From contig JAILAD010000051.1 in the NCBI GenBank assembly GCA_024681795.1, positions 62,001 through 126,000 of the forward strand: 64,000 bases of DNA. Reading direction: 5' to 3'. Origin of the DNA: Lachnospiraceae bacterium. Its GTDB lineage: Bacteria > Bacillota > Clostridia > Lachnospirales > Lachnospiraceae. Within the stretch, counting starts at the first letter, position 1; each line of letters opens with the position of its first letter. The notes beneath the pieces are model-generated. The model did not search any database. It had not been told where the DNA came from and saw nothing but the letters and a program-made list of their open reading frames with translations. Made by a program: the position numbers and the translations under genes. Shown in pieces: positions 1-64,000 of the stretch.

Positions 1-49
1 AAGCGTTCCGACAAGACGGCGGAAATAACAGAAAAAAAGGAAGAATAAA

Positions 50-2806
50 TTGAAGCTGATTTCTCTTCATGTTGAAAAATTCGGAAACCTGACGGATTAT
101 TCCATGGATTTTACGGATGGATTAAACCGGGTTTTAAAAGATAACGGCTGGGGCAAAAGTACGCTCGCGGCTTTTATTCGCGTAATGTTTTACGGCCTGG
201 AGGGAAAGGGCTTAAGAAAAGATCTTACGGAAAACGACAAGGCCAGATACACCCCCTGGGAGGGCGGTGCTTTCGGAGGTTCCGTTACTTTTGAGGCAGG
301 CGGGAAACGCTATATCTTAAGCCGGAATTTTGCGGATAAAACAAAGGGGAAACCGGTCCTTCAGGATGCGGATACCCTGCTTGAAAGCAACGATTATTCG
401 GATAAAATCGGGGAAGAATTGTTCGGAATAGACAGCGAGTCCTATAAGAAGACGGCATTTATCGACCGTGACAATATCCGATACCTGGGAGCAAACAGTA
501 AGATTGCATCCAAAGTATCCGTTCTTTCGCAGACCGACGATCTTGACCGTTTTGATGAAGTGGATAAACAGCTTTCCGTATTCGAAGTACAGAATTCCGA
601 CGGAAGAAAAACGGGAAACCTGTATCTTTTGAATGAGGAAATTCTTTCTCTGGAAAACGAGATAAAAAAGGAAACCCTGATAAAAGAAGAAACGGAGAGG
701 GAAAAAGAAGAAAAAAGCGAAATTATCCGAAAGGAAGAAACCTTAAAAGCAAAAAGAAAAGAGCTTTCGGAAAAAATAAAAAAACTTTCCGAAAACAGGG
801 GAATTGCGGCAAATTATGCGCATTATCTGGAACTGAAAGAAAAATGCGGATTCCGCGAGAGTGAACTGAACCGAAAGAAAACCGTATTTGCAGGAGGCAT
901 TCCTTCTTCGGAAAAACTCGATGAACTGGAAGAATTAAACCGGGACGCGGAGCAGAAAAAACTTCTTTTAAAACGCGGAAATGCTTCGGAAAATGAGGAC
1001 AGATACGAACATCTGAAAAGATATTTTAAGGATAATCCGCCTTCGGAAGAAACGGTGATTTCCAAACTTGAAATCTGTAACAGAATGCAGAAACTGTCGG
1101 AAGAAAACGACCGTCTTGAAAAGGAAATCGTATCCTTAAAGACGGAAATAAACAACCTTGAAATTCAGGCGGGAGATGAAAAAAGACTGCTTTCCGAAAA
1201 AGAAAGGGAGTTGCAGAAACTCAGAGAAGACTGCCGGAAAGAAGAGGTTGATTTTGAAACGGAGATTCCGGAAGGAAACGAAGAAACCGTAATACACCCG
1301 GCGGAGCCAGAGGGAACGAAAATGTCCGCATGGCTTTTTGTTTCTGCGGCAATTTTATTCGGAATCGGAATTGTTCTGATTCTTCTGTATTTTTTAATGA
1401 ACCGTATGCTTGGTATCCTGGGTGCCGGAATTCTTTTTCTGATGATTGGTTTCGCAGTATTTCTTGCCGGAAGCATGAGACGGAAAAAAGAAAGAAAACA
1501 GCGCCTTTACAGGGAAAAACTCATGGAAGAAAAAAAGGCTGCGGAAGAAAAGAGGAAACAGGAAATTCAGGACCGTCAGAAACGGGAAATGCTGGAACGG
1601 CAAAAGAAGCGTATGGAAGCGGAATATGAAATCAAGCTTCTTGAGTCAAAAAACGCCGATCTGGAAGAGAAGATAAAAAAGTCGGAGGTTTCCCTAACGG
1701 AAAAGAACAATTCCGTGAGGGAAAAAAACAATGCAGTAAAAGAAAACCTGGAAAAGTCCGGTAATTGTGAAAGTGACCTGAAGGAATTTTTAAACCGGTA
1801 TGAAATCCCGTTTTCCAAAGCGGATGTCGAAGATACTCTTTTTGAAATGAAGAGCAGAATTCCGGAATACCGTTCGCTTCGCAAGAGTAAGGAACAAAAA
1901 GAGGAAGAATACAGGAAACTGACGGAACAAAGCAAAGAAGCCGATGAGAAACTGAATTCGTTTTATGGTTCTCTCGGAGGAGATGCTGATTCTGCACCCG
2001 ATTACGGAGAAATCCGTGCCTTTGTGCAAAGCCGGACCGGTGCTTTAAAGGAACTGAAGAGTGCGGAAAAGGAACTTGATATTTCAAAAGGGAATCTGCA
2101 GGCATTTTTAGAGGAACACCGGGAATTTGCTGCCTTTGAAAAGAACGAAAATGCAAAAAGCAGTGATGGCAGTCATTTTACCGTAATGTCCGAGGAAGAA
2201 ACGGAGCAGGAGTATCATCAGACGGAAGATCTGATTGCGGATGCCGACCGGGAAAAGGATTCCCTTGTCGCTGAATTAAACCGGATTAACGGGAAACTTG
2301 ATCAGCTTGCCGCCGAGACGGACAGGCTTCATATACTTTCGGAGAAACTTACGGAAAGGAAGGAAGAGGCGGAGGAATTAAAGCAGAGCTGTTATTATAA
2401 CAGGCTGACCAGGGAATATTTAAACAAAGCAAAAGACCGCTTTGTTGCAAGGTATATGTCACCGATTAAGGAACGCTTTGACAGGTATATGAAAATCATG
2501 GCACATACCGGATTTGTACGGGAGGACGATTATCAGATTGATGCGGGACTGCATCTCAAAAAGAAGGAACTCGGAAGTTACCGCGACATCGCATATTTAA
2601 GCGAAGGATATTCCGATATGGTCGGAATCTGTATCCGCCTGGCACTTCTGGATGTTATGTATCAGAATGAGAAGCCTTTAATTATCATGGACGATCCCTT
2701 TGGTACCCTTGACCGGAATCATTTGGACGGTGCAAAGGAATTTCTTGAAAAGGCAGCCGAAGAGTATCAGATTCTGTATTTTACCTGCAACGAAGACCGG
2801 TTATAA
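50..2806 (+). CDS. SbcC/YhaN-like AAA+ ATPase (SMC-like, coiled coil with two central TM-like segments)
   Basis: ORF with N-terminal Walker A-like NGWGKSTLAAFIRVMFYGL, long coiled coil, central hydrophobic segment (MSAWLFVSAAILFGIGIVLILLYFL...), C-terminal LSEGYSDMVGICIRLALLD signature and IIMDDPFGTLD Walker B. TTG start overlaps the end of an upstream gene cut by the window edge. Confidence 0.85.
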   Translation: MKLISLHVEKFGNLTDYSMDFTDGLNRVLKDNGWGKSTLAAFIRVMFYGLEGKGLRKDLTENDKARYTPWEGGAFGGSVTFEAGGKRYILSRNFADKTKGKPVLQDADTLLESNDYSDKIGEELFGIDSESYKKTAFIDRDNIRYLGANSKIASKVSVLSQTDDLDRFDEVDKQLSVFEVQNSDGRKTGNLYLLNEEILSLENEIKKETLIKEETEREKEEKSEIIRKEETLKAKRKELSEKIKKLSENRGIAANYAHYLELKEKCGFRESELNRKKTVFAGGIPSSEKLDELEELNRDAEQKKLLLKRGNASENEDRYEHLKRYFKDNPPSEETVISKLEICNRMQKLSEENDRLEKEIVSLKTEINNLEIQAGDEKRLLSEKERELQKLREDCRKEEVDFETEIPEGNEETVIHPAEPEGTKMSAWLFVSAAILFGIGIVLILLYFLMNRMLGILGAGILFLMIGFAVFLAGSMRRKKERKQRLYREKLMEEKKAAEEKRKQEIQDRQKREMLERQKKRMEAEYEIKLLESKNADLEEKIKKSEVSLTEKNNSVREKNNAVKENLEKSGNCESDLKEFLNRYEIPFSKADVEDTLFEMKSRIPEYRSLRKSKEQKEEEYRKLTEQSKEADEKLNSFYGSLGGDADSAPDYGEIRAFVQSRTGALKELKSAEKELDISKGNLQAFLEEHREFAAFEKNENAKSSDGSHFTVMSEEETEQEYHQTEDLIADADREKDSLVAELNRINGKLDQLAAETDRLHILSEKLTERKEEAEELKQSCYYNRLTREYLNKAKDRFVARYMSPIKERFDRYMKIMAHTGFVREDDYQIDAGLHLKKKELGSYRDIAYLSEGYSDMVGICIRLALLDVMYQNEKPLIIMDDPFGTLDRNHLDGAKEFLEKAAEEYQILYFTCNEDRL

Positions 2807-2817
2807 ACCGGGTTTGA

Positions 2818-5565
2818 TCAGCTTCTCAAAATCCGGATATTTTCTTTTAAGGAACTGAAGCGCATAATCTGTGATTTGATTTCCTCGTTAACCTTCGTAA
2901 TCGGTTCCTTGGTCGGACGACCGGTATAGAAGCCCTGAATCAGGTCAACTCCGAGACCGATTACGGTACGCAGTTCTTCCATGGTCTCCACGCCTTCCGC
3001 AAGAACGGTAATATTGTTTTGCGCGGCATAGGAAACAATGCTTTTTACAAAGTGGCGTTTCTGTTCGTTTTTGTGAATGCCGGAGATGAGACCATGGTCT
3101 ATCTTTACATAGCGGGGGTTATAACGAAGAAGATTGTTGACATTCGAATAACCGCTTCCGTAATCATCAAGGGCAATGTCGATATTCATTTTTTCAAATG
3201 TTTCCCGTCTTCTTAAAAGAGCGGAGTCATCCAGCTCAGAACCTTCCGTGTATTCAATCACAATCTGGCCGATATGCTTTCCGAGCCGCTTGATAATTTC
3301 ATCCGCATCCGCACCCTGTAACTGGTAAGCCGGGAGGGAATTGATGAAGATTTTCTTTCCGGAGAAGAGATATTCTTTTTCTTCCACCTGATTTAAAACA
3401 CAGTGGAAAGTATTTATTTCCACATCATACAGACGACCCAGAGATCCGGCATATTTCAAAATCTCAAGAGGAGTCAGACTTCTGTCGGGTTCGTAGCGCA
3501 TTAATGCCTCATATCCGCAGATTTCGCAGGTATCCACATGAATGATGGGCTGGAAATAGTAGGAGAGGGAATGCGAATCCAGAATCATGCTGACTTCGTC
3601 GCATTTGGCAATTTCCTCTTCCGAGAATTCCGCAAACTGGGTCTGCTTTAATCTGGCAACCTTCTTTTTGTGATTCTTTGCGTTTACGGTCTGGTTGATT
3701 AAAAAGTCCAGGTCCGGAAGTTCTCCGAGCGACGTTTCAATCATGTCATAATGTACTTTTGCAAAATGTGTTTCGCCCTTGGAATCAACAAAGGAAATTC
3801 CTTTTTCCGGAAGCGCGGAAAGAATCTCGTCATAACGCTCGTCACAGTTTTCACTGATAATTCCGAGCAGGAACTCGTCGTTGGAAAGACGGCCGCAGAT
3901 TTCTTTGTTTTTCGCGTTATTTTTAAGTATTCTGGAAATAAATGTAGCCAGTTCGCCGATGGCGGCATTCCCCGCATTGATGGAGTAGGCTTCGTTAATT
4001 CCCTTTGTATTTTCCAGATCCATGGCAACGATAGCAAGAGAGAAGTTTGTGCCGAGATTTTTTTCGGCAAGCTCTGTTAATTTGTCATGGAATCCGCGGT
4101 AATTATATAAACCGGTCTGCTGGTCACGGACCTGATTGTTCTTAATCTGTTCAATCAGGTCGTAGAGCGCACGCTGACGATAGAATGCTTCGATTCCCTG
4201 ATTGACGTTACGCATCCAGATTCGGTAGGTTTCGTTGTAATAATTAATTTCCGGACCGTTATTGTAGACTACATAACCGAAACACCGGTCTTCAAAAAAC
4301 ATCGGTGTAAAAAAGAAAGCGGTAGGATAGTTGCGCTCTTCGTACAATTCCGGCAACATTAAATCCGTGTCAAAAGAACGGTAAAGATTCAGATAATCCG
4401 GATCTTTGTCAGGAAGTGCTTCTCCCATTTTAATGACATTATACATTTTCGGAGCATATCCGATTCTTCTGGCGTTGTCTCCGATAAAACGGTTCGGTTT
4501 TAAATATCCGTCGTTAAAGCACATCCAGAAATTTCTGAAGGGACGAATCTGATGGGAATAAATCGCGAGTGTTTCCAGGAACTTCTTTAAATTCGTCTGG
4601 CAGAGCATATCCTCCGTGATATGGTTAAAATCGGAGTAATAGCTTACTTCCGAATTGTCTGTTTTCCACTCGTCGCGACTGGTTTTCTTAAACGAAGAAG
4701 AGAAATTGTGACATCCGCAGCTTCCTCCGATTAAAATTCTCGGAGTCAGGGGATGATCCTCGGCTTTTTCTCCCGTAATATCCGCATGAAGTTCATAAAA
4801 ACATTTCTTTCCGAGTTCGTGACACGGTACGTTGGCCGAAGTCAGGGGAACGGGAGAGGAGAGACCCTCCGGACAGGAATCATATCCGATTACGGCAATA
4901 TCTTCCGGAACACGGTAGCCGTGTTCGGTCAGTCTGGCAGCGACACCGATTGCCATGTAATCATTTGCACAGGCAACCGCTTTCGGCATATGGTCCGGAT
5001 TCTTCATCAGGTATTCCGCAAAGGTATGACCGGTATCATACCAGTAGTTTCCGTGACGGATCCATTCTTCGTGAATCGGAAGATGATGGGCTTTCATTGC
5101 ATCGAGATAAGCATTGAAACGCTGTACGGAATGCGGATGCCCTTCTTTTCCGCCCAGGAATGCAATCTCACTGATTCCGTGAACTTCGATTAAGTGATTC
5201 ATCAGTTCGCGGAACGGAGTGTAGTGATCCATCAGAATATAACGGAATTCTTCGCATTCCTTGTCAGCAACAATGACGGGACCGTCGAATTCATTTTTTA
5301 TTTTCTGGACAATCATGTCATCAAGACCGGGAGACTGAAGAGTATCAAGCATCAGGAGTATTCCGTCAAAACGGTCAAACTGAATCAGGGAAAAAATATT
5401 GGAATCGCCGATATCCCGAAGTTCGGTTTCCTGATATTTCTGATACATGGAAAAAATACACACGTCATAATCGTGTGCATAGCATTCTTCCAAAAACGGC
5501 GTCAGAAACCGTTTTTGAGGGCTTTCATCCATTTGTGCGCCGATCACGCAGATTCTCTTTCGCAT
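2818..5565 (-). CDS. Cytoplasmic LacI/PurR-type ligand-binding domain fused to degenerate GGDEF (SNDEF) and intact EAL domain; predicted c-di-GMP phosphodiesterase
   Basis: ORF track 2818..5610. N-terminal periplasmic-binding-protein-like fold (RICVIGAQMDESPQ...VACANDYMAIGVAARLTEHGYRVPEDIAVIGYDS), SNDEF in place of GGDEF, EAL residues EALMR, DDYGSGYSN, KID, AEGVET. A TATAAT on the minus strand lies inside the longer ORF (5597-5602), so the ATG at 5565 is preferred. Confidence 0.85.
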   Translation of the reverse strand: MRKRICVIGAQMDESPQKRFLTPFLEECYAHDYDVCIFSMYQKYQETELRDIGDSNIFSLIQFDRFDGILLMLDTLQSPGLDDMIVQKIKNEFDGPVIVADKECEEFRYILMDHYTPFRELMNHLIEVHGISEIAFLGGKEGHPHSVQRFNAYLDAMKAHHLPIHEEWIRHGNYWYDTGHTFAEYLMKNPDHMPKAVACANDYMAIGVAARLTEHGYRVPEDIAVIGYDSCPEGLSSPVPLTSANVPCHELGKKCFYELHADITGEKAEDHPLTPRILIGGSCGCHNFSSSFKKTSRDEWKTDNSEVSYYSDFNHITEDMLCQTNLKKFLETLAIYSHQIRPFRNFWMCFNDGYLKPNRFIGDNARRIGYAPKMYNVIKMGEALPDKDPDYLNLYRSFDTDLMLPELYEERNYPTAFFFTPMFFEDRCFGYVVYNNGPEINYYNETYRIWMRNVNQGIEAFYRQRALYDLIEQIKNNQVRDQQTGLYNYRGFHDKLTELAEKNLGTNFSLAIVAMDLENTKGINEAYSINAGNAAIGELATFISRILKNNAKNKEICGRLSNDEFLLGIISENCDERYDEILSALPEKGISFVDSKGETHFAKVHYDMIETSLGELPDLDFLINQTVNAKNHKKKVARLKQTQFAEFSEEEIAKCDEVSMILDSHSLSYYFQPIIHVDTCEICGYEALMRYEPDRSLTPLEILKYAGSLGRLYDVEINTFHCVLNQVEEKEYLFSGKKIFINSLPAYQLQGADADEIIKRLGKHIGQIVIEYTEGSELDDSALLRRRETFEKMNIDIALDDYGSGYSNVNNLLRYNPRYVKIDHGLISGIHKNEQKRHFVKSIVSYAAQNNITVLAEGVETMEELRTVIGLGVDLIQGFYTGRPTKEPITKVNEEIKSQIMRFSSLKENIRILRS

Positions 5566-5707
5566 CGGAAACCTCGAAGTTGAAAATTTTACCTGTCTAT
5601 TATAACTCATATTGCCGCAAAAATGAATGAAAATGCATCAGAAATGTGTGAAAATAAATGAAACAGAATGAAACAAAAAGCACGGAATAATGGTATAATG
5701 GCAGAGT

Positions 5708-7450
5708 ATGAAAAAAAATAATGCAGCAAAAATAATCCTGACAGGATTCTATATTCTTTTTACGCTTTTGACCGGCGGACTTTTTATCTTAAGCATTGCC
5801 CGCCCGCAAAACTATCTTTCCTCCGCCCGAATGGGAATTCAGACGGTGGTTTTTGCTTTTCTTTTTGCGGGGGTTATGTACCTTTGGAGGCGTTTTGCAC
5901 CGGCGTTTTTATCTTCCCCCAAGGTCTTTATTCCGCTTGCCGCAGTATACTGGATTTTTCTGTATCTGGTCTGTGCGATTCACGGAAATGCCTATCATGT
6001 GGTGGGAGACTATGAGATTCTTTATATCAGCGCGCTCGAACTGGCGGATGGGAAAGAACTGTCCTTTGCACATTATTTTATGACCTATGGAAATAACGCA
6101 GGACCGATGATTCTTCTGGCGGGTATTTTCAAAATCTGTCATGCTTTCCGGATTAATGAATTCTACCCGACACTGATTCTGACAAGTGCTACGGTGGCAG
6201 GCTCAATCTGGGCCGTGGGGGAACTGCTGACGGGAGGGGTTCTTTCGGAAAAAACAGTTACCGGAAAGAATGCTTCCAAAGAAACAAAGGCTTCTTTAAA
6301 GGAAATGCGAAAGGTGAATTACAGAATTCCGGTGCTGATTTTTACCGCATTCTGTCTGCCGGTTTATGTGTTTACCGGAGCATTCTATACGGATACTTTA
6401 AGTTTCGGTCTCGGCATGATTGCTGTAGCGCTGATCAAACTTTCGTATTCGAAAAAGAATGCGGAGTGGCTCATGGTTTTGGCGGGCTTTCTTACGGTAA
6501 TCGGCGGCATCTGGAAGATTACGACTTTGATTTTTCTGACTGCGGTATTCCTGACATGGGTGCTGTATCTGCTTGCCAATCTGAAAAAGACCGGAAAGCA
6601 AAGTGACGTAGTGAGGGATATGTCAAAACAGGGCAGGACAGATGAACTTTTGCCGGAAATCGAGGAGAAAACGAGAAATAAGATTCCCGGAGAGAGAACG
6701 GGAATCGTAAAAAGAATCATACTGTATGCGGTTTCGATTGTGTTATTTACGATCTTTATTTCGCTGATTTTTTCCTTTTTCACCATATATAAGGATTCCA
6801 AACAGTATGCGAATCCGACTTCCGCCTGGCTGGCGCTCGGAATGAGGGGGAACGGAAGTTATGCGGAAAACGTGGAGTTTTCGGATGCGGTAAATGCACT
6901 TTCAACGAAGGAAGAAAAGAGTGCTTTTGTCAAAGAATATATTAAGAATCACATTTCGGAAAGTTTTACTTTGGAACATATTTTATCCAAAGCACAGAAC
7001 AATTTTGCAGGCGGAACTTTTACCTGCAGTGATTTTACGGCCAATCCGAGCGGCCATTCGATTCTCTGGGAGATGATGGATCCCGGCGGAAGATATTATT
7101 ACGGCTGTTCCGGATATGCCTTCAGTTACGTGGTAATGATGTACCTGCTTTTTGCCGTCGGCGGGGTATGTGCGATAATGCGGCTCGTAAAAGGGGATTC
7201 CGATTCGGAAGAAAGCCCGGGCAAAACCGGACAGGAGGAAGGGAAGGGAATCAGTACAGTCTGCGGGCTGCCTTTCTTTAAAATTGCGGCGGATGTTTCA
7301 TTTTTCGGGCTTTTCGTTTTTCTGATGATCTGGGAATCGAATAACCGTCAGTTATATAACCAGCTGCCGGTGATGATACTCGGTCTTTTTTCCGGCGTGG
7401 ATTTCCTGCTTGAAAGCGCGGAACGGATGATCAAAAAAGAAAGCAAATGA
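5708..7450 (+). CDS. Polytopic membrane protein, glycosyltransferase-like (GT-C-like)
   Basis: 580-aa ORF with about 10 hydrophobic segments; early TM segment directly after the start. Confidence 0.6.
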   Translation: MKKNNAAKIILTGFYILFTLLTGGLFILSIARPQNYLSSARMGIQTVVFAFLFAGVMYLWRRFAPAFLSSPKVFIPLAAVYWIFLYLVCAIHGNAYHVVGDYEILYISALELADGKELSFAHYFMTYGNNAGPMILLAGIFKICHAFRINEFYPTLILTSATVAGSIWAVGELLTGGVLSEKTVTGKNASKETKASLKEMRKVNYRIPVLIFTAFCLPVYVFTGAFYTDTLSFGLGMIAVALIKLSYSKKNAEWLMVLAGFLTVIGGIWKITTLIFLTAVFLTWVLYLLANLKKTGKQSDVVRDMSKQGRTDELLPEIEEKTRNKIPGERTGIVKRIILYAVSIVLFTIFISLIFSFFTIYKDSKQYANPTSAWLALGMRGNGSYAENVEFSDAVNALSTKEEKSAFVKEYIKNHISESFTLEHILSKAQNNFAGGTFTCSDFTANPSGHSILWEMMDPGGRYYYGCSGYAFSYVVMMYLLFAVGGVCAIMRLVKGDSDSEESPGKTGQEEGKGISTVCGLPFFKIAADVSFFGLFVFLMIWESNNRQLYNQLPVMILGLFSGVDFLLESAERMIKKESK

Positions 7451-7571
7451 CGACAGAAACGGTTCATATTTCTTTTGTATCCGTATTTTCTATGTTATAA
7501 TAAAAAAGGTTTTTAATAACAGATTATGATACCATTGCGGTTTTAGTAAATAACTTTATGAGGTAATCTTT

Positions 7572-8030
7572 ATGGAGATTCTGGAATTTAAAACAGCCGG
7601 CAATTCGTTCGGCATCCCGGTGGATATCGTCAGGGAGATTATTCCTTATCAGGTACCGACTCCGGTGCCGGATTCCAAACCGTGTGTGGAGGGCATTTTT
7701 ATGCCGCGTGACGTGATTATCACGGCGATTGATCTTTCCGTTTATTTAAATCGCGGACAGACCAAAACGAACGGTCTTTTTGTCATTACCGGCTATCACA
7801 ATCTCGATATTGCATTTCATGTGGATGCGGCACTCGGAATCCACCGTGTGGAAGAAGAGGACATTGTGAAACTGGACAATACACTTGGTGTGGACGAAAG
7901 ACATATCGCAAGGGGAATCATCCGGAATGAAGGCACCTTAATTATCGTGCTTGATTTTAATAAAATCATAGCGGAACTTCAGCCCGATCTTTTATCGGAA
8001 GAAGAGATGAAGGCGATTTTAAACGAGTAA
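7572..8030 (+). CDS. CheW-like domain protein
   Basis: 152 aa; EILEFKTAGNSFGIPVDIVREIIPYQVPTPVPDSKPCVEGIFMPRDVIITAIDLSVYL resembles the CheW fold. Confidence 0.8.
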   Translation: MEILEFKTAGNSFGIPVDIVREIIPYQVPTPVPDSKPCVEGIFMPRDVIITAIDLSVYLNRGQTKTNGLFVITGYHNLDIAFHVDAALGIHRVEEEDIVKLDNTLGVDERHIARGIIRNEGTLIIVLDFNKIIAELQPDLLSEEEMKAILNE

Positions 8031-8080
8031 TCGGAATTTGCAAAAGCCATTGAAAGGCCATAAGCAGGAACGGAGAAGTA

Positions 8081-8686
8081 ATGATAGCGGTAATCGATTA
8101 TGATGCGGGAAATATGAAGAGCGTGGAGAAAGCGCTGGATTATTTAAACGCGGAATATGTGGTAACAAAGGATGCGGAAGTATTAAGAAAAGCGGACAAA
8201 CTGATTCTTCCGGGAGTCGGAGCGTTTAAGGATGCGATGACGGCGCTTGATTCATTCGGGCTTACGGAAGAAATCAAAAGCCTTGTGAAAGGCGGCAAGC
8301 CGATTCTCGGCATCTGCCTCGGGATGCAGCTTTTCTTTGATGAGAGTGAAGAGTCACCCGGTGTGAAGGGACTGTCCCTCCTGCCCGGAAAGATACTTAA
8401 ATTTTCTTCCGAATACGGTTTGAAAATACCGCAGATCGGATGGAATAGCCTGGATTTTCCGAAGGAGTCGAAACTGTTTCAGGGAATCAAAGAAGGCAGC
8501 TATGTCTATTTCGTCCATTCCTATTATCTGAAAGCGGAAGATGAAAAAATCGTTGCCGCGACCTGCGAGTACGGAAATCATGTTCATGCGGCGGTGGAAT
8601 GGGAAAACATCTATGCCTGCCAGTTTCACCCGGAAAAGAGTTCGGATGTGGGGCTTCGGATTCTGAAAAATTATGTGGAAATTTAA
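8081..8686 (+). CDS. hisH: Imidazole glycerol phosphate synthase subunit HisH
   Basis: IAVIDYDAGNMKSVEKAL, GVGAFKDAM, ILGICLGMQLFFDESEE, CQFHPEKSS (class I glutamine amidotransferase triad). Confidence 0.97.
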   Translation: MIAVIDYDAGNMKSVEKALDYLNAEYVVTKDAEVLRKADKLILPGVGAFKDAMTALDSFGLTEEIKSLVKGGKPILGICLGMQLFFDESEESPGVKGLSLLPGKILKFSSEYGLKIPQIGWNSLDFPKESKLFQGIKEGSYVYFVHSYYLKAEDEKIVAATCEYGNHVHAAVEWENIYACQFHPEKSSDVGLRILKNYVEI

Positions 8687-8722
8687 TCTGTTTTAAAAAG
8701 TAAAAGGATCAGTAATAAGACT

Positions 8723-9484
8723 ATGCATACAAAGAGAATTATTCCGTGTCTTGACGTAAACGGCGGAAGAGTGGTAAAAGGTGTAAATTTCGTAAATTTA
8801 ATTGATGCGGGTGACCCGGTCGAAGTTGCGAAAGTATATGACAGAATGGGAGCCGATGAGCTGGTATTCCTGGATATTACGGCATCCTCGGATGCAAGGG
8901 AAACCGTTGTGGATATGGTCAGAAGGGTTGCCGAAAACGTATTCATTCCGTTTACCGTGGGCGGCGGAATCCGTACGGTCGATGATTTTAAAAAAATTCT
9001 GAGGGAAGGTGCGGATAAAATTGCCGTAAATTCGGCTGCAATTATGAATCCGAATCTGATTTCGGAAGCGGCGGACAAATTCGGAAGTCAGTGCGTTGTG
9101 GTTGCAATCGATGCAAAAAGAAGAGATGACGGATCCGGCTGGAATATTTTTAAAAACGGCGGAAGGGTTGATATGGGAATCGATGCGGTCGAATGGGCAA
9201 TGAAGGCAGACCGTCTCGGCGCAGGAGAAATCCTTCTTACTTCCATGGACTGTGACGGTACGAAGAACGGGTATGATCTGGAACTTACAAGAATGATTTC
9301 CGACAATGTATCCGTTCCGGTCATTGCATCGGGCGGTGCCGGTACGAAAGAGCATTTCCATGAGGCGCTGACCGCGGGTGGTGCGGATGCGGCACTGGCG
9401 GCGAGCCTGTTCCATTTTAAGGAACTGGAAATCAGTGAGGTAAAGGAGTATCTTCGCACAAAAGGCGTATCCGTCAGACTGTAG
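8723..9484 (+). CDS. hisF: Imidazole glycerol phosphate synthase subunit HisF
   Basis: [58 protein letters not shown]. Confidence 0.97.
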
Positions 9485-9569
9485 GCGGAAAGAACGGATT
9501 CTGTATGAAAATGCAGCAGACAGAGTACGAAAAAACAGAATATCTGCCGGAAGAGTGTTAAAAAGAGAA

Positions 9570-10244
9570 ATGAGTACGGTTTGTGAAGACTGGCGAAAAT
9601 TTTTCGCGGAAGAATCAAAAAAAGAATATTATCGAAACCTGACCGTAAAGGTAAAGGAGGAATATGACAGATATACCGTATTTCCTCCGAAAGATCAGGT
9701 TTTTGCGGCTTTTCGGTATACCTCGTATGAAAACGTAAAGGTCGTGATTCTGGGACAGGATCCGTATCATAATTATAAACAGGCTCACGGATTATGCTTT
9801 TCGGTGCAGCCCGGTGTCGAGGTCCCGCCGTCTTTAGTCAATATTTATCAGGAACTGCACGACGATCTCGGATGCTATATTCCGAATAACGGTACTCTGA
9901 CGAAATGGGCGAAGCAGGGGGTACTGCTTCTGAATACGGTACTTACGGTGCGTGCACATGAGGCGAATTCGCACAGGGGAATCGGCTGGGAAAATTTCAC
10001 CGATTACGTGATTTCTTTAGTTGATCAAAAACCGGAGCCGGTTGTATTTCTTTTGTGGGGGTCTCCCGCGCAGAGGAAAGAGAGTATGCTTCATAATCCG
10101 AATCATCTTGTACTGAAAGCGCCTCACCCGAGCCCTTTGTCGGCATACCGCGGTTTTTTCGGATGCAGGCATTTTTCAAAGACAAATGAATTTTTGGAAA
10201 ATCACGGACTGGCTCCGATTGACTGGCAAATCGAGAATATTTGA
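9570..10244 (+). CDS. ung: Uracil-DNA glycosylase
   Basis: [56 protein letters not shown] track start 9555; ATG at 9570 is an alternative start. Confidence 0.96.
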
Positions 10245-10302
10245 CATGTGAAGAGAAAAAGCTTGCATTTTTTATGATAAATTATGATGAAAGAGAGAAT
10301 TT

Positions 10303-10380
10303 GGTTTACATAATATTATAACAGAAGATATTTTGGTTTACATAACGCAAATAGTAAAGGCTCTGAAAAGGTTTACATAA
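10303..10380 (+). repeat. Three direct repeats GGTTTACATAA upstream of the dynamin-like operon
   Basis: Exact 11-mers at 10303-10313, 10335-10345 and 10370-10380; the first two share the longer TTTGGTTTACATAA. Confidence 0.85.
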
Positions 10381-10385
10381 ATACA

Positions 10386-10436
10386 CTATATATAGTTAAA
10401 AATCAGCAAATAATTTTTTGACAAATCTATATATAG
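10386..10436. promoter_or_regulatory. Two identical 10-bp palindromes CTATATATAG, the second inside the promoter spacer
   Basis: CTATATATAG at 10386-10395 and 10427-10436, 41 bp start to start; the first extends to the 12-bp palindrome ACTATATATAGT. Confidence 0.7.
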
Positions 10437-10446
10437 GGTTTATAAT
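10418..10446 (+). promoter_or_regulatory. Exact-consensus sigma-A promoter of the dynamin operon
   Basis: TTGACA (10418-10423), 17-bp spacer, TATAAT (10441-10446). Confidence 0.85.
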
Positions 10447-10515
10447 CGTATTGTGTTTGAATAGGGGAGATATGCCCTTTTGGAACACAAATGGGGTTAT
10501 TTTTGGAGGAAATCA

Positions 10516-13128
10516 ATGAAAGAATTAATGATTATGTATCACCCGGTCAAGAAAGAGGTTCGCTTCCTGGCCAAAGCAAAAGGAGAATTTGTGGAAATCC
10601 CTTATGCTATGTGCCCGTGGCTGAATCAGTATGGTCCTGACAAGGGTGAATTTTTATTGCAGAATCATGGAAACAAATTCTTTGAGGACATTTGGGAGCA
10701 GTTCTTAAGAGATCAGGTCAGCATTACCTTTAAGGGAACTAAAATCGACTATGCCGATTTTGTCAAAAAAGTAAAAGAGTATAACAAAAGCAGCGGAGAA
10801 GAGCGGTTCATCATTGAAGATTTTGTTGAGCTTCCTTCCGTTGCGGAAATTTTCCAGAGCGTCAGTGAATTCTGCGATACCACACTGCAGATGCTTGGTG
10901 ACGAGCTTCAGAATTCCGATATCAAAGATTCTTATTTAAGAAGAAAAGCGGAGTTTGAGGAAAAGAAAGCGAAGTTAAACAATTCCGATGTTAATCTCTG
11001 TCTTGTCGGAACTTATTCATCCGGTAAATCCACATTTATCAATGCATTGATCGGCCGCAGAATTCTGCCGGAAAGCATCAATTCCGAGACCGCGAAGATG
11101 TTCCGTATTTCCAATGCACCGAAGCCTTCGGTAGCGTTCAAGATTAAGAAAGGCGGAAATCCGGAACATGAAATTTTAGCGACGATTACGTGGGATGAGG
11201 CAAAGAAGAAATTTGCATTCCATTCTGACGAACCCTGTGAATTCACGGAAGAGAAAGTAAACGGAGAAATCAATTCTTCGATTATGTTCCGTCTTCAGCA
11301 GCATGAGCAGTTATATCAGATTCTGAAGAAATTAAATGATATTCCGAACCATACGGATGCGGATAATGAGGAATTCGTGGACGGAATCATTGATGTTTAT
11401 TTCCCGATTCCTCTGGGGAAAAATATCAACTTTACATTCTACGATACCCCGGGTACCGATTCGAATTCCAACGAACATCTTCTTGTTCTTCAGAAAGCCC
11501 TGCAGCAGCAGACAAACTCCATTCTAATCGTTTTATACGAGCCGACCAAGATGGAAGGAACCGGTAACTCGATTCTGTATAACTTAATCGGCGACAGCAA
11601 TGACAAGAAGAACGATACAAAGGTTACGATTGACCTTGCACGTTCCCTGCATATCATTAACCAGTCCGATACCAAATCCTTGGAAGATTTAAAGGAACTT
11701 CGCAATAAGAAAGTGGAAGTTACCTTAAAGGAAACCGATAAGATTTATAACGAAGAAGCAGAACAGATTGATCTTGCAAAAGAGCGTTTGTTCTTCGTAT
11801 CCGCGAAAGCGGCATATATCGCAAAAGCCATCGGTAATAACGTGGATACCGAGGAAGAAAGAAGATGGCTTGCAAACCACAAAGGCGAAATCAACAATGA
11901 GCCGGTACAGGATCCGTTCCTTCGCGAGAATGCTCCGAAGCAGGAAGTGGAAACCGGTATGTATTTTAAACTGGACAAGCTTGCCAATTCCGAGAATGAA
12001 ACAAAGCAGTTAATCAAGGACTGCAACGCGGAATTAAAGAAATGCCAGAATCCGGAAGATACTTCCCTTTACCCGATTGTACAGCGTATCTACGTTAACT
12101 CCGGTATGTATGCAATCGAGAAGGAAATCATCCGCTACGCACAGAAATACGCACTGGCCGTTAAGGCAAAAGGTCTGTATGACGGAATTTCCAGCGTCGT
12201 TAATTTTATCCGTGAGGATTACGAAGTAATCGAGAATCAGGCCCGTCTCTCCAAAGAGGAGATTGAGCGCAATATCGATACCATGAAGAACAGCATGGTT
12301 CGTGACATTGACGCGGCATATGCGGATTATATGCAGAATATCACAACCGAGAGCCTGGTATTCCAGATTGACGATATCAACCAGCTTTATACGGTTATCG
12401 AAAACCGTAAAATCCAGGCCGGAAAGATTGCAGACAAGATGAAATGGATTGCAATCCGTCCGGAAGTTTTCGAAGAGAAGAACAACATTATCCGTAACGA
12501 ACTGAACCGTTATCTGGAAGAGATTGATAACAGTTACAAGAATAACCGCGGAAGAATTCTGCAGCAGCAGATTGATGAATTAAAGGGTATTATTATCCAG
12601 AAGATTACCGGATACAAGGGAATCGATGAGAACTTAATCCGCCGGATTACCAATGTTTCCGAAACCCAGATTCCGCCTTCATCCTTAAAGGCATTGAAGA
12701 TGGACGAGTATATCAATAAGCAGAAAGCGATTTTCATTTTCTCGACGAACAATAAAAAGAACTATAAGGCCGATGTTGAGCAGATGTTTGCCAATACGAC
12801 CAAAGTTCAGTTTGATGCATATATCAACGAGATTATGGAAGTTGCCAGAGATAAGACCACTGAACTGATTCAGGAATTCAAGAACAATATTGATTCCATT
12901 TCCAGTTCCCTGGAACTTCTGATTAAAGATGAGAGGCGTGCTTCCGAAGAGCAGTTAAAGGCGAAAACCGTACTTGATTTAGTCGGTAAGATGGATGACG
13001 AACTCAACAAGAAAATCTGGGGAGAAGAGGAAATCAAGCAGGCGGAAGACGTTATCCTTGGAAAGAAGGATGAGAAGAAAGAAGAGGATAAGGATGAAAA
13101 AAAGGAAGAGAAAAAGGATGACGAGTAA
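10516..13128 (+). CDS. Bacterial dynamin-like / dynamin-family GTPase with a novel-looking N-terminal domain and a highly charged C-terminus
   Basis: GTYSSGKST P-loop (11008-11034), DTPGTD G3 (11443-11460), helical C-terminal half, KKDEKKEEDKDEKKEEKKDDE tail. ATG at 10516 follows GGAGG (10505-10509); the ORF track begins at 10480. Confidence 0.8.
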   Translation: MKELMIMYHPVKKEVRFLAKAKGEFVEIPYAMCPWLNQYGPDKGEFLLQNHGNKFFEDIWEQFLRDQVSITFKGTKIDYADFVKKVKEYNKSSGEERFIIEDFVELPSVAEIFQSVSEFCDTTLQMLGDELQNSDIKDSYLRRKAEFEEKKAKLNNSDVNLCLVGTYSSGKSTFINALIGRRILPESINSETAKMFRISNAPKPSVAFKIKKGGNPEHEILATITWDEAKKKFAFHSDEPCEFTEEKVNGEINSSIMFRLQQHEQLYQILKKLNDIPNHTDADNEEFVDGIIDVYFPIPLGKNINFTFYDTPGTDSNSNEHLLVLQKALQQQTNSILIVLYEPTKMEGTGNSILYNLIGDSNDKKNDTKVTIDLARSLHIINQSDTKSLEDLKELRNKKVEVTLKETDKIYNEEAEQIDLAKERLFFVSAKAAYIAKAIGNNVDTEEERRWLANHKGEINNEPVQDPFLRENAPKQEVETGMYFKLDKLANSENETKQLIKDCNAELKKCQNPEDTSLYPIVQRIYVNSGMYAIEKEIIRYAQKYALAVKAKGLYDGISSVVNFIREDYEVIENQARLSKEEIERNIDTMKNSMVRDIDAAYADYMQNITTESLVFQIDDINQLYTVIENRKIQAGKIADKMKWIAIRPEVFEEKNNIIRNELNRYLEEIDNSYKNNRGRILQQQIDELKGIIIQKITGYKGIDENLIRRITNVSETQIPPSSLKALKMDEYINKQKAIFIFSTNNKKNYKADVEQMFANTTKVQFDAYINEIMEVARDKTTELIQEFKNNIDSISSSLELLIKDERRASEEQLKAKTVLDLVGKMDDELNKKIWGEEEIKQAEDVILGKKDEKKEEDKDEKKEEKKDDE

Positions 13129-14771
13129 TGAGTAAGAATTCTGACAAGAGTACTTCCAAAGGTACTTCTGGTTCATTAATTGAATTTCTTCGTGACGAAG
13201 AATTCTGGTACATCCTTTTAACATTTTATTTCTTTATCCGTAATGTATCCTATGTTTATTCCAAGCAGGGAATGCTTTTAAATTCCGATGCATCCGGTGA
13301 GATGATTCTTGCCGATCACTTAAACAAAGTCGGCGGATTTCTTTCCAAAGACTGGTTTTATTCATCGGAACTTCGAGTTTTAAACACACAGATTGTATAT
13401 AAGCTGGGACTTTTGTTTTTCCCACACAACTGGCATTTAGCCCGTACCTTTTCGGTCGGGCTATTTATGTTGCTTTTAATTGCGGCAGGCTGGTATTTAA
13501 TGTGGGTAATCGGAAAGAAAAAGAAGGGCTTTCTGGCAGCTGCAATTCTGATTTGTCCGTTCGGACAGTGGTATGCCTGGAATGTAATTTATAATTCCTA
13601 TTATGTTCCGCATATTGTAATTTCGTTTGTTTCCGTAGCAATGTTTATTCACCTGCTGAAAACGGATAAGAAGGCTTTAAGAATCGTTTTGACAGTGCTG
13701 TCTGTAGTTCTTGCGTTTGTTGCGGGACTTGGCGGTGTGCGTCAGCTTATGGTCTGCTATATTCCGCTCTGGATTGCTGTTGTAATTCTTTTCCTTTCGG
13801 AATTTTGGAAAAAAACGGATGCGGAAATGGAAAACAGTAAACGGGAAAACGGTAAAACGGGATTTGAGGGAAGCAGATTCTTTATGCCGGTTATTGCGAG
13901 CGGGATTTTAGCCGGAAGTTTTGCAGGCTATCTGGTAAATGAAAAGATACTGTCTCAGATTTTCAGCTTTAAAGATTATACCGAAACCATCTGGATGGAG
14001 TTTAATTTCGAAAATGTCAAAATAGTTCTGGAACAGCTTTGCAGACAGTTCGGTTGGATTCCGTATGTGAAGGTACTCGGATTTGAAGGCGTTGTGAATT
14101 TTATAAGCGTTGTTCTGATGATTGCGATGGTTGCGGCATTCATCATTCAGTGGAAGCGGTTTAAGAGGCTTTCAAAAGAAGAGAAGATTCTCCTTATGTA
14201 TACAACCATCGGTTCGGCTTTGATGCTTTTCCTGTTTGCTGAGACATGGGTTTATAATGAATCCTATTGGATTCCGATTCTTCCGTTTATGTTCCTGCCG
14301 TTGATTCTTTTAATCCGGGTTGAGGGAAAAGATATCAGGGGAATTCTGTTTTCGGGTGCGCTTATGCTGACGCTTTTCCTGATTGGTATTTCAACCGGAA
14401 AGCATCCGTTTATTATCGGTGTTCCGGGCGAGGAGCAGATTAAGAAAGTATCCTACTGGCTGGAAGAGCAGGATGAGTATACAAAGGGTATTGCGGCATT
14501 CTGGTCCGCTCCGGTGGTAACGGAACTTACGGACGGTAAGATAGAGATGTGGACAGTGGAAGATTATGAGCACCTGGAACCGTCTACCTGGCTTCAGGTG
14601 AAATCCCATATAAACCTTCCGGAAGGCAGGGTATTCGTGCTGATTCCCTGCAGTTCTGCAGATGCGGATCCGTATCGAAAGGAAGAACTGAAGGACAGGA
14701 TTATCTATAATGACGGCGAATACATTGTATACGGGCTTGAGAATTATATGGAGTATTTCGGAACTGAATAG
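13128..14771 (+). CDS. Polytopic membrane protein, glycosyltransferase-like, translationally coupled to the dynamin-like GTPase
   Basis: 547 aa, multiple TM segments; TAATG junction with the upstream CDS (1-bp overlap). Confidence 0.65.
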   Translation: MSKNSDKSTSKGTSGSLIEFLRDEEFWYILLTFYFFIRNVSYVYSKQGMLLNSDASGEMILADHLNKVGGFLSKDWFYSSELRVLNTQIVYKLGLLFFPHNWHLARTFSVGLFMLLLIAAGWYLMWVIGKKKKGFLAAAILICPFGQWYAWNVIYNSYYVPHIVISFVSVAMFIHLLKTDKKALRIVLTVLSVVLAFVAGLGGVRQLMVCYIPLWIAVVILFLSEFWKKTDAEMENSKRENGKTGFEGSRFFMPVIASGILAGSFAGYLVNEKILSQIFSFKDYTETIWMEFNFENVKIVLEQLCRQFGWIPYVKVLGFEGVVNFISVVLMIAMVAAFIIQWKRFKRLSKEEKILLMYTTIGSALMLFLFAETWVYNESYWIPILPFMFLPLILLIRVEGKDIRGILFSGALMLTLFLIGISTGKHPFIIGVPGEEQIKKVSYWLEEQDEYTKGIAAFWSAPVVTELTDGKIEMWTVEDYEHLEPSTWLQVKSHINLPEGRVFVLIPCSSADADPYRKEELKDRIIYNDGEYIVYGLENYMEYFGTE

Positions 14772-14837
14772 AACCGGTTGTGTCCGCTGATTTTTCCTTT
14801 TTTGAAGAGATTATCACAGACTAAATATTGAATAAAA

Positions 14838-14870
14838 AACCCTGCGGAATATCCTCCGCAGGGTTCTTTT
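14838..14870. terminator. Rho-independent terminator between convergent genes
   Basis: AACCCTGCGGA-atatcc-TCCGCAGGGTT, 11-bp perfect stem, T-rich flank on + strand and A-run on the other side. Confidence 0.9.
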
Positions 14871-14900
14871 TATTTGTTATGTTTTGCTGTTGAAACCGGA

Positions 14901-17900
14901 TTAGCTGTAGAGCTGTACCAGTTTAAGCAGATGCTGATATCTCTCGTTTGCAACCTTTTCGGATTCTGCGAAGAGTTTTTCAGCTCTTTCAGGGAACGGC
15001 TTAACAAGTCTGGTGTATCTGGATTCGTTGTTTAAGAATTCCTGATAGCTTCCGTCACCTTCCTTGGAGGTAAGAGTGAACGGATTCTTTCCTTCTGCCT
15101 TAAGTGCAGGGTTGAAGGAGAAGAGGTTCCAGTAACCTGCTTTAACAGCCTTCTTCATTTCATCCTGGCAGTGATTCATACCGCCCTTAGCGATACCGTG
15201 AAGTTCGCAGGGAGCGTAGCCGATGATTAAGGAAGGTCCGTTGTATGCTTCTGCCTCGGCGATAGCCTTAACAGCCTGTGCGGGATTTGCACCAAGTGCA
15301 ATCTGTGCAACATATACATAGCCGTAGCTCATTGCGATTTCAGCAAGGCTCTTCTTGGAGATTTCCTTACCTGCTGCAGCGAACTGGCAAACCTCACCGA
15401 TGTTGGAAGCCTTGGAAGCCTGTCCACCGGTATTGGAGTACATTTCGGTATCGAATACCATTACATTTACGTTCTCACCGGAAGCAAGGACATGATCAAG
15501 TCCGCCGAAGCCGATATCATATGCCCAGCCGTCACCACCGAAGATCCAGATGGATTTCTTGGAGAGGTAATCCTTCTTTGCAAGGATTTCCTTAGCTGCT
15601 TCGGAGCCGTTTGCTTCAAGTGCTGCAATAAGTGCATCGGTAGGAGCAACGTTCTCGTTGGTGGAATCCTTGGTAGCAAGATATGCATCGATTGCAGGAG
15701 CAAGGGAAGCATCAGATTTAAGTTCTTCCAGTTTAGCGATTAACTGGTCACGAATTACTTTCTGTCCGAGATACATACCGAAACCGTGCTCAGCGTTATC
15801 CTCGAATAAGGAGTTGGACCAAGCGGGTCCCTTTAAGGAATCCTTGTTAACGGTGTAAGGTGATGTAGCAGCAGGACCGCCCCAGATAGAAGAGCATCCG
15901 GTTGCATTGGAGATGAACATATGCTCACCGAAGAGCTGGGTAATCAGTCTTGCATAAGAGGTCTCGGCACATCCTGCACAGGATCCGGAGAACTCAAGCA
16001 GCGGCTGATTGTACTGGGAGTTAATCGGGGTAATTCCGTTAGCAAGTGCAGGTTTCAGTTCCTTCTTGCCAACGTTTGCTACTAAGTAGTCAAATACAGG
16101 CTGCTCAGCTGCCTGGGATTCCTGAGGAACCATCTTGAGTGCTTCGTTAGCCTTAGGACAAACGGTTACGCACTCGCCGCATCCCATACAGTCAAGAGGA
16201 GATACGGTCATGGTGTACTTCATGGAAGCATCAGCTGCGTGTTTGGAATCAGCAAGCTTGATGTTGGAAGGAGCAGCAGCAACTTCATCTGCATTTAAGA
16301 TGAAAGGACGAATGGTAGCATGGGAGCATACAAATGCACAGCTGTTACACTGTAAGCATGCTTCAGCGTTCCACTCGGGAACCATAACTGCGGTACCGCG
16401 CTTCTCGTATGCGGAAGCACCGGTTTCGAACTGTCCGTCAGCGTTGTCCTTGAATGCGGAAACAGGAAGGCTGTAACCATCCATTAAGCCAATCGGATCA
16501 AGGAGTTCGTTAACCATCTTAACGGTTGCGGGACGACCTGCACGATTGATTTCCTTCTTCTCGTCAACTGCATCAGCCCAGTCAGCAGGAACTTCTACTT
16601 TGTGGATTGCGTCAACGCCGGCGTCAATTGCTTTGTAGTTCATTTCAACAACTGCATCACCCTTCTTGGAGTAGGACTTCTTAGCAGCAGCCTTCATGAA
16701 TTCGATAGCCTGATCGATCGGCATAACGTTTGCAAGTTTAAAGAATGCGGACTGCAGAATCGTGTTGGTTCTCTTGCCCATTCCGATTTCAATAGCCTTG
16801 TCAATAGCGTTGATGGTATAAAGCTGAATGTTATTCTTTGCAATATATCTCTTTGCTTCTGCAGGCATGTGATTATTTAATTCTTCATCGGACCACTGGC
16901 AGTTGATCATAAAGATTCCGCCCGGCTTAACGTCCTGAACCATCTTGTATCCCTTTACTACGTAAGAAGGATTGTGGCATGCAACGAAGTCAGCCTGGTT
17001 GATGTAGTACGGGCTTCTGATCGGCTTGTCACCGAAACGTAAGTGGGAGATGGTGATACCACCGGTCTTCTTGGAGTCATACTGGAAGTATGCCTGGATG
17101 TATTTATCGGTATGGTCACCGATAATCTTGGTGGAGTTCTTGTTAGCACCTACGGTACCGTCACCGCCGAGACCCCAGAACTTGCATTCTACGGTTCCTT
17201 CTGCGGAAGTGATGGGAGCGGGTTTTACTTCAGGTAAGGAAAGATTGGTAACGTCATCCACGATACCGATGGTGAAACGGCTCTTCGGAGCGTCCTTCTC
17301 AAGTTCGGTATAAATAGCGAAAATGGAAGAAGGAGCGGTATCCTTGGAACCTAAACCGTAACGGCCTGCGGTAAGGATGATGTCGTTAAGGCCTGCTTCA
17401 CGAAGTGTGGTGGCAACATCAAGGTAAAGAGGCTCACCGAGGGATCCGGGCTCTTTGGTTCTGTCAAGAACAGCAACCTTTTTAGCGGTCTTCGGAAGCA
17501 CTTTAAGGAGTGCGGAAGAAACCCAGGGTCTGTAAAGACGAACCTTGATTAAGCCGACTTTCTCACCCTTAGCGGTTAAGTAATCGATTACTTCCTCTGC
17601 AACATCACATACGGAACCCATAGCGATGATGACACGGTCAGCATCCTCTGCACCGTAGTAGTTGAATAAGTCGTAATTGGTGCCGAGCTTCTCGTTTACT
17701 TTTTTCATGTATTTTTCAACAACCGCGGGAAGTGCATCATAAACGGAGTTGCATGCTTCACGATGCTGGAAGAATACGTCGTCGTTTTCGTGAGAACCTC
17801 TCATGGTCGGATGCTCGGGATTCAGTGCATGAGCACGGAAAGCAGCAACAGCATCCATGTTGGTCATTTCTTTTAAGTCTTCATAATCCCAGATTTCGAT

Positions 17901-18446
17901 TTTCTGAATTTCGTGGGAGGTACGGAAACCGTCGAAGAAGTTTAAGAAAGGAACCTTGCCGTCGATTGCGGAAAGATGAGCAACCGGGCTTAAGTCCATA
18001 ACTTCCTGGGGATTGGATTCAGCCATCATGGCGAAACCGGTCTGACGGCATGCGTAAACGTCACTGTGGTCACCGAAGATGTTCAGGGACTGGGTAGCAA
18101 CGCAACGTGCGGAAACGTCGAATACGCAGGGAAGCTGCTCTGCAGCAATCTTGTACATATTCGGGATCATCAGAAGAAGACCCTGGGAAGCGGTAAAAGT
18201 AGTTGTGATAGCACCTGCTGCCAGAGAGCCGTGCACGGTTCCTGCTGCACCTGCTTCAGACTGCATCTCGGTAACTTTTACGGTGTTGCCGAAGATGTTC
18301 TTTCTTCCCTCAGCAGACCACTGATCAACGTAGTCAGCCATAGGAGAAGAAGGGGTGATGGGATAAATACCGGCTACTTCAGTAAACGCATAAGCTACAT
18401 GAGCCGCAGCGGTATTACCATCCATTGACTGTTTTTGTCTAGACAT
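14901..18446 (-). CDS. nifJ: Pyruvate:ferredoxin (flavodoxin) oxidoreductase
   Basis: About 1181-aa single-chain PFOR: MDGNTAAAHVAYAFTEVAGIYPITPSSPMA, two 4Fe-4S motifs (CLQCNSCAFVCSHA, CMGCGECVTVCPKA), TPP motif GGDGWAYDIGFGGLDHVLASGENVNVMVFDTEMYSNTGGQ. ORF track starts 18452 (TTG); ATG at 18446 has SD GGAGG at the correct spacing. Confidence 0.97.
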   Translation of the reverse strand: MSRQKQSMDGNTAAAHVAYAFTEVAGIYPITPSSPMADYVDQWSAEGRKNIFGNTVKVTEMQSEAGAAGTVHGSLAAGAITTTFTASQGLLLMIPNMYKIAAEQLPCVFDVSARCVATQSLNIFGDHSDVYACRQTGFAMMAESNPQEVMDLSPVAHLSAIDGKVPFLNFFDGFRTSHEIQKIEIWDYEDLKEMTNMDAVAAFRAHALNPEHPTMRGSHENDDVFFQHREACNSVYDALPAVVEKYMKKVNEKLGTNYDLFNYYGAEDADRVIIAMGSVCDVAEEVIDYLTAKGEKVGLIKVRLYRPWVSSALLKVLPKTAKKVAVLDRTKEPGSLGEPLYLDVATTLREAGLNDIILTAGRYGLGSKDTAPSSIFAIYTELEKDAPKSRFTIGIVDDVTNLSLPEVKPAPITSAEGTVECKFWGLGGDGTVGANKNSTKIIGDHTDKYIQAYFQYDSKKTGGITISHLRFGDKPIRSPYYINQADFVACHNPSYVVKGYKMVQDVKPGGIFMINCQWSDEELNNHMPAEAKRYIAKNNIQLYTINAIDKAIEIGMGKRTNTILQSAFFKLANVMPIDQAIEFMKAAAKKSYSKKGDAVVEMNYKAIDAGVDAIHKVEVPADWADAVDEKKEINRAGRPATVKMVNELLDPIGLMDGYSLPVSAFKDNADGQFETGASAYEKRGTAVMVPEWNAEACLQCNSCAFVCSHATIRPFILNADEVAAAPSNIKLADSKHAADASMKYTMTVSPLDCMGCGECVTVCPKANEALKMVPQESQAAEQPVFDYLVANVGKKELKPALANGITPINSQYNQPLLEFSGSCAGCAETSYARLITQLFGEHMFISNATGCSSIWGGPAATSPYTVNKDSLKGPAWSNSLFEDNAEHGFGMYLGQKVIRDQLIAKLEELKSDASLAPAIDAYLATKDSTNENVAPTDALIAALEANGSEAAKEILAKKDYLSKKSIWIFGGDGWAYDIGFGGLDHVLASGENVNVMVFDTEMYSNTGGQASKASNIGEVCQFAAAGKEISKKSLAEIAMSYGYVYVAQIALGANPAQAVKAIAEAEAYNGPSLIIGYAPCELHGIAKGGMNHCQDEMKKAVKAGYWNLFSFNPALKAEGKNPFTLTSKEGDGSYQEFLNNESRYTRLVKPFPERAEKLFAESEKVANERYQHLLKLVQLYS

Positions 18447-18502
18447 AGTCAAAAGTCCTCCTTAATATATATTTAGTTAATACGAAACGTCTTAACATTC
18501 CC

Positions 18503-18531
18503 ATTATATAGGAAATTATTTTTTTTGTAAA
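18503..18531 (-). promoter_or_regulatory. Candidate nifJ promoter
   Basis: On the minus strand TTTACA (18531-18526), 17-bp spacer, TATAAT (18508-18503). Confidence 0.7.
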
Positions 18532-18616
18532 TGCGAACGGAATTGAAAAAATGTTGATTTTACGGGATTTTTTGACTGTTCATAAAAAATTCATTTTGTA
18601 AATTTGTTACATTTTA

Positions 18617-18630
18617 TGAAAACGCTTACA
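18617..18630. promoter_or_regulatory. Candidate cre (CcpA) operator
   Basis: TGAAAACGCTTACA fits the cre consensus TGWAANCGNTNWCA at every specified position; lies in the divergent nifJ/GNAT intergenic region. Confidence 0.65.
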
Positions 18631-18769
18631 TTTTGCGCTCTTTTGATAAAACGGCAAACGGAACAGGAACGGTCCGTAAAAAATGTGATATAATATAAAA
18701 GGACGCCGCAGTATCGGGAGTTCATTACGGAAACGGCAAAACACGAACGGAACGGGATTTTGAAACAAT

Positions 18770-19252
18770 ATGAAAATCAGAGAATTACAACCGGATGAAT
18801 ATGAAGTGCTGGAAGATTTTTTATACGAGGCGATTTTTGTTCCGGAAGGAGTTACGCCTCCGTCCAGAGAGATTCTTGAAAAACCGGAACTGAGGCTTTA
18901 TATCGACTGCTTCGGTTTTCTGGAAGGGGATAACTGTCTGGTTGCGGAAGAAGACGGAAAAATCGTCGGCGCCTGCTGGACACGGATTATGGAAGATTAC
19001 GGTCACGTTGACAATTACACACCTTCTTTTGCAATTTCGCTTTATCCGGAATACCGCGGCAGGGGAATCGGTACGAAACTGATGACGGAAATGCTGAAAA
19101 TTTTAAAAAAACAGGGATACGAGAAAGCATCCCTTGCCGTTCAGAAATCAAATTATGCGGTAAAAATGTACAGAAAAACCGGTTTTGAAATTGTGGATGA
19201 AAATGAAGAAGAATATATTATGGTTTGCGGAATTCAGGGGACAACGACATGA
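18770..19252 (+). CDS. GNAT-family N-acetyltransferase
   Basis: ISLYPEYRGRGIGTKLMTEML acetyl-CoA loop, NYAVKMYRKTGFEIVDENEEEYIM. Confidence 0.9.
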   Translation: MKIRELQPDEYEVLEDFLYEAIFVPEGVTPPSREILEKPELRLYIDCFGFLEGDNCLVAEEDGKIVGACWTRIMEDYGHVDNYTPSFAISLYPEYRGRGIGTKLMTEMLKILKKQGYEKASLAVQKSNYAVKMYRKTGFEIVDENEEEYIMVCGIQGTTT

Positions 19253-19896
19253 ATATAGCCGATATAAACAAGCTTGCCGGGGCACAGGGTGTTCGCGTTT
19301 CGGGAAAAGCGGAAAGGGTAGTTTATACGTTTGAATATACTTTTCCTTACAGACAAACCCATACGCATTTGTCCGGAATTACCCTGATTTATCCGAAGAA
19401 ATCCTCTTCCAAAGAGCAGCAGCAGTCCTGCCTTGTGAGACTGAAGTATGCTGCTTCATACGAACGTCGGGACAAATATGACCGGTGGGCTTCATTTTAT
19501 ATGGATTCCGTTCCCGAAGCATTCGGACTGATTTATGTGTTTTTAATGTATCCGGACAGAATCCGTTATGAACTGGTAAAAGGAAAAGAAAAGAGAAATC
19601 TTACGGAAAAGGAATTTGCGTCACTCGGAAAAAAGGGTTACGGAGAAATGAGTCCGGTCCTGCCTTCTTTAATGAATTCTTTATTTAAATTGCTGGTGGC
19701 ACTTTTAGAACTGGTTCTTGCTCCCATCGAGGCCGTATTTAAAAACGGTAATTATATGCGGATCAATAACAGGAGAAAGTGGGAATATATTGCGGTACCG
19801 GGGGAAAAGGAATATACGCTGATCAGAAGATACTGCGGCGGGGCCCATAAGAGACAGACCAGGAAAGAACCGTGGATGCAGCTGGAAGATCTCTGA
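19249..19896 (+). CDS. Hypothetical protein, translationally coupled to the GNAT gene
   Basis: ATGA overlap (ATG 19249, upstream TGA 19250-19252); ORF track starts 19225. No family recognised. Confidence 0.6.
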   Translation: MNIADINKLAGAQGVRVSGKAERVVYTFEYTFPYRQTHTHLSGITLIYPKKSSSKEQQQSCLVRLKYAASYERRDKYDRWASFYMDSVPEAFGLIYVFLMYPDRIRYELVKGKEKRNLTEKEFASLGKKGYGEMSPVLPSLMNSLFKLLVALLELVLAPIEAVFKNGNYMRINNRRKWEYIAVPGEKEYTLIRRYCGGAHKRQTRKEPWMQLEDL

Positions 19897-19914
19897 AAAC
19901 AAAGAGATTTTTTT
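19889..19914 (+). terminator. Weak putative terminator
   Basis: ATCTCT...AGAGAT followed by TTTTTTT; overlaps the stop codon of the upstream CDS. Confidence 0.4.
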
Positions 19915-19917
19915 AAA

Positions 19918-20646
19918 TCAGATTCCGGTTACGGGGCGGGTGAGAGCGGCAAGGACTGCCTGTACGGAGTTTTCTTCCGCAAGAATCGTATTTACCGGTT
20001 CGTTGATTAAGTCAATCTGATGGGCATCGGAATCGGTAATGACATTGCATTTTTTTAATATGGGATTGGCATTCACAATTTCGTGAAGCCTTCCCATATT
20101 TTTTAATTCAAAGCATTTGAATTTGGAATCGGGCGGTACGAAACCGAGGTTGGCAATCAGGGAAAACGTGCTTTTTTCGATATGTGCGGGAATCATGACA
20201 CCGTGAAACCGCTCAAGAAGGTCGTAAACGGCATCAAAAGAAATATCCGTTGCGGAAATAAGCAGAGTATCGAAAGTTCCGCAGGGTTCATCGTTTTCAT
20301 CAATGATAATCTGGTTGCCCCATTTGTCGGGCTTGTTCGGAATGGGCAAAATGCGTGGCTCCACATAGGCATCAAAAGCAAGCGCATCTTCAAGCGTCGG
20401 AAAAAGGCATACCACATGAACTTCCTCGGCGGTGGTAAGTTCCATGCCGGGAATCGCGGTGATGCCGAAGTCTTTTGCGATTTTTAAAAATGCGGGGCAG
20501 TTTTTGCAGGTATTGTGATCGGTCAGTGCAATTACCTGAAGCCCTTTTACAACTGCCATTCCGACAATGTTTCCGGGCGTTGATTCATCATCGCCGCAGG
20601 GAGAGAGACAGGAGTGCAGATGTAAATCATAGTAGAGTTGCTGCAT
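19918..20646 (-). CDS. PHP-domain metal-dependent phosphoesterase
   Basis: YYDLHLHSCLSPCGDDESTPGNIVGMAVVKGLQVIALTDHNTCKN (HxH, DHN motifs), VITDSDAHQIDLI. Confidence 0.9.
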   Translation of the reverse strand: MQQLYYDLHLHSCLSPCGDDESTPGNIVGMAVVKGLQVIALTDHNTCKNCPAFLKIAKDFGITAIPGMELTTAEEVHVVCLFPTLEDALAFDAYVEPRILPIPNKPDKWGNQIIIDENDEPCGTFDTLLISATDISFDAVYDLLERFHGVMIPAHIEKSTFSLIANLGFVPPDSKFKCFELKNMGRLHEIVNANPILKKCNVITDSDAHQIDLINEPVNTILAEENSVQAVLAALTRPVTGI

Positions 20647-20663
20647 GATTTTCCTCTGAAATA

Positions 20664-20990
20664 TTATTGTTTAAAGGCAAGAAGCGCTGCGTCAAATTCG
20701 GACAGTTCCGTTTTGAAAAGAGGAATTTCCTCCTCCTTTGCTTTGTCAATCAGTGCCTGGTCCACGGCGCTGCCTTCCGCAAAAATAATGCAGGCAACAT
20801 CGGTTAAGGTCGCGACGGCAAGCGTGTTGTTGTTTACGGTAACGGTAACCCAGCAGGAACCTGCCGGAGCTTTTCCCATTGCGATGCTTAAAAGATCGCA
20901 GCAGAACGGCTTTGTGATTTCAGCCGATAAATCAAGACCTTCCGTCAAAAGTGTCAGGGAAGTGTTTTTTGCCAATTCTTCAACTGTCAT
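20664..20990 (-). CDS. DRTGG-domain-like protein of the hydrogenase regulatory cluster
   Basis: 108 aa; small alpha/beta protein similar in organisation to the second DRTGG-like protein at 22749..23102; genomic context. Confidence 0.65.
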   Translation of the reverse strand: MTVEELAKNTSLTLLTEGLDLSAEITKPFCCDLLSIAMGKAPAGSCWVTVTVNNNTLAVATLTDVACIIFAEGSAVDQALIDKAKEEEIPLFKTELSEFDAALLAFKQ

Positions 20991-21019
20991 GTCAGATTAC
21001 CTCATTTCGGTTTTTTATG

Positions 21020-22303
21020 TTAAACTCCGCTGATTTTATCAATATTTTCGGACAATTTATGCAGATAATCCTTCAGGATGTAGATGCAGTCCGTTTCTTT
21101 TGCAATTCCTTTTACGATGTCCTCCGCAAGGCATCGACAGGTAGGTGCGCCGCAGCAGCCGCAGTCGAGACCGGGGAATTTCTTGCAGAGTTCCTGAATC
21201 TGATTGAGCTTTTCCATGCTTTCTTTTAAATTGTCCGCAAGTTCGAAAACGGGAAGGTATTCCACTTCCTTATCCCATTTTGCGTCGTAAGGATAGGTTT
21301 TTGCGGCATGAACCGCGGAAACGGGAAGATATTTACGGAGTTTTTGCAGTTTGGCTTTTGCTGCAAAAGGATTTTCCACCTGCATGACACCGCCGACACA
21401 TCCGCCGTTGCAGGCATTCAGTTCGATGAATTCAAGATCCGAAGAAAACTTCTCGTCCTCCAGATCTTCCAGAACGTGAATAACGTTTTCGATTCCGTCC
21501 GCAGCAACATAGGAGTCGGAGAGGAGTCCGCCGGCTTCTCCTCCGGTGATTCCCCAGCTGATTCCGATTTTACCGGAAATGGCAAGCTCCTCCGGGTTTC
21601 CGGCTACAATTTTCATCGAATCCACAAGCGCCGGATAGATATCTTTTATGGCAAGGACGCAGTCTATTTCGCTCTTTTCGTGACCGATCGGAGAATTTGC
21701 CGCAGTCACTTTCGAAGGGCAGGGCGATAAGAAGAATATTCCGATCTGGTCGGCCGGAAATCCGGTGCGTTCCATTGCCCGTGCTCTGGCCTGGCGCGCA
21801 GCGAGTTCTGCGGGAGTGATGAGCGGAAGGAGATTATCCACAAGATTCGGGAAACGCATCTGAATCAGTCTTACGATGGTCGGGCAGGCAGTGGAAATCA
21901 AAGGCCACTTTTCCTTATGTTCCGCCACATATTTACGGGACTCCTCGGAGATGATTTCCGCTGCGGCGGAAACTTCATATACGTCATCAAAGCCCATATC
22001 CTTCAGTGCGGTTAACAGGATGTTGACGTCTTCGAGATGGTTTACCTGTGCATACAAAGAGGGCGCGGGCAGAGCCACGGAATACTGGTAATTATTGATG
22101 GCATCGATAAAACCGCGCTTTGCTTTTTTTGCGTGATGCGGGCAGATGCGGATGCATTCGCCGCAGTCAATGCACTGGTCGGTTGTAATAACCGCTTTTC
22201 CGCTGCGGACGCGGATTGCCTGAGTAGGGCAGTGCTTGATGCAGTTCGTGCAGCCCTTGCACTGATTTTCCAATAAATATACGGATTTGCCGTAGTTTTC
22301 CAT
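21020..22303 (-). CDS. Sensory-type [FeFe]-hydrogenase homologue (HydS-like): 2x[4Fe-4S] ferredoxin domain + H-cluster domain + C-terminal Cys motif
   Basis: CKGCTNCIKHCPTQAI, CIDCGECIRICPHH; H-cluster-like loops STACPTIV, FLSPCPSK, ELNACNGGCVGGV; C-terminal CKKFPGLDCGCCGAPTCRCLAEDIV; no PAS domain recognised. Confidence 0.85.
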   Translation of the reverse strand: MENYGKSVYLLENQCKGCTNCIKHCPTQAIRVRSGKAVITTDQCIDCGECIRICPHHAKKAKRGFIDAINNYQYSVALPAPSLYAQVNHLEDVNILLTALKDMGFDDVYEVSAAAEIISEESRKYVAEHKEKWPLISTACPTIVRLIQMRFPNLVDNLLPLITPAELAARQARARAMERTGFPADQIGIFFLSPCPSKVTAANSPIGHEKSEIDCVLAIKDIYPALVDSMKIVAGNPEELAISGKIGISWGITGGEAGGLLSDSYVAADGIENVIHVLEDLEDEKFSSDLEFIELNACNGGCVGGVMQVENPFAAKAKLQKLRKYLPVSAVHAAKTYPYDAKWDKEVEYLPVFELADNLKESMEKLNQIQELCKKFPGLDCGCCGAPTCRCLAEDIVKGIAKETDCIYILKDYLHKLSENIDKISGV

Positions 22304-22333
22304 GTAAAATCCTTTCCGGGACTGAATCAGAGG

Positions 22334-22756
22334 TTACAGATTAATCACCATAGTTACTTTGGTACCGACTCCGATTTTCGTTTCGATATCGATACTGTCT
22401 GTATTTTTCTTCATATTGGGAAGCCCCATTCCGGCACCGAAACCGAGGTTTCTTACATTGTCCGGGGCAGTGGAATAGCCTGCCGTCATGGCCTTCTCGA
22501 TATCGGGAATTCCGGGGCCTTTATCATCCAGAATCATGGTAATGGATTCTTCGGAAATCAGGATGGTGATAGTTCCGCCGTTTGCATGAATGACCATATT
22601 GATTTCCCCTTCATACAAAGCGATGGAAACACGTCTTATGACATCCGGAGATACCCCGAGTTTTTTCAGTTTTTTCTTAACATCGGAAGAAGCCTCACCG
22701 GCACGGGTAAAATCCTCATCCGACACTTCATAGGTGAATGTCAAAACATCAGCCAT
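22334..22756 (-). CDS. RsbW-like HATPase (anti-sigma/serine kinase-type ATP-binding protein)
   Basis: N box EGEINMVIHANGG, DDKGPGIPD, NLGFGAGMGLPNMKK. Confidence 0.88.
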   Translation of the reverse strand: MADVLTFTYEVSDEDFTRAGEASSDVKKKLKKLGVSPDVIRRVSIALYEGEINMVIHANGGTITILISEESITMILDDKGPGIPDIEKAMTAGYSTAPDNVRNLGFGAGMGLPNMKKNTDSIDIETKIGVGTKVTMVINL

Positions 22757-23102
22757 GTTCCGTACCTCCTCTTAAGCCCTGCTCGTAGAGAATTCCGCAT
22801 GCGGAAAACATTCTGTGAGGGGTCGCAAGAAGAGGAATTTCCATTTCTTCGGACAATTCCATCATGGCTTCGTCGGGTTTTTTGCCGCGTACAAAAATGA
22901 TGCATACGATGTCCATCATTTCGGCTGTACGGACTACCTGGGGATTGCAAAGGCCGGTCAGCAGAACGCATTTGGTTTTTGCAAAAGCGAGAACGTCGCT
23001 CATCATGTCGGATCCGCAGGCACTTAATACCTCGGTATCAAGCTTGTCCGTGCAGGTTAAAGCAGTGGCATCAAGAAGTTTGATTACGTCATTTACTGTC
23101 AT
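22749..23102 (-). CDS. DRTGG-domain-like protein
   Basis: ORF track 22749..23219. ATG at 23102 preceded by GGAGG; MTVNDVIKLLDATALTCTDKLDTEVLSACGSDMMSDVLAFAKTKCVLLTGLCNPQVVRTAEMMDIVCIIFVRGKKPDE. Confidence 0.75.
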   Translation of the reverse strand: MTVNDVIKLLDATALTCTDKLDTEVLSACGSDMMSDVLAFAKTKCVLLTGLCNPQVVRTAEMMDIVCIIFVRGKKPDEAMMELSEEMEIPLLATPHRMFSACGILYEQGLRGGTEHG

Positions 23103-23183
23103 TTGAAAACCTCCGTAATGTGTTACAGCAATTAAACTGTTCCATATAAAAGATAAATAAAAGATAAAGGGGAAAATACCAAA

Positions 23184-23205
23184 AAAGAAACGAAAGTTTC
23201 TTTTC
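23184..23205. other. 9-bp inverted repeat upstream of the minus-strand regulatory operon
   Basis: AAAAGAAAC-GAAA-GTTTCTTTT; on the minus strand the stem is followed by T-rich sequence. Confidence 0.5.
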
Positions 23206-23356
23206 GTTTTGGAATACATTTAAGAATAACTGATGATATAACCCCCAAAAAGTATTATAACAAGCAAAGGACTGAAATTCAATGGATAAAGAAACGCGGA
23301 GTGTGATATAATATTCCGGATGTTTTATGATTTTATTGATTTTATAATTAAGAGGT

Positions 23357-24952
23357 TTGGAAATGTTTTCGAAATTGTTAAAGGAAAAGCCGGAAGAAGT
23401 ATTAAAATCACTTGCGGACAAATTGCTCGGAGAAGATAAGGGACTGTTTAAAACCGTGATGTTTTCCACGGCGGTTTTTTCCTTCTTCTGTTATTTTTAC
23501 GAAATGATTTACGGACTCGGATGCCCGGATACGTTAAGCGAAGGAGTACGGTTTTACCGGAATTCCGATTATTCGACTTCGCAGGCCAGATGGATGCTCC
23601 GCTTTATTAACGAAATCGGCGGGAAGAATGTCATCATTCCGATTGTGACGGTTTTGGGATACTGTTTTATGATTGGAATCTCGACTTTTATCATCTGCCG
23701 GATGATTCATCTGGAAAAGAAAATCGCTGCATTTTTCTTAACGGCGTTAATGGTAAGTTTTCCGATTATCCTTCACCATTTTGCATTTCTTTACATGGCG
23801 ATGGCATATTCGTTTTCTTTTCTTACGGTTGTACTCGGAGTCTTTTTTATAAGAAAAAGAAAGATTTACGGGTATATTTTGGGAACATTCTGTTTCCTTC
23901 TGATGCTCGGGTCGTACCAGTCCTATATCGGAGCGGTATCTGCACTGGCACTTGTGATGCTGATTTATGATTCGCTTCACGAAAAGAAAATCGGGAAATG
24001 TTTATCCGACTTTGGTCTGACGGCGTCGTGCGGACTTGCGGCATGTCTGATCAACCAGCCTTTTTCAAAACTGATGATGCTTGTTTTCCATACGGGACAG
24101 GACGGAAGAGTCAGTGATTTTTCCGTTCGCAGCATTTTTGAAAACATCGGTTTTTCCTTAACCTATTCCTATAAATGGTTCTTTTCCTATTTCAATTCGG
24201 ACATTCTTGCAAGGAAATATCTGTATCTCGGACTGGGGATTCTTCTGACGGTGCTTTGCATCACGGCTTTCGTTTTGAAAATAAAGGAAAAATCCGTGGC
24301 GGGAGCGGTAACGTTTTTAATTTCGGTCCTTCTTATGCCGCTTGCGATGAATTTCCTTCTTGTCATTATGCCGACCAACGGGATGAGGGATATTTTAAGA
24401 TATCAGTATGCGCTTGTTTTTGTCGTAATCTTTATTCTTCTTTATTATCTTGAGGGGAAGATTCTGACAAACATCTGTTATTACGCATCCCTGCTTATTT
24501 TCTGTGTGCTTTTATGGGGTTATGTCATTTCCGCAAACTGTACGGCGATGATGTATAAAATTTCCTATGACCATGCAATTCAGCAGGCAATGCTGATGAT
24601 GGAAGAGATTCATGAAATGGATGAATACGTGCCGAACGAAACCCATATCGTGATGGGCGGCTCGTTCCCGTATGATACGCTGCAGCAGCAGTATCCGAAG
24701 ATTTTCCGCTTTGCCGAGCAGGAGGGCGGTCCGGTGTTCTGGCCGAATCTCTACGGAATGACGAACTGCAGATATTATTTCTTCTGGGATTTCTTAGGCG
24801 TAAACGCCGGTTATATTTCCGATGACGAATATCTTTCGGCAATCCGGAGCGATACTTATAAGAATATGCCGTGCTGGCCGGCGGAAGGTTCCGTGCGGAT
24901 GATTAACGGGGATGTGGTAATAAAACTGTGGGAAGGCGCGCCGGAATGGTAG
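23357..24952 (+). CDS. GtrII-like glucosyltransferase-family polytopic membrane protein
   Basis: 531 aa, about 10 TM segments; SNYSTSQARWM-type periplasmic loop (YRNSDYSTSQARWMLRFINE), C-terminal ETHIVMGGSFPYDTLQQQYPKIF. Confidence 0.7.
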   Translation: MEMFSKLLKEKPEEVLKSLADKLLGEDKGLFKTVMFSTAVFSFFCYFYEMIYGLGCPDTLSEGVRFYRNSDYSTSQARWMLRFINEIGGKNVIIPIVTVLGYCFMIGISTFIICRMIHLEKKIAAFFLTALMVSFPIILHHFAFLYMAMAYSFSFLTVVLGVFFIRKRKIYGYILGTFCFLLMLGSYQSYIGAVSALALVMLIYDSLHEKKIGKCLSDFGLTASCGLAACLINQPFSKLMMLVFHTGQDGRVSDFSVRSIFENIGFSLTYSYKWFFSYFNSDILARKYLYLGLGILLTVLCITAFVLKIKEKSVAGAVTFLISVLLMPLAMNFLLVIMPTNGMRDILRYQYALVFVVIFILLYYLEGKILTNICYYASLLIFCVLLWGYVISANCTAMMYKISYDHAIQQAMLMMEEIHEMDEYVPNETHIVMGGSFPYDTLQQQYPKIFRFAEQEGGPVFWPNLYGMTNCRYYFFWDFLGVNAGYISDDEYLSAIRSDTYKNMPCWPAEGSVRMINGDVVIKLWEGAPEW

Positions 24953-24966
24953 GAGAGGATACCGGA

Positions 24967-25629
24967 ATGGAACTTGTAAAAAAATACAAAGCGGTTATTT
25001 TTGACATGGACGGGACGATTTTAAACACCATCGAGGATCTGCTCGACGCAACCAATTATGCTCTTTCCAGGTACGGCTATCCGCTTCATACCGTGGAAGA
25101 AGAATATTATTTTGTCGGAAACGGTCTTTATAAAACAGTGGAGAGGGCACTGCCCGAAGGAACCGGACCGGAGATTGTGAAAGAGGTCCATAAAACGATG
25201 GTGGAATACTATAAAGAACATTCCGAAGACAAAACCGCACCCTATCCGGGAATCGTGGAAGTGATAAAAACACTCCGCGCGGCAGGGATTCACACGGCGG
25301 TGGTATCCAACAAAGCGGATTTTGCGGTAAAAAATCTCTGCCTTAAATTTTTTGCGGACTGCTTTGACGAATCGATGGGAGAAACGGAAGGGTTTGCCTT
25401 GAAACCGGCACCGGATATGGTGGAAGAGGTATTGAGACGAATCGGTGTTTCCAAAGACGAAGCGGTTTATGTGGGCGATTCAAACGTCGATTTACAGACT
25501 GCGAAAAACTCCGGACTCGACTGCATTGCGGTTTCCTGGGGTTTCAGAGGATATGAAAAACTTCTTGAATACGGAGCGGAAGTAATCATTGACAGGCCGG
25601 AGGAACTGATTCCGTTGATTCGGGGATAG
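24967..25629 (+). CDS. HAD-family hydrolase, phosphoglycolate phosphatase-like
   Basis: AVIFDMDGTILNTIEDL, TAVVSNKAD, KPAPDMVEEVLRRIG, VYVGDSNVDLQTAKNSGLDCIAVSWG; ORF track starts 24928. Confidence 0.9.
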   Translation: MELVKKYKAVIFDMDGTILNTIEDLLDATNYALSRYGYPLHTVEEEYYFVGNGLYKTVERALPEGTGPEIVKEVHKTMVEYYKEHSEDKTAPYPGIVEVIKTLRAAGIHTAVVSNKADFAVKNLCLKFFADCFDESMGETEGFALKPAPDMVEEVLRRIGVSKDEAVYVGDSNVDLQTAKNSGLDCIAVSWGFRGYEKLLEYGAEVIIDRPEELIPLIRG

Positions 25630-25714
25630 AGGTTTCATTCTGACGGGATTCTCCCGTGACGGCAGTTTCACATATGAAACGAAAAGTGAATTTTTTGTAA
25701 ATTTGCACAAAAAA

Positions 25715-25740
25715 TACAAGTTAGATATGTCTAACTTGTA
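25715..25740. promoter_or_regulatory. 26-bp perfect palindrome (operator candidate) upstream of the hydrogenase operon
   Basis: TACAAGTTAGA-TATG-TCTAACTTGTA, 11-bp perfect arms; no U-tract, so not terminator-like. Confidence 0.75.
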
Positions 25741-25751
25741 GATTTTTACTA

Positions 25752-25779
25752 TTTACTATGTTAGAATAACGATTATAAG
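25752..25779 (+). promoter_or_regulatory. Candidate promoter of the hydrogenase operon
   Basis: TTTACT (25752-25757), 16-bp spacer, TATAAG (25774-25779). Confidence 0.4.
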
Positions 25780-25798
25780 TGCGGTTTGTCCGCATACA

Positions 25799-25816
25799 TT
25801 GTTAAAATTTTATCAA
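25799..25816. promoter_or_regulatory. Candidate Rex operator abutting the Shine-Dalgarno of the hydrogenase operon
   Basis: TTGTTAA-AATT-TTATCAA versus Rex consensus TTGTTAANNNNTTAACAA (one mismatch in 14 specified positions). Confidence 0.55.
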
Positions 25817-25829
25817 GGAGGTTTTTAGG

Positions 25830-26324
25830 ATGAGTTTTAAGAAAGCAAACGTACCTTTTGCCGGAACTCCCGAGCAAGAGGCAGAACTTCGGAAAGTCAT
25901 CGCTGAGAACAAAGACGAGAAGGGTGCCTTGATGCCGATTATGCAGAAAGCACAGGATATCTACGGATATCTTCCGATCGAAGTGCAGACCATAATCGCT
26001 GACGAGATGGGCATTCCTCTTGAAAAGGTTTACGGCGTAGCCACTTTCTATGCACAGTTCGCTTTGAATCCCAAGGGTGAGTATCAGATCAGCGTATGCT
26101 TAGGTACTGCCTGCTACGTAAAGGGATCCGGCGATATCTATGCAAAACTGGAGGAGATTCTTGGAATTAAGGGCGGAGAGTGTACTCCCGATCGTAAGTT
26201 CTCCCTGGATGCATGTCGTTGTGTAGGTGCTTGCGGACTTGCTCCCGTTATGACAATTAACGGTGAAGTATTCGGAAGAATTACACCGAAGGACGTACAG
26301 GGCATTCTTGATAAGTACAACTAA
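25830..26324 (+). CDS. hydC: NuoE/HydC-like [2Fe-2S] thioredoxin-like subunit of the bifurcating hydrogenase
   Basis: YGVATFYAQFALNPKGEYQISVCLGTACYVKGS...CRCVGACGLAPVMTINGEVFGRITP. Confidence 0.93.
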   Translation: MSFKKANVPFAGTPEQEAELRKVIAENKDEKGALMPIMQKAQDIYGYLPIEVQTIIADEMGIPLEKVYGVATFYAQFALNPKGEYQISVCLGTACYVKGSGDIYAKLEEILGIKGGECTPDRKFSLDACRCVGACGLAPVMTINGEVFGRITPKDVQGILDKYN

Positions 26325-26353
26325 GTTCCCTGCATGTGTCGGAGAAAACGGTT

Positions 26354-26911
26354 ATGATGACGGAAATCGCACTGAATGTGCTTGATGTGGCAGAGAATTC
26401 TGTCAGGGCAAATGCCACTCTGGTGGAAATAGAGGTAATCATAAATCAGAACGAGGATTTGCTTTCCATCCGTATTAAAGACAACGGATGCGGAATGAGC
26501 GAAGAGCAGCTGAAGAATGTTGAGGATCCTTTCTTTACAACCAGAAAGACCAGAAAAGTAGGACTCGGGGTTCCTTTTTACAAGCAGGCGGCACTGGCTG
26601 CAGGCGGGGAATTTTACATTAAGTCCGAACTCGGTGTCGGTACCGAGACATTTGCATCGTTTCAGCTGTCCAATATTGACAGGATGCCGCTCGGCGATAT
26701 CAACGGAACGATTCATACACTTGTTGTTTATAACGAACAGCTTGATTTTCTTTATCATTATGTTTTTAACGGCGCCGATTTTACCCTTGATACGCGGGAA
26801 TTCAGGGAAATTCTCGGAGGTATTTCTTTCAAAGAACCGGAAATATCTCAGTATATCATGGACTACCTTACCGAACAGAAGGCAGAATGTGACGGCGGAG
26901 TAAATATCTGA
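26354..26911 (+). CDS. HATPase_c-domain protein (histidine-kinase-like ATPase, no DHp domain seen)
   Basis: LNVLDVAENSVRANATLVEIEV N box, IRIKDNGCGMSEEQL, DPFFTTRKTRKVGLGVPFYKQAA; ATG-ATG at 26354 preferred over the ORF-track start 26336. Confidence 0.85.
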   Translation: MMTEIALNVLDVAENSVRANATLVEIEVIINQNEDLLSIRIKDNGCGMSEEQLKNVEDPFFTTRKTRKVGLGVPFYKQAALAAGGEFYIKSELGVGTETFASFQLSNIDRMPLGDINGTIHTLVVYNEQLDFLYHYVFNGADFTLDTREFREILGGISFKEPEISQYIMDYLTEQKAECDGGVNI

Positions 26912-26974
26912 AAGCCGGAAAGCCGTTCCGTTCGGGAAAAAGAAAAAACTACTAAAATACTAGGAGGAAGGTAA

Positions 26975-27349
26975 ATGAAATCTCTTGAAGAATTAAAAGC
27001 ACTGAGAGACAAAATGCAGGGTTCGGTAACACTTCGTAACGAAAGCGAAGCAGGCACAAGAGTCGTTGTAGGTATGGCTACCTGCGGTATCGCTTCCGGT
27101 GCAAGACCTGTTCTTACCACATTATCCAATGCGGTAGCAGAGAAGAAAATCGAAGACGTTGCCGTTACACAGACAGGTTGCATCGGCTTATGCCAGTATG
27201 AACCGATTGTGGAAGTATTCCAGCCCGGCAAAGAGAAAGTTACTTATGTTAAAATGACCCCCGAGAAGGCTTTGGAAGTTGTTGACAAGCACTTAATCGG
27301 CGGCAATGTTATCACCGAATATACCATCGGTGCAATTATGAAAAACTAA
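26975..27349 (+). CDS. [2Fe-2S] thioredoxin-like ferredoxin
   Basis: VVVGMATCGIASGARPVL...TQTGCIGLCQYEPIVEVFQPGKEKVTYVKMTPEKA. Confidence 0.9.
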   Translation: MKSLEELKALRDKMQGSVTLRNESEAGTRVVVGMATCGIASGARPVLTTLSNAVAEKKIEDVAVTQTGCIGLCQYEPIVEVFQPGKEKVTYVKMTPEKALEVVDKHLIGGNVITEYTIGAIMKN

Positions 27350-27367
27350 CCGAAGGAGGAAAGAATC

Positions 27368-29182
27368 ATGTATCGTTCACATGTATTGGTATGCGGCGGA
27401 ACCGGTTGTACTTCCTCCGGAAGTCAGCAGATTATCGAAGCATTCGAAAAAGAAATTAAAGCCAACGATCTTGAGAACGAAGTAGCGGTTGTTCGTACCG
27501 GTTGCCACGGTCTTTGTGCACTCGGTCCCATCGTACTTGTTTATCCGGAAGGATCGTTCTATTCGATGGTAAAAGCGGAAGATGTTCCGGAAATCGTTTC
27601 CGAGCATCTGTTAAAGGGAAGGGTTGTTACCCGTCTTCTCTATGATGAGACCGTTCAGGAAGCAGACGTTATTCCCCTTGCGGAAACCGGTTTCTACAAG
27701 AAACAGAAACGTGTTGCTCTTCGTAACTGCGGTGTTATCAATCCCGAAAATATTGACGAGTATATCGCTGTAGACGGATATCAGGCACTTGGTAAGGTTC
27801 TTACCGAGATGACTCCGGAGCAGGTTATTGATACCATTCTTGCTTCCGGTCTCCGCGGACGTGGCGGTGCGGGATTCCCGACCGGACAGAAGTGGAAACT
27901 TGCAAGAACCCTGGTTCCCGATGCAGATCAGAAATATGTCTGCTGTAACGCAGACGAAGGTGACCCGGGTGCATTCATGGACCGTTCCGTTCTGGAAGGT
28001 GATCCCCATGTAGTACTTGAAGCAATGGCAATTGCAGGTTATGCAATCGGCGCAAACCAGGGTTACATTTACGTACGTGCCGAGTATCCTATTGCAATCG
28101 AAAGACTTCGTATCGCAATCGGACAGGCAAGAGAGTACGGTTTACTTGGAAAAGACATCTTCGGAACCGGATTTGATTTTGATATCGATCTTCGTTTCGG
28201 TGCAGGTGCATTCGTTTGCGGTGAGGAAACAGCGCTTATGACTTCCATCGAAGGAAACCGCGGTGAGCCCCGTCCCAGACCTCCTTTCCCTGCAGTAAAA
28301 GGTCTCTTTGCAAAACCGACCGTATTAAATAACGTTGAAACCTATGCAAATGTTCCGAGAATCATTTTAAACGGACCCGAATGGTTTGCAGCCATGGGTA
28401 CCGAGAAGAGCAAAGGAACCAAGGTATTCGCACTCGGCGGAAAGATTAAGAACACCGGACTTGTTGAAGTTCCCATGGGAACCACTCTTCGTGAAGTTGT
28501 AGAAGATATCGGCGGCGGCATTCCGAACGGAAAGAAATTCAAAGCTGCCCAGACCGGCGGACCTTCCGGCGGATGTATCCCTGCAGAGCATTTTGATGTT
28601 CCCATTGATTATGATAACTTAATTGCCATCGGTTCCATGATGGGATCCGGCGGACTTATCGTAATGGATGAAGACAACTGTATGGTTGATATCGCGAAAT
28701 TCTTCTTAGAGTTCACGGTTGATGAGTCCTGCGGTAAATGTACACCCTGCCGTATCGGTACCAAGAGAATGTATGAAATGCTTGACAGCATTACAAAGGG
28801 TAAGGCTACTTTGGAAGATCTGGACAAGCTGGAAGAGCTTTGCTACTACATTAAGGCAAACTCTCTCTGCGGACTCGGACAGACCGCTCCGAACCCTGTA
28901 TTATCCACCCTTCGTTACTTCAGAGACGAGTATGTTGCTCACGTTGTAGATAAGAAATGTCCTGCCGGTGTATGTAAGGATCTTCTTTCCTTCACCATCG
29001 ACAAGGAAAAATGTATCGGTTGCGGAATGTGTGCAAGACAGTGTCCTGCATCCGCAATTTCCAAGACGGATTACACCGCTCCCGGAAAGAAACTGCCCGC
29101 TATGGCAATCGATCCCGCGAAGTGCGTGAAGTGCGGTGCTTGTATGTCTACATGTAAGTTTGGTGCTATTTCCAAGCAGTAA
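27368..29182 (+). CDS. hydB: NuoF/HydB-like flavoprotein subunit of the electron-bifurcating [FeFe] hydrogenase
   Basis: N-terminal thioredoxin-like Fd, GLRGRGGAGFPTGQKWKL, NADEGDPGAFMDRSVLEGDPH, ESCGKCTPCRIGT, two C-terminal 4Fe-4S motifs. Confidence 0.96.
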   Translation: MYRSHVLVCGGTGCTSSGSQQIIEAFEKEIKANDLENEVAVVRTGCHGLCALGPIVLVYPEGSFYSMVKAEDVPEIVSEHLLKGRVVTRLLYDETVQEADVIPLAETGFYKKQKRVALRNCGVINPENIDEYIAVDGYQALGKVLTEMTPEQVIDTILASGLRGRGGAGFPTGQKWKLARTLVPDADQKYVCCNADEGDPGAFMDRSVLEGDPHVVLEAMAIAGYAIGANQGYIYVRAEYPIAIERLRIAIGQAREYGLLGKDIFGTGFDFDIDLRFGAGAFVCGEETALMTSIEGNRGEPRPRPPFPAVKGLFAKPTVLNNVETYANVPRIILNGPEWFAAMGTEKSKGTKVFALGGKIKNTGLVEVPMGTTLREVVEDIGGGIPNGKKFKAAQTGGPSGGCIPAEHFDVPIDYDNLIAIGSMMGSGGLIVMDEDNCMVDIAKFFLEFTVDESCGKCTPCRIGTKRMYEMLDSITKGKATLEDLDKLEELCYYIKANSLCGLGQTAPNPVLSTLRYFRDEYVAHVVDKKCPAGVCKDLLSFTIDKEKCIGCGMCARQCPASAISKTDYTAPGKKLPAMAIDPAKCVKCGACMSTCKFGAISKQ

Positions 29183-29209
29183 CGAAAATTATTTTTAGGA
29201 GGAAAAAGA

Positions 29210-30991
29210 ATGGAAACCGTTAATATTACAATAAATGGTATTGCATGTGAAGCTCCGAAAGGCTCTACCATTCTTGCGGCTGCCAAACTTGCAGGTATCG
29301 ATATCCCTACTCTTTGTTTCTTAAAAGATATCAATGAAATCGGCGCATGCCGTATCTGTATGGTTGAAGCAGACGAAGGAAGAGGAGCAAGACTTGTTGC
29401 TTCCTGCGTTTATCCCGTTTCCGAGGGTATGAAGGTTTATACCAATACCCCGAAGGTTTTGGGATACAGAAAGAAAACCCTTGAACTGATCCTTTCCGAT
29501 CATGACAAGAAATGCTTATCCTGCGTACGTTCCGGAAAGTGCGAATTACAGGCACTCTGCCAGGAAATGGGCGTGGATGACGTAGATAAGTACAAAGGTA
29601 TTGCCAATGAGTTCGAAATCGATGATTCCGCAGCTCATATGGTACGTGACAACAACAAATGTATCAACTGCCGTCGTTGTATCGCTGCCTGCGAAAAGAC
29701 ACAGGGTATCGGCGTTATCGGCGCAAACAATCGTGGATTTATTACCGAGGTTTCTTCTCCTTTCGGAATGGGACTCGGTGAGACTTCCTGCGTAAGCTGC
29801 GGACAGTGTATCGCGGTTTGCCCGGTTGGTGCAATTTATGAGAAGTCCGATGCAGACAAGATTCTCGAAGCAATCGCAGATCCCGAGAAGCATGTAGTTG
29901 TTCAGACAGCTCCCGCTGTTCGTGCAGGTCTCGGTGAAATGTTCGATCTTCCCATCGGAACTCCCGTAGAGGGAAAAATGGCTGCAGCACTTAGAAGAAT
30001 CGGATTTGAGAGAGTATTCGATACCGATTTCGGAGCAGACGTTACCATTATGGAAGAAGCAAACGAGTTACTTCAGAGAGTAACAACAGGCGGCGTGCTT
30101 CCCATGATTACATCCTGCTCACCCGGATGGATCAAATTCTGTGAGCATTATTATCCCGATCAGTTAGAGCATTTATCTTCCTGCAAGTCCCCGCAGCAGA
30201 TGTTCGGCGGAATTTTAAAGACATATTATGCAGAGAAGATGGGATGGGATCCGAAGTCCATCGTATCCGTATCCGTTATGCCCTGTACGGCAAAGAAATT
30301 CGAAATCGGCCGTGACGATCAGTCTGCAGCAGGAGAGGGAATTCCCGATCTTGATTACACCATGACTACCAGAGAGCTCGGACGTCTCGTTAAGAGATGT
30401 GGCATCGACTTCAATGCACTTCCCGATGAGGGATTTGACGATCCGATGGGTGAGAGTACCGGTGCAGCCGTTATCTTCGGTGTTACCGGCGGTGTTATGG
30501 AAGCAGCACTCCGTACCGCTGTTTGGAAACTTACCGGCGAAACCAATGACAGCCCGATCGAGTTCAAGGAAGTTCGTGGTTTCGAGGGAATTAAGGAAGC
30601 TACCTATGAAGCAGGCGGTGTAAAGGTTAAAGTTGCAATTGCATCCGGACTTACCAATGCAAAAGCGATTATGGATAAGATTCGTGCAGGTGAAGCAGAT
30701 TATACCTTCGTAGAAATTATGGCCTGCCCCGGCGGCTGCATCAACGGCGGCGGACAGCCTCAGGTTCCCGCACGTGTTCGTAACTTCGAAGATTATCGTG
30801 CAAAACGTGCTTCCGTACTTTACGGTTATGATGAGAGCATGCCTCGTCGTAAATCCCACGAGAATCCTTCCGTTCAGAAGCTTTACTCTGAATTTATGGG
30901 AGAGCCTTGCGGTGAGAAAGCACATCACATCCTTCACACCTCTTATGTGAAGAGAACCGTGCATGACATTAACGCATGGAATGCACAGTAA
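29210..30991 (+). CDS. hydA: NADH-dependent/electron-bifurcating [FeFe] hydrogenase catalytic subunit
   Basis: TSCSPGWIKFCE, MPCTAKKFE, EIMACPGGCINGGGQP H-cluster signatures; N-terminal [2Fe-2S], HDKKCLSCVRSGKCELQ and two 4Fe-4S motifs. Confidence 0.97.
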   Translation: METVNITINGIACEAPKGSTILAAAKLAGIDIPTLCFLKDINEIGACRICMVEADEGRGARLVASCVYPVSEGMKVYTNTPKVLGYRKKTLELILSDHDKKCLSCVRSGKCELQALCQEMGVDDVDKYKGIANEFEIDDSAAHMVRDNNKCINCRRCIAACEKTQGIGVIGANNRGFITEVSSPFGMGLGETSCVSCGQCIAVCPVGAIYEKSDADKILEAIADPEKHVVVQTAPAVRAGLGEMFDLPIGTPVEGKMAAALRRIGFERVFDTDFGADVTIMEEANELLQRVTTGGVLPMITSCSPGWIKFCEHYYPDQLEHLSSCKSPQQMFGGILKTYYAEKMGWDPKSIVSVSVMPCTAKKFEIGRDDQSAAGEGIPDLDYTMTTRELGRLVKRCGIDFNALPDEGFDDPMGESTGAAVIFGVTGGVMEAALRTAVWKLTGETNDSPIEFKEVRGFEGIKEATYEAGGVKVKVAIASGLTNAKAIMDKIRAGEADYTFVEIMACPGGCINGGGQPQVPARVRNFEDYRAKRASVLYGYDESMPRRKSHENPSVQKLYSEFMGEPCGEKAHHILHTSYVKRTVHDINAWNAQ

Positions 30992-31030
30992 AAACAAATA
31001 ATCAGCCTCTTTGGTTGTTTTAACAATGGG

Positions 31031-31060
31031 AAAGCGGTCGGCGATTGCCGGCCGCTTTTT
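31031..31060 (+). terminator. Terminator of the hydrogenase operon
   Basis: AGCGGTCGGC-gatt-GCCGGCCGCTTTTT (one G:U pair). Confidence 0.85.
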
Positions 31061-31101
31061 GCGTGATTGTTGTGATAGTTGTGACAGTTATCGTAAATGT
31101 A

Positions 31102-32718
31102 TCAGTAAATCTGCCGGGACTGTATTGCGACGGAAGTCTTGCCGTAGTAGTATGCCAGTTCCTTGTTCTGGTCATCCCCGGGATCTTCGCTTAAATCCTG
31201 CCAGATTAAATACCACGGACGAATGCTGTACGGCTCAAAACGCAAATCCGTCTCCGGCGTTTTTAAAAGCTGCAGACGCGATTCATACTGGGCATGAAAG
31301 AGTTTGGCTTCGCCGTCGGCAAGATAGTGATAGGCCCCGTATACGGAATAACTTCCGACACGGTCTTTGCAGGTTACGAAACATAATGCAAAAAGAATCA
31401 GCCAGAGGAGAAGAGCAATAACGGGGATCCGAAGTGTCTGTTCTTTCTTTTCGTTTTTTGCTCCGGAAATGTTTTCCGCTTTTTCTTCCGGTTCGTCCGG
31501 ATTTAAGTCAGAAGGAACTGTTTTTTTCTCCCAAAATGTTCTCAATACCCCTGCCAGATAAGTGAGATTCAGTACCAGCAGAAGCTGGAACGTAATTTTG
31601 ATGACATTAATCATTCTGGCCAGATTTACCGCGCCGGTTCCGTAAAGCCCCGGAGTAAAGCATGCCGCATAGAGACAGTATGACCAGAGCATAAGAACGG
31701 GAATTCCGAAGAACGGGAAAGAAAGCTTTTTTTCGGAGTCCGTATTTTTCACCAGTTCATAACAGAAAGGGAACAGAATGATTAAAAACAGCAGGGTTTT
31801 CAAATCCATGAACTGCTTTAGGAATTTCACGCTTTCCGGGAAAGAAAGGAGGATGGCATTCAGTGCATCTGGGGAATCCGGAAAATAAGCTGCCCTGACC
31901 GCATTTCCGGGTGCACTTATATTCAGATAAAAACCGATTCCGAAGGAGATGAAGGAAGGTATTGCGAAAAGGATTCTTTTTTTCTTATAAAGAATCGAAA
32001 GAATCAGTCCCGAAACCAGCAGGATCATTGTCTGAAGAGTGGTGACAAAATTGGCTCCCGCGACAAAGAATCCCAAAATGACGGATAACAGAATTCCGGC
32101 AACGGTATAAATCACGGCAGGGATTTTTTTATTTTGTATTACGGAAAAGGAATCCCCGAATACCAAAAGGATCAAAACGGATAAGAAATACAGTTCGAAC
32201 GAAAACATCCCGATATAGTGAATGCCGCCGTTAAACCAGTAGAAGCCCTGCTGCGGTGAGTACAGAAAGAGTATGATAAAAAGTGTTACGGCAGCAAACA
32301 TTCCGAGAACCGTAACGCCGGATTTCTTTAAAAATATCCGGCAGGTGACTAAGGTAAAAACAAACATGGAAAGGACCAGATTCAGAATCAGAAACACCGG
32401 GCCGATTACATAATATTGTTCTCCGAAAATCATGGGATTTAAGCCCATTAAGAAAATCGAAGAGTAGGTTCCCTGCCAGGTATGCCACATACGGACGGTA
32501 TTTTCCAATGCACCCGAAATGACCCCGCGAAGCCGGAAACCTCCGAGCATCCAGTGAATCCATACCGGTGCGGAATATCCGTAATCATCAAAAAAAGGAA
32601 CGGCATATTTTGTAAGAAGCAGAAGCGGAATGAGTGCAACCGCCAGGGCAGCCGTAAACAGAAATGAGCAGATTATGATATTGGGTCCGAAGGATAAAAT
32701 TTTCTTTGCTGTTTTCAT
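31102..32718 (-). CDS. DUF6056-like polytopic membrane protein (glycosyltransferase-like)
   Basis: 538 aa, about 12 TM segments; LTKYAVPFFDDYGYSAPVWIHW N-terminal loop. Confidence 0.65.
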   Translation of the reverse strand: MKTAKKILSFGPNIIICSFLFTAALAVALIPLLLLTKYAVPFFDDYGYSAPVWIHWMLGGFRLRGVISGALENTVRMWHTWQGTYSSIFLMGLNPMIFGEQYYVIGPVFLILNLVLSMFVFTLVTCRIFLKKSGVTVLGMFAAVTLFIILFLYSPQQGFYWFNGGIHYIGMFSFELYFLSVLILLVFGDSFSVIQNKKIPAVIYTVAGILLSVILGFFVAGANFVTTLQTMILLVSGLILSILYKKKRILFAIPSFISFGIGFYLNISAPGNAVRAAYFPDSPDALNAILLSFPESVKFLKQFMDLKTLLFLIILFPFCYELVKNTDSEKKLSFPFFGIPVLMLWSYCLYAACFTPGLYGTGAVNLARMINVIKITFQLLLVLNLTYLAGVLRTFWEKKTVPSDLNPDEPEEKAENISGAKNEKKEQTLRIPVIALLLWLILFALCFVTCKDRVGSYSVYGAYHYLADGEAKLFHAQYESRLQLLKTPETDLRFEPYSIRPWYLIWQDLSEDPGDDQNKELAYYYGKTSVAIQSRQIY

Positions 32719-32872
32719 AAATTAGAATCCTTTAACTGACATCGAATGATAGTATACTACGTAAAACGCGGCTTTGACAACTCCTACGTATTGCTTGATT
32801 ATTCGGACGGATAAACCTATAATATTGTGTGGAAATGCAAAGTTTACAGTGGGTTGTATCGGGGTGTTTTGC

Positions 32873-33856
32873 ATGAAGAAGAAATTACTGTTAACGGTAT
32901 GTATTCTTTCTTTATCATCGTTTTGTCTTTTTGCATGTTCCGATCCGGAAATGAGTTCAGGCATTATTTCGGAAGAAACCGGTTCGGAACCGGTTGCTCT
33001 TTCAGCGAATATTGAGGATTCCGAAGACTTTTTAACGGAAACCGGAAAAACGGACAATAATACGGTCAATAATAAAGAGGGTTATTCGGAAAGCAATCCG
33101 GAAACAGAGAATACAGATGAGAATCTAAAGACGGATTCTTCCGGCAAAGATGATACGGAAGAGCAGTCTGAAGAAGGGCAGTCCGGGAAGGAACAGCCTG
33201 AAAAAGAGAAAATTGTAAAGGAACAATCCGAAAAGGATTCTGACAAAACGGATCAGTCCGGAACAGAGAAAACCGAAACGGAACAGTCCTCTGCGGAGAA
33301 AACCGAAACGGAGCCGGCTGATATCGGGCAGCCGGATGAAACCTCCGTTCAGGCCGAGGTGCAGAGAATAGAACTTGAGAAGGCGGAAGCGGAGAGGATT
33401 GCAGAGGAACAGGCAAAGGCAATTGCGGCGGAGGAAGCATTGAGAGCGGCGGAAGAAGCGGCAAAACAGCAGGCAGCTGCGGTAATTCCTGCCGATGACG
33501 GACTGGCAGTTGTAAATGCCGCAAGAGCGGAGGCGGGTCTGGGACCGGTTGTTTATGATGCAACCCTGAATACCCTTGCGTATCAGAGGGCCGTTGAAAT
33601 TGCAGCAAACTGGGGACATAACCGCCCGGACGGAAGTATCTGTTTTTCCATACTGGATCAGAACGGAGTGGATTACAGGACTTGCGGAGAGAATATCGCG
33701 GCAGGGCAGGAGACGGCAACTGACGTGGTAAATTCGTGGTTGAATTCTGAAGGACATCGCGTTAATATTTTAAACGGTGCGTTTCACAAAATGGGACTTG
33801 CCGTCTATAACGGAGGAGAGTACGGAACTTACTGGGTGCAGATTTTTACGGACTAG
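32873..33856 (+). CDS. CAP/SCP-domain (cysteine-rich secretory protein family) lipoprotein with long charged linker
   Basis: MKKKLLLTVCILSLSSFCLFAC lipobox; C-terminal AVVNAARAEAGLGPVVYDATLNTLAYQRAVEIA...NWGHNRPDG...CGENIAAG...VNSWLNSEGHRVNILNGAFHKMGLAVY; ORF track starts 32774. Confidence 0.9.
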   Translation: MKKKLLLTVCILSLSSFCLFACSDPEMSSGIISEETGSEPVALSANIEDSEDFLTETGKTDNNTVNNKEGYSESNPETENTDENLKTDSSGKDDTEEQSEEGQSGKEQPEKEKIVKEQSEKDSDKTDQSGTEKTETEQSSAEKTETEPADIGQPDETSVQAEVQRIELEKAEAERIAEEQAKAIAAEEALRAAEEAAKQQAAAVIPADDGLAVVNAARAEAGLGPVVYDATLNTLAYQRAVEIAANWGHNRPDGSICFSILDQNGVDYRTCGENIAAGQETATDVVNSWLNSEGHRVNILNGAFHKMGLAVYNGGEYGTYWVQIFTD

Positions 33857-33951
33857 GAAAGGCTGAAGGACAAAACGTAAAAATCCGGACGAAGAAAGCA
33901 ATAAAAGTATCGTAAGGAGATTCTGTTACGGTACCGAAGGGAGATATATAA

Positions 33952-36603
33952 ATGAGACAATTTACCTCAGACGAACTCAGAAAAACATGGAAACAGTTCT
34001 ATACGGAAAGAGGACATGTGGATGTCGGTGCGGTTTCGCTCGTATCCGACGGTTCCACGGGTGTTCTTTTCAATGTAGCGGGAATGCAGCCCCTTATGCC
34101 TTATTTACTCGGCGAGAAGCATCCCCTCGGAACAAGACTCTGTAACGTACAGGGCTGTGTTCGTACCAATGACATCGATTCCGTCGGTGACAAGAGCCAT
34201 GTTACATTTTTTGAAATGATGGGAAGCTGGAGCCTCGGCGATTATTTCAAGGAAGAAAGATGCAAGTGGAGTTATGAACTTTTAACGGAAGTGTTCGGAT
34301 TTGACAAAGAACATCTTGCCGCTACCGTTTTTGCGGGAGATGAGAATGCACCCCGTGACGAGGAGGGAGCACAGTACAGAATCGCTTCCGGTTTCAAAAA
34401 AGAGAATATTTATTATCTTCCCGCCGAAGATAACTGGTGGGGACTGGAATACGGCCCCTGCGGACCCGACTCCGAAATGTTCTATATTGCGGATGTCCCG
34501 GATTGCGGACCGAATTGCGGACCGGGATGCAGCTGCGGTAAATATACCGAACTCGGAAACGACGTTTTTATGCAGTATGAAAAATTAAAGGACGGTTCTC
34601 TGATTCCGCTTAAGCAGAAGAACGTGGATACCGGCTGGGGACTGGAAAGAAACCTTGCATTCTTAAACGGAACAAAGGATGTTTACAAGACAGATGTGTT
34701 TGCACCGGTAATCGCCTATATTGAAAAGGCTTCGAACATGCAGTACGAAGCAGACGAAAAGCTTACCAAATCCATGAGAATCCTTGCGGATCACGCCAGA
34801 ACGAGCGTGATGTTAATCGGCGATGCGGCAAGACTTGTTCCTTCCAATGCAGGAGCAGGTTACGTATTGAGACGGTTAATCCGCCGTGCGGTTCGTCACG
34901 CAAGAATGCTCGGCCTTAAGAAAGAAAATATCCTGCAGATTGCAGGCATTTATATGGATGACATCTATAAAGAAAGTTTTCCGCTTCTTACCGAAAACAG
35001 AAAGTTTGTAATTGATGAACTGACGAAAGAAATCGACAGATTCGAAAGCACTCTTGAAAACGGTATGAAGGAATACAAGAAGATTCTGGATACCGCGAAG
35101 GCGGAAGGAAAGAAGGAAATCGAAGGGAAAGATGCATTCTATCTTTATGATACGTTCGGTTTTCCGCTTGAACTTACCGAGGAACTTGCGGCGGAAGAAG
35201 GCTTAACTGTTGATGCGGAAGGATTTAAGGTCTCTATGGAAGAGCAGAAGGACCGTGCGAGAAAGGGCCAGAAGACCGATAATCTTGACCTTTCCACTTC
35301 CGTATTTGATGAGCTTGATGAGAGTATTAAGACCGAATTTATCGGTTACGACAGTCTGACGGGAAAAGATACCATCGCGGCAATCGGTTCCGCGGATGCT
35401 TTGAAGGACCGTTTAAACAAGGGCGAGGACGGAACGATTGTTGTAAAAGTGACTCCGTTTTATGCAACCATGGGCGGCCAGAAAGGTGATATCGGTATCA
35501 TTAAGACCGCGGACGGCGTATTTAAAGTAACGGATACCGTAAAACTCGGAAAAGACAGAGTCGGCCATGTCGGAAGCTGTGTGGAGGGCTTTATTGCAAC
35601 GGGAAGCGAAGCGGAGCTTAATGTGGATACAACGAACCGTGCCTTTACCTGCAGAAATCATTCCGCAACACATCTTCTGCAGAAAGCACTTCAGATTGTT
35701 CTGGGAGACGACGTTCACCAGCAGGGTTCCTATCAGGATCCGGACCGTACCCGTTTTGATTTCTCCTACGGACAGGCAGTATCAAAAGAAGATTTAAAGA
35801 AAATAGAAGCCCTTGTCAACGAGCGTATTGCAGCGGATTATCCCGTGGAAACCAAAGTCTGCGGAATTGAGGAAGCAAAGAGTCTGGGAGCCATGGCTTT
35901 ATTCGGAGAGAAATACGGAGATTCCGTACGCGTCGTTATGATGGGTGATTCGAAAGAATTCTGCGGCGGTACACATGTAAAACATACCGGGGATATCGGA
36001 TTTTTCAAGATCTTATCCGAAAGCGGTGTGGCAGCAGGCGTAAGACGTATCGAGGCCATTACGGGAGCCAATGTTATGGCATACTACGCAAATATGGAAG
36101 CGCAGTTTGCATCCGCCTGTGCAGTGGTAAAATCACAGCCTGCGGACCTTGCATCCAAACTGGAGCATATGAATGCGGAGATTAAGGCAATGCACTCCGA
36201 GATTGAATCCTTAAAGAGCAAAGCGGCCAAGGAAGCAATGGGAGATGTTATGGACTCCGTGAAGGAAGTAAAGGGCGTAAAACTTCTTGCGACTTCGGTA
36301 CCGGGTGTGGACATGAACGGACTTCGCGATCTTGGTGACCAGCTGAAAGCAAAACTCGGAGAGGGTGTGATCGTTCTTCTTTCCGATGCGGACGGTAAGG
36401 TAAATATGGTTGTTATGGCTACCGATGAAGCTCAGAAGAAGGGTGCACATGCCGGTAACCTGATTAAGGCGATTGCCGGAAAAGTCGGCGGTGGCGGCGG
36501 CGGTCGTCCCAATATGGCGCAGGCCGGCGGAAAGAATCCCGCAGGCATACCGGATGCGATTGCGGAAGCCGCGGTTGTGCTTGAAGGAATGATTAACGTT
36601 TAA
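33952..36603 (+). CDS. alaS: Alanine--tRNA ligase
   Basis: FNVAGMQPLMPYLLGEKHPLGTRLCNVQGCVRTNDIDSVG, HSATHLLQKAL, FCGGTHVKHTGDIGFFKI, C-terminal GGGGGGRPNMAQAGG. Confidence 0.98.
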   Translation: MRQFTSDELRKTWKQFYTERGHVDVGAVSLVSDGSTGVLFNVAGMQPLMPYLLGEKHPLGTRLCNVQGCVRTNDIDSVGDKSHVTFFEMMGSWSLGDYFKEERCKWSYELLTEVFGFDKEHLAATVFAGDENAPRDEEGAQYRIASGFKKENIYYLPAEDNWWGLEYGPCGPDSEMFYIADVPDCGPNCGPGCSCGKYTELGNDVFMQYEKLKDGSLIPLKQKNVDTGWGLERNLAFLNGTKDVYKTDVFAPVIAYIEKASNMQYEADEKLTKSMRILADHARTSVMLIGDAARLVPSNAGAGYVLRRLIRRAVRHARMLGLKKENILQIAGIYMDDIYKESFPLLTENRKFVIDELTKEIDRFESTLENGMKEYKKILDTAKAEGKKEIEGKDAFYLYDTFGFPLELTEELAAEEGLTVDAEGFKVSMEEQKDRARKGQKTDNLDLSTSVFDELDESIKTEFIGYDSLTGKDTIAAIGSADALKDRLNKGEDGTIVVKVTPFYATMGGQKGDIGIIKTADGVFKVTDTVKLGKDRVGHVGSCVEGFIATGSEAELNVDTTNRAFTCRNHSATHLLQKALQIVLGDDVHQQGSYQDPDRTRFDFSYGQAVSKEDLKKIEALVNERIAADYPVETKVCGIEEAKSLGAMALFGEKYGDSVRVVMMGDSKEFCGGTHVKHTGDIGFFKILSESGVAAGVRRIEAITGANVMAYYANMEAQFASACAVVKSQPADLASKLEHMNAEIKAMHSEIESLKSKAAKEAMGDVMDSVKEVKGVKLLATSVPGVDMNGLRDLGDQLKAKLGEGVIVLLSDADGKVNMVVMATDEAQKKGAHAGNLIKAIAGKVGGGGGGRPNMAQAGGKNPAGIPDAIAEAAVVLEGMINV

Positions 36604-36651
36604 GCGGATAAAAATTACAAAGTATGATTTCGGAATAAATTACGTTTTTTC

Positions 36652-36679
36652 TTGACGAAAGACAAAAAATCAGTATAAT
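36652..36679 (+). promoter_or_regulatory. rpsU promoter
   Basis: TTGACG (36652-36657), 16-bp spacer, TATAAT (36674-36679). Confidence 0.7.
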
Positions 36680-36751
36680 AGTGAATGTGCATTTTTTGGA
36701 AATACCCGAACGGTGACTGCACAATTCCAAAACCGGGAGGAGGGTTGAGAG

Positions 36752-36931
36752 ATGTCTAGAGTAGAAGTTAAAGAGAATGAATCCTTAGACAGCGCATTAC
36801 GTCGTTTTAAGAGAAGTTGCGCAAAGGCTGGTATCCAGCAGGAGATTCGTAAAAGAGAACATTACGAAAAGCCTTCTGTAAAGCGTAAGAAAAAGAGCGA
36901 AGCTGCCAGAAAGCGCAAATATAACAACTAA
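36752..36931 (+). CDS. rpsU: 30S ribosomal protein S21 (not in the ORF track, 59 aa)
   Basis: Direct translation [70 protein letters not shown] upstream. Confidence 0.96.
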
Positions 36932-36945
36932 GATTAAGAAATCCG

Positions 36946-36972
36946 ATAAGCCGCACATTGTGTGGCTTATTT
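36946..36972 (+). terminator. Putative terminator after rpsU
   Basis: ATAAGCCGCACA-ttg-TGTGGCTTATTT stem (one G:U pair). Confidence 0.65.
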
Positions 36973-37034
36973 ACTTAAAGACTGAAAATCGTATCAGATT
37001 AAACGAAAGACATTTTCGTTATTTCCGGAATGAA

Positions 37035-37925
37035 ATGAGTGGGTGTATGAAGAAGAACCGGCTGTCAGTCAGAATAAGGGACGGTCTTTTAATTGCAGGC
37101 GGAGCGTTACTTTTGTGGAACCTTTTGGATCAGAACCGCTTTGTGGTAAGAAAGAAGGAAATCCGTACGGACAAACTGAAAAAAGGAGAGTCCGTCCGGT
37201 TTGTTTTTGTGACCGATCTGCATTCCAAGAAATTTGCGGGCAATAACGAAAGTCTGATAAAGGCAATCAGAAAATGCAAACCTGATTTTATTCTCTGCGG
37301 CGGAGACATGATGACGGCGCATCCCGGAAAAAACAATAAGACGGCGGTATCATTCCTGAAAAGACTTGCCGAAGAGTATAAGATTTATTATGCGCTCGGC
37401 AATCATGAGTTCCGTGCAAGGCTGTATCCCGAGACCTACGGTGAAATGTTCGATGAATTTGTCGATGCCGTGGAGTGTGAGAATATCACGTTTCTTGATA
37501 ACGAATCCGTTTTGCTTCACGACCTTCCGGTTCGGATTCAGGGGCTGACCGTTGACAGAGAGTATTATAAACGATTTGCAAAAATGCATATGCCTTCTGA
37601 CTATATTGAAAATCTGCTCGGAAAGGTTAATCCGGAGGAATATACCATTATGATGGCACATAATCCGGAATACGGAGAGGAATATTTTGAGTACGGAGCG
37701 GATTTGTTTTTATCCGGTCATCTGCACGGAGGAATCATCCGTTTGCCGTATATCGGAGGAGTGGCATCCCCGTCATTCCATCTGTTTCCGGTCTTCAGCG
37801 GCGGGCTGTACGCATGCAGGGAACAATACGGATATGTATCCTGCGGACTCGGAACACATACCGTTCCGGTCAGACTGAATAACCCCGGTGAAGTGACCTG
37901 CATTACGGTGTCGGGGAAAAAGTAA
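37035..37925 (+). CDS. Metallophosphoesterase (YkuE-like, N-terminal membrane anchor)
   Basis: FVTDLHSKKFAGNN, ILCGGDMMTAHPG, YYALGNHEFRARL, LFLSGHLHGGIIRLP; ORF track starts 36960; the exact start is uncertain. Confidence 0.88.
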   Translation: MSGCMKKNRLSVRIRDGLLIAGGALLLWNLLDQNRFVVRKKEIRTDKLKKGESVRFVFVTDLHSKKFAGNNESLIKAIRKCKPDFILCGGDMMTAHPGKNNKTAVSFLKRLAEEYKIYYALGNHEFRARLYPETYGEMFDEFVDAVECENITFLDNESVLLHDLPVRIQGLTVDREYYKRFAKMHMPSDYIENLLGKVNPEEYTIMMAHNPEYGEEYFEYGADLFLSGHLHGGIIRLPYIGGVASPSFHLFPVFSGGLYACREQYGYVSCGLGTHTVPVRLNNPGEVTCITVSGKK

Positions 37926-37959
37926 AATCAGCGTTAAAGATACCGGTTAAGGAGAATAC

Positions 37960-38730
37960 ATGGCAATACCCGTTAAACTGGAGGCGTTTGAAGGTCCCCT
38001 GGATCTTCTCCTTCATTTAATCGAAAAGAATAAAGTGGATATTTACGATATTCCGATCAGTTTAATTACGGAGCAGTATCTGGAATATGTCCGGAATATG
38101 CCGAAGGAAGATTTAAATGTCGTCAGCGAATTTCTTGTTATGGCGGCAACGCTTCTTGACATAAAGTGCAAAATGCTTCTTCCGAAGCAGGAGACCGAGG
38201 AAGGTGAGGAAGAAATCGATCCGAGAGCCGAACTGGTTCAAAAACTCCTCGAATATAAAATGTATAAGTATATGTCTTTGGAATTAAAGGACATGCAGAT
38301 GGGGACGGAACGGTATATTTATAAAAAACCGACCATCCCGAAGAAAGTGCAAAGTTACAAGGCACCGATTGATTACGAGACCCTGGTCGGAGACAATACG
38401 CTTCAGGCTCTGAACGAGCTGTTCAAGGTCATCATGAAGCGTAACGAGGACAAAATCGACCCCATCCGAAGCGGGTTCGGAAAAATACAGAGAGAAGAAG
38501 TGGATCTTGATAAGAAGCAGCTGGAAGTATGTGCCTATATCGAGAGCCATAAAAAATGCTCTTTTACGGATCTTTTATCGCAGCAGAAGAGTAAGATGGA
38601 CACGATTGTTACGTTTTTGATCGTTTTGGAACTGATTAAGGTCGGCAGTATAGACGTAAAGCAGGATTCGACATTTGCAGACATTGAAATTACCTATAAA
38701 GCACCGTTTGTGAGAATCGAATTAAGTTAG
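37960..38730 (+). CDS. scpA: Segregation and condensation protein A
   Basis: VKLEAFEGPLDLLLHLIEKNKVDIYDIPISLITEQYLEYV. Confidence 0.96.
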   Translation: MAIPVKLEAFEGPLDLLLHLIEKNKVDIYDIPISLITEQYLEYVRNMPKEDLNVVSEFLVMAATLLDIKCKMLLPKQETEEGEEEIDPRAELVQKLLEYKMYKYMSLELKDMQMGTERYIYKKPTIPKKVQSYKAPIDYETLVGDNTLQALNELFKVIMKRNEDKIDPIRSGFGKIQREEVDLDKKQLEVCAYIESHKKCSFTDLLSQQKSKMDTIVTFLIVLELIKVGSIDVKQDSTFADIEITYKAPFVRIELS

Positions 38731-38747
38731 GATAAACGGAGAATAAA

Positions 38748-39317
38748 ATGGATTCAAAAAAATTACAGGCAGCAATAGAGGCAATCCTTTTTGCAAAAGG
38801 GGAGTCGGTGGAAATTCAGGATATTGCAACGGCACTTGAAATTGAAGAAAGCAAGGTTCGCGAAGCAATCGACAATTTAAAAACCGCATACGGAAAATCC
38901 GACCGCGGAATTCAGATTGTGGAACTTGAGAATTCCGTCCAGCTTCGTACCAAGGAAGAATTTTATGAGGAACTTATCAAAATCACTACCGTACCGAAAA
39001 AGCAGACACTGACCGATGCGGCACTCGAGACTCTTTCCATAGTTGCATATAAGCAGCCGGTAACACGTCTGGATGTGGAGAAAATCAGAGGCGTCAATTC
39101 CGATTCCACCATGAGTAAGCTTGTGGAGTACGGCCTGATTAAAGAAGTCGGAAGACTGGATGCACCGGGACGTCCCCTTCTTTTCGGAACGACGGAACAG
39201 TTCTTGCGGAGTTTCGGCGTCAAATCCATCGAAGATCTTCCCGAAATGAATCCGGATATCCTGGAAGATTTCAAGGCACAGGCGGAAAAAGAAATCCAGA
39301 TCAAACTGGATATCTGA
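38748..39317 (+). CDS. scpB: Segregation and condensation protein B
   Basis: AAIEAILFAKGESVEI, ETLSIVAYKQPVTRLDVEKIRGVNSDSTMSKLVEYGLIKEVGRLDAPGRPLLFGTTEQFLRSFG. Confidence 0.96.
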   Translation: MDSKKLQAAIEAILFAKGESVEIQDIATALEIEESKVREAIDNLKTAYGKSDRGIQIVELENSVQLRTKEEFYEELIKITTVPKKQTLTDAALETLSIVAYKQPVTRLDVEKIRGVNSDSTMSKLVEYGLIKEVGRLDAPGRPLLFGTTEQFLRSFGVKSIEDLPEMNPDILEDFKAQAEKEIQIKLDI

Positions 39318-39392
39318 AGCCGGAAGACATAAGACAGGACAATATACACAAAGCAGAATATTATTTAACAGGGCGTATATTTGAAATTATAC

Positions 39393-39430
39393 AAAATAGG
39401 AGAATTTCCGAAAATTCTCCTATTTTTTTT
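39393..39430 (+). terminator. Terminator after scpB
   Basis: AAAATAGGAGAATTT-ccg-AAAATTCTCCTATTTTTTTT. Confidence 0.9.
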
Positions 39431-39535
39431 GTTTTGTTTGTGTTATAGTTTAATTTGAGTGTGTTTGGGTCTGTTACCCGATTTAACACATCATTAAGTC
39501 ACAAATTTTTTTAAATATACATGGAGGTTTTCAAA

Positions 39536-40972
39536 ATGAGTACTGTTTCTACTAGTGCAGCGAGATCAAGAATCGACGCATTACTTGATCCAAACAGTTT
39601 CGTTGAAATCGGCGCACTGGTATCTGCCAGAGCAACCGATTTTAATCTGAAACAGATTGATACTCCGTCCGACGGTGTTATTACCGGCTACGGAACAATC
39701 AATGACAACCTGGTTTATGTATACAGCCAGGATGCTTCCGTTTTGGGAGGAACCGTAGGAGAGATGCACGCACGTAAAATTGTCAATCTTTATGATATGG
39801 CAATGAAGATGGGTGCACCCGTAATCGGGTTAATCGATTCCGCGGGATTAAGACTCCAGGAGGCTATGGATGCCTTAAACGGATTCGGTGAAATTTATTT
39901 AAAGCAGAGCTTATCTTCCGGCGTTATTCCTCAGATCAGCGCAATCTTCGGAAACTGCGGCGGCGGACTTGCAATTCTTCCTGCTATTTCGGATTTCACT
40001 TTCATGGAAGAGAAGAATGCGCATCTTTTTGTGAATTCTCCCAACGCACTGGAAGGTAACAGCAAAGAAAAATGCGATACTTCCAACTCCGCATTCCAGT
40101 CGGAAGAAGCAGGTATCGCGGATTTCGTGGCAGATGAGGCTTCCGTTTTTGATTCCATTCGTGAACTTATTTCCTATCTTCCCGCAAATAACGAAGAGGA
40201 AGCAGAGGAAGTTGCAACGAATGATTCCTTAAACCGTGCATGTGATTTAATCGCTGCAGGATACAGGGATGCCGCTCTGGCATTCAGCGATATTGCAGAC
40301 GATCATGCATTCCTGGAAGTAAAGAAGAATTACGGAAAAGAAATGGTAATCGGATTCATCAAATTAAACGGTCTTACCGTAGGATGTGTCGGAAACCGCA
40401 GCGTGGTTTACGATTCCGAAGGAAAAGAAGCAGAGAAGTTTGATGAGGTACTTTCCGTAAACGGTTCGGTAAAAGCAGCGGAATTCATTAATTTCTGTGA
40501 TGCATTTTCCATTCCGGTATTGTCCTTAACCAACGTAAAAGGCTATGTGGCCTGCAAGTGTGCAGAGAAGAGAATTGCAAGAGCGGTTTCCAAACTTACT
40601 TATGCATTTGCAAACGCATCTGTTCCCAAGGTAAACGTAATCCTGAAAGAAGCTTACGGAAGCGCATATGTTTCCATGAACTCCAAAGCACTCGGATGTG
40701 ACGTAACGTTTGCATGGGAAGATGCAAAAATCGGAACCATGGATGCTTCCATTGCGGCAAAAATCATGTATGACGGAGAAGGATCCGACGTGATTAACGG
40801 TAAGGCAAAAGAGTATGCCGAACTTCAGAATTCCGCAATGAGCGCAGCAAAGAGAGGATATGTGGATTACATTATCACTCCCGAAGATACAAGAAAGTAT
40901 GTAATCGGCGCATTCGAGATGCTTTACTCCAAGCGCGAGGATCGTCCGGCAAAGAAACACGGCACAGTTTAA
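39536..40972 (+). CDS. Carboxyltransferase (acyl-CoA carboxylase/decarboxylase, transcarboxylase 12S-like)
   Basis: RIDALLDPNSFVEIGALVSARATDF, GVITGYGTIN, YVYSQDASVLGGTVGEMHARKIVNLYDMAMKMGAPVIGLIDSAGLRLQE; SD GGAGG places the start at 39536. Confidence 0.88.
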   Translation: MSTVSTSAARSRIDALLDPNSFVEIGALVSARATDFNLKQIDTPSDGVITGYGTINDNLVYVYSQDASVLGGTVGEMHARKIVNLYDMAMKMGAPVIGLIDSAGLRLQEAMDALNGFGEIYLKQSLSSGVIPQISAIFGNCGGGLAILPAISDFTFMEEKNAHLFVNSPNALEGNSKEKCDTSNSAFQSEEAGIADFVADEASVFDSIRELISYLPANNEEEAEEVATNDSLNRACDLIAAGYRDAALAFSDIADDHAFLEVKKNYGKEMVIGFIKLNGLTVGCVGNRSVVYDSEGKEAEKFDEVLSVNGSVKAAEFINFCDAFSIPVLSLTNVKGYVACKCAEKRIARAVSKLTYAFANASVPKVNVILKEAYGSAYVSMNSKALGCDVTFAWEDAKIGTMDASIAAKIMYDGEGSDVINGKAKEYAELQNSAMSAAKRGYVDYIITPEDTRKYVIGAFEMLYSKREDRPAKKHGTV

Positions 40973-40989
40973 AGAAAGGCGGATTCATT

Positions 40990-41853
40990 ATGAAGAAACA
41001 GATTACCGTTCTGTGCTGTGTCTTAAGTGCGATTTTACTGTTTACAGGCTGTTCCAAAAAGGAAAAAGTCATTCCTGATATCGACCGTGAACAGATCAGA
41101 AGCAATATTGAGGTCATGGTTGACCAGATTGTTGCGGATATTCCGGATGGCGGTGAAGAAGGAACAGTTACCTATTATGACCAGAGTTATTATGACGGTC
41201 AGCTTTCCTTAGACCGCAAGCAATGGGCAGAAAAACAGGAAATTTTAAAGACCCAGCACGAACTTGAATTCAAATCCCAGAATGTATACAACAAGGCAAT
41301 CGAGTCGTATCTTTCCGGGAAAAAAGACGGCGGAAACGTTAAAGAAATTAATTTTGATACCTTGGATATCACCTTCGGAAAAGAAGGCGGTTATGAAGTA
41401 ACGGTGGATTTAATCTGCGATAAGAAGAATACGGAAATGGCACTTTCGTATAATACCGAAATGCAGATTACCAACGCGGCATTCAATGTAAAGTACAGCA
41501 TCGGAGAGAATATTCAGAAGGCAGCTTTAAATACCCTGCTCGGAATGGGTACCGTATTCGTTATCCTGATTCTGATTTCTCTGATTATTTCCGCATTCGG
41601 TATCTTCCCGAAACTGGAAGCGAACAAGAAGGCAAAACAGGCAGCAAAGGAAGCGGAAAAGAAAGCCGCAGCACCTTCCGCATCTGCAGTTACCGAGGAT
41701 GTTAAGACAGAAGTTCTTACGGAAGATTTAACCGATGATTTGGAACTTGTAGCAGTAATCAGTGCAGCAATTGCAGCATATGAAGGATCGGAAGATGCAT
41801 CCGGATATGTGGTAAGAAGCATTCGCAAATCGACTAAATGGCAGAGAGCATAA
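40990..41853 (+). CDS. OadG-family subunit with N-terminal lipoprotein ectodomain
   Basis: Lipobox LLFTGCSKKEK; about 150-aa ectodomain; OadG-like TM NTLLGMGTVFVILILISLIISAFGIFPKLE; C-term ELVAVISAAIAAYEGSEDASGYVVRSIRKS. Confidence 0.75.
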   Translation: MKKQITVLCCVLSAILLFTGCSKKEKVIPDIDREQIRSNIEVMVDQIVADIPDGGEEGTVTYYDQSYYDGQLSLDRKQWAEKQEILKTQHELEFKSQNVYNKAIESYLSGKKDGGNVKEINFDTLDITFGKEGGYEVTVDLICDKKNTEMALSYNTEMQITNAAFNVKYSIGENIQKAALNTLLGMGTVFVILILISLIISAFGIFPKLEANKKAKQAAKEAEKKAAAPSASAVTEDVKTEVLTEDLTDDLELVAVISAAIAAYEGSEDASGYVVRSIRKSTKWQRA

Positions 41854-41871
41854 GATCAGGAGGATTTTAAA

Positions 41872-42249
41872 ATGAAAAATTATACCATTACCGTAAACGG
41901 AAACGTATATGACGTTGTAGTAGAAGAGGGAGCAGGAAACGGCGCAGCAGCAGCTCCCGTGAAGAAAGCAGCTCCGGCAGCAGCACCCAAGGCAGCTCCG
42001 GCAGCAGCACCCAAGGCAGCATCCGCAGGTGCGGGAAGCATCAAGGTTGAAGCAGGTGCAGCAGGAAAGGTTGTAAGAATCGAAGCTAATGTAGGAACTG
42101 CAGTTAAGAAGGGCGATGCAGTGGTTATCATCGAGTCCATGAAGATGGAAATCCCCGTTGTAGCACCCGAGGACGGTACCGTGGCAAGCATTGACTGTGC
42201 AGCAGGCGATGCAATCGAAGCGGGTGCTTTACTCGCAACATTGAACTAG
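41872..42249 (+). CDS. Biotin carboxyl carrier protein (biotin/lipoyl attachment, transcarboxylase 1.3S-like)
   Basis: VIIESMKMEIPVVAPEDGTVASI biotinylation motif; Ala-Pro linker. Confidence 0.93.
   Translation: MKNYTITVNGNVYDVVVEEGAGNGAAAAPVKKAAPAAAPKAAPAAAPKAASAGAGSIKVEAGAAGKVVRIEANVGTAVKKGDAVVIIESMKMEIPVVAPEDGTVASIDCAAGDAIEAGALLATLN
41968..42015 (+). repeat. Perfect 24-bp tandem duplication in the BCCP Ala/Pro linker
   Basis: GCAGCTCCGGCAGCAGCACCCAAG repeated twice, plus a partial GCAGC. Confidence 0.9.
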
Positions 42250-42281
42250 TCACTACAACAAATAGGAGGTTATAGTTTACG

Positions 42282-43445
42282 ATGAGCTATATTATTGATA
42301 CAATAAGTAATTTGCTTCATCAGACAGCTTTCTTTAACCTGACCTGGGGAAACTACGTTATGATTGCCGTAGCATGTGTTTTCCTTTATCTGGCAATTAA
42401 GAAAGAGTATGAGCCGCTTCTTCTGGTACCGATTGCATTCGGTATGCTGCTCGTAAACATCTATCCCGATATCATTGCTCCCTGGAGCGAGGATTCGGCA
42501 GGCGGATTACTTTATTATTTCTACATTCTGGACGAATATGCAATTCTTCCGTCCTTGATTTTCATGGGTGTCGGAGCCATGACAGACTTCGGTCCCCTGA
42601 TTGCGAATCCCAAGAGTTTCCTTCTTGGTGCATCCGCACAGTTCGGTATTTACATGGCTTATTTCGGAGCCATCCTTTTAAACCAGACTCCCTGGTTTGA
42701 GTTTAACGACAAGGCTGCGGCAGCTATTTCCATTATCGGCGGTGCAGACGGTCCGACATCCATTTTCCTTGCAGGAAAACTCGGACAGACAGCGCTTCTC
42801 GGACCGATTGCAGTAGCGGCATATTCCTATATGTCACTCGTTCCGATTATCCAGCCGCCTATCATGAAGCTTTTAACAACGGAAAAAGAAAGAAAAATCA
42901 AAATGGAGCAGCTTCGTCCCGTATCCAAATTAGAGAAAATTCTTTTCCCGATCGTTGTTACGATTGTTGTATGTTTGATTCTTCCGACCACGGCTCCCTT
43001 AATCGGTATGCTGATGCTCGGTAACTTATTCCGTGAGTCCGGTGTTGTAAAACAGCTTACCGAGACCGCATCCAACGCTCTTATGTACATCGTTGTAATT
43101 TTGCTCGGTACCTCCGTTGGTGCAACGACTTCCGCGGAAGCATTCTTAAATATGAATACCATCGGAATTGTAGTACTCGGACTTGTCGCATTCGCGTTCG
43201 GTACGGCCGCGGGTGTCATATTCGGAAAGATTATGTGTATTGCGACAAAGGGCAAGGTAAATCCGTTAATCGGTTCCGCAGGTGTATCCGCGGTTCCCAT
43301 GGCTGCCAGAGTTTCACAGAAAGTCGGAGCGGAAGCGGATCCTACGAATTTCCTTTTGATGCATGCAATGGGCCCGAACGTTGCCGGTGTTATCGGTACT
43401 GCGGTTGCAGCCGGAACCTTTATGGCAATTTTCGGAATTGTATAA
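42282..43445 (+). CDS. Na+-translocating decarboxylase beta subunit (OadB/GcdB/MmdB family)
   Basis: Polytopic; ISIIGGADGPTSIFLAGKL, NLFRESGVVKQLTETASNALMYIVVILLGTSVGATTSAEAFL, GSAGVSAVPMAARVSQKVGAEADPTNFLLMHAMGPNVAGVIGTAVAAG. Confidence 0.95.
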   Translation: MSYIIDTISNLLHQTAFFNLTWGNYVMIAVACVFLYLAIKKEYEPLLLVPIAFGMLLVNIYPDIIAPWSEDSAGGLLYYFYILDEYAILPSLIFMGVGAMTDFGPLIANPKSFLLGASAQFGIYMAYFGAILLNQTPWFEFNDKAAAAISIIGGADGPTSIFLAGKLGQTALLGPIAVAAYSYMSLVPIIQPPIMKLLTTEKERKIKMEQLRPVSKLEKILFPIVVTIVVCLILPTTAPLIGMLMLGNLFRESGVVKQLTETASNALMYIVVILLGTSVGATTSAEAFLNMNTIGIVVLGLVAFAFGTAAGVIFGKIMCIATKGKVNPLIGSAGVSAVPMAARVSQKVGAEADPTNFLLMHAMGPNVAGVIGTAVAAGTFMAIFGIV

Positions 43446-43475
43446 GTTTAGAATATTAATTTGGAGGATAATAAA

Positions 43476-44912
43476 ATGGCAGATACAGTAAAAAAGCCGA
43501 TTAAAATTACAGAGACCGTCCTTCGTGACGCTCATCAGTCGTTAATCGCAACCAGAATGCCGACCGAAATCATGCTTCCCATTGTCGAGACCATGGACAA
43601 AGTCGGATATCATTCCGTTGAATGCTGGGGAGGAGCGACCTTCGATGCTTCCCTTCGTTTCTTAAAAGAAGATCCCTGGGACAGACTTCGTAAATTAAGA
43701 GATGGTTTTAAGAATACCAAATTACAGATGTTATTCCGCGGACAGAACATTCTCGGATATCGTCCTTATGCAGATGACGTGGTATATGCATTTGTAGAGA
43801 AATCCATCGCAAACGGTATTGATATTATCCGTATTTTTGACTGCTTAAACGATCTTCGTAACTTACAGGCTGCAGTTGATGCAACCAATAAAATCAAAAA
43901 GCAGGAAGGCAGAGGACATGCCCAGATTGCACTTTCCTATACGCTTGGTGATGCTTATACCCTGGAGTATTGGGCAAATACCGCAAAGCAGATTGAGGAA
44001 ATGGGTGCGGATTCCATCTGTATCAAGGATATGGCAGGTCTTTTACTTCCTTACACCGCTGCCGAATTAATCAAGGCAATGAAGGAAAATACAAACCTTC
44101 CGATTCAACTGCACACCCACTATACTTCGGGCGTAGCTTCCATGACACAGCTAAAGGCGGTTGAGGCAGGTGTAGACGTAATCGACTGTGCGATTTCTCC
44201 TTTCGCACTCGGTACTTCCCAGCCCGCTACCGAAGTTATGGTAGAGACATTCAAGGGAACCCCTTATGATTCCGGTCTTGACCAGAAGATTCTTGCGGAA
44301 ATCGCAGATTACTTCCGTCCTTACAGAGAAGAGTGCCTTGCAAGCGGACTTATGAACACCAAGGTTTTGGGTGTAAATATCAAAACCCTGCTTTATCAGG
44401 TACCCGGCGGTATGCTTTCCAACATGGTAAGCCAGCTGAAAGAACAGCATGCGGAAGACCGTTACAATGACGTGCTTGAGGAAATCCCGAGAGTACGTAA
44501 GGACTGCGGTGAGCCTCCTTTGGTTACTCCTTCTTCCCAGATTGTCGGAACACAGGCAATCTTCAATGTATTAATGGGAGAGCGTTACAAGATGGCTACC
44601 GGTGAGTTCAAGGATCTTCTCCGCGGTAACTACGGACAGACCGTTAAGCCGATGGATCAGGCCGTAATTGATAAGGTTATCCCCGGAGAACCCAGATCTA
44701 CCGCAAGAAGTGCGGAAGCTACAGGACATACCGAGCCCGAGCTTGAAAAGATCGAGTCGGAGATGAAAGAGTGGAAACAGCAGGACGAAGACGTATTGTC
44801 CTATGCATTGTTCCCTCAGGTTGCTACCGAGTTCTTTAAGTATCGTATGGCACAGCAGGAAAAAATCGATTTATCCGCTGCGGATACCAAAAACGGAGCA
44901 TATCCTGTATAA
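43476..44912 (+). CDS. Oxaloacetate decarboxylase alpha / transcarboxylase 5S-like subunit
   Basis: ITETVLRDAHQSLIATRMPTEIMLPI, VECWGGATFDASLRFLKEDPWDRLR, MLFRGQNILGYRPYADDVV, IQLHTHYTSGVASMTQLKAVEAGVDVIDCA; lacks a biotin domain; SD supports start 43476. Confidence 0.92.
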   Translation: MADTVKKPIKITETVLRDAHQSLIATRMPTEIMLPIVETMDKVGYHSVECWGGATFDASLRFLKEDPWDRLRKLRDGFKNTKLQMLFRGQNILGYRPYADDVVYAFVEKSIANGIDIIRIFDCLNDLRNLQAAVDATNKIKKQEGRGHAQIALSYTLGDAYTLEYWANTAKQIEEMGADSICIKDMAGLLLPYTAAELIKAMKENTNLPIQLHTHYTSGVASMTQLKAVEAGVDVIDCAISPFALGTSQPATEVMVETFKGTPYDSGLDQKILAEIADYFRPYREECLASGLMNTKVLGVNIKTLLYQVPGGMLSNMVSQLKEQHAEDRYNDVLEEIPRVRKDCGEPPLVTPSSQIVGTQAIFNVLMGERYKMATGEFKDLLRGNYGQTVKPMDQAVIDKVIPGEPRSTARSAEATGHTEPELEKIESEMKEWKQQDEDVLSYALFPQVATEFFKYRMAQQEKIDLSAADTKNGAYPV

Positions 44913-44963
44913 TTAATTTCAGTATGATATTTTGGAGAGGGATTTCTCCAAAGAGATGCGGAA

Positions 44964-44990
44964 GGAACCCCTGTTTTTACAGGGGTTTCC
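44964..44990. other. Hairpin in the intergenic region upstream of the GGDEF gene
   Basis: GGAACCCCTGT-tttt-ACAGGGGTTTCC, strong stem with a one-nt bulge, no clean U-tract downstream. Confidence 0.5.
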
Positions 44991-45009
44991 TGCGTTTGGA
45001 GGGAGTCGG

Positions 45010-46368
45010 ATGAAATCGATATCGTTTCATAAAGAACAGGGAATTTCCATACGTCTGGTCAATATCGTGATGTTTGTTCTTGCACTGATTGCGTCAATCA
45101 TGCTTTTCTTTGCGATGCGCCGTACAACAAACATGTACAATGAATCCAACCGTATTACACAGAATACGATTGAATTGCAAAACAACGCAAACGAACTGAT
45201 GGAAGCTTCCGATTACCTGACACAGGAAATGCGTGTCTTCGTCGTTACCGGTGACAGACAGCATCTGGATAACTATTTTAACGAGGCATACATCGAAAGA
45301 AGGCGTGACAAGGCATTGGAAGAACTGCGTTCGAAGAACGGCAAAACGATGGCTTATCAGAACCTTCAGGAGGCCATGGATGATTCCATGGAACTGATGA
45401 ATACCGAATTTTACGCGGCAAAGCTTGCTGTGATCGGATACGGTTACAATCTTGAATCGTTCCCGGTTCAGGTTCAGAATGCCCAGATTAAGAAAAACAA
45501 TCTGGCGCTTTCGAAAGAAGCGAAAATCAGGATGGCCGAAGACTTAATGTTCGATGAAAACTATATGGCCAAGAAGGACAGCATTTCCAAACATATTGAT
45601 TCCTGTTTAAACGATCTGATGGATGAGATGAATGCCAAACAGCAGGATATGACGAATCGTGTCCGCAAACAGGTTTGGTTCGAACATTTCCTTACCTGGG
45701 TTTTAATCGTTATCACGCTTATGGTTGTGCTGCTGACCGCTAAGTTAATCATCGTTCCGATCAAGAAAGCGGTGGAAAGGATTCGGGAAGAAAAAGAAAT
45801 TCCCTTATCCGGAGCTTACGAGGTCCGGTTCCTTGCAAAGACGTACAATCTGATGTATCAGACCAACGTGGTGAATAAAGAGAAGTTAAATTATGAGGCA
45901 ACGCACGATAAACTGACCGGTCTTTACAACCGCCGCGGTTATGAGTTTCTGTTAAGCAATGTCGATATGGAATCCGCAACGCTGTTAATTCTTGACCTTG
46001 ACAAGTTCAAGCAGATTAACGATATGTACGGTCATGATATGGGCGATAAGGTGCTTATTAAGACCGCAGATGTGATTTACAACAGTTTCCGCTCACAGGA
46101 CTATGTCTGCCGGATCGGCGGAGATGAATTTGCGGTTATTATGGTTCACTGCAATTCGACCTTAAAAGAACTGATTGAACGAAAAGTCGGAATCATGAAC
46201 GATAAAATGCAAAATGCCATAGACGGAGTCCCGGCCATTACCGTCAGTGTCGGTGCCGCATTCGGAGAGGACGGACACAGCGTGGACCGTATTTTCAAGA
46301 GCGCGGACGAGGCTTTGTATAATGCGAAACAGTCCGGCAGGAGCTGCATTAAATTTGCCGAAAAATAA
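45010..46368 (+). CDS. Membrane diguanylate cyclase (GGDEF)
   Basis: Two TM segments, four-helix-like sensor, YEATHDKLTGLYNRRGYEFLL, CRIGGDEFAVI; SD GGAGGG upstream of 45010. Confidence 0.9.
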   Translation: MKSISFHKEQGISIRLVNIVMFVLALIASIMLFFAMRRTTNMYNESNRITQNTIELQNNANELMEASDYLTQEMRVFVVTGDRQHLDNYFNEAYIERRRDKALEELRSKNGKTMAYQNLQEAMDDSMELMNTEFYAAKLAVIGYGYNLESFPVQVQNAQIKKNNLALSKEAKIRMAEDLMFDENYMAKKDSISKHIDSCLNDLMDEMNAKQQDMTNRVRKQVWFEHFLTWVLIVITLMVVLLTAKLIIVPIKKAVERIREEKEIPLSGAYEVRFLAKTYNLMYQTNVVNKEKLNYEATHDKLTGLYNRRGYEFLLSNVDMESATLLILDLDKFKQINDMYGHDMGDKVLIKTADVIYNSFRSQDYVCRIGGDEFAVIMVHCNSTLKELIERKVGIMNDKMQNAIDGVPAITVSVGAAFGEDGHSVDRIFKSADEALYNAKQSGRSCIKFAEK

Positions 46369-46466
46369 GAGAGATTTATTCTATTTTTTGAAGAAAATAA
46401 AATAGTAATTTGACGCAAACTGCTTCATAATTAATTCATCATTCTTTTTTAATCGGAGGGGTTATT

Positions 46467-47642
46467 ATGGAGCAGTTTCAGTTTTATTCACCGACGGAAT
46501 TCGTTTTCGGAAAAGAGAAGGAAAATGAAGCGGGAAGACTGGTTAAAAAATGGGGCGGAAGCAAAGTACTCATTCATTACGGCGGAGAATCCGCAAAGAA
46601 ATCAGGCCTTTTGGACCGCGTTGCGGCATCTTTGAAAGCCAAGGGTATTTCTTACGTCACCTTAGGCGGTGTAAAACCTAATCCCAGAGACACTCTTGTC
46701 AGAGAAGGGATTGCACTTTGTCGGGCAGAGGGCGTTGATTTTATTCTTGCAATCGGCGGCGGCTCCGTCATCGATTCTTCCAAGGCGATTTCGGGCGGAT
46801 TTTATTATGACGGCGATTTCTGGGATTTGTATGAGAAAAAATCTCCCCTGACAAAAACCATTCCCATCGGTACCGTTCTTACGATTGCGGCAGCCGGCAG
46901 CGAAGGCAGCGGAAGCAGTGTTATTACGAAGGAAGACGGCCTGTTAAAACGCTGCCTTACCTCGGATCTGTATCGTCCGAAATTCTCGATTCTCAATCCC
47001 GAGCTTACCTACACGCTTCCCGCATATCAGACGGCCTGCGGAATTACGGATATTATGGCTCATATTTTCGAGCGTTATTTTACAACTTCCACGGACGTGG
47101 AATGTACCGACAGACTCTGCGAGGCGCTTCTGCTTACCATGATTAAGGAAGGCCCTGTTGCGGTAAAGAATCCGACCGATTACGGCGCCAGGGCAAACAT
47201 TATGTGGGCTGGAACCGTGGCACACAACGACATTATCGGAAGCGGCCGGAAACAGGACTGGAACTCCCACGGTCTGGAACATGAACTTTCCGGTCTCTAC
47301 GACTGCGCGCACGGAGCCGGTCTTGCGGTAATCATGCCTGCATGGATGGAATATGTTTATTCCGAAAACGTCATGCGTTTCTGTGAGGCGGCCACCAGAG
47401 TTTGGGGAATTCCGATGGATTTCGAACACCCCGAGAAAACCGCTGTGGCGGGGATTCATGCCTTTAAGGATTTCTTAACCGGAATCGGCATGCCGGTAAG
47501 TTTTAAGGAAATCGGAGCAAGGAAGGAAGACATTCCGGTACTGGTGGAAAAACTCGGAATCGGAGACGGTACGAGAGCAGGATTTAAAACGTTAAACCGG
47601 GATGATGTAACGGCAATTTACGAACTGGCAGCGAGGGAATGA
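46467..47642 (+). CDS. Iron-containing alcohol dehydrogenase
   Basis: FYSPTEFVFGKEKENEAGRL, FILAIGGGSVIDSSKAI, HGLEHELSGLYDCAHGAGLAVIMPAWM. Confidence 0.93.
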   Translation: MEQFQFYSPTEFVFGKEKENEAGRLVKKWGGSKVLIHYGGESAKKSGLLDRVAASLKAKGISYVTLGGVKPNPRDTLVREGIALCRAEGVDFILAIGGGSVIDSSKAISGGFYYDGDFWDLYEKKSPLTKTIPIGTVLTIAAAGSEGSGSSVITKEDGLLKRCLTSDLYRPKFSILNPELTYTLPAYQTACGITDIMAHIFERYFTTSTDVECTDRLCEALLLTMIKEGPVAVKNPTDYGARANIMWAGTVAHNDIIGSGRKQDWNSHGLEHELSGLYDCAHGAGLAVIMPAWMEYVYSENVMRFCEAATRVWGIPMDFEHPEKTAVAGIHAFKDFLTGIGMPVSFKEIGARKEDIPVLVEKLGIGDGTRAGFKTLNRDDVTAIYELAARE

Positions 47643-48706
47643 GTATGAAAATTTTATTTATCGGCGGAACAGGAACCATATCAAGTGCAATTACGAGAGC
47701 CTTACTTGCAAGAGGTGATGAAGTGGTTTTAATCAACCGCGGAAACCGAAACGGCGAATTTGACGGAAAAGCACAGTTTATCAAAGTATTCGATGTAAAT
47801 GACGAAAAAGAAGTACAGCAAGCACTTGCTTCGTACTTAGAATCAAAGGGCAGCAACGGTAAGAATTATTTTGATGCGGTCTGCGATTTTATCTGCTTTC
47901 ATAAAGAACAGGCGGAGCGGGATTTCAGGCTGTTTGAAGGAAAAACGAAGCAGTTTATGTATATTTCCTCGGCATCCGCATATCATAAGCCGGTAAAGGA
48001 TTACGTAATTACCGAAGGAACGGCGCTTGCAAATCCTTACTGGCAGTACTCGAGGGAAAAAATCGAATGCGAAGAGTATCTGATGGAAATGTATAAAAAA
48101 GAGGGGTTCCCGGTTACGTTAATCCGCCCCAGTCATACCTATGATGAAAGAAGCGTGCCTTTGGGCGTTCACGGGAAGAAGGGTTCCTATCAGGTGATTA
48201 AGAGAATGCTGGAGGGAAAGCCGGTTATCATCCACGGTGACGGAACCAGCCTTTGGAGAATGACGTTTCATGAGGATTTTGCGAAAGGATTTATCGGTTT
48301 AATCGGAAATCCCCATGCAATCGGCGAAGCATTTCATATTACGAATGAAGAGACCCTGACCTGGAATCAGATTTATGAGTCCATTGCTAAGGCATTAAAT
48401 GTGGAACTGAAGCCGTATTATGTATCGAGCGCGTTTTTGGCGGAGTGCGGCGATTTTGATTTCACCGGTTCCCTAATCGGGGACAAGGCAAATTCGGTGG
48501 TGTTCGACAATTCCAAACTGCACCGCGCGGTACCCGGTCTTTCCATGAATATCCGCTTTGAAGAAGGAATCCGAAGGACAATTGACTATGTACTTTCACA
48601 TGAAGAATGTCAGATTCCGGATCCTGAATTTGATGCCTGGTGCGACAAGGTAATTGAGAATCTGGAGCAGGCAAAGAAGAATATTTGCGGACAGAGTGAT
48701 TTGTGA
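47639..48706 (+). CDS. NAD-dependent epimerase/dehydratase (extended SDR)
   Basis: KILFIGGTGTISSAITRALLARGDEVVLINRGNRNG; ISSASAYHK; ATGA overlap with the upstream ADH. Confidence 0.88.
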   Translation: MSMKILFIGGTGTISSAITRALLARGDEVVLINRGNRNGEFDGKAQFIKVFDVNDEKEVQQALASYLESKGSNGKNYFDAVCDFICFHKEQAERDFRLFEGKTKQFMYISSASAYHKPVKDYVITEGTALANPYWQYSREKIECEEYLMEMYKKEGFPVTLIRPSHTYDERSVPLGVHGKKGSYQVIKRMLEGKPVIIHGDGTSLWRMTFHEDFAKGFIGLIGNPHAIGEAFHITNEETLTWNQIYESIAKALNVELKPYYVSSAFLAECGDFDFTGSLIGDKANSVVFDNSKLHRAVPGLSMNIRFEEGIRRTIDYVLSHEECQIPDPEFDAWCDKVIENLEQAKKNICGQSDL

Positions 48707-48753
48707 TAAAATAGTAAGGATTTGACAATCACTTTGTAAAGCAGGCGATTTTA

Positions 48754-50001
48754 ATGAAAACAGTTATAATCGGCGGCGGCCCTGCGGGAATGATGGCGGC
48801 CGTCTCCGCAGCAGATTCGGGGGATAACGTAATTCTCCTGGAAAAAAACGAAAAACTCGGAAAGAAACTTTTTATCACGGGCAAAGGCAGATGTAATGTC
48901 ACCAATGCCTGTGAGAGAGAAGTTTTCTTTGAACATGTCATTTCGAATCCGAAATTCTTATATTCCGCGTATTCCGCACTGGATTCCAAAGCATTGATGG
49001 ATTTTATTGAAGAGAATAAAACGCCGCTTAAAATCGAACGCGGAAACCGCGTTTTTCCGGTAAGTGACCATTCCTATGATATTATCGATGCACTGAAAAG
49101 AGCATTACAGGCGGGAGACGTCGAAATCAGGCTGAATACGGAAGCAGGCGGGATTCTGACCGGGGAGACGGAAGCGGAAACGGGGAAAAAAGTGATTACG
49201 GGAGTCCGTTTAAAAAACGGGGAGATGATAAAAGCCGATAAAGTAATCCTGGCAACCGGAGGATTGTCCTATCCGTCCACGGGATCCACCGGAGACGGAC
49301 ATAAATTTGCGGAAGAATCCGGTCATAAAATGACGGCATGCAGACCTGCGCTTGTTCCCTTTGAAACGAAAGAGGAATGGGTGAAATCCTTACAGGGATT
49401 AAGCCTTAAAAATGTAAAACTGTCCCTTGTAAACGGCGGAAAAACGATATACGGCGAACAGGGAGAAATGCTTTTTACGCATTTCGGAATCAGCGGTCCG
49501 CTCGTTCTTTCCGCAAGCAGCATATATGCGGGAATTAAGGAATATAAAGATCCGCATGTTCTGATTGACTTAAAACCGGCATTAACCGAAGAGGAGACGG
49601 ACAGGCGTCTGATCCGGGAACTACAGGAGGGGAACCGGAAGGAACTGAAAAATATCTTAAATGAAATCTATCCCCTGAAACTTGCCGGAATCATTTGCGA
49701 TATAGCGGGAATTGATCAGTACAGGCGCTGCAACGAGGTTTCCGCAAAAGAACGAAAGGCACTTCTTGATGTAACGAAACGGCTTAGAATCAGCATCAGG
49801 GGATGCAGGGATTTTAATGAAGCCATCATAACGCACGGCGGAGTTTCGGTAAAGGAGATTCAGCCGAAAACGATGGAGAGCAGGATTGTTTCCGGCTTGT
49901 ATTTTGCAGGAGAAATTATGGACGTGGATGCATTTACCGGAGGGTTTAATCTCCAGATTGCATTCAGCACGGGATACCTTGCCGGAAAACATATTTACTG
50001 A
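48754..50001 (+). CDS. NAD(P)/FAD-dependent oxidoreductase, HI0933/BaiN family
   Basis: VIIGGGPAGMMAAVSAADSGDNVILLEKNEKLGKKLFITGKGRCNVTNAC, LATGGLSYPSTGSTGDGHKFAEESGH, GGFNLQIAFSTGYLAGK. Confidence 0.93.
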   Translation: MKTVIIGGGPAGMMAAVSAADSGDNVILLEKNEKLGKKLFITGKGRCNVTNACEREVFFEHVISNPKFLYSAYSALDSKALMDFIEENKTPLKIERGNRVFPVSDHSYDIIDALKRALQAGDVEIRLNTEAGGILTGETEAETGKKVITGVRLKNGEMIKADKVILATGGLSYPSTGSTGDGHKFAEESGHKMTACRPALVPFETKEEWVKSLQGLSLKNVKLSLVNGGKTIYGEQGEMLFTHFGISGPLVLSASSIYAGIKEYKDPHVLIDLKPALTEEETDRRLIRELQEGNRKELKNILNEIYPLKLAGIICDIAGIDQYRRCNEVSAKERKALLDVTKRLRISIRGCRDFNEAIITHGGVSVKEIQPKTMESRIVSGLYFAGEIMDVDAFTGGFNLQIAFSTGYLAGKHIY

Positions 50002-50068
50002 CGGAAGTAATTTTATTATAATGGTACGGGTTTTATTAAAATACGGAGTACATTAACAGGAGATTATC

Positions 50069-50737
50069 ATGGGATTTAACGTAGCAATCGACGGACCTGC
50101 CGGCGCAGGAAAAAGCACAATTGCAAAGCTTCTTGCACGTGAACTGAATTTTATTTATGTGGATACGGGAGCAATGTACCGGGCTATCGCACTTCATCTT
50201 TTAAGAAAGGGTGTGAAAATCGAAGACCGCGACCGTTTTGCGGCGGAATGCAGGGATGCGGACGTGACCATCCGTTATGAGGACGGAGTACAGCAGGTGA
50301 TTTTAAACGGAGAAAATGTCAGCGGTCTCATTCGTACGGAAGAGGTCGGGAACATGGCTTCCGCCAGCAGCGTGGACGGTGAGGTTCGCGCAAAACTGCT
50401 GGATTTGCAGAGAAATCTTGCGAAAGAAAATGACGTCGTGATGGATGGCAGGGATATCGGTACGAATATTCTTCCGAATGCGGATGCAAAGTTTTATCTG
50501 ACCGCATCCGTGGAAGAACGCGCAAACAGAAGGTTTAAGGAACTTACCGAAAAAGGCGTTGCGTGTGATTTGGAAACCATCAAAGCAGATATCAGGGAGC
50601 GTGACGAAAGAGATATGAATCGTGAAATTGCTCCCCTGAAACAGGCGGAGGATGCGGTTTTGGTCGATTCCTCCGATATGGGAATCGAAGAAGTTCTGGA
50701 GTGTATGCTTCAGACCATTCACAAGGTTCGGAAATAA
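50069..50737 (+). CDS. cmk: Cytidylate kinase
   Basis: NVAIDGPAGAGKSTIAKLLA, YVDTGAMYRAIALHLL, DGRDIGTNILPNADAKFYLTAS. Confidence 0.97.
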   Translation: MGFNVAIDGPAGAGKSTIAKLLARELNFIYVDTGAMYRAIALHLLRKGVKIEDRDRFAAECRDADVTIRYEDGVQQVILNGENVSGLIRTEEVGNMASASSVDGEVRAKLLDLQRNLAKENDVVMDGRDIGTNILPNADAKFYLTASVEERANRRFKELTEKGVACDLETIKADIRERDERDMNREIAPLKQAEDAVLVDSSDMGIEEVLECMLQTIHKVRK

Positions 50738-50815
50738 CTTGTTTCGGACGATTCGTAACGGTCGGAAATAAGGTCGCCCGGATTGAAGTATAAACCCGGG
50801 AAAACGGAGAAAAAT

Positions 50816-51667
50816 ATGGAAGTAAAAACAGCGAAAACCGCAGGGTTCTGCTTCGGCGTGGAACGGGCGGTAAACTCCGTATATGAGGAAATCGAAAAAG
50901 GCGGGAAAATTTATACCTACGGACCGATTATCCATAACGAAAGCGTGGTGGACGATCTGGCGGCAAGAGGAGTAGAGGTCATCTCTTCCGAAGAGGAACT
51001 CGGCCGGATTAAAGAAGGAACCGTTATTTTGAGATCCCACGGAGTCGAGAAAAAAATATACGACATTCTGGAAAAAAATCATATTCCGTATGTTGACGCA
51101 ACCTGTCCGTTTGTGAAAAAAATCCATAAAATCGTGGAAAAGGCAAGCGATGAGGGGAACGTGATTATCATTGTCGGAAACCCTTCGCACCCTGAAGTAG
51201 AGGGGATTTGCAGCTATGTAAAAGGCAGTTGTCATGTTGTGGAATCGACGGAAGAGGCGGATGCACTGAATCTTTCAAAAGACGCAGAATATACGATTGT
51301 TTCCCAGACAACATTTAATTCAACAAAGTTTAAAGATATAGTTGATATTTTGAACAAAAAAGGGTATTATAGTAGTGTTGTGAATACTATTTGTAACGCA
51401 ACTGCGGAACGCCAGACTGAGGCGAAAACAATTGCGGCGGAAGTAGACGCAATGATCGTAATAGGGGGATCACACAGTTCAAACTCGAGAAAGCTATTTG
51501 AGATTTGTTCGAAAGAGTGCAACTTGACATTTTTCATCCAGACCAAGGATGATCTGAAACAGGTTGAACTGCCTGATTCAGTAGAACTGGTGGGTATTAC
51601 GGCAGGGGCATCGACCCCAAAGAATATTATTGAGGAGGTTCAAAAATATGTCAGAACAGACTTTTGA
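50816..51667 (+). CDS. ispH: 4-hydroxy-3-methylbut-2-enyl diphosphate reductase
   Basis: KTAGFCFGVERAVN, IIHNESVVDDLAARGVEV, VDATCPFVKKIH, CNATAERQTEA, ITAGASTP; ORF track starts 50783. Confidence 0.96.
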   Translation: MEVKTAKTAGFCFGVERAVNSVYEEIEKGGKIYTYGPIIHNESVVDDLAARGVEVISSEEELGRIKEGTVILRSHGVEKKIYDILEKNHIPYVDATCPFVKKIHKIVEKASDEGNVIIIVGNPSHPEVEGICSYVKGSCHVVESTEEADALNLSKDAEYTIVSQTTFNSTKFKDIVDILNKKGYYSSVVNTICNATAERQTEAKTIAAEVDAMIVIGGSHSSNSRKLFEICSKECNLTFFIQTKDDLKQVELPDSVELVGITAGASTPKNIIEEVQKYVRTDF

Positions 51668-52775
51668 ACAAATGCTTGAAGCGTCATTAAAGACTATTCA
51701 TACGGGGGATATCGTAACGGGTACGGTTATTGACGTAAAGCCCGACGAGTTGATTCTTAATATCGGCTACAAATCAGACGGAATTCTTCCCAAGAATGAG
51801 TATTCGAATGATGCAAGCATCAATCTTCTGGAAGCTGTAAAGCCCGGAGATGAAATTGAAGTTAAGGTACTTAAGGTAAACGACGGAGAAGGACAGGTTG
51901 CCCTTACCCACAAGAGAATTGTTGCAGACAGAGGCAGCAAGAAACTGGAAGAAGCATTCAACAACGGTGAGGTTCTTACCGCTAAGGTGGCTCAGGTTCT
52001 TGACCGCGGACTCTGTGTTGTAGTGGATGATGTAAGAATCTTCATTCCCGCAAGTCTTGTATCCGATGTTTTTGAAAAAGACTTAACCAAGTATCAGGAT
52101 CAGGAAATTTCCTTTGTCATGAAGGATTATGATCCGCAGAAGAGAAGATATATCGGAGACCGCAAGCAGATTCTTGTGAAAGAGAAAGCGGAAGCACAGA
52201 CCGAACTTCTCGGAAAGATTCAGGTAGATGATATTATCGACGGTGTAATCAAGAATGTTACCGATTTCGGTGCGTTTGTAGATCTCGGCGGAATTGACGG
52301 ACTTCTTCATATCTCCGAAATGAGCTGGGGAAGAATTGACAACCCGAAGAAACATTTCAAGGTTGGCGAGTCCATCAAAGTTAAAATCAAAGAAATCAAC
52401 GGAACCAAGATTGCTCTTACCGCTAAATTTGATGATGCAAATCCCTGGAAGGATGCAGCCAGCAAATATGCAGTAGGCAATGTAGTAACCGGAAGAGTTG
52501 CGAGAATGACTGATTTTGGTGCATTTGTAGAACTGGAGCCGGGTGTTGACGCACTCCTTCATGTTTCCCAGATTTCCAAAGATCATATTGCAAAGCCTTC
52601 GGATGTATTAAAGAAAGACGAAGAAGTAACCGCAAAGATCGTTGATTTCAATGAAGAAACCCAGAAGATCAGCCTTTCCGTTAAGGCACTTCTTCCGGAT
52701 AATGCTGCAGATGATGCGGAAGAAGCTCCCGCAGAGGAAACTGCAGAAACCGCAGATGCTCCTGCAGAAGAATAA
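51648..52775 (+). CDS. rpsA: 30S ribosomal protein S1-like protein (four S1 domains)
   Basis: Four S1 repeats, e.g. VTDFGAFVDLGGIDGLLHISEMSW and MTDFGAFVELEPGVDALLHVSQIS; SD GAGGAGG upstream; overlaps the ispH 3' end by 20 bp. Confidence 0.93.
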   Translation: MSEQTFEQMLEASLKTIHTGDIVTGTVIDVKPDELILNIGYKSDGILPKNEYSNDASINLLEAVKPGDEIEVKVLKVNDGEGQVALTHKRIVADRGSKKLEEAFNNGEVLTAKVAQVLDRGLCVVVDDVRIFIPASLVSDVFEKDLTKYQDQEISFVMKDYDPQKRRYIGDRKQILVKEKAEAQTELLGKIQVDDIIDGVIKNVTDFGAFVDLGGIDGLLHISEMSWGRIDNPKKHFKVGESIKVKIKEINGTKIALTAKFDDANPWKDAASKYAVGNVVTGRVARMTDFGAFVELEPGVDALLHVSQISKDHIAKPSDVLKKDEEVTAKIVDFNEETQKISLSVKALLPDNAADDAEEAPAEETAETADAPAEE

Positions 52776-52802
52776 GAGATTCATTTAAAAACAATAAGAA
52801 TT

Positions 52803-52832
52803 ACCCCGGCAATGCTTTGCCGGGGTTTTCGT
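52803..52832 (+). terminator. Terminator of the cmk-ispH-rpsA operon
   Basis: ACCCCGGCAA-tgct-TTGCCGGGGTTTTC. Confidence 0.85.
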
Positions 52833-52878
52833 TATAAGAAAAGAACAAGGTAAAATACGGGATTTCACGGGGAGAGCA

Positions 52879-53652
52879 ATGGAAAACACCTATGAGGATT
52901 TCAATAAAGAATTTTATAAACTCACCGGAATCAATCTGGAGTTCTACAAAGAACGACAGATGAAGCGCAGAATTGAGTCCTTTATGAACGGAAGATGCGG
53001 AAGTGATTATGTAAAATTTACGGCCGTTCTTTCCTCGAACCGGGAAGTGCTGGATGAGTTTATCGATTATACGACGATTAACGTGTCGGAATTTTTTCGA
53101 AATCCGGAACAGTGGGAGTGTCTGGAAAAAGAAGTGATTCCGAAACTGAAGCGGAATTCCAAAATCAGAATCTGGTCCGCGGCGTGTTCTACCGGGGACG
53201 AGCCTTATACTCTGGCTATGATTTTTTTAAAGTATTTTCCGAAAACCGAATTCAGTATTCTTGCAACGGATATTGACGAAAGGGCAATTGAAGCGGCAAA
53301 GAAGGGGATTTATCCGGGAAAGAGCATAGTAAACGTACCCGCGGAATACCGGAAGTATTTTACCAAAACGGAGAATAATTTTTATTCTGTCAGCCCGGAG
53401 ATTAAGAAATGCGTTCATTTCAAAAAACATAATCTGTTTTCGGACATTTATCCGGTGAACATTAATCTCCTGGTTTGCAGAAACGTGTTGATTTATTTTA
53501 CGGAAGAGAAGAAGGACGAGATTTTCAGACAGTATTATAAGAGTATGGCAAGAGGCGGTACGCTGTTCCTCGGAAATACCGAGCAGATCGTAAATTATAA
53601 GGAAATCGGTTTTGAACGGAAAGCATCTTTCTTCTATGAGAAAAAACAGTGA
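52879..53652 (+). CDS. cheR: CheR-type protein-glutamate methyltransferase
   Basis: INVSEFFRNPEQWECLEKEVIPKL, IRIWSAACSTGDEPYTLAMIF, CRNVLIYFTEEKKDEIFRQYYKSMARGGTLFLGNTE. Confidence 0.93.
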   Translation: MENTYEDFNKEFYKLTGINLEFYKERQMKRRIESFMNGRCGSDYVKFTAVLSSNREVLDEFIDYTTINVSEFFRNPEQWECLEKEVIPKLKRNSKIRIWSAACSTGDEPYTLAMIFLKYFPKTEFSILATDIDERAIEAAKKGIYPGKSIVNVPAEYRKYFTKTENNFYSVSPEIKKCVHFKKHNLFSDIYPVNINLLVCRNVLIYFTEEKKDEIFRQYYKSMARGGTLFLGNTEQIVNYKEIGFERKASFFYEKKQ

Positions 53653-53673
53653 AAATGTTCATCATTTCATCAA

Positions 53674-53699
53674 AAAAGCCTGTCGAATGACAGGCTTTT
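53674..53699. terminator. Terminator between convergent genes
   Basis: AAAAGCCTGTC-gaat-GACAGGCTTTT. Confidence 0.88.
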
Positions 53700-53736
53700 G
53701 CTTGTTGATACTGAATTGCGGAAGAGGAACAAAATC

Positions 53737-54852
53737 TTACCGGATTTCATCCTCTGCGATTACCATATTCTGCAATACATGTTCCGCATAATCGTTGAAG
53801 GATTTCCGGCTGGTCTTGAACTCGTCAGTGAGTTCGAAGAAGTAGTCACGGTCACGGTAACTGCGTTTGAAGAACGGGGTAAAAAGCGGTTCCCACTGCG
53901 GAAGATAGGACGATACCTTTCTGGTGTAGCAGGTTGCCGCGGTTGCCTGACGCCTGTGGTCGGGATCCACGGATGCCGCAACGGATTTGTGAATCGCCAT
54001 GTCTTCTTCGGGAAGATAATAATAATCCCTGTAATTGGAGTAGTAGTATTTCATTTCTTCTTCATAAAGAGGTACCTTTAAGACTCCGTTTACGCCGTTT
54101 CCGGTAAAATAGCAGCCGTTTGCGGAATAACTGATCGGCACGGGAATCTCGGAGAGGAAACGTAAATTTAAAACCAGCTCCTGACGTTTCTTGTTGTTGT
54201 AATCATTATAATAATTTGCCTGTACTTTCATAACGCGGATCGGAAGATTGAATAAATCGGAGATGCCCATAACGGAGAGCAGATCCAGCATTCCGATTAA
54301 GTCCTCCTTGTTATGAAGAAGTAAAAGGCGTTCATTTTCTTCGTCATGACTGCATGCATAATCGTGGTAGAAATTAATCAGTTCACCGCCGGTATACTGA
54401 TCGTCCCTTTTTACCCCGAGGAAGGTTTCGATAGTTGTCTGCTTGCAGTTTTCCAGTTTCAGGAAATTCTTATAGGGCTTGATTCTCTTATATAAGTCAA
54501 CTCCCTTAAAATCGTCAAACTGGAAGGGAATTCCGTACATTTCGCATTTCTGGGTAATGTAGGGAAGGTCGAAGCGGTTACCGTTAAAGTGGATGATGAA
54601 ACTATAGTTTAAACAAAACTCGATGAAAGCGTTTAAAACCATAACTTCTTCGTCATAATTCTCGGCAAGCCATTGGATGGTGTGCCATTCATCATTTTCA
54701 TGATATGCACAGCCAATCATGTAAAGATTGGAACTTTTGGCGGTAAAGCCCGTTGTTTCAATGTCAAGAAAAAGAATCTTATCGGGATTTTCAAGGTTTT
54801 CCACAGGATAAGAAGGGGCAATATCCCCCAGATCGTTCGTGATTGTTTTCAT
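53737..54852 (-). CDS. YprB-like RNase H-fold 3'-5' exonuclease domain protein
   Basis: ILFLDIETTGFTAKSSNLYMIGCAY, IHFNGNRFDLPYITQKCEMYGI, LLLHNKEDLIGMLDLLSVM (DEDD-type motifs). Confidence 0.88.
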   Translation of the reverse strand: MKTITNDLGDIAPSYPVENLENPDKILFLDIETTGFTAKSSNLYMIGCAYHENDEWHTIQWLAENYDEEVMVLNAFIEFCLNYSFIIHFNGNRFDLPYITQKCEMYGIPFQFDDFKGVDLYKRIKPYKNFLKLENCKQTTIETFLGVKRDDQYTGGELINFYHDYACSHDEENERLLLLHNKEDLIGMLDLLSVMGISDLFNLPIRVMKVQANYYNDYNNKKRQELVLNLRFLSEIPVPISYSANGCYFTGNGVNGVLKVPLYEEEMKYYYSNYRDYYYLPEEDMAIHKSVAASVDPDHRRQATAATCYTRKVSSYLPQWEPLFTPFFKRSYRDRDYFFELTDEFKTSRKSFNDYAEHVLQNMVIAEDEIR

Positions 54853-55133
54853 AGATTTTCCTCCAAATAATAATCAAAGCATATCCGCAATTTGCATATC
54901 CGCAAACCGACATTATTTGTGATTCATGGTGATAATTCAGACCATGATTTTAAAAACAAAATTATTTTAACATATTTGGTGGTATTTTGCACAAAAAATA
55001 GTGTTTTTTTGCAATTCTTTTTACATTTCGAATATAGATAATCTGCCCAAAAATAGTAGAATAGAAAATGGTGTGTTTTGTATATAAATATGTAAGGATT
55101 TTTTGTAATTTAACGTAACTAAGGAGACAGAAA

Positions 55134-56462
55134 ATGGCTAGGTTTACTTTCCGCGGGGGCATTCATCCCTATGAGGGAAAAGAATTGTCCAAGGATAAGC
55201 CCATCCGGCTCTATGAAGAGCCGAAGGGGGATTTAGTGTATCCTCTTTCCCAGCACATCGGCGCACCGGCGAGTGCAATTGTGGAAAAAGGTGACCATGT
55301 TCTGATTGGTCAGAAAATCGCCGAAGCGGGGGGATTTGTATCGTCCCCGATTTATGCAACCGTTTCCGGCACCGTTAAGGCTATTGAACCGAGACGTGTC
55401 ATCACCGGTGATAACGTGATGAGTATCGTTATTGAAAACGACGGACAGTATGAGTCCGTAGAGTTCAGTCAGCCGAAGGCGGTAGAGGTTTTACTCAAGG
55501 AAGAAATCATCAATCTGATTAAGGAAGGCGGAGTTGTCGGCATGGGCGGTGCCGGATTCCCGACACATGTAAAGCTTTCTCCGAAGGAACCGGACAAGAT
55601 TGATTATGTCATCGCAAACTGTTCGGAATGCGAACCGTATCTTACTTCGGATTATCGTAAAATGATTGAGGAACCCGAAAAACTCGTGGAAGGCTTGTCC
55701 ATTATTTTACGTCTTTTTGATAATGCAAGAGGCATTCTTGCGGTGGAAGACAACAAACCGGACTGTATCCAGATTCTGAAAAAAACAGTCAAGGACTTAA
55801 ATCTCGAGAGGATTTCCGTTGTCTCCCTGAAAACGAAATATCCGCAGGGCGCCGAGCGTCAGCTGATTTTTGCAACGACCGGACGTGCCATCAATTCCTC
55901 CATGCTTCCCGCCGATGCGGGCTGTGTGGTAAATAACGTGGATACCGTTATTTCCGTCTATAATGCGGTAAAACTCGGAAGACCCCTGATGCACAGAATC
56001 GTCACCGTAACGGGCGACTGCATTAAGGATCCGGTAAACTTCAAGGTCCGCATCGGCACGAGTTATGCGGAACTGATTGACGAAGCGGGCGGTTTTGTAA
56101 AGGAACCCGAAAAAATCGTATCCGGCGGACCCATGATGGGCTTTGCAATCTTTGATACGAATGTACCCTGTACAAAGACCAGTTCGGCGCTTCTTTGCTT
56201 AAGCCATGACGATGTTTCACATGCAAACGAAACCGCATGCATCAACTGCGGAAGATGTGTGGAAGTATGTCCCGGAAGAGTTGTTCCGTCAAGGCTTGCC
56301 GATTATGCACAGCATAAGGATAAAGAAGCATTTGAAAAAGCGAACGGAATGGAATGCTGCGAATGCGGATGCTGCAGTTATATCTGCCCCGCAAAACGTC
56401 AGCTTACCCAGTCCATTAAATCAATGCGAAGAATGATTCTCGCAGACAGAAAGAAAAAGTAG
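55134..56462 (+). CDS. rnfC: Rnf complex subunit RnfC
   Basis: FRGGIHPYEGKELSKDKPIRL, GMGGAGFPTHVKLSP, two 4Fe-4S motifs (CINCGRCVEVCPG, CCECGCCSYICPAKR). Confidence 0.97.
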   Translation: MARFTFRGGIHPYEGKELSKDKPIRLYEEPKGDLVYPLSQHIGAPASAIVEKGDHVLIGQKIAEAGGFVSSPIYATVSGTVKAIEPRRVITGDNVMSIVIENDGQYESVEFSQPKAVEVLLKEEIINLIKEGGVVGMGGAGFPTHVKLSPKEPDKIDYVIANCSECEPYLTSDYRKMIEEPEKLVEGLSIILRLFDNARGILAVEDNKPDCIQILKKTVKDLNLERISVVSLKTKYPQGAERQLIFATTGRAINSSMLPADAGCVVNNVDTVISVYNAVKLGRPLMHRIVTVTGDCIKDPVNFKVRIGTSYAELIDEAGGFVKEPEKIVSGGPMMGFAIFDTNVPCTKTSSALLCLSHDDVSHANETACINCGRCVEVCPGRVVPSRLADYAQHKDKEAFEKANGMECCECGCCSYICPAKRQLTQSIKSMRRMILADRKKK

Positions 56463-56471
56463 GAGGATAGT

Positions 56472-57440
56472 ATGAAGGACATGATGCAGGTATCATCAAA
56501 TCCGCACGTGCGGTCACGCGTTACTACCTCCATGATTATGTATTCGGTAGTTATCGCGCTGCTTCCCGCAACCGTTTTCGGAATTATCCAGTTCGGATGG
56601 TATGCGGCGTTAATTATTGCGGTTACGGTCGGAACCGCAGTTCTGACAGAGCATTTGTTCTGTCTGATTTCAAAGAAACCGTCCACCGTTAAGGACGGAA
56701 GTGCAATGGTAACGGGTCTGCTTCTGGCATTGAACCTGCCGCCGCACATTCCCGTATGGATTGCAATTTTCGGTGCCGTTTTTGCCATTGTGGTTGTAAA
56801 GCTTTTATTCGGCGGTCTCGGTCAGAACTTTATGAACCCGGCACTTGGTGCAAGATGTTTTCTGGTTATTTCATTTGCAAAATACATGACCAATTTTGAC
56901 TGTGATGCATTCACGGGTCCGACTCCGCTGGCTTTGTTAAAGGACGGAGAGTGTGTTAACGTGTTCAATATGGTACTCGGAAAAACAGGCGGTACCATCG
57001 GTGAAACATCCGTGATTGCGATTGTGCTCGGAGCCTGCTTTTTAATCTGGCTCGGTGTCATTGATCTTCGTATTCCGGGAATGTACATTTTATCGTTTGC
57101 GGTTTTTGTTGTCATTTTCGGACAGAACGGGCTGGTTCCCTATCTTACGGGAAGCAGTTCCTCATTCTTTAATCTGACTTATCTTTGTGCACAGCTTTCC
57201 GGCGGCGGTCTGATGCTTGGTGCGTTCTTTATGGCAACCGATTACACGACCAGACCGATTACGAAGAAAGGTCAGTATCTGTACGGAATATTACTCGGTA
57301 TCCTGACCGGACTTTTCCGTATTTTCGGACCGGGTGCGGAGGGCGTATCCTATGCCATTATTCTCGGCAACCTGGTTGTGCCTTTGATTGAGAAATTTAC
57401 GATGCCGAAGGCCTTCGGGAAAGGAGGCGAGAAAGCATGA
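56472..57440 (+). CDS. rnfD: Rnf complex subunit RnfD
   Basis: Polytopic; SSNPHVRSRVTTSMIMYSVVIALLPA, DGSAMVTGLLLALNLPPHIPVWIAIFGAVFAIVVVKLLFGGLGQNFMNPAL. Confidence 0.97.
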   Translation: MKDMMQVSSNPHVRSRVTTSMIMYSVVIALLPATVFGIIQFGWYAALIIAVTVGTAVLTEHLFCLISKKPSTVKDGSAMVTGLLLALNLPPHIPVWIAIFGAVFAIVVVKLLFGGLGQNFMNPALGARCFLVISFAKYMTNFDCDAFTGPTPLALLKDGECVNVFNMVLGKTGGTIGETSVIAIVLGACFLIWLGVIDLRIPGMYILSFAVFVVIFGQNGLVPYLTGSSSSFFNLTYLCAQLSGGGLMLGAFFMATDYTTRPITKKGQYLYGILLGILTGLFRIFGPGAEGVSYAIILGNLVVPLIEKFTMPKAFGKGGEKA

Positions 57441-58111
57441 GTAAAGATGCAGCAGTAAAGAAAAATTCAAGTCCTGCGGCGGGAATCATCAAAGATACTC
57501 TGATTATTTTTGCGATTACCCTGATTGCAGGCCTGGTTTTGGGATTCGTATACGAACTTACCAAAGAACCGATTGAAACACAGAAAATGGCAAAGCAGGC
57601 AGCCGCATGTTCGGAAGTCTTCAAAGAGGCCGATGAAAACGGAAATCTTACGGATGTCGTGAAGCTCAGTTTTGAGGAAATCCCCGTAAGTGAAACGGCC
57701 CTTGCCTCGGTATCCGGAAATTCGGATGTGAAAGCAACCGTAACGGAAGTATATGAGGCAACGACAAATGACGGAAAGCGTTACGGATATGTAATTGCAG
57801 TGGAGACCTCGGAAGGGTACGGCGGAAATATCCGGTTTTACATGGGTGTGACCATGGATGAGATTTTAAAAGGTATTTCCATTCTCGAGATTCATGAAAC
57901 TCCCGGCCTCGGTATGAGAGCATCGGAGGTCCTGACTCCGCAGTTCAGAAATGTGGCAGGTCCCGAATTTACGGTGACCAAATCCGGAAAGACAAACGAT
58001 TCGGAAATCGATGCCATCACCTCTGCAACCATCACTTCCAAGGCAGTTACCAGAGGAGTTAACTTCGGGATGAAATATTTTAAAGCCATGCAGGAAGGAG
58101 GGGTTCAGTAA
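57437..58111 (+). CDS. rnfG: Rnf complex subunit RnfG
   Basis: Single TM; ETPGLGMRASE, EIDAITSATITSKAVTRGVN flavinylation-type motif. Confidence 0.95.
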   Translation: MSKDAAVKKNSSPAAGIIKDTLIIFAITLIAGLVLGFVYELTKEPIETQKMAKQAAACSEVFKEADENGNLTDVVKLSFEEIPVSETALASVSGNSDVKATVTEVYEATTNDGKRYGYVIAVETSEGYGGNIRFYMGVTMDEILKGISILEIHETPGLGMRASEVLTPQFRNVAGPEFTVTKSGKTNDSEIDAITSATITSKAVTRGVNFGMKYFKAMQEGGVQ

Positions 58112-59082
58112 TGAAATCGGCATTTGAGAGATTATATAACGGAATCATCAAAGAAAATCCCACCTTCGTTCTTATGCTCGGTATGTGCCCGACGCTTGCG
58201 GTAACAACTTCGGCAATGAACGGTCTCGGAATGGGACTGTCCACCATGGTGGTGCTTGCACTTTCCAACCTTTTGATTTCGGCACTTCGCAAAATCATTC
58301 CGGATAAAGTGCGTATTCCTTCTTACATCGTAATTGTGGCATCACTCGTTACCGTTGTGGGACTTTTAATGGAAGCATACCTTCCCGGAATGTATGCATC
58401 CCTCGGTATTTATATCGACTTAATCGTTGTAAACTGTATTATTCTCGGTCGTGCGGAGTCATACGCATCCAAGAATAAAATGTGGCCGTCGCTCTTTGAC
58501 GGTATCGGAATGGGACTCGGATTTACCCTGGCATTAACCTTAATCGGTATGGTAAGAGAGTTCTTCGGAAGTGCCTCCATTTTCGGTCTTACCGGACCGA
58601 AGGTATACGGAACCACCATTCCGGTATTACTTGTGGAACTTGTGAATAAGGTATTCAATCCTGCATCTCCGTCAGGCTTTGTAAGAGGCTTAAACGAGTT
58701 CTTTGCGGGAGAGTTCGGAAGCTTTTCTCCGATCGGAATTCTGGTTATGGCACCCGGTGCATTCTTTGTACTTGCCATTCTTACCGCAATTCAGAATGCT
58801 ATCAAAGCGGCAGGAGAGGCAAAGGGCAAGGATATGAGCAAAATCCAGTCCGGATGTTCTTCGGACTGTTTACACTGCGCGGAAAGCGGATGTGCAAAGA
58901 GACTGGTAGAGCCTGAAAAAGTTCCAAAGGATTCCGCAAAGAAAACCGAAGAAACAAAAGAAAAAAAAGAAACAACGGAAACAAAAGAAACGGAAGATGT
59001 TGCGGAAACACTGAAATTCAGCAAAGCGGAAGTGGAAGAAGCACTGCAGGCTGTTTCGAATACGGGAAAGGAGGAAGAGTAA
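58111..59082 (+). CDS. rnfE: Rnf complex subunit RnfE with atypical Cys-motif/charged C-terminal extension
   Basis: GIIKENPTFVLMLGMCPTLAVTTSAMNGLGMGLSTMVVLALSNLLIS; about 80-aa C-terminal extension containing CSSDCLHCAESGC. Confidence 0.95.
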   Translation: MKSAFERLYNGIIKENPTFVLMLGMCPTLAVTTSAMNGLGMGLSTMVVLALSNLLISALRKIIPDKVRIPSYIVIVASLVTVVGLLMEAYLPGMYASLGIYIDLIVVNCIILGRAESYASKNKMWPSLFDGIGMGLGFTLALTLIGMVREFFGSASIFGLTGPKVYGTTIPVLLVELVNKVFNPASPSGFVRGLNEFFAGEFGSFSPIGILVMAPGAFFVLAILTAIQNAIKAAGEAKGKDMSKIQSGCSSDCLHCAESGCAKRLVEPEKVPKDSAKKTEETKEKKETTETKETEDVAETLKFSKAEVEEALQAVSNTGKEEE

Positions 59083-59673
59083 ATGAGCACCTCTTATTTT
59101 GGTAATTTACTGATTATTGCAATTGGTTCCTCCCTGGTATCGAACGTTGTATTAAGCCAGTTTTTGGGACTTTGTCCGTTCCTCGGAGTTTCCAGGAAAG
59201 TGAAAACGGCAAGCGGAATGGGTGCGGCTGTTATTTTTGTCATTACCCTGTCTTCGCTTGTAGCCGGAATTATTTATAAACTGATTCTGGCACCTCTTCA
59301 TATCACATACTTAAAAACGATTGTATTTATTCTGATTATTGCAGCACTGGTTCAGTTCGTGGAACTGTTTTTAAAGAAGTTCGTAAAGCCTCTTTACGAA
59401 GCGCTCGGCGTGTATCTGCCGCTGATTACCACGAACTGTGCGGTACTCGGTGTTGCGATTAACAACGTAAACCTCGGTTATGATATTTTTACCGGAGTGG
59501 TAAACGGATTTGCGACTTCTGCGGGATTTGCGCTTTCGATTATTATCCTTGCAGGTATTCGTGAAAAAATGGAATATAACGACATCCCGAAACCCTTTAA
59601 GGGAATGCCGATTGTTCTGGTTACTGCGGGACTGATGGCAATTGCCTTCTGCGGATTCGCAGGATTGATATAG
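59083..59673 (+). CDS. rnfA: Rnf complex subunit RnfA
   Basis: NVVLSQFLGLCPFLGVSRKVKTASGMGAAVIFVITLSS, LITTNCAVLGVAINNV. Confidence 0.97.
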   Translation: MSTSYFGNLLIIAIGSSLVSNVVLSQFLGLCPFLGVSRKVKTASGMGAAVIFVITLSSLVAGIIYKLILAPLHITYLKTIVFILIIAALVQFVELFLKKFVKPLYEALGVYLPLITTNCAVLGVAINNVNLGYDIFTGVVNGFATSAGFALSIIILAGIREKMEYNDIPKPFKGMPIVLVTAGLMAIAFCGFAGLI

Positions 59674-59685
59674 GAGGTATGACGG

Positions 59686-60483
59686 ATGAATGTAACAGGA
59701 ATTATTATTGCAGTAGCCGTTGTGGCTTTCATCGGTTTGTTTATCGGAATCTTCCTCGGAATTGCTTCCAATGTATTCAAGGTTGAAGTGGATGAAAGAG
59801 AGGAAGCGATTCTCGGTGTTCTGCCCGGAAACAACTGCGGCGGCTGCGGATATCCCGGATGCAGCGGATGTGCGGCAGCCATTGTAAAAGGAGAAGCGCC
59901 GGTTAATGCGTGCCCCGTGGGCGGCGCCCCCGTTGCCGGTAAAATCGGTGCCATCATGGGCGTGGAAGCAGAAGAATCCAAGCGTATGGTTGCATTTGTA
60001 AAATGCCAGGGTGACTGTGAAAAGACGCATGAAGATTATGATTATACCGGTCAGAAGGATTGTCAGATGATCGCGTATATCCCGAATCAGGGACCGAAGA
60101 GCTGTAATTCCGGATGTCAGGGATACGGTACGTGTACCCAGGTCTGCCCGTTTGATGCAATTCATGTTGTGAAAGGTGTGGCACTGGTTGACAAGGAAAA
60201 ATGCAAGGCCTGCGGGAAATGTGTTGCGGTTTGTCCCCGTAATTTAATCGAACTGATTCCGTATGATGCGCCTTATGTTGTGGCTTGTTCTTCCAAATCC
60301 AAGGGCCCCCAGGCAATGAAAGAATGTATGGCAAGCTGTATTGCCTGCGGTATGTGTGCAAAGAACTGTCCTGCGGAAGCGGTAACGGTCGAGAATATGC
60401 ATGCGCATATTGATTATGAGAAATGTATCGGCTGCGGTACCTGTGTGGAGAAGTGCAAGAGAAAGAGCATTATTGAGCACTGA
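59686..60483 (+). CDS. rnfB: Rnf complex subunit RnfB
   Basis: LPGNNCGGCGYPGCSGCAAAIVKGEAPVNACPVGG plus several 4Fe-4S motifs. Confidence 0.97.
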   Translation: MNVTGIIIAVAVVAFIGLFIGIFLGIASNVFKVEVDEREEAILGVLPGNNCGGCGYPGCSGCAAAIVKGEAPVNACPVGGAPVAGKIGAIMGVEAEESKRMVAFVKCQGDCEKTHEDYDYTGQKDCQMIAYIPNQGPKSCNSGCQGYGTCTQVCPFDAIHVVKGVALVDKEKCKACGKCVAVCPRNLIELIPYDAPYVVACSSKSKGPQAMKECMASCIACGMCAKNCPAEAVTVENMHAHIDYEKCIGCGTCVEKCKRKSIIEH

Positions 60484-60533
60484 CGGGTTGACGGCAGGAA
60501 GTAAAAAAGATTTCAACAGAGGAGTGTCCGGAA

Positions 60534-60959
60534 ATGGAAACAGTACCTTACAGGCATATTGTCCGGTATTATGAAACCGACCGGATGGGAATAACCCATC
60601 ATTCCAATTATATTCGTTTCATGGAAGAGGCGAGAGTGGATTTCTTAAAACAGCTTGGCTGGGACTACGGGAAACTGGAAAGTATGGGTGTGGTTTCTCC
60701 CGTTGTAAAAGTGGAGTGCCAGTATAAGGTACCGACCACGTTCGAAGACGAACTCCGAATCAAGGTGCTGGTAAAAGAATGTTCCGGAATCCGGATCCGT
60801 TTTCTTTATCAGATGAAAAACCAGCACGGCGTAATGGTTTGCACGGCAGAGAGCGAACACTGCTTTGTCAGCGCGGAAGGAAAAATCATCCGTGTCGATA
60901 AAGAGTTTCCGGAGTTCTTTGCGGATATAAAAGAAAAGAGCGAGGAACACTCCCTGTAA
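60534..60959 (+). CDS. Acyl-CoA thioesterase (hotdog fold, YbgC/4HBT family)
   Basis: RYYETDRMGITHHSNYIRFMEEARVDFLKQLGWDYGKLESMGV. Confidence 0.92.
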   Translation: METVPYRHIVRYYETDRMGITHHSNYIRFMEEARVDFLKQLGWDYGKLESMGVVSPVVKVECQYKVPTTFEDELRIKVLVKECSGIRIRFLYQMKNQHGVMVCTAESEHCFVSAEGKIIRVDKEFPEFFADIKEKSEEHSL

Positions 60960-61029
60960 AATCTAAAGCCGGAAAAAGGATTCGTTAAACCGGTTTGTAA
61001 ACCGCCGTGGGACAACGCATTTGGCGGAT

Positions 61030-61058
61030 TTGATATTAACCCCCGATTATGTTACAAT
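61030..61058 (+). promoter_or_regulatory. Promoter of the GH3 gene
   Basis: TTGATA (61030-61035), 17-bp spacer, TACAAT (61053-61058) with upstream TG. Confidence 0.65.
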
Positions 61059-61095
61059 GAACAGGTCAGTTTATAAACATATTGGGGGTATTTTT

Positions 61096-63396
61096 ATGAA
61101 CTTAAGTCTGGATGAGAAATTATCACTCGTTACCGGTGTCGGTTTCTGGCACACGAAATCCTTTGGCGGAAAAATCAAACATCTTGAGTTGTCCGACGGA
61201 CCTCACGGAATCCGGAAACAGGCGGAGGGCGCCCAGAATAATGACAGCGAACCCGCAATCTGCTATCCGACGGCTTCGGCACTGGCCTGCACGTTTGATA
61301 CCGGAATCGTCGGCCGGATCGGAGACGAACTCGGAAAAGAATCGAAAGAGAAGGGTGTATCCGTTCTTTTGGGACCGGGCGTAAATATGAAACGTTCTCC
61401 TCTTTGCGGACGAAATTTTGAATATTATTCCGAGGATCCTTATCTTGCCGGAAGAATGGCAACCTCCTTTATCAACGGAGTTCAGCAAAACGGTGTCGGA
61501 ACCAGTTTAAAGCACTTTGCGGCAAATTCCCAGGAAACCCACAGAATGAGATCCGACAGCGTCATTGATGAAAGAACGCTTCGTGAAATCTATTTAAAAG
61601 CGTTTGAGATGACCGTTAAGGCTGCAAAACCGGCTACGGTAATGGCTTCCTATAATCTTGTAAACGGAACCTATTCTACGGAAAACAAATGGATGCTGAC
61701 GGATGTTCTCCGCAATGAGTGGGGGTATGAAGGCATTGTCGTGTCCGACTGGGGTGCCTGCACCAACCTGACAAAGGCGATTAAGGCCGGTATGGATCTG
61801 GAAATGCCGGATTCTTTCGAAGTACATAAAAATGCTTTGAAAAAGGATTTGGAAGAAGGGAATATAACCGAAGAGGAAATCGACAAAGCGGTTTACCGGA
61901 TTCTTGCGGCGATTGAGAAATACGGTCTGACCGATGAGGAAGAAGCAGCATATAAAGCGCCGACGATGGAAGAATTCCTTGCGAAAGAATCCACGAAACG
62001 ACGCCATGAACTTGCCTATCAGGCCAGTGTCGGTGCAGGGGTTTTATTAAAGAACGAAGGAATCCTGCCGCTTCATCCGGAGGATAAAATTGCCGTCATC
62101 GGAGACCTTGCCGTTAAAACCAGAATTCAGGGCGGCGGAAGCAGCCATATTAATTCGGGTGCCTATCCTACCGTGCTTGACTGCCTGAAAACTCATTATC
62201 CGAATCTTACCTTTGCAAGAGGATATGATTCCATGGTGCTCGAACTTGATGAGGTTATGGAGGAAGAGGCCGCAGCCGTTACCAAAGATGCGGAAATAAT
62301 TGTATACTGCGGCGGTCTGACGGATCTTGCGGAAGGCGAAGGATACGACCGTGATACGTTTAAAATGCCGGAGAACCAGATTCATCTGATTCATAAACTG
62401 ATGGAACTCGGAAAGAAAATCGTATTCTTATCATTCGGCGGAGCGCCCTTTGAGATGGAATGTCTGGAGCAGTTCGATTCCGTTCTTCAGATGTATTTGG
62501 GAGGGGAAGCGGTTGCGGAAGCGGCGGTTGCACTTTTAACGGGACTTGAGAATCCGAGCGGTCATCTGGCGGAAACCTGGCCTTTATACATGAAGGATAC
62601 GCCGGCTTATTCCAACTTCGCAAGCAGGGAAAAACACGTCCTGTACAACGAAGGACTGTTTATCGGATATCGTCATTACAACAGCAGAAAGATTCCGGTA
62701 CAGTTCCCGTTCGGATACGGCTTATCCTATACCGATTTCGAATATGACAATCTTCATGTTGAAAAATCTGAGGAAGGCTTCCTTGTAAGTTTTACGGTTA
62801 CGAATACCGGAAACCGCGCAGGAAAGGCTGTTCCGCAGCTTTATGTAAGAAATTTCAAAGGAGATTTCGAAAGGGCGGATGTGGAACTTCGTGACTTTAC
62901 CAAAATATCACTGAATCCGGAAGAAAGCAAAGAAGTCAGTTTCAAACTCGGTCCCGATGCTTTCCAAATCTATGATGTTTCGGAAAAGAAATGGGTGATT
63001 CCGGAGGGAGAATACGGAATATTAATCGGCCGGAGTGTAGAGGAGATTGTGCTTTCCGAAAATGTATATGTGGAAGGGGTAAAGGATTTAAGCATTCCGA
63101 AACCGGAGCTTACGGTTTCGGAGGAAGCAGGAGAGAGATTTACCATTACCAGTTCCTATGCGGAATTATCGGAATATTCCGAGACGGCAAAGAAACTGCT
63201 TGACCAGACCGTGGAAATGTTTATTCAGATGTTCCCGGGAAGAGGACTGGACGATCCGGAAGTACATATGATGTTGGAAATGTTCAAGGACGGAACGGCA
63301 GATTCCACAACGCTGATGAGCCACGGAAGAATTCCGTATGATACACTTTATACCATCATTGATGAGGCCAACCGTAATTATAATTCGGGCAAGTAA
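61096..63396 (+). CDS. Glycoside hydrolase family 3 beta-glucosidase-like protein
   Basis: LSLVTGVGFWHTKSFG, LLGPGVNMKRSPLCGRNFEYYSEDPYLAG, GIVVSDWGACTN nucleophile region, fibronectin-like C-terminus; promoter and SD place the start at 61096 rather than 61021. Confidence 0.95.
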   Translation: MNLSLDEKLSLVTGVGFWHTKSFGGKIKHLELSDGPHGIRKQAEGAQNNDSEPAICYPTASALACTFDTGIVGRIGDELGKESKEKGVSVLLGPGVNMKRSPLCGRNFEYYSEDPYLAGRMATSFINGVQQNGVGTSLKHFAANSQETHRMRSDSVIDERTLREIYLKAFEMTVKAAKPATVMASYNLVNGTYSTENKWMLTDVLRNEWGYEGIVVSDWGACTNLTKAIKAGMDLEMPDSFEVHKNALKKDLEEGNITEEEIDKAVYRILAAIEKYGLTDEEEAAYKAPTMEEFLAKESTKRRHELAYQASVGAGVLLKNEGILPLHPEDKIAVIGDLAVKTRIQGGGSSHINSGAYPTVLDCLKTHYPNLTFARGYDSMVLELDEVMEEEAAAVTKDAEIIVYCGGLTDLAEGEGYDRDTFKMPENQIHLIHKLMELGKKIVFLSFGGAPFEMECLEQFDSVLQMYLGGEAVAEAAVALLTGLENPSGHLAETWPLYMKDTPAYSNFASREKHVLYNEGLFIGYRHYNSRKIPVQFPFGYGLSYTDFEYDNLHVEKSEEGFLVSFTVTNTGNRAGKAVPQLYVRNFKGDFERADVELRDFTKISLNPEESKEVSFKLGPDAFQIYDVSEKKWVIPEGEYGILIGRSVEEIVLSENVYVEGVKDLSIPKPELTVSEEAGERFTITSSYAELSEYSETAKKLLDQTVEMFIQMFPGRGLDDPEVHMMLEMFKDGTADSTTLMSHGRIPYDTLYTIIDEANRNYNSGK

Positions 63397-63420
63397 GCGG
63401 CCGGTAGGAAAATCAACAAT

Positions 63421-63453
63421 AAAAACGAGAGTCATGAAAGGCTCTCGTTTTTT
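63421..63453 (+). terminator. Terminator after the GH3 gene
   Basis: ACGAGAG...CTCTCGTTTTTTT. Confidence 0.8.
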
Positions 63454-63518
63454 TGTCTGTAATTCTGTTAATATGAAATCCGTTTTTCCCTGAATGTTTT
63501 TTCGGATTCGTTACAGCA

Positions 63519-64000
63519 TTAATCCATGATTACCGGTCTTAAGTAGTAGACGTCTCCGTTTTCGTCAAATACCAGATGAAGCAGACATACGCCGTCGCCT
63601 TCTTTGATGGAGTAGTCCTGCTCACCGGATACCAGATTGCCTTCATAATCATATTCCGCATCTTTTACGGGTTTATTTCCGGACGGATCCCAGGAATTGA
63701 TGTATTCGGTTAAAGCGTCCAAGCCATCCACGTCAAACGGTTCATAGATGTCATCGTCATGCGGGTGTTCATAATAGATATCATCTGCAAGTTCCGCAAT
63801 ATAATAATATCCGCTTTCTTCAATGGGGGATTCGGGACCGTCAACAAAAACCGGCTCATAGTATACGCCGACGTATTCGTCGTTTTCGCCTTTTAAGAAT
63901 CCGCATTTTACCATTATATCCGGCTGTATCTCATAATATTCATATTTCTCGAGATTGCCTCTTTCTCCGAGCTTCGGATACATTTTTCCGAGTAATACGG
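63519..64000 (-). CDS. Hypothetical acidic protein, 5' end truncated by the window edge
   Basis: The reading frame stays open upstream of the ORF-track Met (63983) to position 64000; no family recognised. Confidence 0.55.
   Translation of the reverse strand, partial: VLLGKMYPKLGERGNLEKYEYYEIQPDIMVKCGFLKGENDEYVGVYYEPVFVDGPESPIEESGYYYIAELADDIYYEHPHDDDIYEPFDVDGLDALTEYINSWDPSGNKPVKDAEYDYEGNLVSGEQDYSIKEGDGVCLLHLVFDENGDVYYLRPVIMD

Follow-up and report, generated by a model that had tools for sequence, protein, structure and literature searches.

A single-copy dynamin-like GTPase of Lachnospiraceae, probably independent of the GT-C-like membrane protein encoded downstream

Among the bacterial dynamin-like proteins (DLPs) described, Cj-DLP1 and Cj-DLP2 of Campylobacter jejuni (5owv, 5oxf) act as a pair from one operon and consist of a G domain and a helical neck/trunk, Cj-DLP1 having an N-terminal globular (assembly) domain of ~119 aa and Cj-DLP2 a short, hydrophobic and disordered trunk tip, FVLF (PMC6104087). 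SynDLP of Synechocystis (Slr0869; PMC10104851) is a single large dynamin, and DynA of Bacillus subtilis, a two-headed fusion of ~1190 aa, delays phage lysis and provides a working model for membrane protection (PMC8844932). The Eleos (LeoA/LeoBC) anti-phage dynamins are paired dynamin-like GTPases. The GTPase described here is encoded in a window of 64,000 nucleotides (the whole stretch of DNA that was analysed) from a Lachnospiraceae bacterium of rumen-type gut origin. It shares the G domain plus predicted neck/trunk with the Cj-DLPs, but it was the only strong match when its genome was scanned with Dynamin_N, and no second dynamin adjoins it or is fused to it; it is thus unpaired, unlike the Cj-DLPs and Eleos. 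DynA is likewise a Firmicute dynamin, but the GTPase has only one G domain and scored 39.9 bits over 86 residues against an equivalog cut-off of 1600 for DynA (NF052648), so that identity with DynA was rejected. The features of the locus are as follows.

10303–10380, + strand: three exact copies of GGTTTACATAA (starts 10303, 10335 and 10370), 5′ of the promoter
10418–10446, + strand: sigma-A-type promoter of the GTPase gene, TTGACA-N17-TATAAT, 12/12 consensus match
10516–13128, + strand: dynamin-like GTPase gene, 870 aa (ORF, Dynamin_N match and predicted fold)
10516–10851, + strand: GTPase N-terminal domain, residues 1–112, predicted b-b-b-a-b-a-b
10999–11559, + strand: Dynamin_N GTPase domain, residues 162–348 (P-loop 165–173, DTPG 310–313)
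12721–12753, + strand: candidate lipid-binding tip QKAIFIFSTNN, residues 736–746, a conserved and hydrophobic loop, modelled with low confidence, that joins long helices of the trunk
13036–13125, + strand: charged K/E/D tail, residues 841–870, disordered and not conserved
13128–14771, + strand: 547-aa GT-C-fold polytopic membrane protein, a putative polyprenyl-phosphate-sugar-dependent glycosyltransferase, starting within the TAATG overlap
14838–14865, + strand: intrinsic terminator (hairpin of 11 pairs plus U-run) closing the local two-gene transcript

The GTPase gene starts with an ATG at 10516, preceded by GGAGGA at 10505–10510, and its stop codon ends at 13128. Its promoter, which the earlier note on this DNA did not mention, is kept in sister species (G324, G323, G308 and G320) and also in G120, a genome without the 547-aa partner. 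The copies of GGTTTACATAA (3 matches observed versus 0.01 expected) are possible operator or leader repeats; sister species have only related TTTACAT motifs. The TAA of the GTPase gene overlaps the ATG of the 547-aa ORF in TAATG (13126–13130), and the terminator hairpin has a z of -7.6 relative to shuffled sequences. The dN/dS values, 0.02–0.06 for the GTPase, indicating strong purifying selection, and about 0.10–0.21 for the 547-aa protein (where dS is unsaturated), indicate that both ORFs are real genes.

The earlier note had described an 870-aa dynamin-like GTPase with the motifs GTYSSGKST and DTPGTD, an unrecognised N-terminal domain and a K/E/D tail, which shares TAATG with a multi-TM, glycosyltransferase-like protein and is followed by a terminator 3′ of the pair. 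This description was borne out throughout, both motifs being present in the ORF. The Pfam Dynamin_N match (1.4e-17, 64.7 bits; cut-off 27) and the predicted fold back the dynamin-like label, and the protein has two of the hallmarks of a bacterial DLP, namely a G domain with the P-loop GxxxxGKS/T and DxPG, and a long helical trunk, the latter as predicted. G165, K171, S172 and D310–G313 are invariant across all 23 relatives. Foldseek with the GTPase model gave SynDLP (3.6e-14), BDLP (4.6e-10) and the Cj-DLP pair (5.8e-9) as best matches; SynDLP matched over most of the chain, but it is cyanobacterial and shares only 13% identity. Helices predicted after the G domain (531–608, 611–644, 649–698, 747–790 and 797–835) form the neck/trunk, and no transmembrane span was predicted. 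Since the model is of moderate confidence (mean pLDDT 68) and whole-chain TM-scores are low, both the membrane tip and the topology of the trunk are given as candidates; residues 736–746 are a candidate lipid-binding tip by position, hydrophobicity and analogy to the FVLF of Cj-DLP2. The N-terminal domain (about 105–112 aa) is distinct and conserved, and had no sequence match in Pfam or among PDB chains, the Cj-DLPs included, so that sequence homology to a solved structure was rejected; it is a candidate assembly or regulatory domain. The C-terminal tail varies among orthologues: at one extreme it is missing (838 aa), at the other over 100 additional residues are present.

The 547-aa protein has about 9 hydrophobic spans and no assigned Pfam family. 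Its model (pLDDT 87) retrieved STT3, PglB, AglB and ArnT in Foldseek (E 1e-6 to 1e-4, TM up to 0.55), which supports a predicted GT-C glycosyltransferase fold; the fold resembles that of the STT3/PglB/ArnT/PMT enzymes, but identity to any solved GT-C protein is about 10–14%. D54 and E58, just after the first long helix, are fully or almost fully conserved across 24 sequences and lie, judged by sequence position, where the catalytic acids of the first extracytoplasmic loop are expected. Away from the GTPase, members of this family sit in envelope-glycan loci, some of them adjoining GT2, DUF2304, GtrII, PMT_2 or acyltransferase genes. A 580-aa membrane protein encoded upstream (5708–7450) was considered as kin, but no similarity was found (hhalign 0.6%).

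From the shared codons and the single terminator, the earlier note had proposed a dedicated two-gene operon and a two-component membrane-remodelling or envelope-stress module, in which the GTPase and the GT-C protein would cooperate. The TAATG overlap, the single promoter and terminator, and the spacing of -1 to +3 nt preserved in five species favour such cooperation and argue for coordinated expression in those species. However, the neighbourhood comparison suggested in that note revealed that the pair is not conserved over the range of the GTPase. The 547-aa protein lies directly 3′ of the GTPase in 5 of the 26 readable loci of the genus; in the remainder it is absent, replaced (by a 661-aa protein in G120) or located on another contig. 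Orthologues of the GTPase in G120 (92%) and G004 (59%) occur without it, as in most genomes bearing the GTPase, and 21 other genomes of the family contain the 547-aa protein without an orthologous GTPase. The GTPase is mostly monocistronic: a terminator was present within 130 nt 3′ of its stop codon at 30 of 55 loci (0.9 expected), and directly after the gene in 19 of the 20 genus loci lacking the partner. The two proteins also evolve at very different rates, the identity of the partner dropping to 43–55% where the GTPase holds 92–94%. Thus, of the two findings that the note said would speak against its proposal, one was observed, the GTPase being often found without the partner, whereas the other, a pair restricted to one strain, was not, the pair being confined to one subclade of one genus. 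With its neighbour shared by few close relatives and fast-changing, the GTPase does not form a dedicated two-part system with the 547-aa protein; such a pair was rejected on neighbourhoods, terminators, evolutionary rates and presence/absence, and as a general system the module is largely refuted and very improbable. The 661-aa protein of G120 and the 547-aa protein may be distantly related (hhalign 96.5%, from one sequence only), and it is therefore conceivable that a GT-C-like protein in the slot behind the GTPase is under selection in this subclade.

Two further readings concern the GTPase itself. Its distant kin in Lachnospirales occur in a recurrent WYL-dynamin(-dynamin)-HerA-nuclease module composed of a WYL regulator (in some cases), a small and a large dynamin, a ~180-aa protein, a HerA/DUF87 ATPase of 1000–1240 aa, an HNH/colicin-type nuclease and DUF6985. 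This module, for which PADLOC has no model as a unit and a search for a dynamin-HerA system in the papers covered found no description, is a candidate conflict or anti-phage system. The HerA-linked dynamins are spread over three distinct regions of the tree. One of them, from G545, clusters with the core clade and has the same N-terminal domain, which also occurs in G055, fused to DUF6985 in a 163-aa protein. The core GTPase looks like a HerA-free offshoot of a HerA-linked dynamin family, and it is possible, if doubtful, that this chromosomally fixed offshoot of a mobile module still acts in defence against phages or mobile elements, e.g. by membrane sensing, or by delayed lysis as seen with DynA (PMC8844932). 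Equally tentative is the view that it is a domesticated member of this largely uncharted family, one that shed HerA and the nuclease while retaining a membrane-sensing/abortive role. However, the G545 placement is on a long branch with weak support, and no HerA homologue was found in the GTPase's own genome or, G302 excepted, in the genus genomes that were tested; the HerA of G302 belongs to a separate module. Since the search detected HerA in the positive controls (G213, G545, G381 and G302), a HerA partner elsewhere in the genome was rejected. Neither the GTPase nor the 547-aa protein matched a PADLOC model at E ≤ 1, and Eleos membership of the GTPase was rejected; the LeoA and LeoBC models weakly touched two of its distant relatives. 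Moreover, the gene is core, syntenic and strongly conserved, not patchy like those of defence islands. The core status, own promoter, very low dN/dS and lack of a predicted transmembrane span would also suit a housekeeping scaffold in division, sporulation or chromosome segregation, CrfC-like and free of membrane remodelling, but we consider this rather unlikely: the best structural matches are membrane-active dynamins, and CrfC itself was rejected, the similarity being fragmentary and in the P-loop region (21 bits versus a cut-off of 1146).

We favour as probable the reading that the GTPase, a bacterial DLP of several Lachnospiraceae genera, is inherited vertically as a single copy and works independently of the 547-aa protein. 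It was present in 30 of the 31 genomes of the genus, the sole exception being 76% complete, in the order hisH-hisF-ung(-other genes)-GTPase, and also in several other genera beside different neighbours. By analogy to known DLPs, its role is probably membrane binding or protection. It would be a soluble peripheral protein that self-assembles through its N-terminal domain, placed like the assembly domain of Cj-DLP1, and contacts the inner membrane with the hydrophobic trunk-tip loop QKAIFIFST; GTP-dependent assembly may then tether or stabilise the membrane, as Bacillus DynA does during stress from pores, antibiotics or phages. The 547-aa protein would be an envelope glycosyltransferase of GT-C fold, its gene placed in one subclade behind the GTPase stop codon and ahead of the terminator, and co-expressed by virtue of position, opportunistically and not as a dedicated partner; it probably attaches sugar from a lipid-linked donor to an acceptor on the cell surface.

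When only one genome is considered, overlapping start and stop codons and a common transcript can give the impression of a two-component system, with which comparative genomics here disagrees. What remains as a useful result is a core dynamin of rumen Lachnospiraceae that occurs as a single copy and carries an unnamed N-terminal domain; it offers a simple setting in which to study the function of an unpaired bacterial dynamin. Its distant kin indicate a recurrent dynamin-HerA-nuclease module in Lachnospirales that would merit testing for a role in defence.

Both open reading frames were confirmed on sequence at the positions claimed by the earlier note, which had proposed that the GTPase and the polytopic membrane protein form a two-component system. 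The locus in the window contains the following features:

10303–10380: three exact GGTTTACATAA repeats (expected, 0.01), 35–115 bp upstream of the GTPase promoter
10418–10446, + strand: promoter TTGACA-17-TATAAT with 12 of 12 consensus bases, 69 bp 5′ of the GTPase ATG
10516–13128, + strand: 870-aa GTPase, ATG at 10516, GGAGGA 5′ of the start
13128–14771, + strand: 547-aa membrane protein, ATG overlapping the GTPase TAA
14838–14865, + strand: terminator hairpin of 11 pairs, 3′ of the 547-aa gene

Sister species carried a related TTTACATAAATA-CA-A-ATATAG sequence at the position equivalent to the GGTTTACATAA repeats. In Pfam, GTPase residues 162–348 matched Dynamin_N (64.7 bits versus a cut-off of 27), and the membrane protein matched no family above cut-off.

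The GTPase was present in 30 of the 31 genomes of the genus, the sole exception being 76% complete; its nearest named loci came from rumen and hindgut Lachnospiraceae assemblies (RUG13462, 98%; RUG12880, 97%). Orthologues 58–70% identical occurred in other Lachnospiraceae lineages (NK4A179, AB2028, NC2008, XPB1003, Lachnoclostridium sp. and Acetatifactor sp.). Its upstream neighbours were hisH-hisF-ung in the genus, a PNP_UDP_1 phosphorylase and an RsgI-like protein in the NK4A179 lineage, and mostly divergent genes in the remaining lineages. Among 26 genus loci with a readable downstream side, the 547-aa protein directly followed the GTPase in only 5 (window, G324, G323, G308 and G320), an EamA permease lay downstream in 13, another gene or nothing separated the GTPase from nifJ in 7, and a 661-aa membrane protein that weakly resembles the GT-C family at profile level followed in one (G120). 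The G120 slot (L058:12636–15785) encodes this 11-span protein and a HAD-like lipoprotein. A protein related to the 547-aa one is encoded on a different contig in G314, G319 and G322. A sample of 299 family genomes contained 22 with the membrane protein and 3 with the orthologous GTPase; the window's genome alone carried both. The partner-bearing species form one clade (support 100/100) that also includes G120, which carries the 661-aa membrane protein instead, and G301, where the contig is truncated.

A terminator-like hairpin lay within 130 nt of the GTPase stop codon in 30 of 55 loci, versus 0.9 expected from shuffled sequence, and in 19 of the 20 genus loci without the partner. The perfect GTPase promoter was kept in sister species with or without the 547-aa gene, including G120, where a strong hairpin lacking a U-run separates the GTPase and 661-aa genes. 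On the simplest interpretation, the GTPase was ancestrally monocistronic, and in one subclade the membrane-protein gene sits between its stop codon and terminator; the gene would have been inserted 3′ of the GTPase there and then lost or replaced in G120. Among partner-bearing species, dN/dS was 0.02–0.06 for the GTPase (all pairs; identity 91–98%) and about 0.10–0.21 for the membrane protein (comparisons with unsaturated dS; identity 47–83%). Both are real genes, showing no matched-pair evolution. The proposed two-component system is thus not supported, since the GTPase mostly occurs without the partner, usually has its own terminator and differs from the partner in dN/dS; the locus is a well-conserved lone dynamin beside a lineage-specific GT-C gene.

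The AlphaFold2 model of the GTPase, built with 23 relatives, was moderate (pLDDT 68, pTM 0.56), running from an N-terminal b-b-b-a-b-a-b domain (residues 1–105, pLDDT mostly about 80), which is unnamed, through a helical linker and the G domain to long helices (531–835). Its top Foldseek matches were SynDLP, BDLP, mitofusin, the Campylobacter DLP pair and IniA, and BDLP was also the top match in a profile search of PDB sequences. It was the sole strong Dynamin_N match in its genome, the others being weak and the size of ordinary small GTPases (300–430 aa). Bacterial DLPs are reported to occur mostly as gene pairs, and in Cj-DLP1 assembly relies on an N-terminal domain of 119 aa (PMC6104087). 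Because the GTPase has a domain of about equal size at the equal position but, unlike the Campylobacter pair, no second dynamin, it likely assembles homotypically. A conserved hydrophobic loop between trunk helices (residues 736–746, QKAIFIFSTNN; pLDDT <50 over most) occupies the place of the disordered FVLF lipid-binding tip of Cj-DLP2 (PMC6104087) and is a candidate lipid-binding tip. The charged C-terminal tail varies from absent to >100 residues.

The model of the 547-aa protein was confident (pLDDT 87, pTM 0.88) and matched the GT-C enzymes STT3, PglB, AglB, ArnT and C-mannosyltransferase. D54 and E58 were invariant or nearly so across 24 family members. Several members in other genomes adjoin GT2, DUF2304, acyltransferase, GtrII or PMT_2 genes. 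The protein likely glycosylates an acceptor at the cell surface, using a lipid-linked sugar. Elsewhere in the window, a polytopic protein of 580 aa (5708–7450) that Pfam assigns to no family lies between a PBP-GGDEF-EAL protein and CheW; it is missing at the equivalent place in G120 and G308 and has a 38% relative in G301. At 23357–24952, the window encodes a 531-aa glucosyltransferase of the GtrII type (PF14264); a HAD hydrolase comes after it.

At 20–32% identity, the GTPase family includes members adjoining a large HerA/DUF87 ATPase, then an HNH/colicin-DNase-like protein and DUF6985. A recurrent Lachnospirales module was observed, in the order WYL regulator (in some), small dynamin, large dynamin, a protein of ~180 aa, HerA/DUF87 ATPase (1000–1240 aa), HNH/colicin-type nuclease (190–300 aa) and DUF6985, at these loci:

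L283, L284, L288–L290, L292–L295, L297–L299, L301, L302
L230, L235–L237, L060–L064, L066, L147

About 15 of 20 HerA loci with wide flanks held at least one dynamin within the same gene run, usually one small (~430–460 aa) and one large (~750–880 aa). The upstream WYL-domain regulator was confirmed in L230 and L235; at further loci, gene size alone hints at it. In L064, a Wadjet (JetC/JetD) pair lies upstream of a dynamin gene belonging to this family. PADLOC had no model for the dynamin-HerA-nuclease unit, returning generic HerA matches and, among tested dynamins, weak LeoA/LeoBC matches; the module is a candidate conflict or defence system.

HerA-linked dynamins occupied three separate parts of the tree; that of G545 grouped on a long branch with the core GTPase clade and shares its N-terminal domain. 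A 163-aa protein of G055 (L065:2345–2836) fuses a copy of this domain (N-terminal 60 residues, 44% identical) to DUF6985, the domain found 3′ of the nuclease in HerA modules. No HerA homologue of the module type was found in the window's genome. Together with the HerA-linked kin, these observations suggest, short of proof, that the core GTPase branched off from a family of conflict-module dynamins and has no HerA partner. The dynamin-HerA-nuclease module that its relatives carry is of greater interest as a lead.
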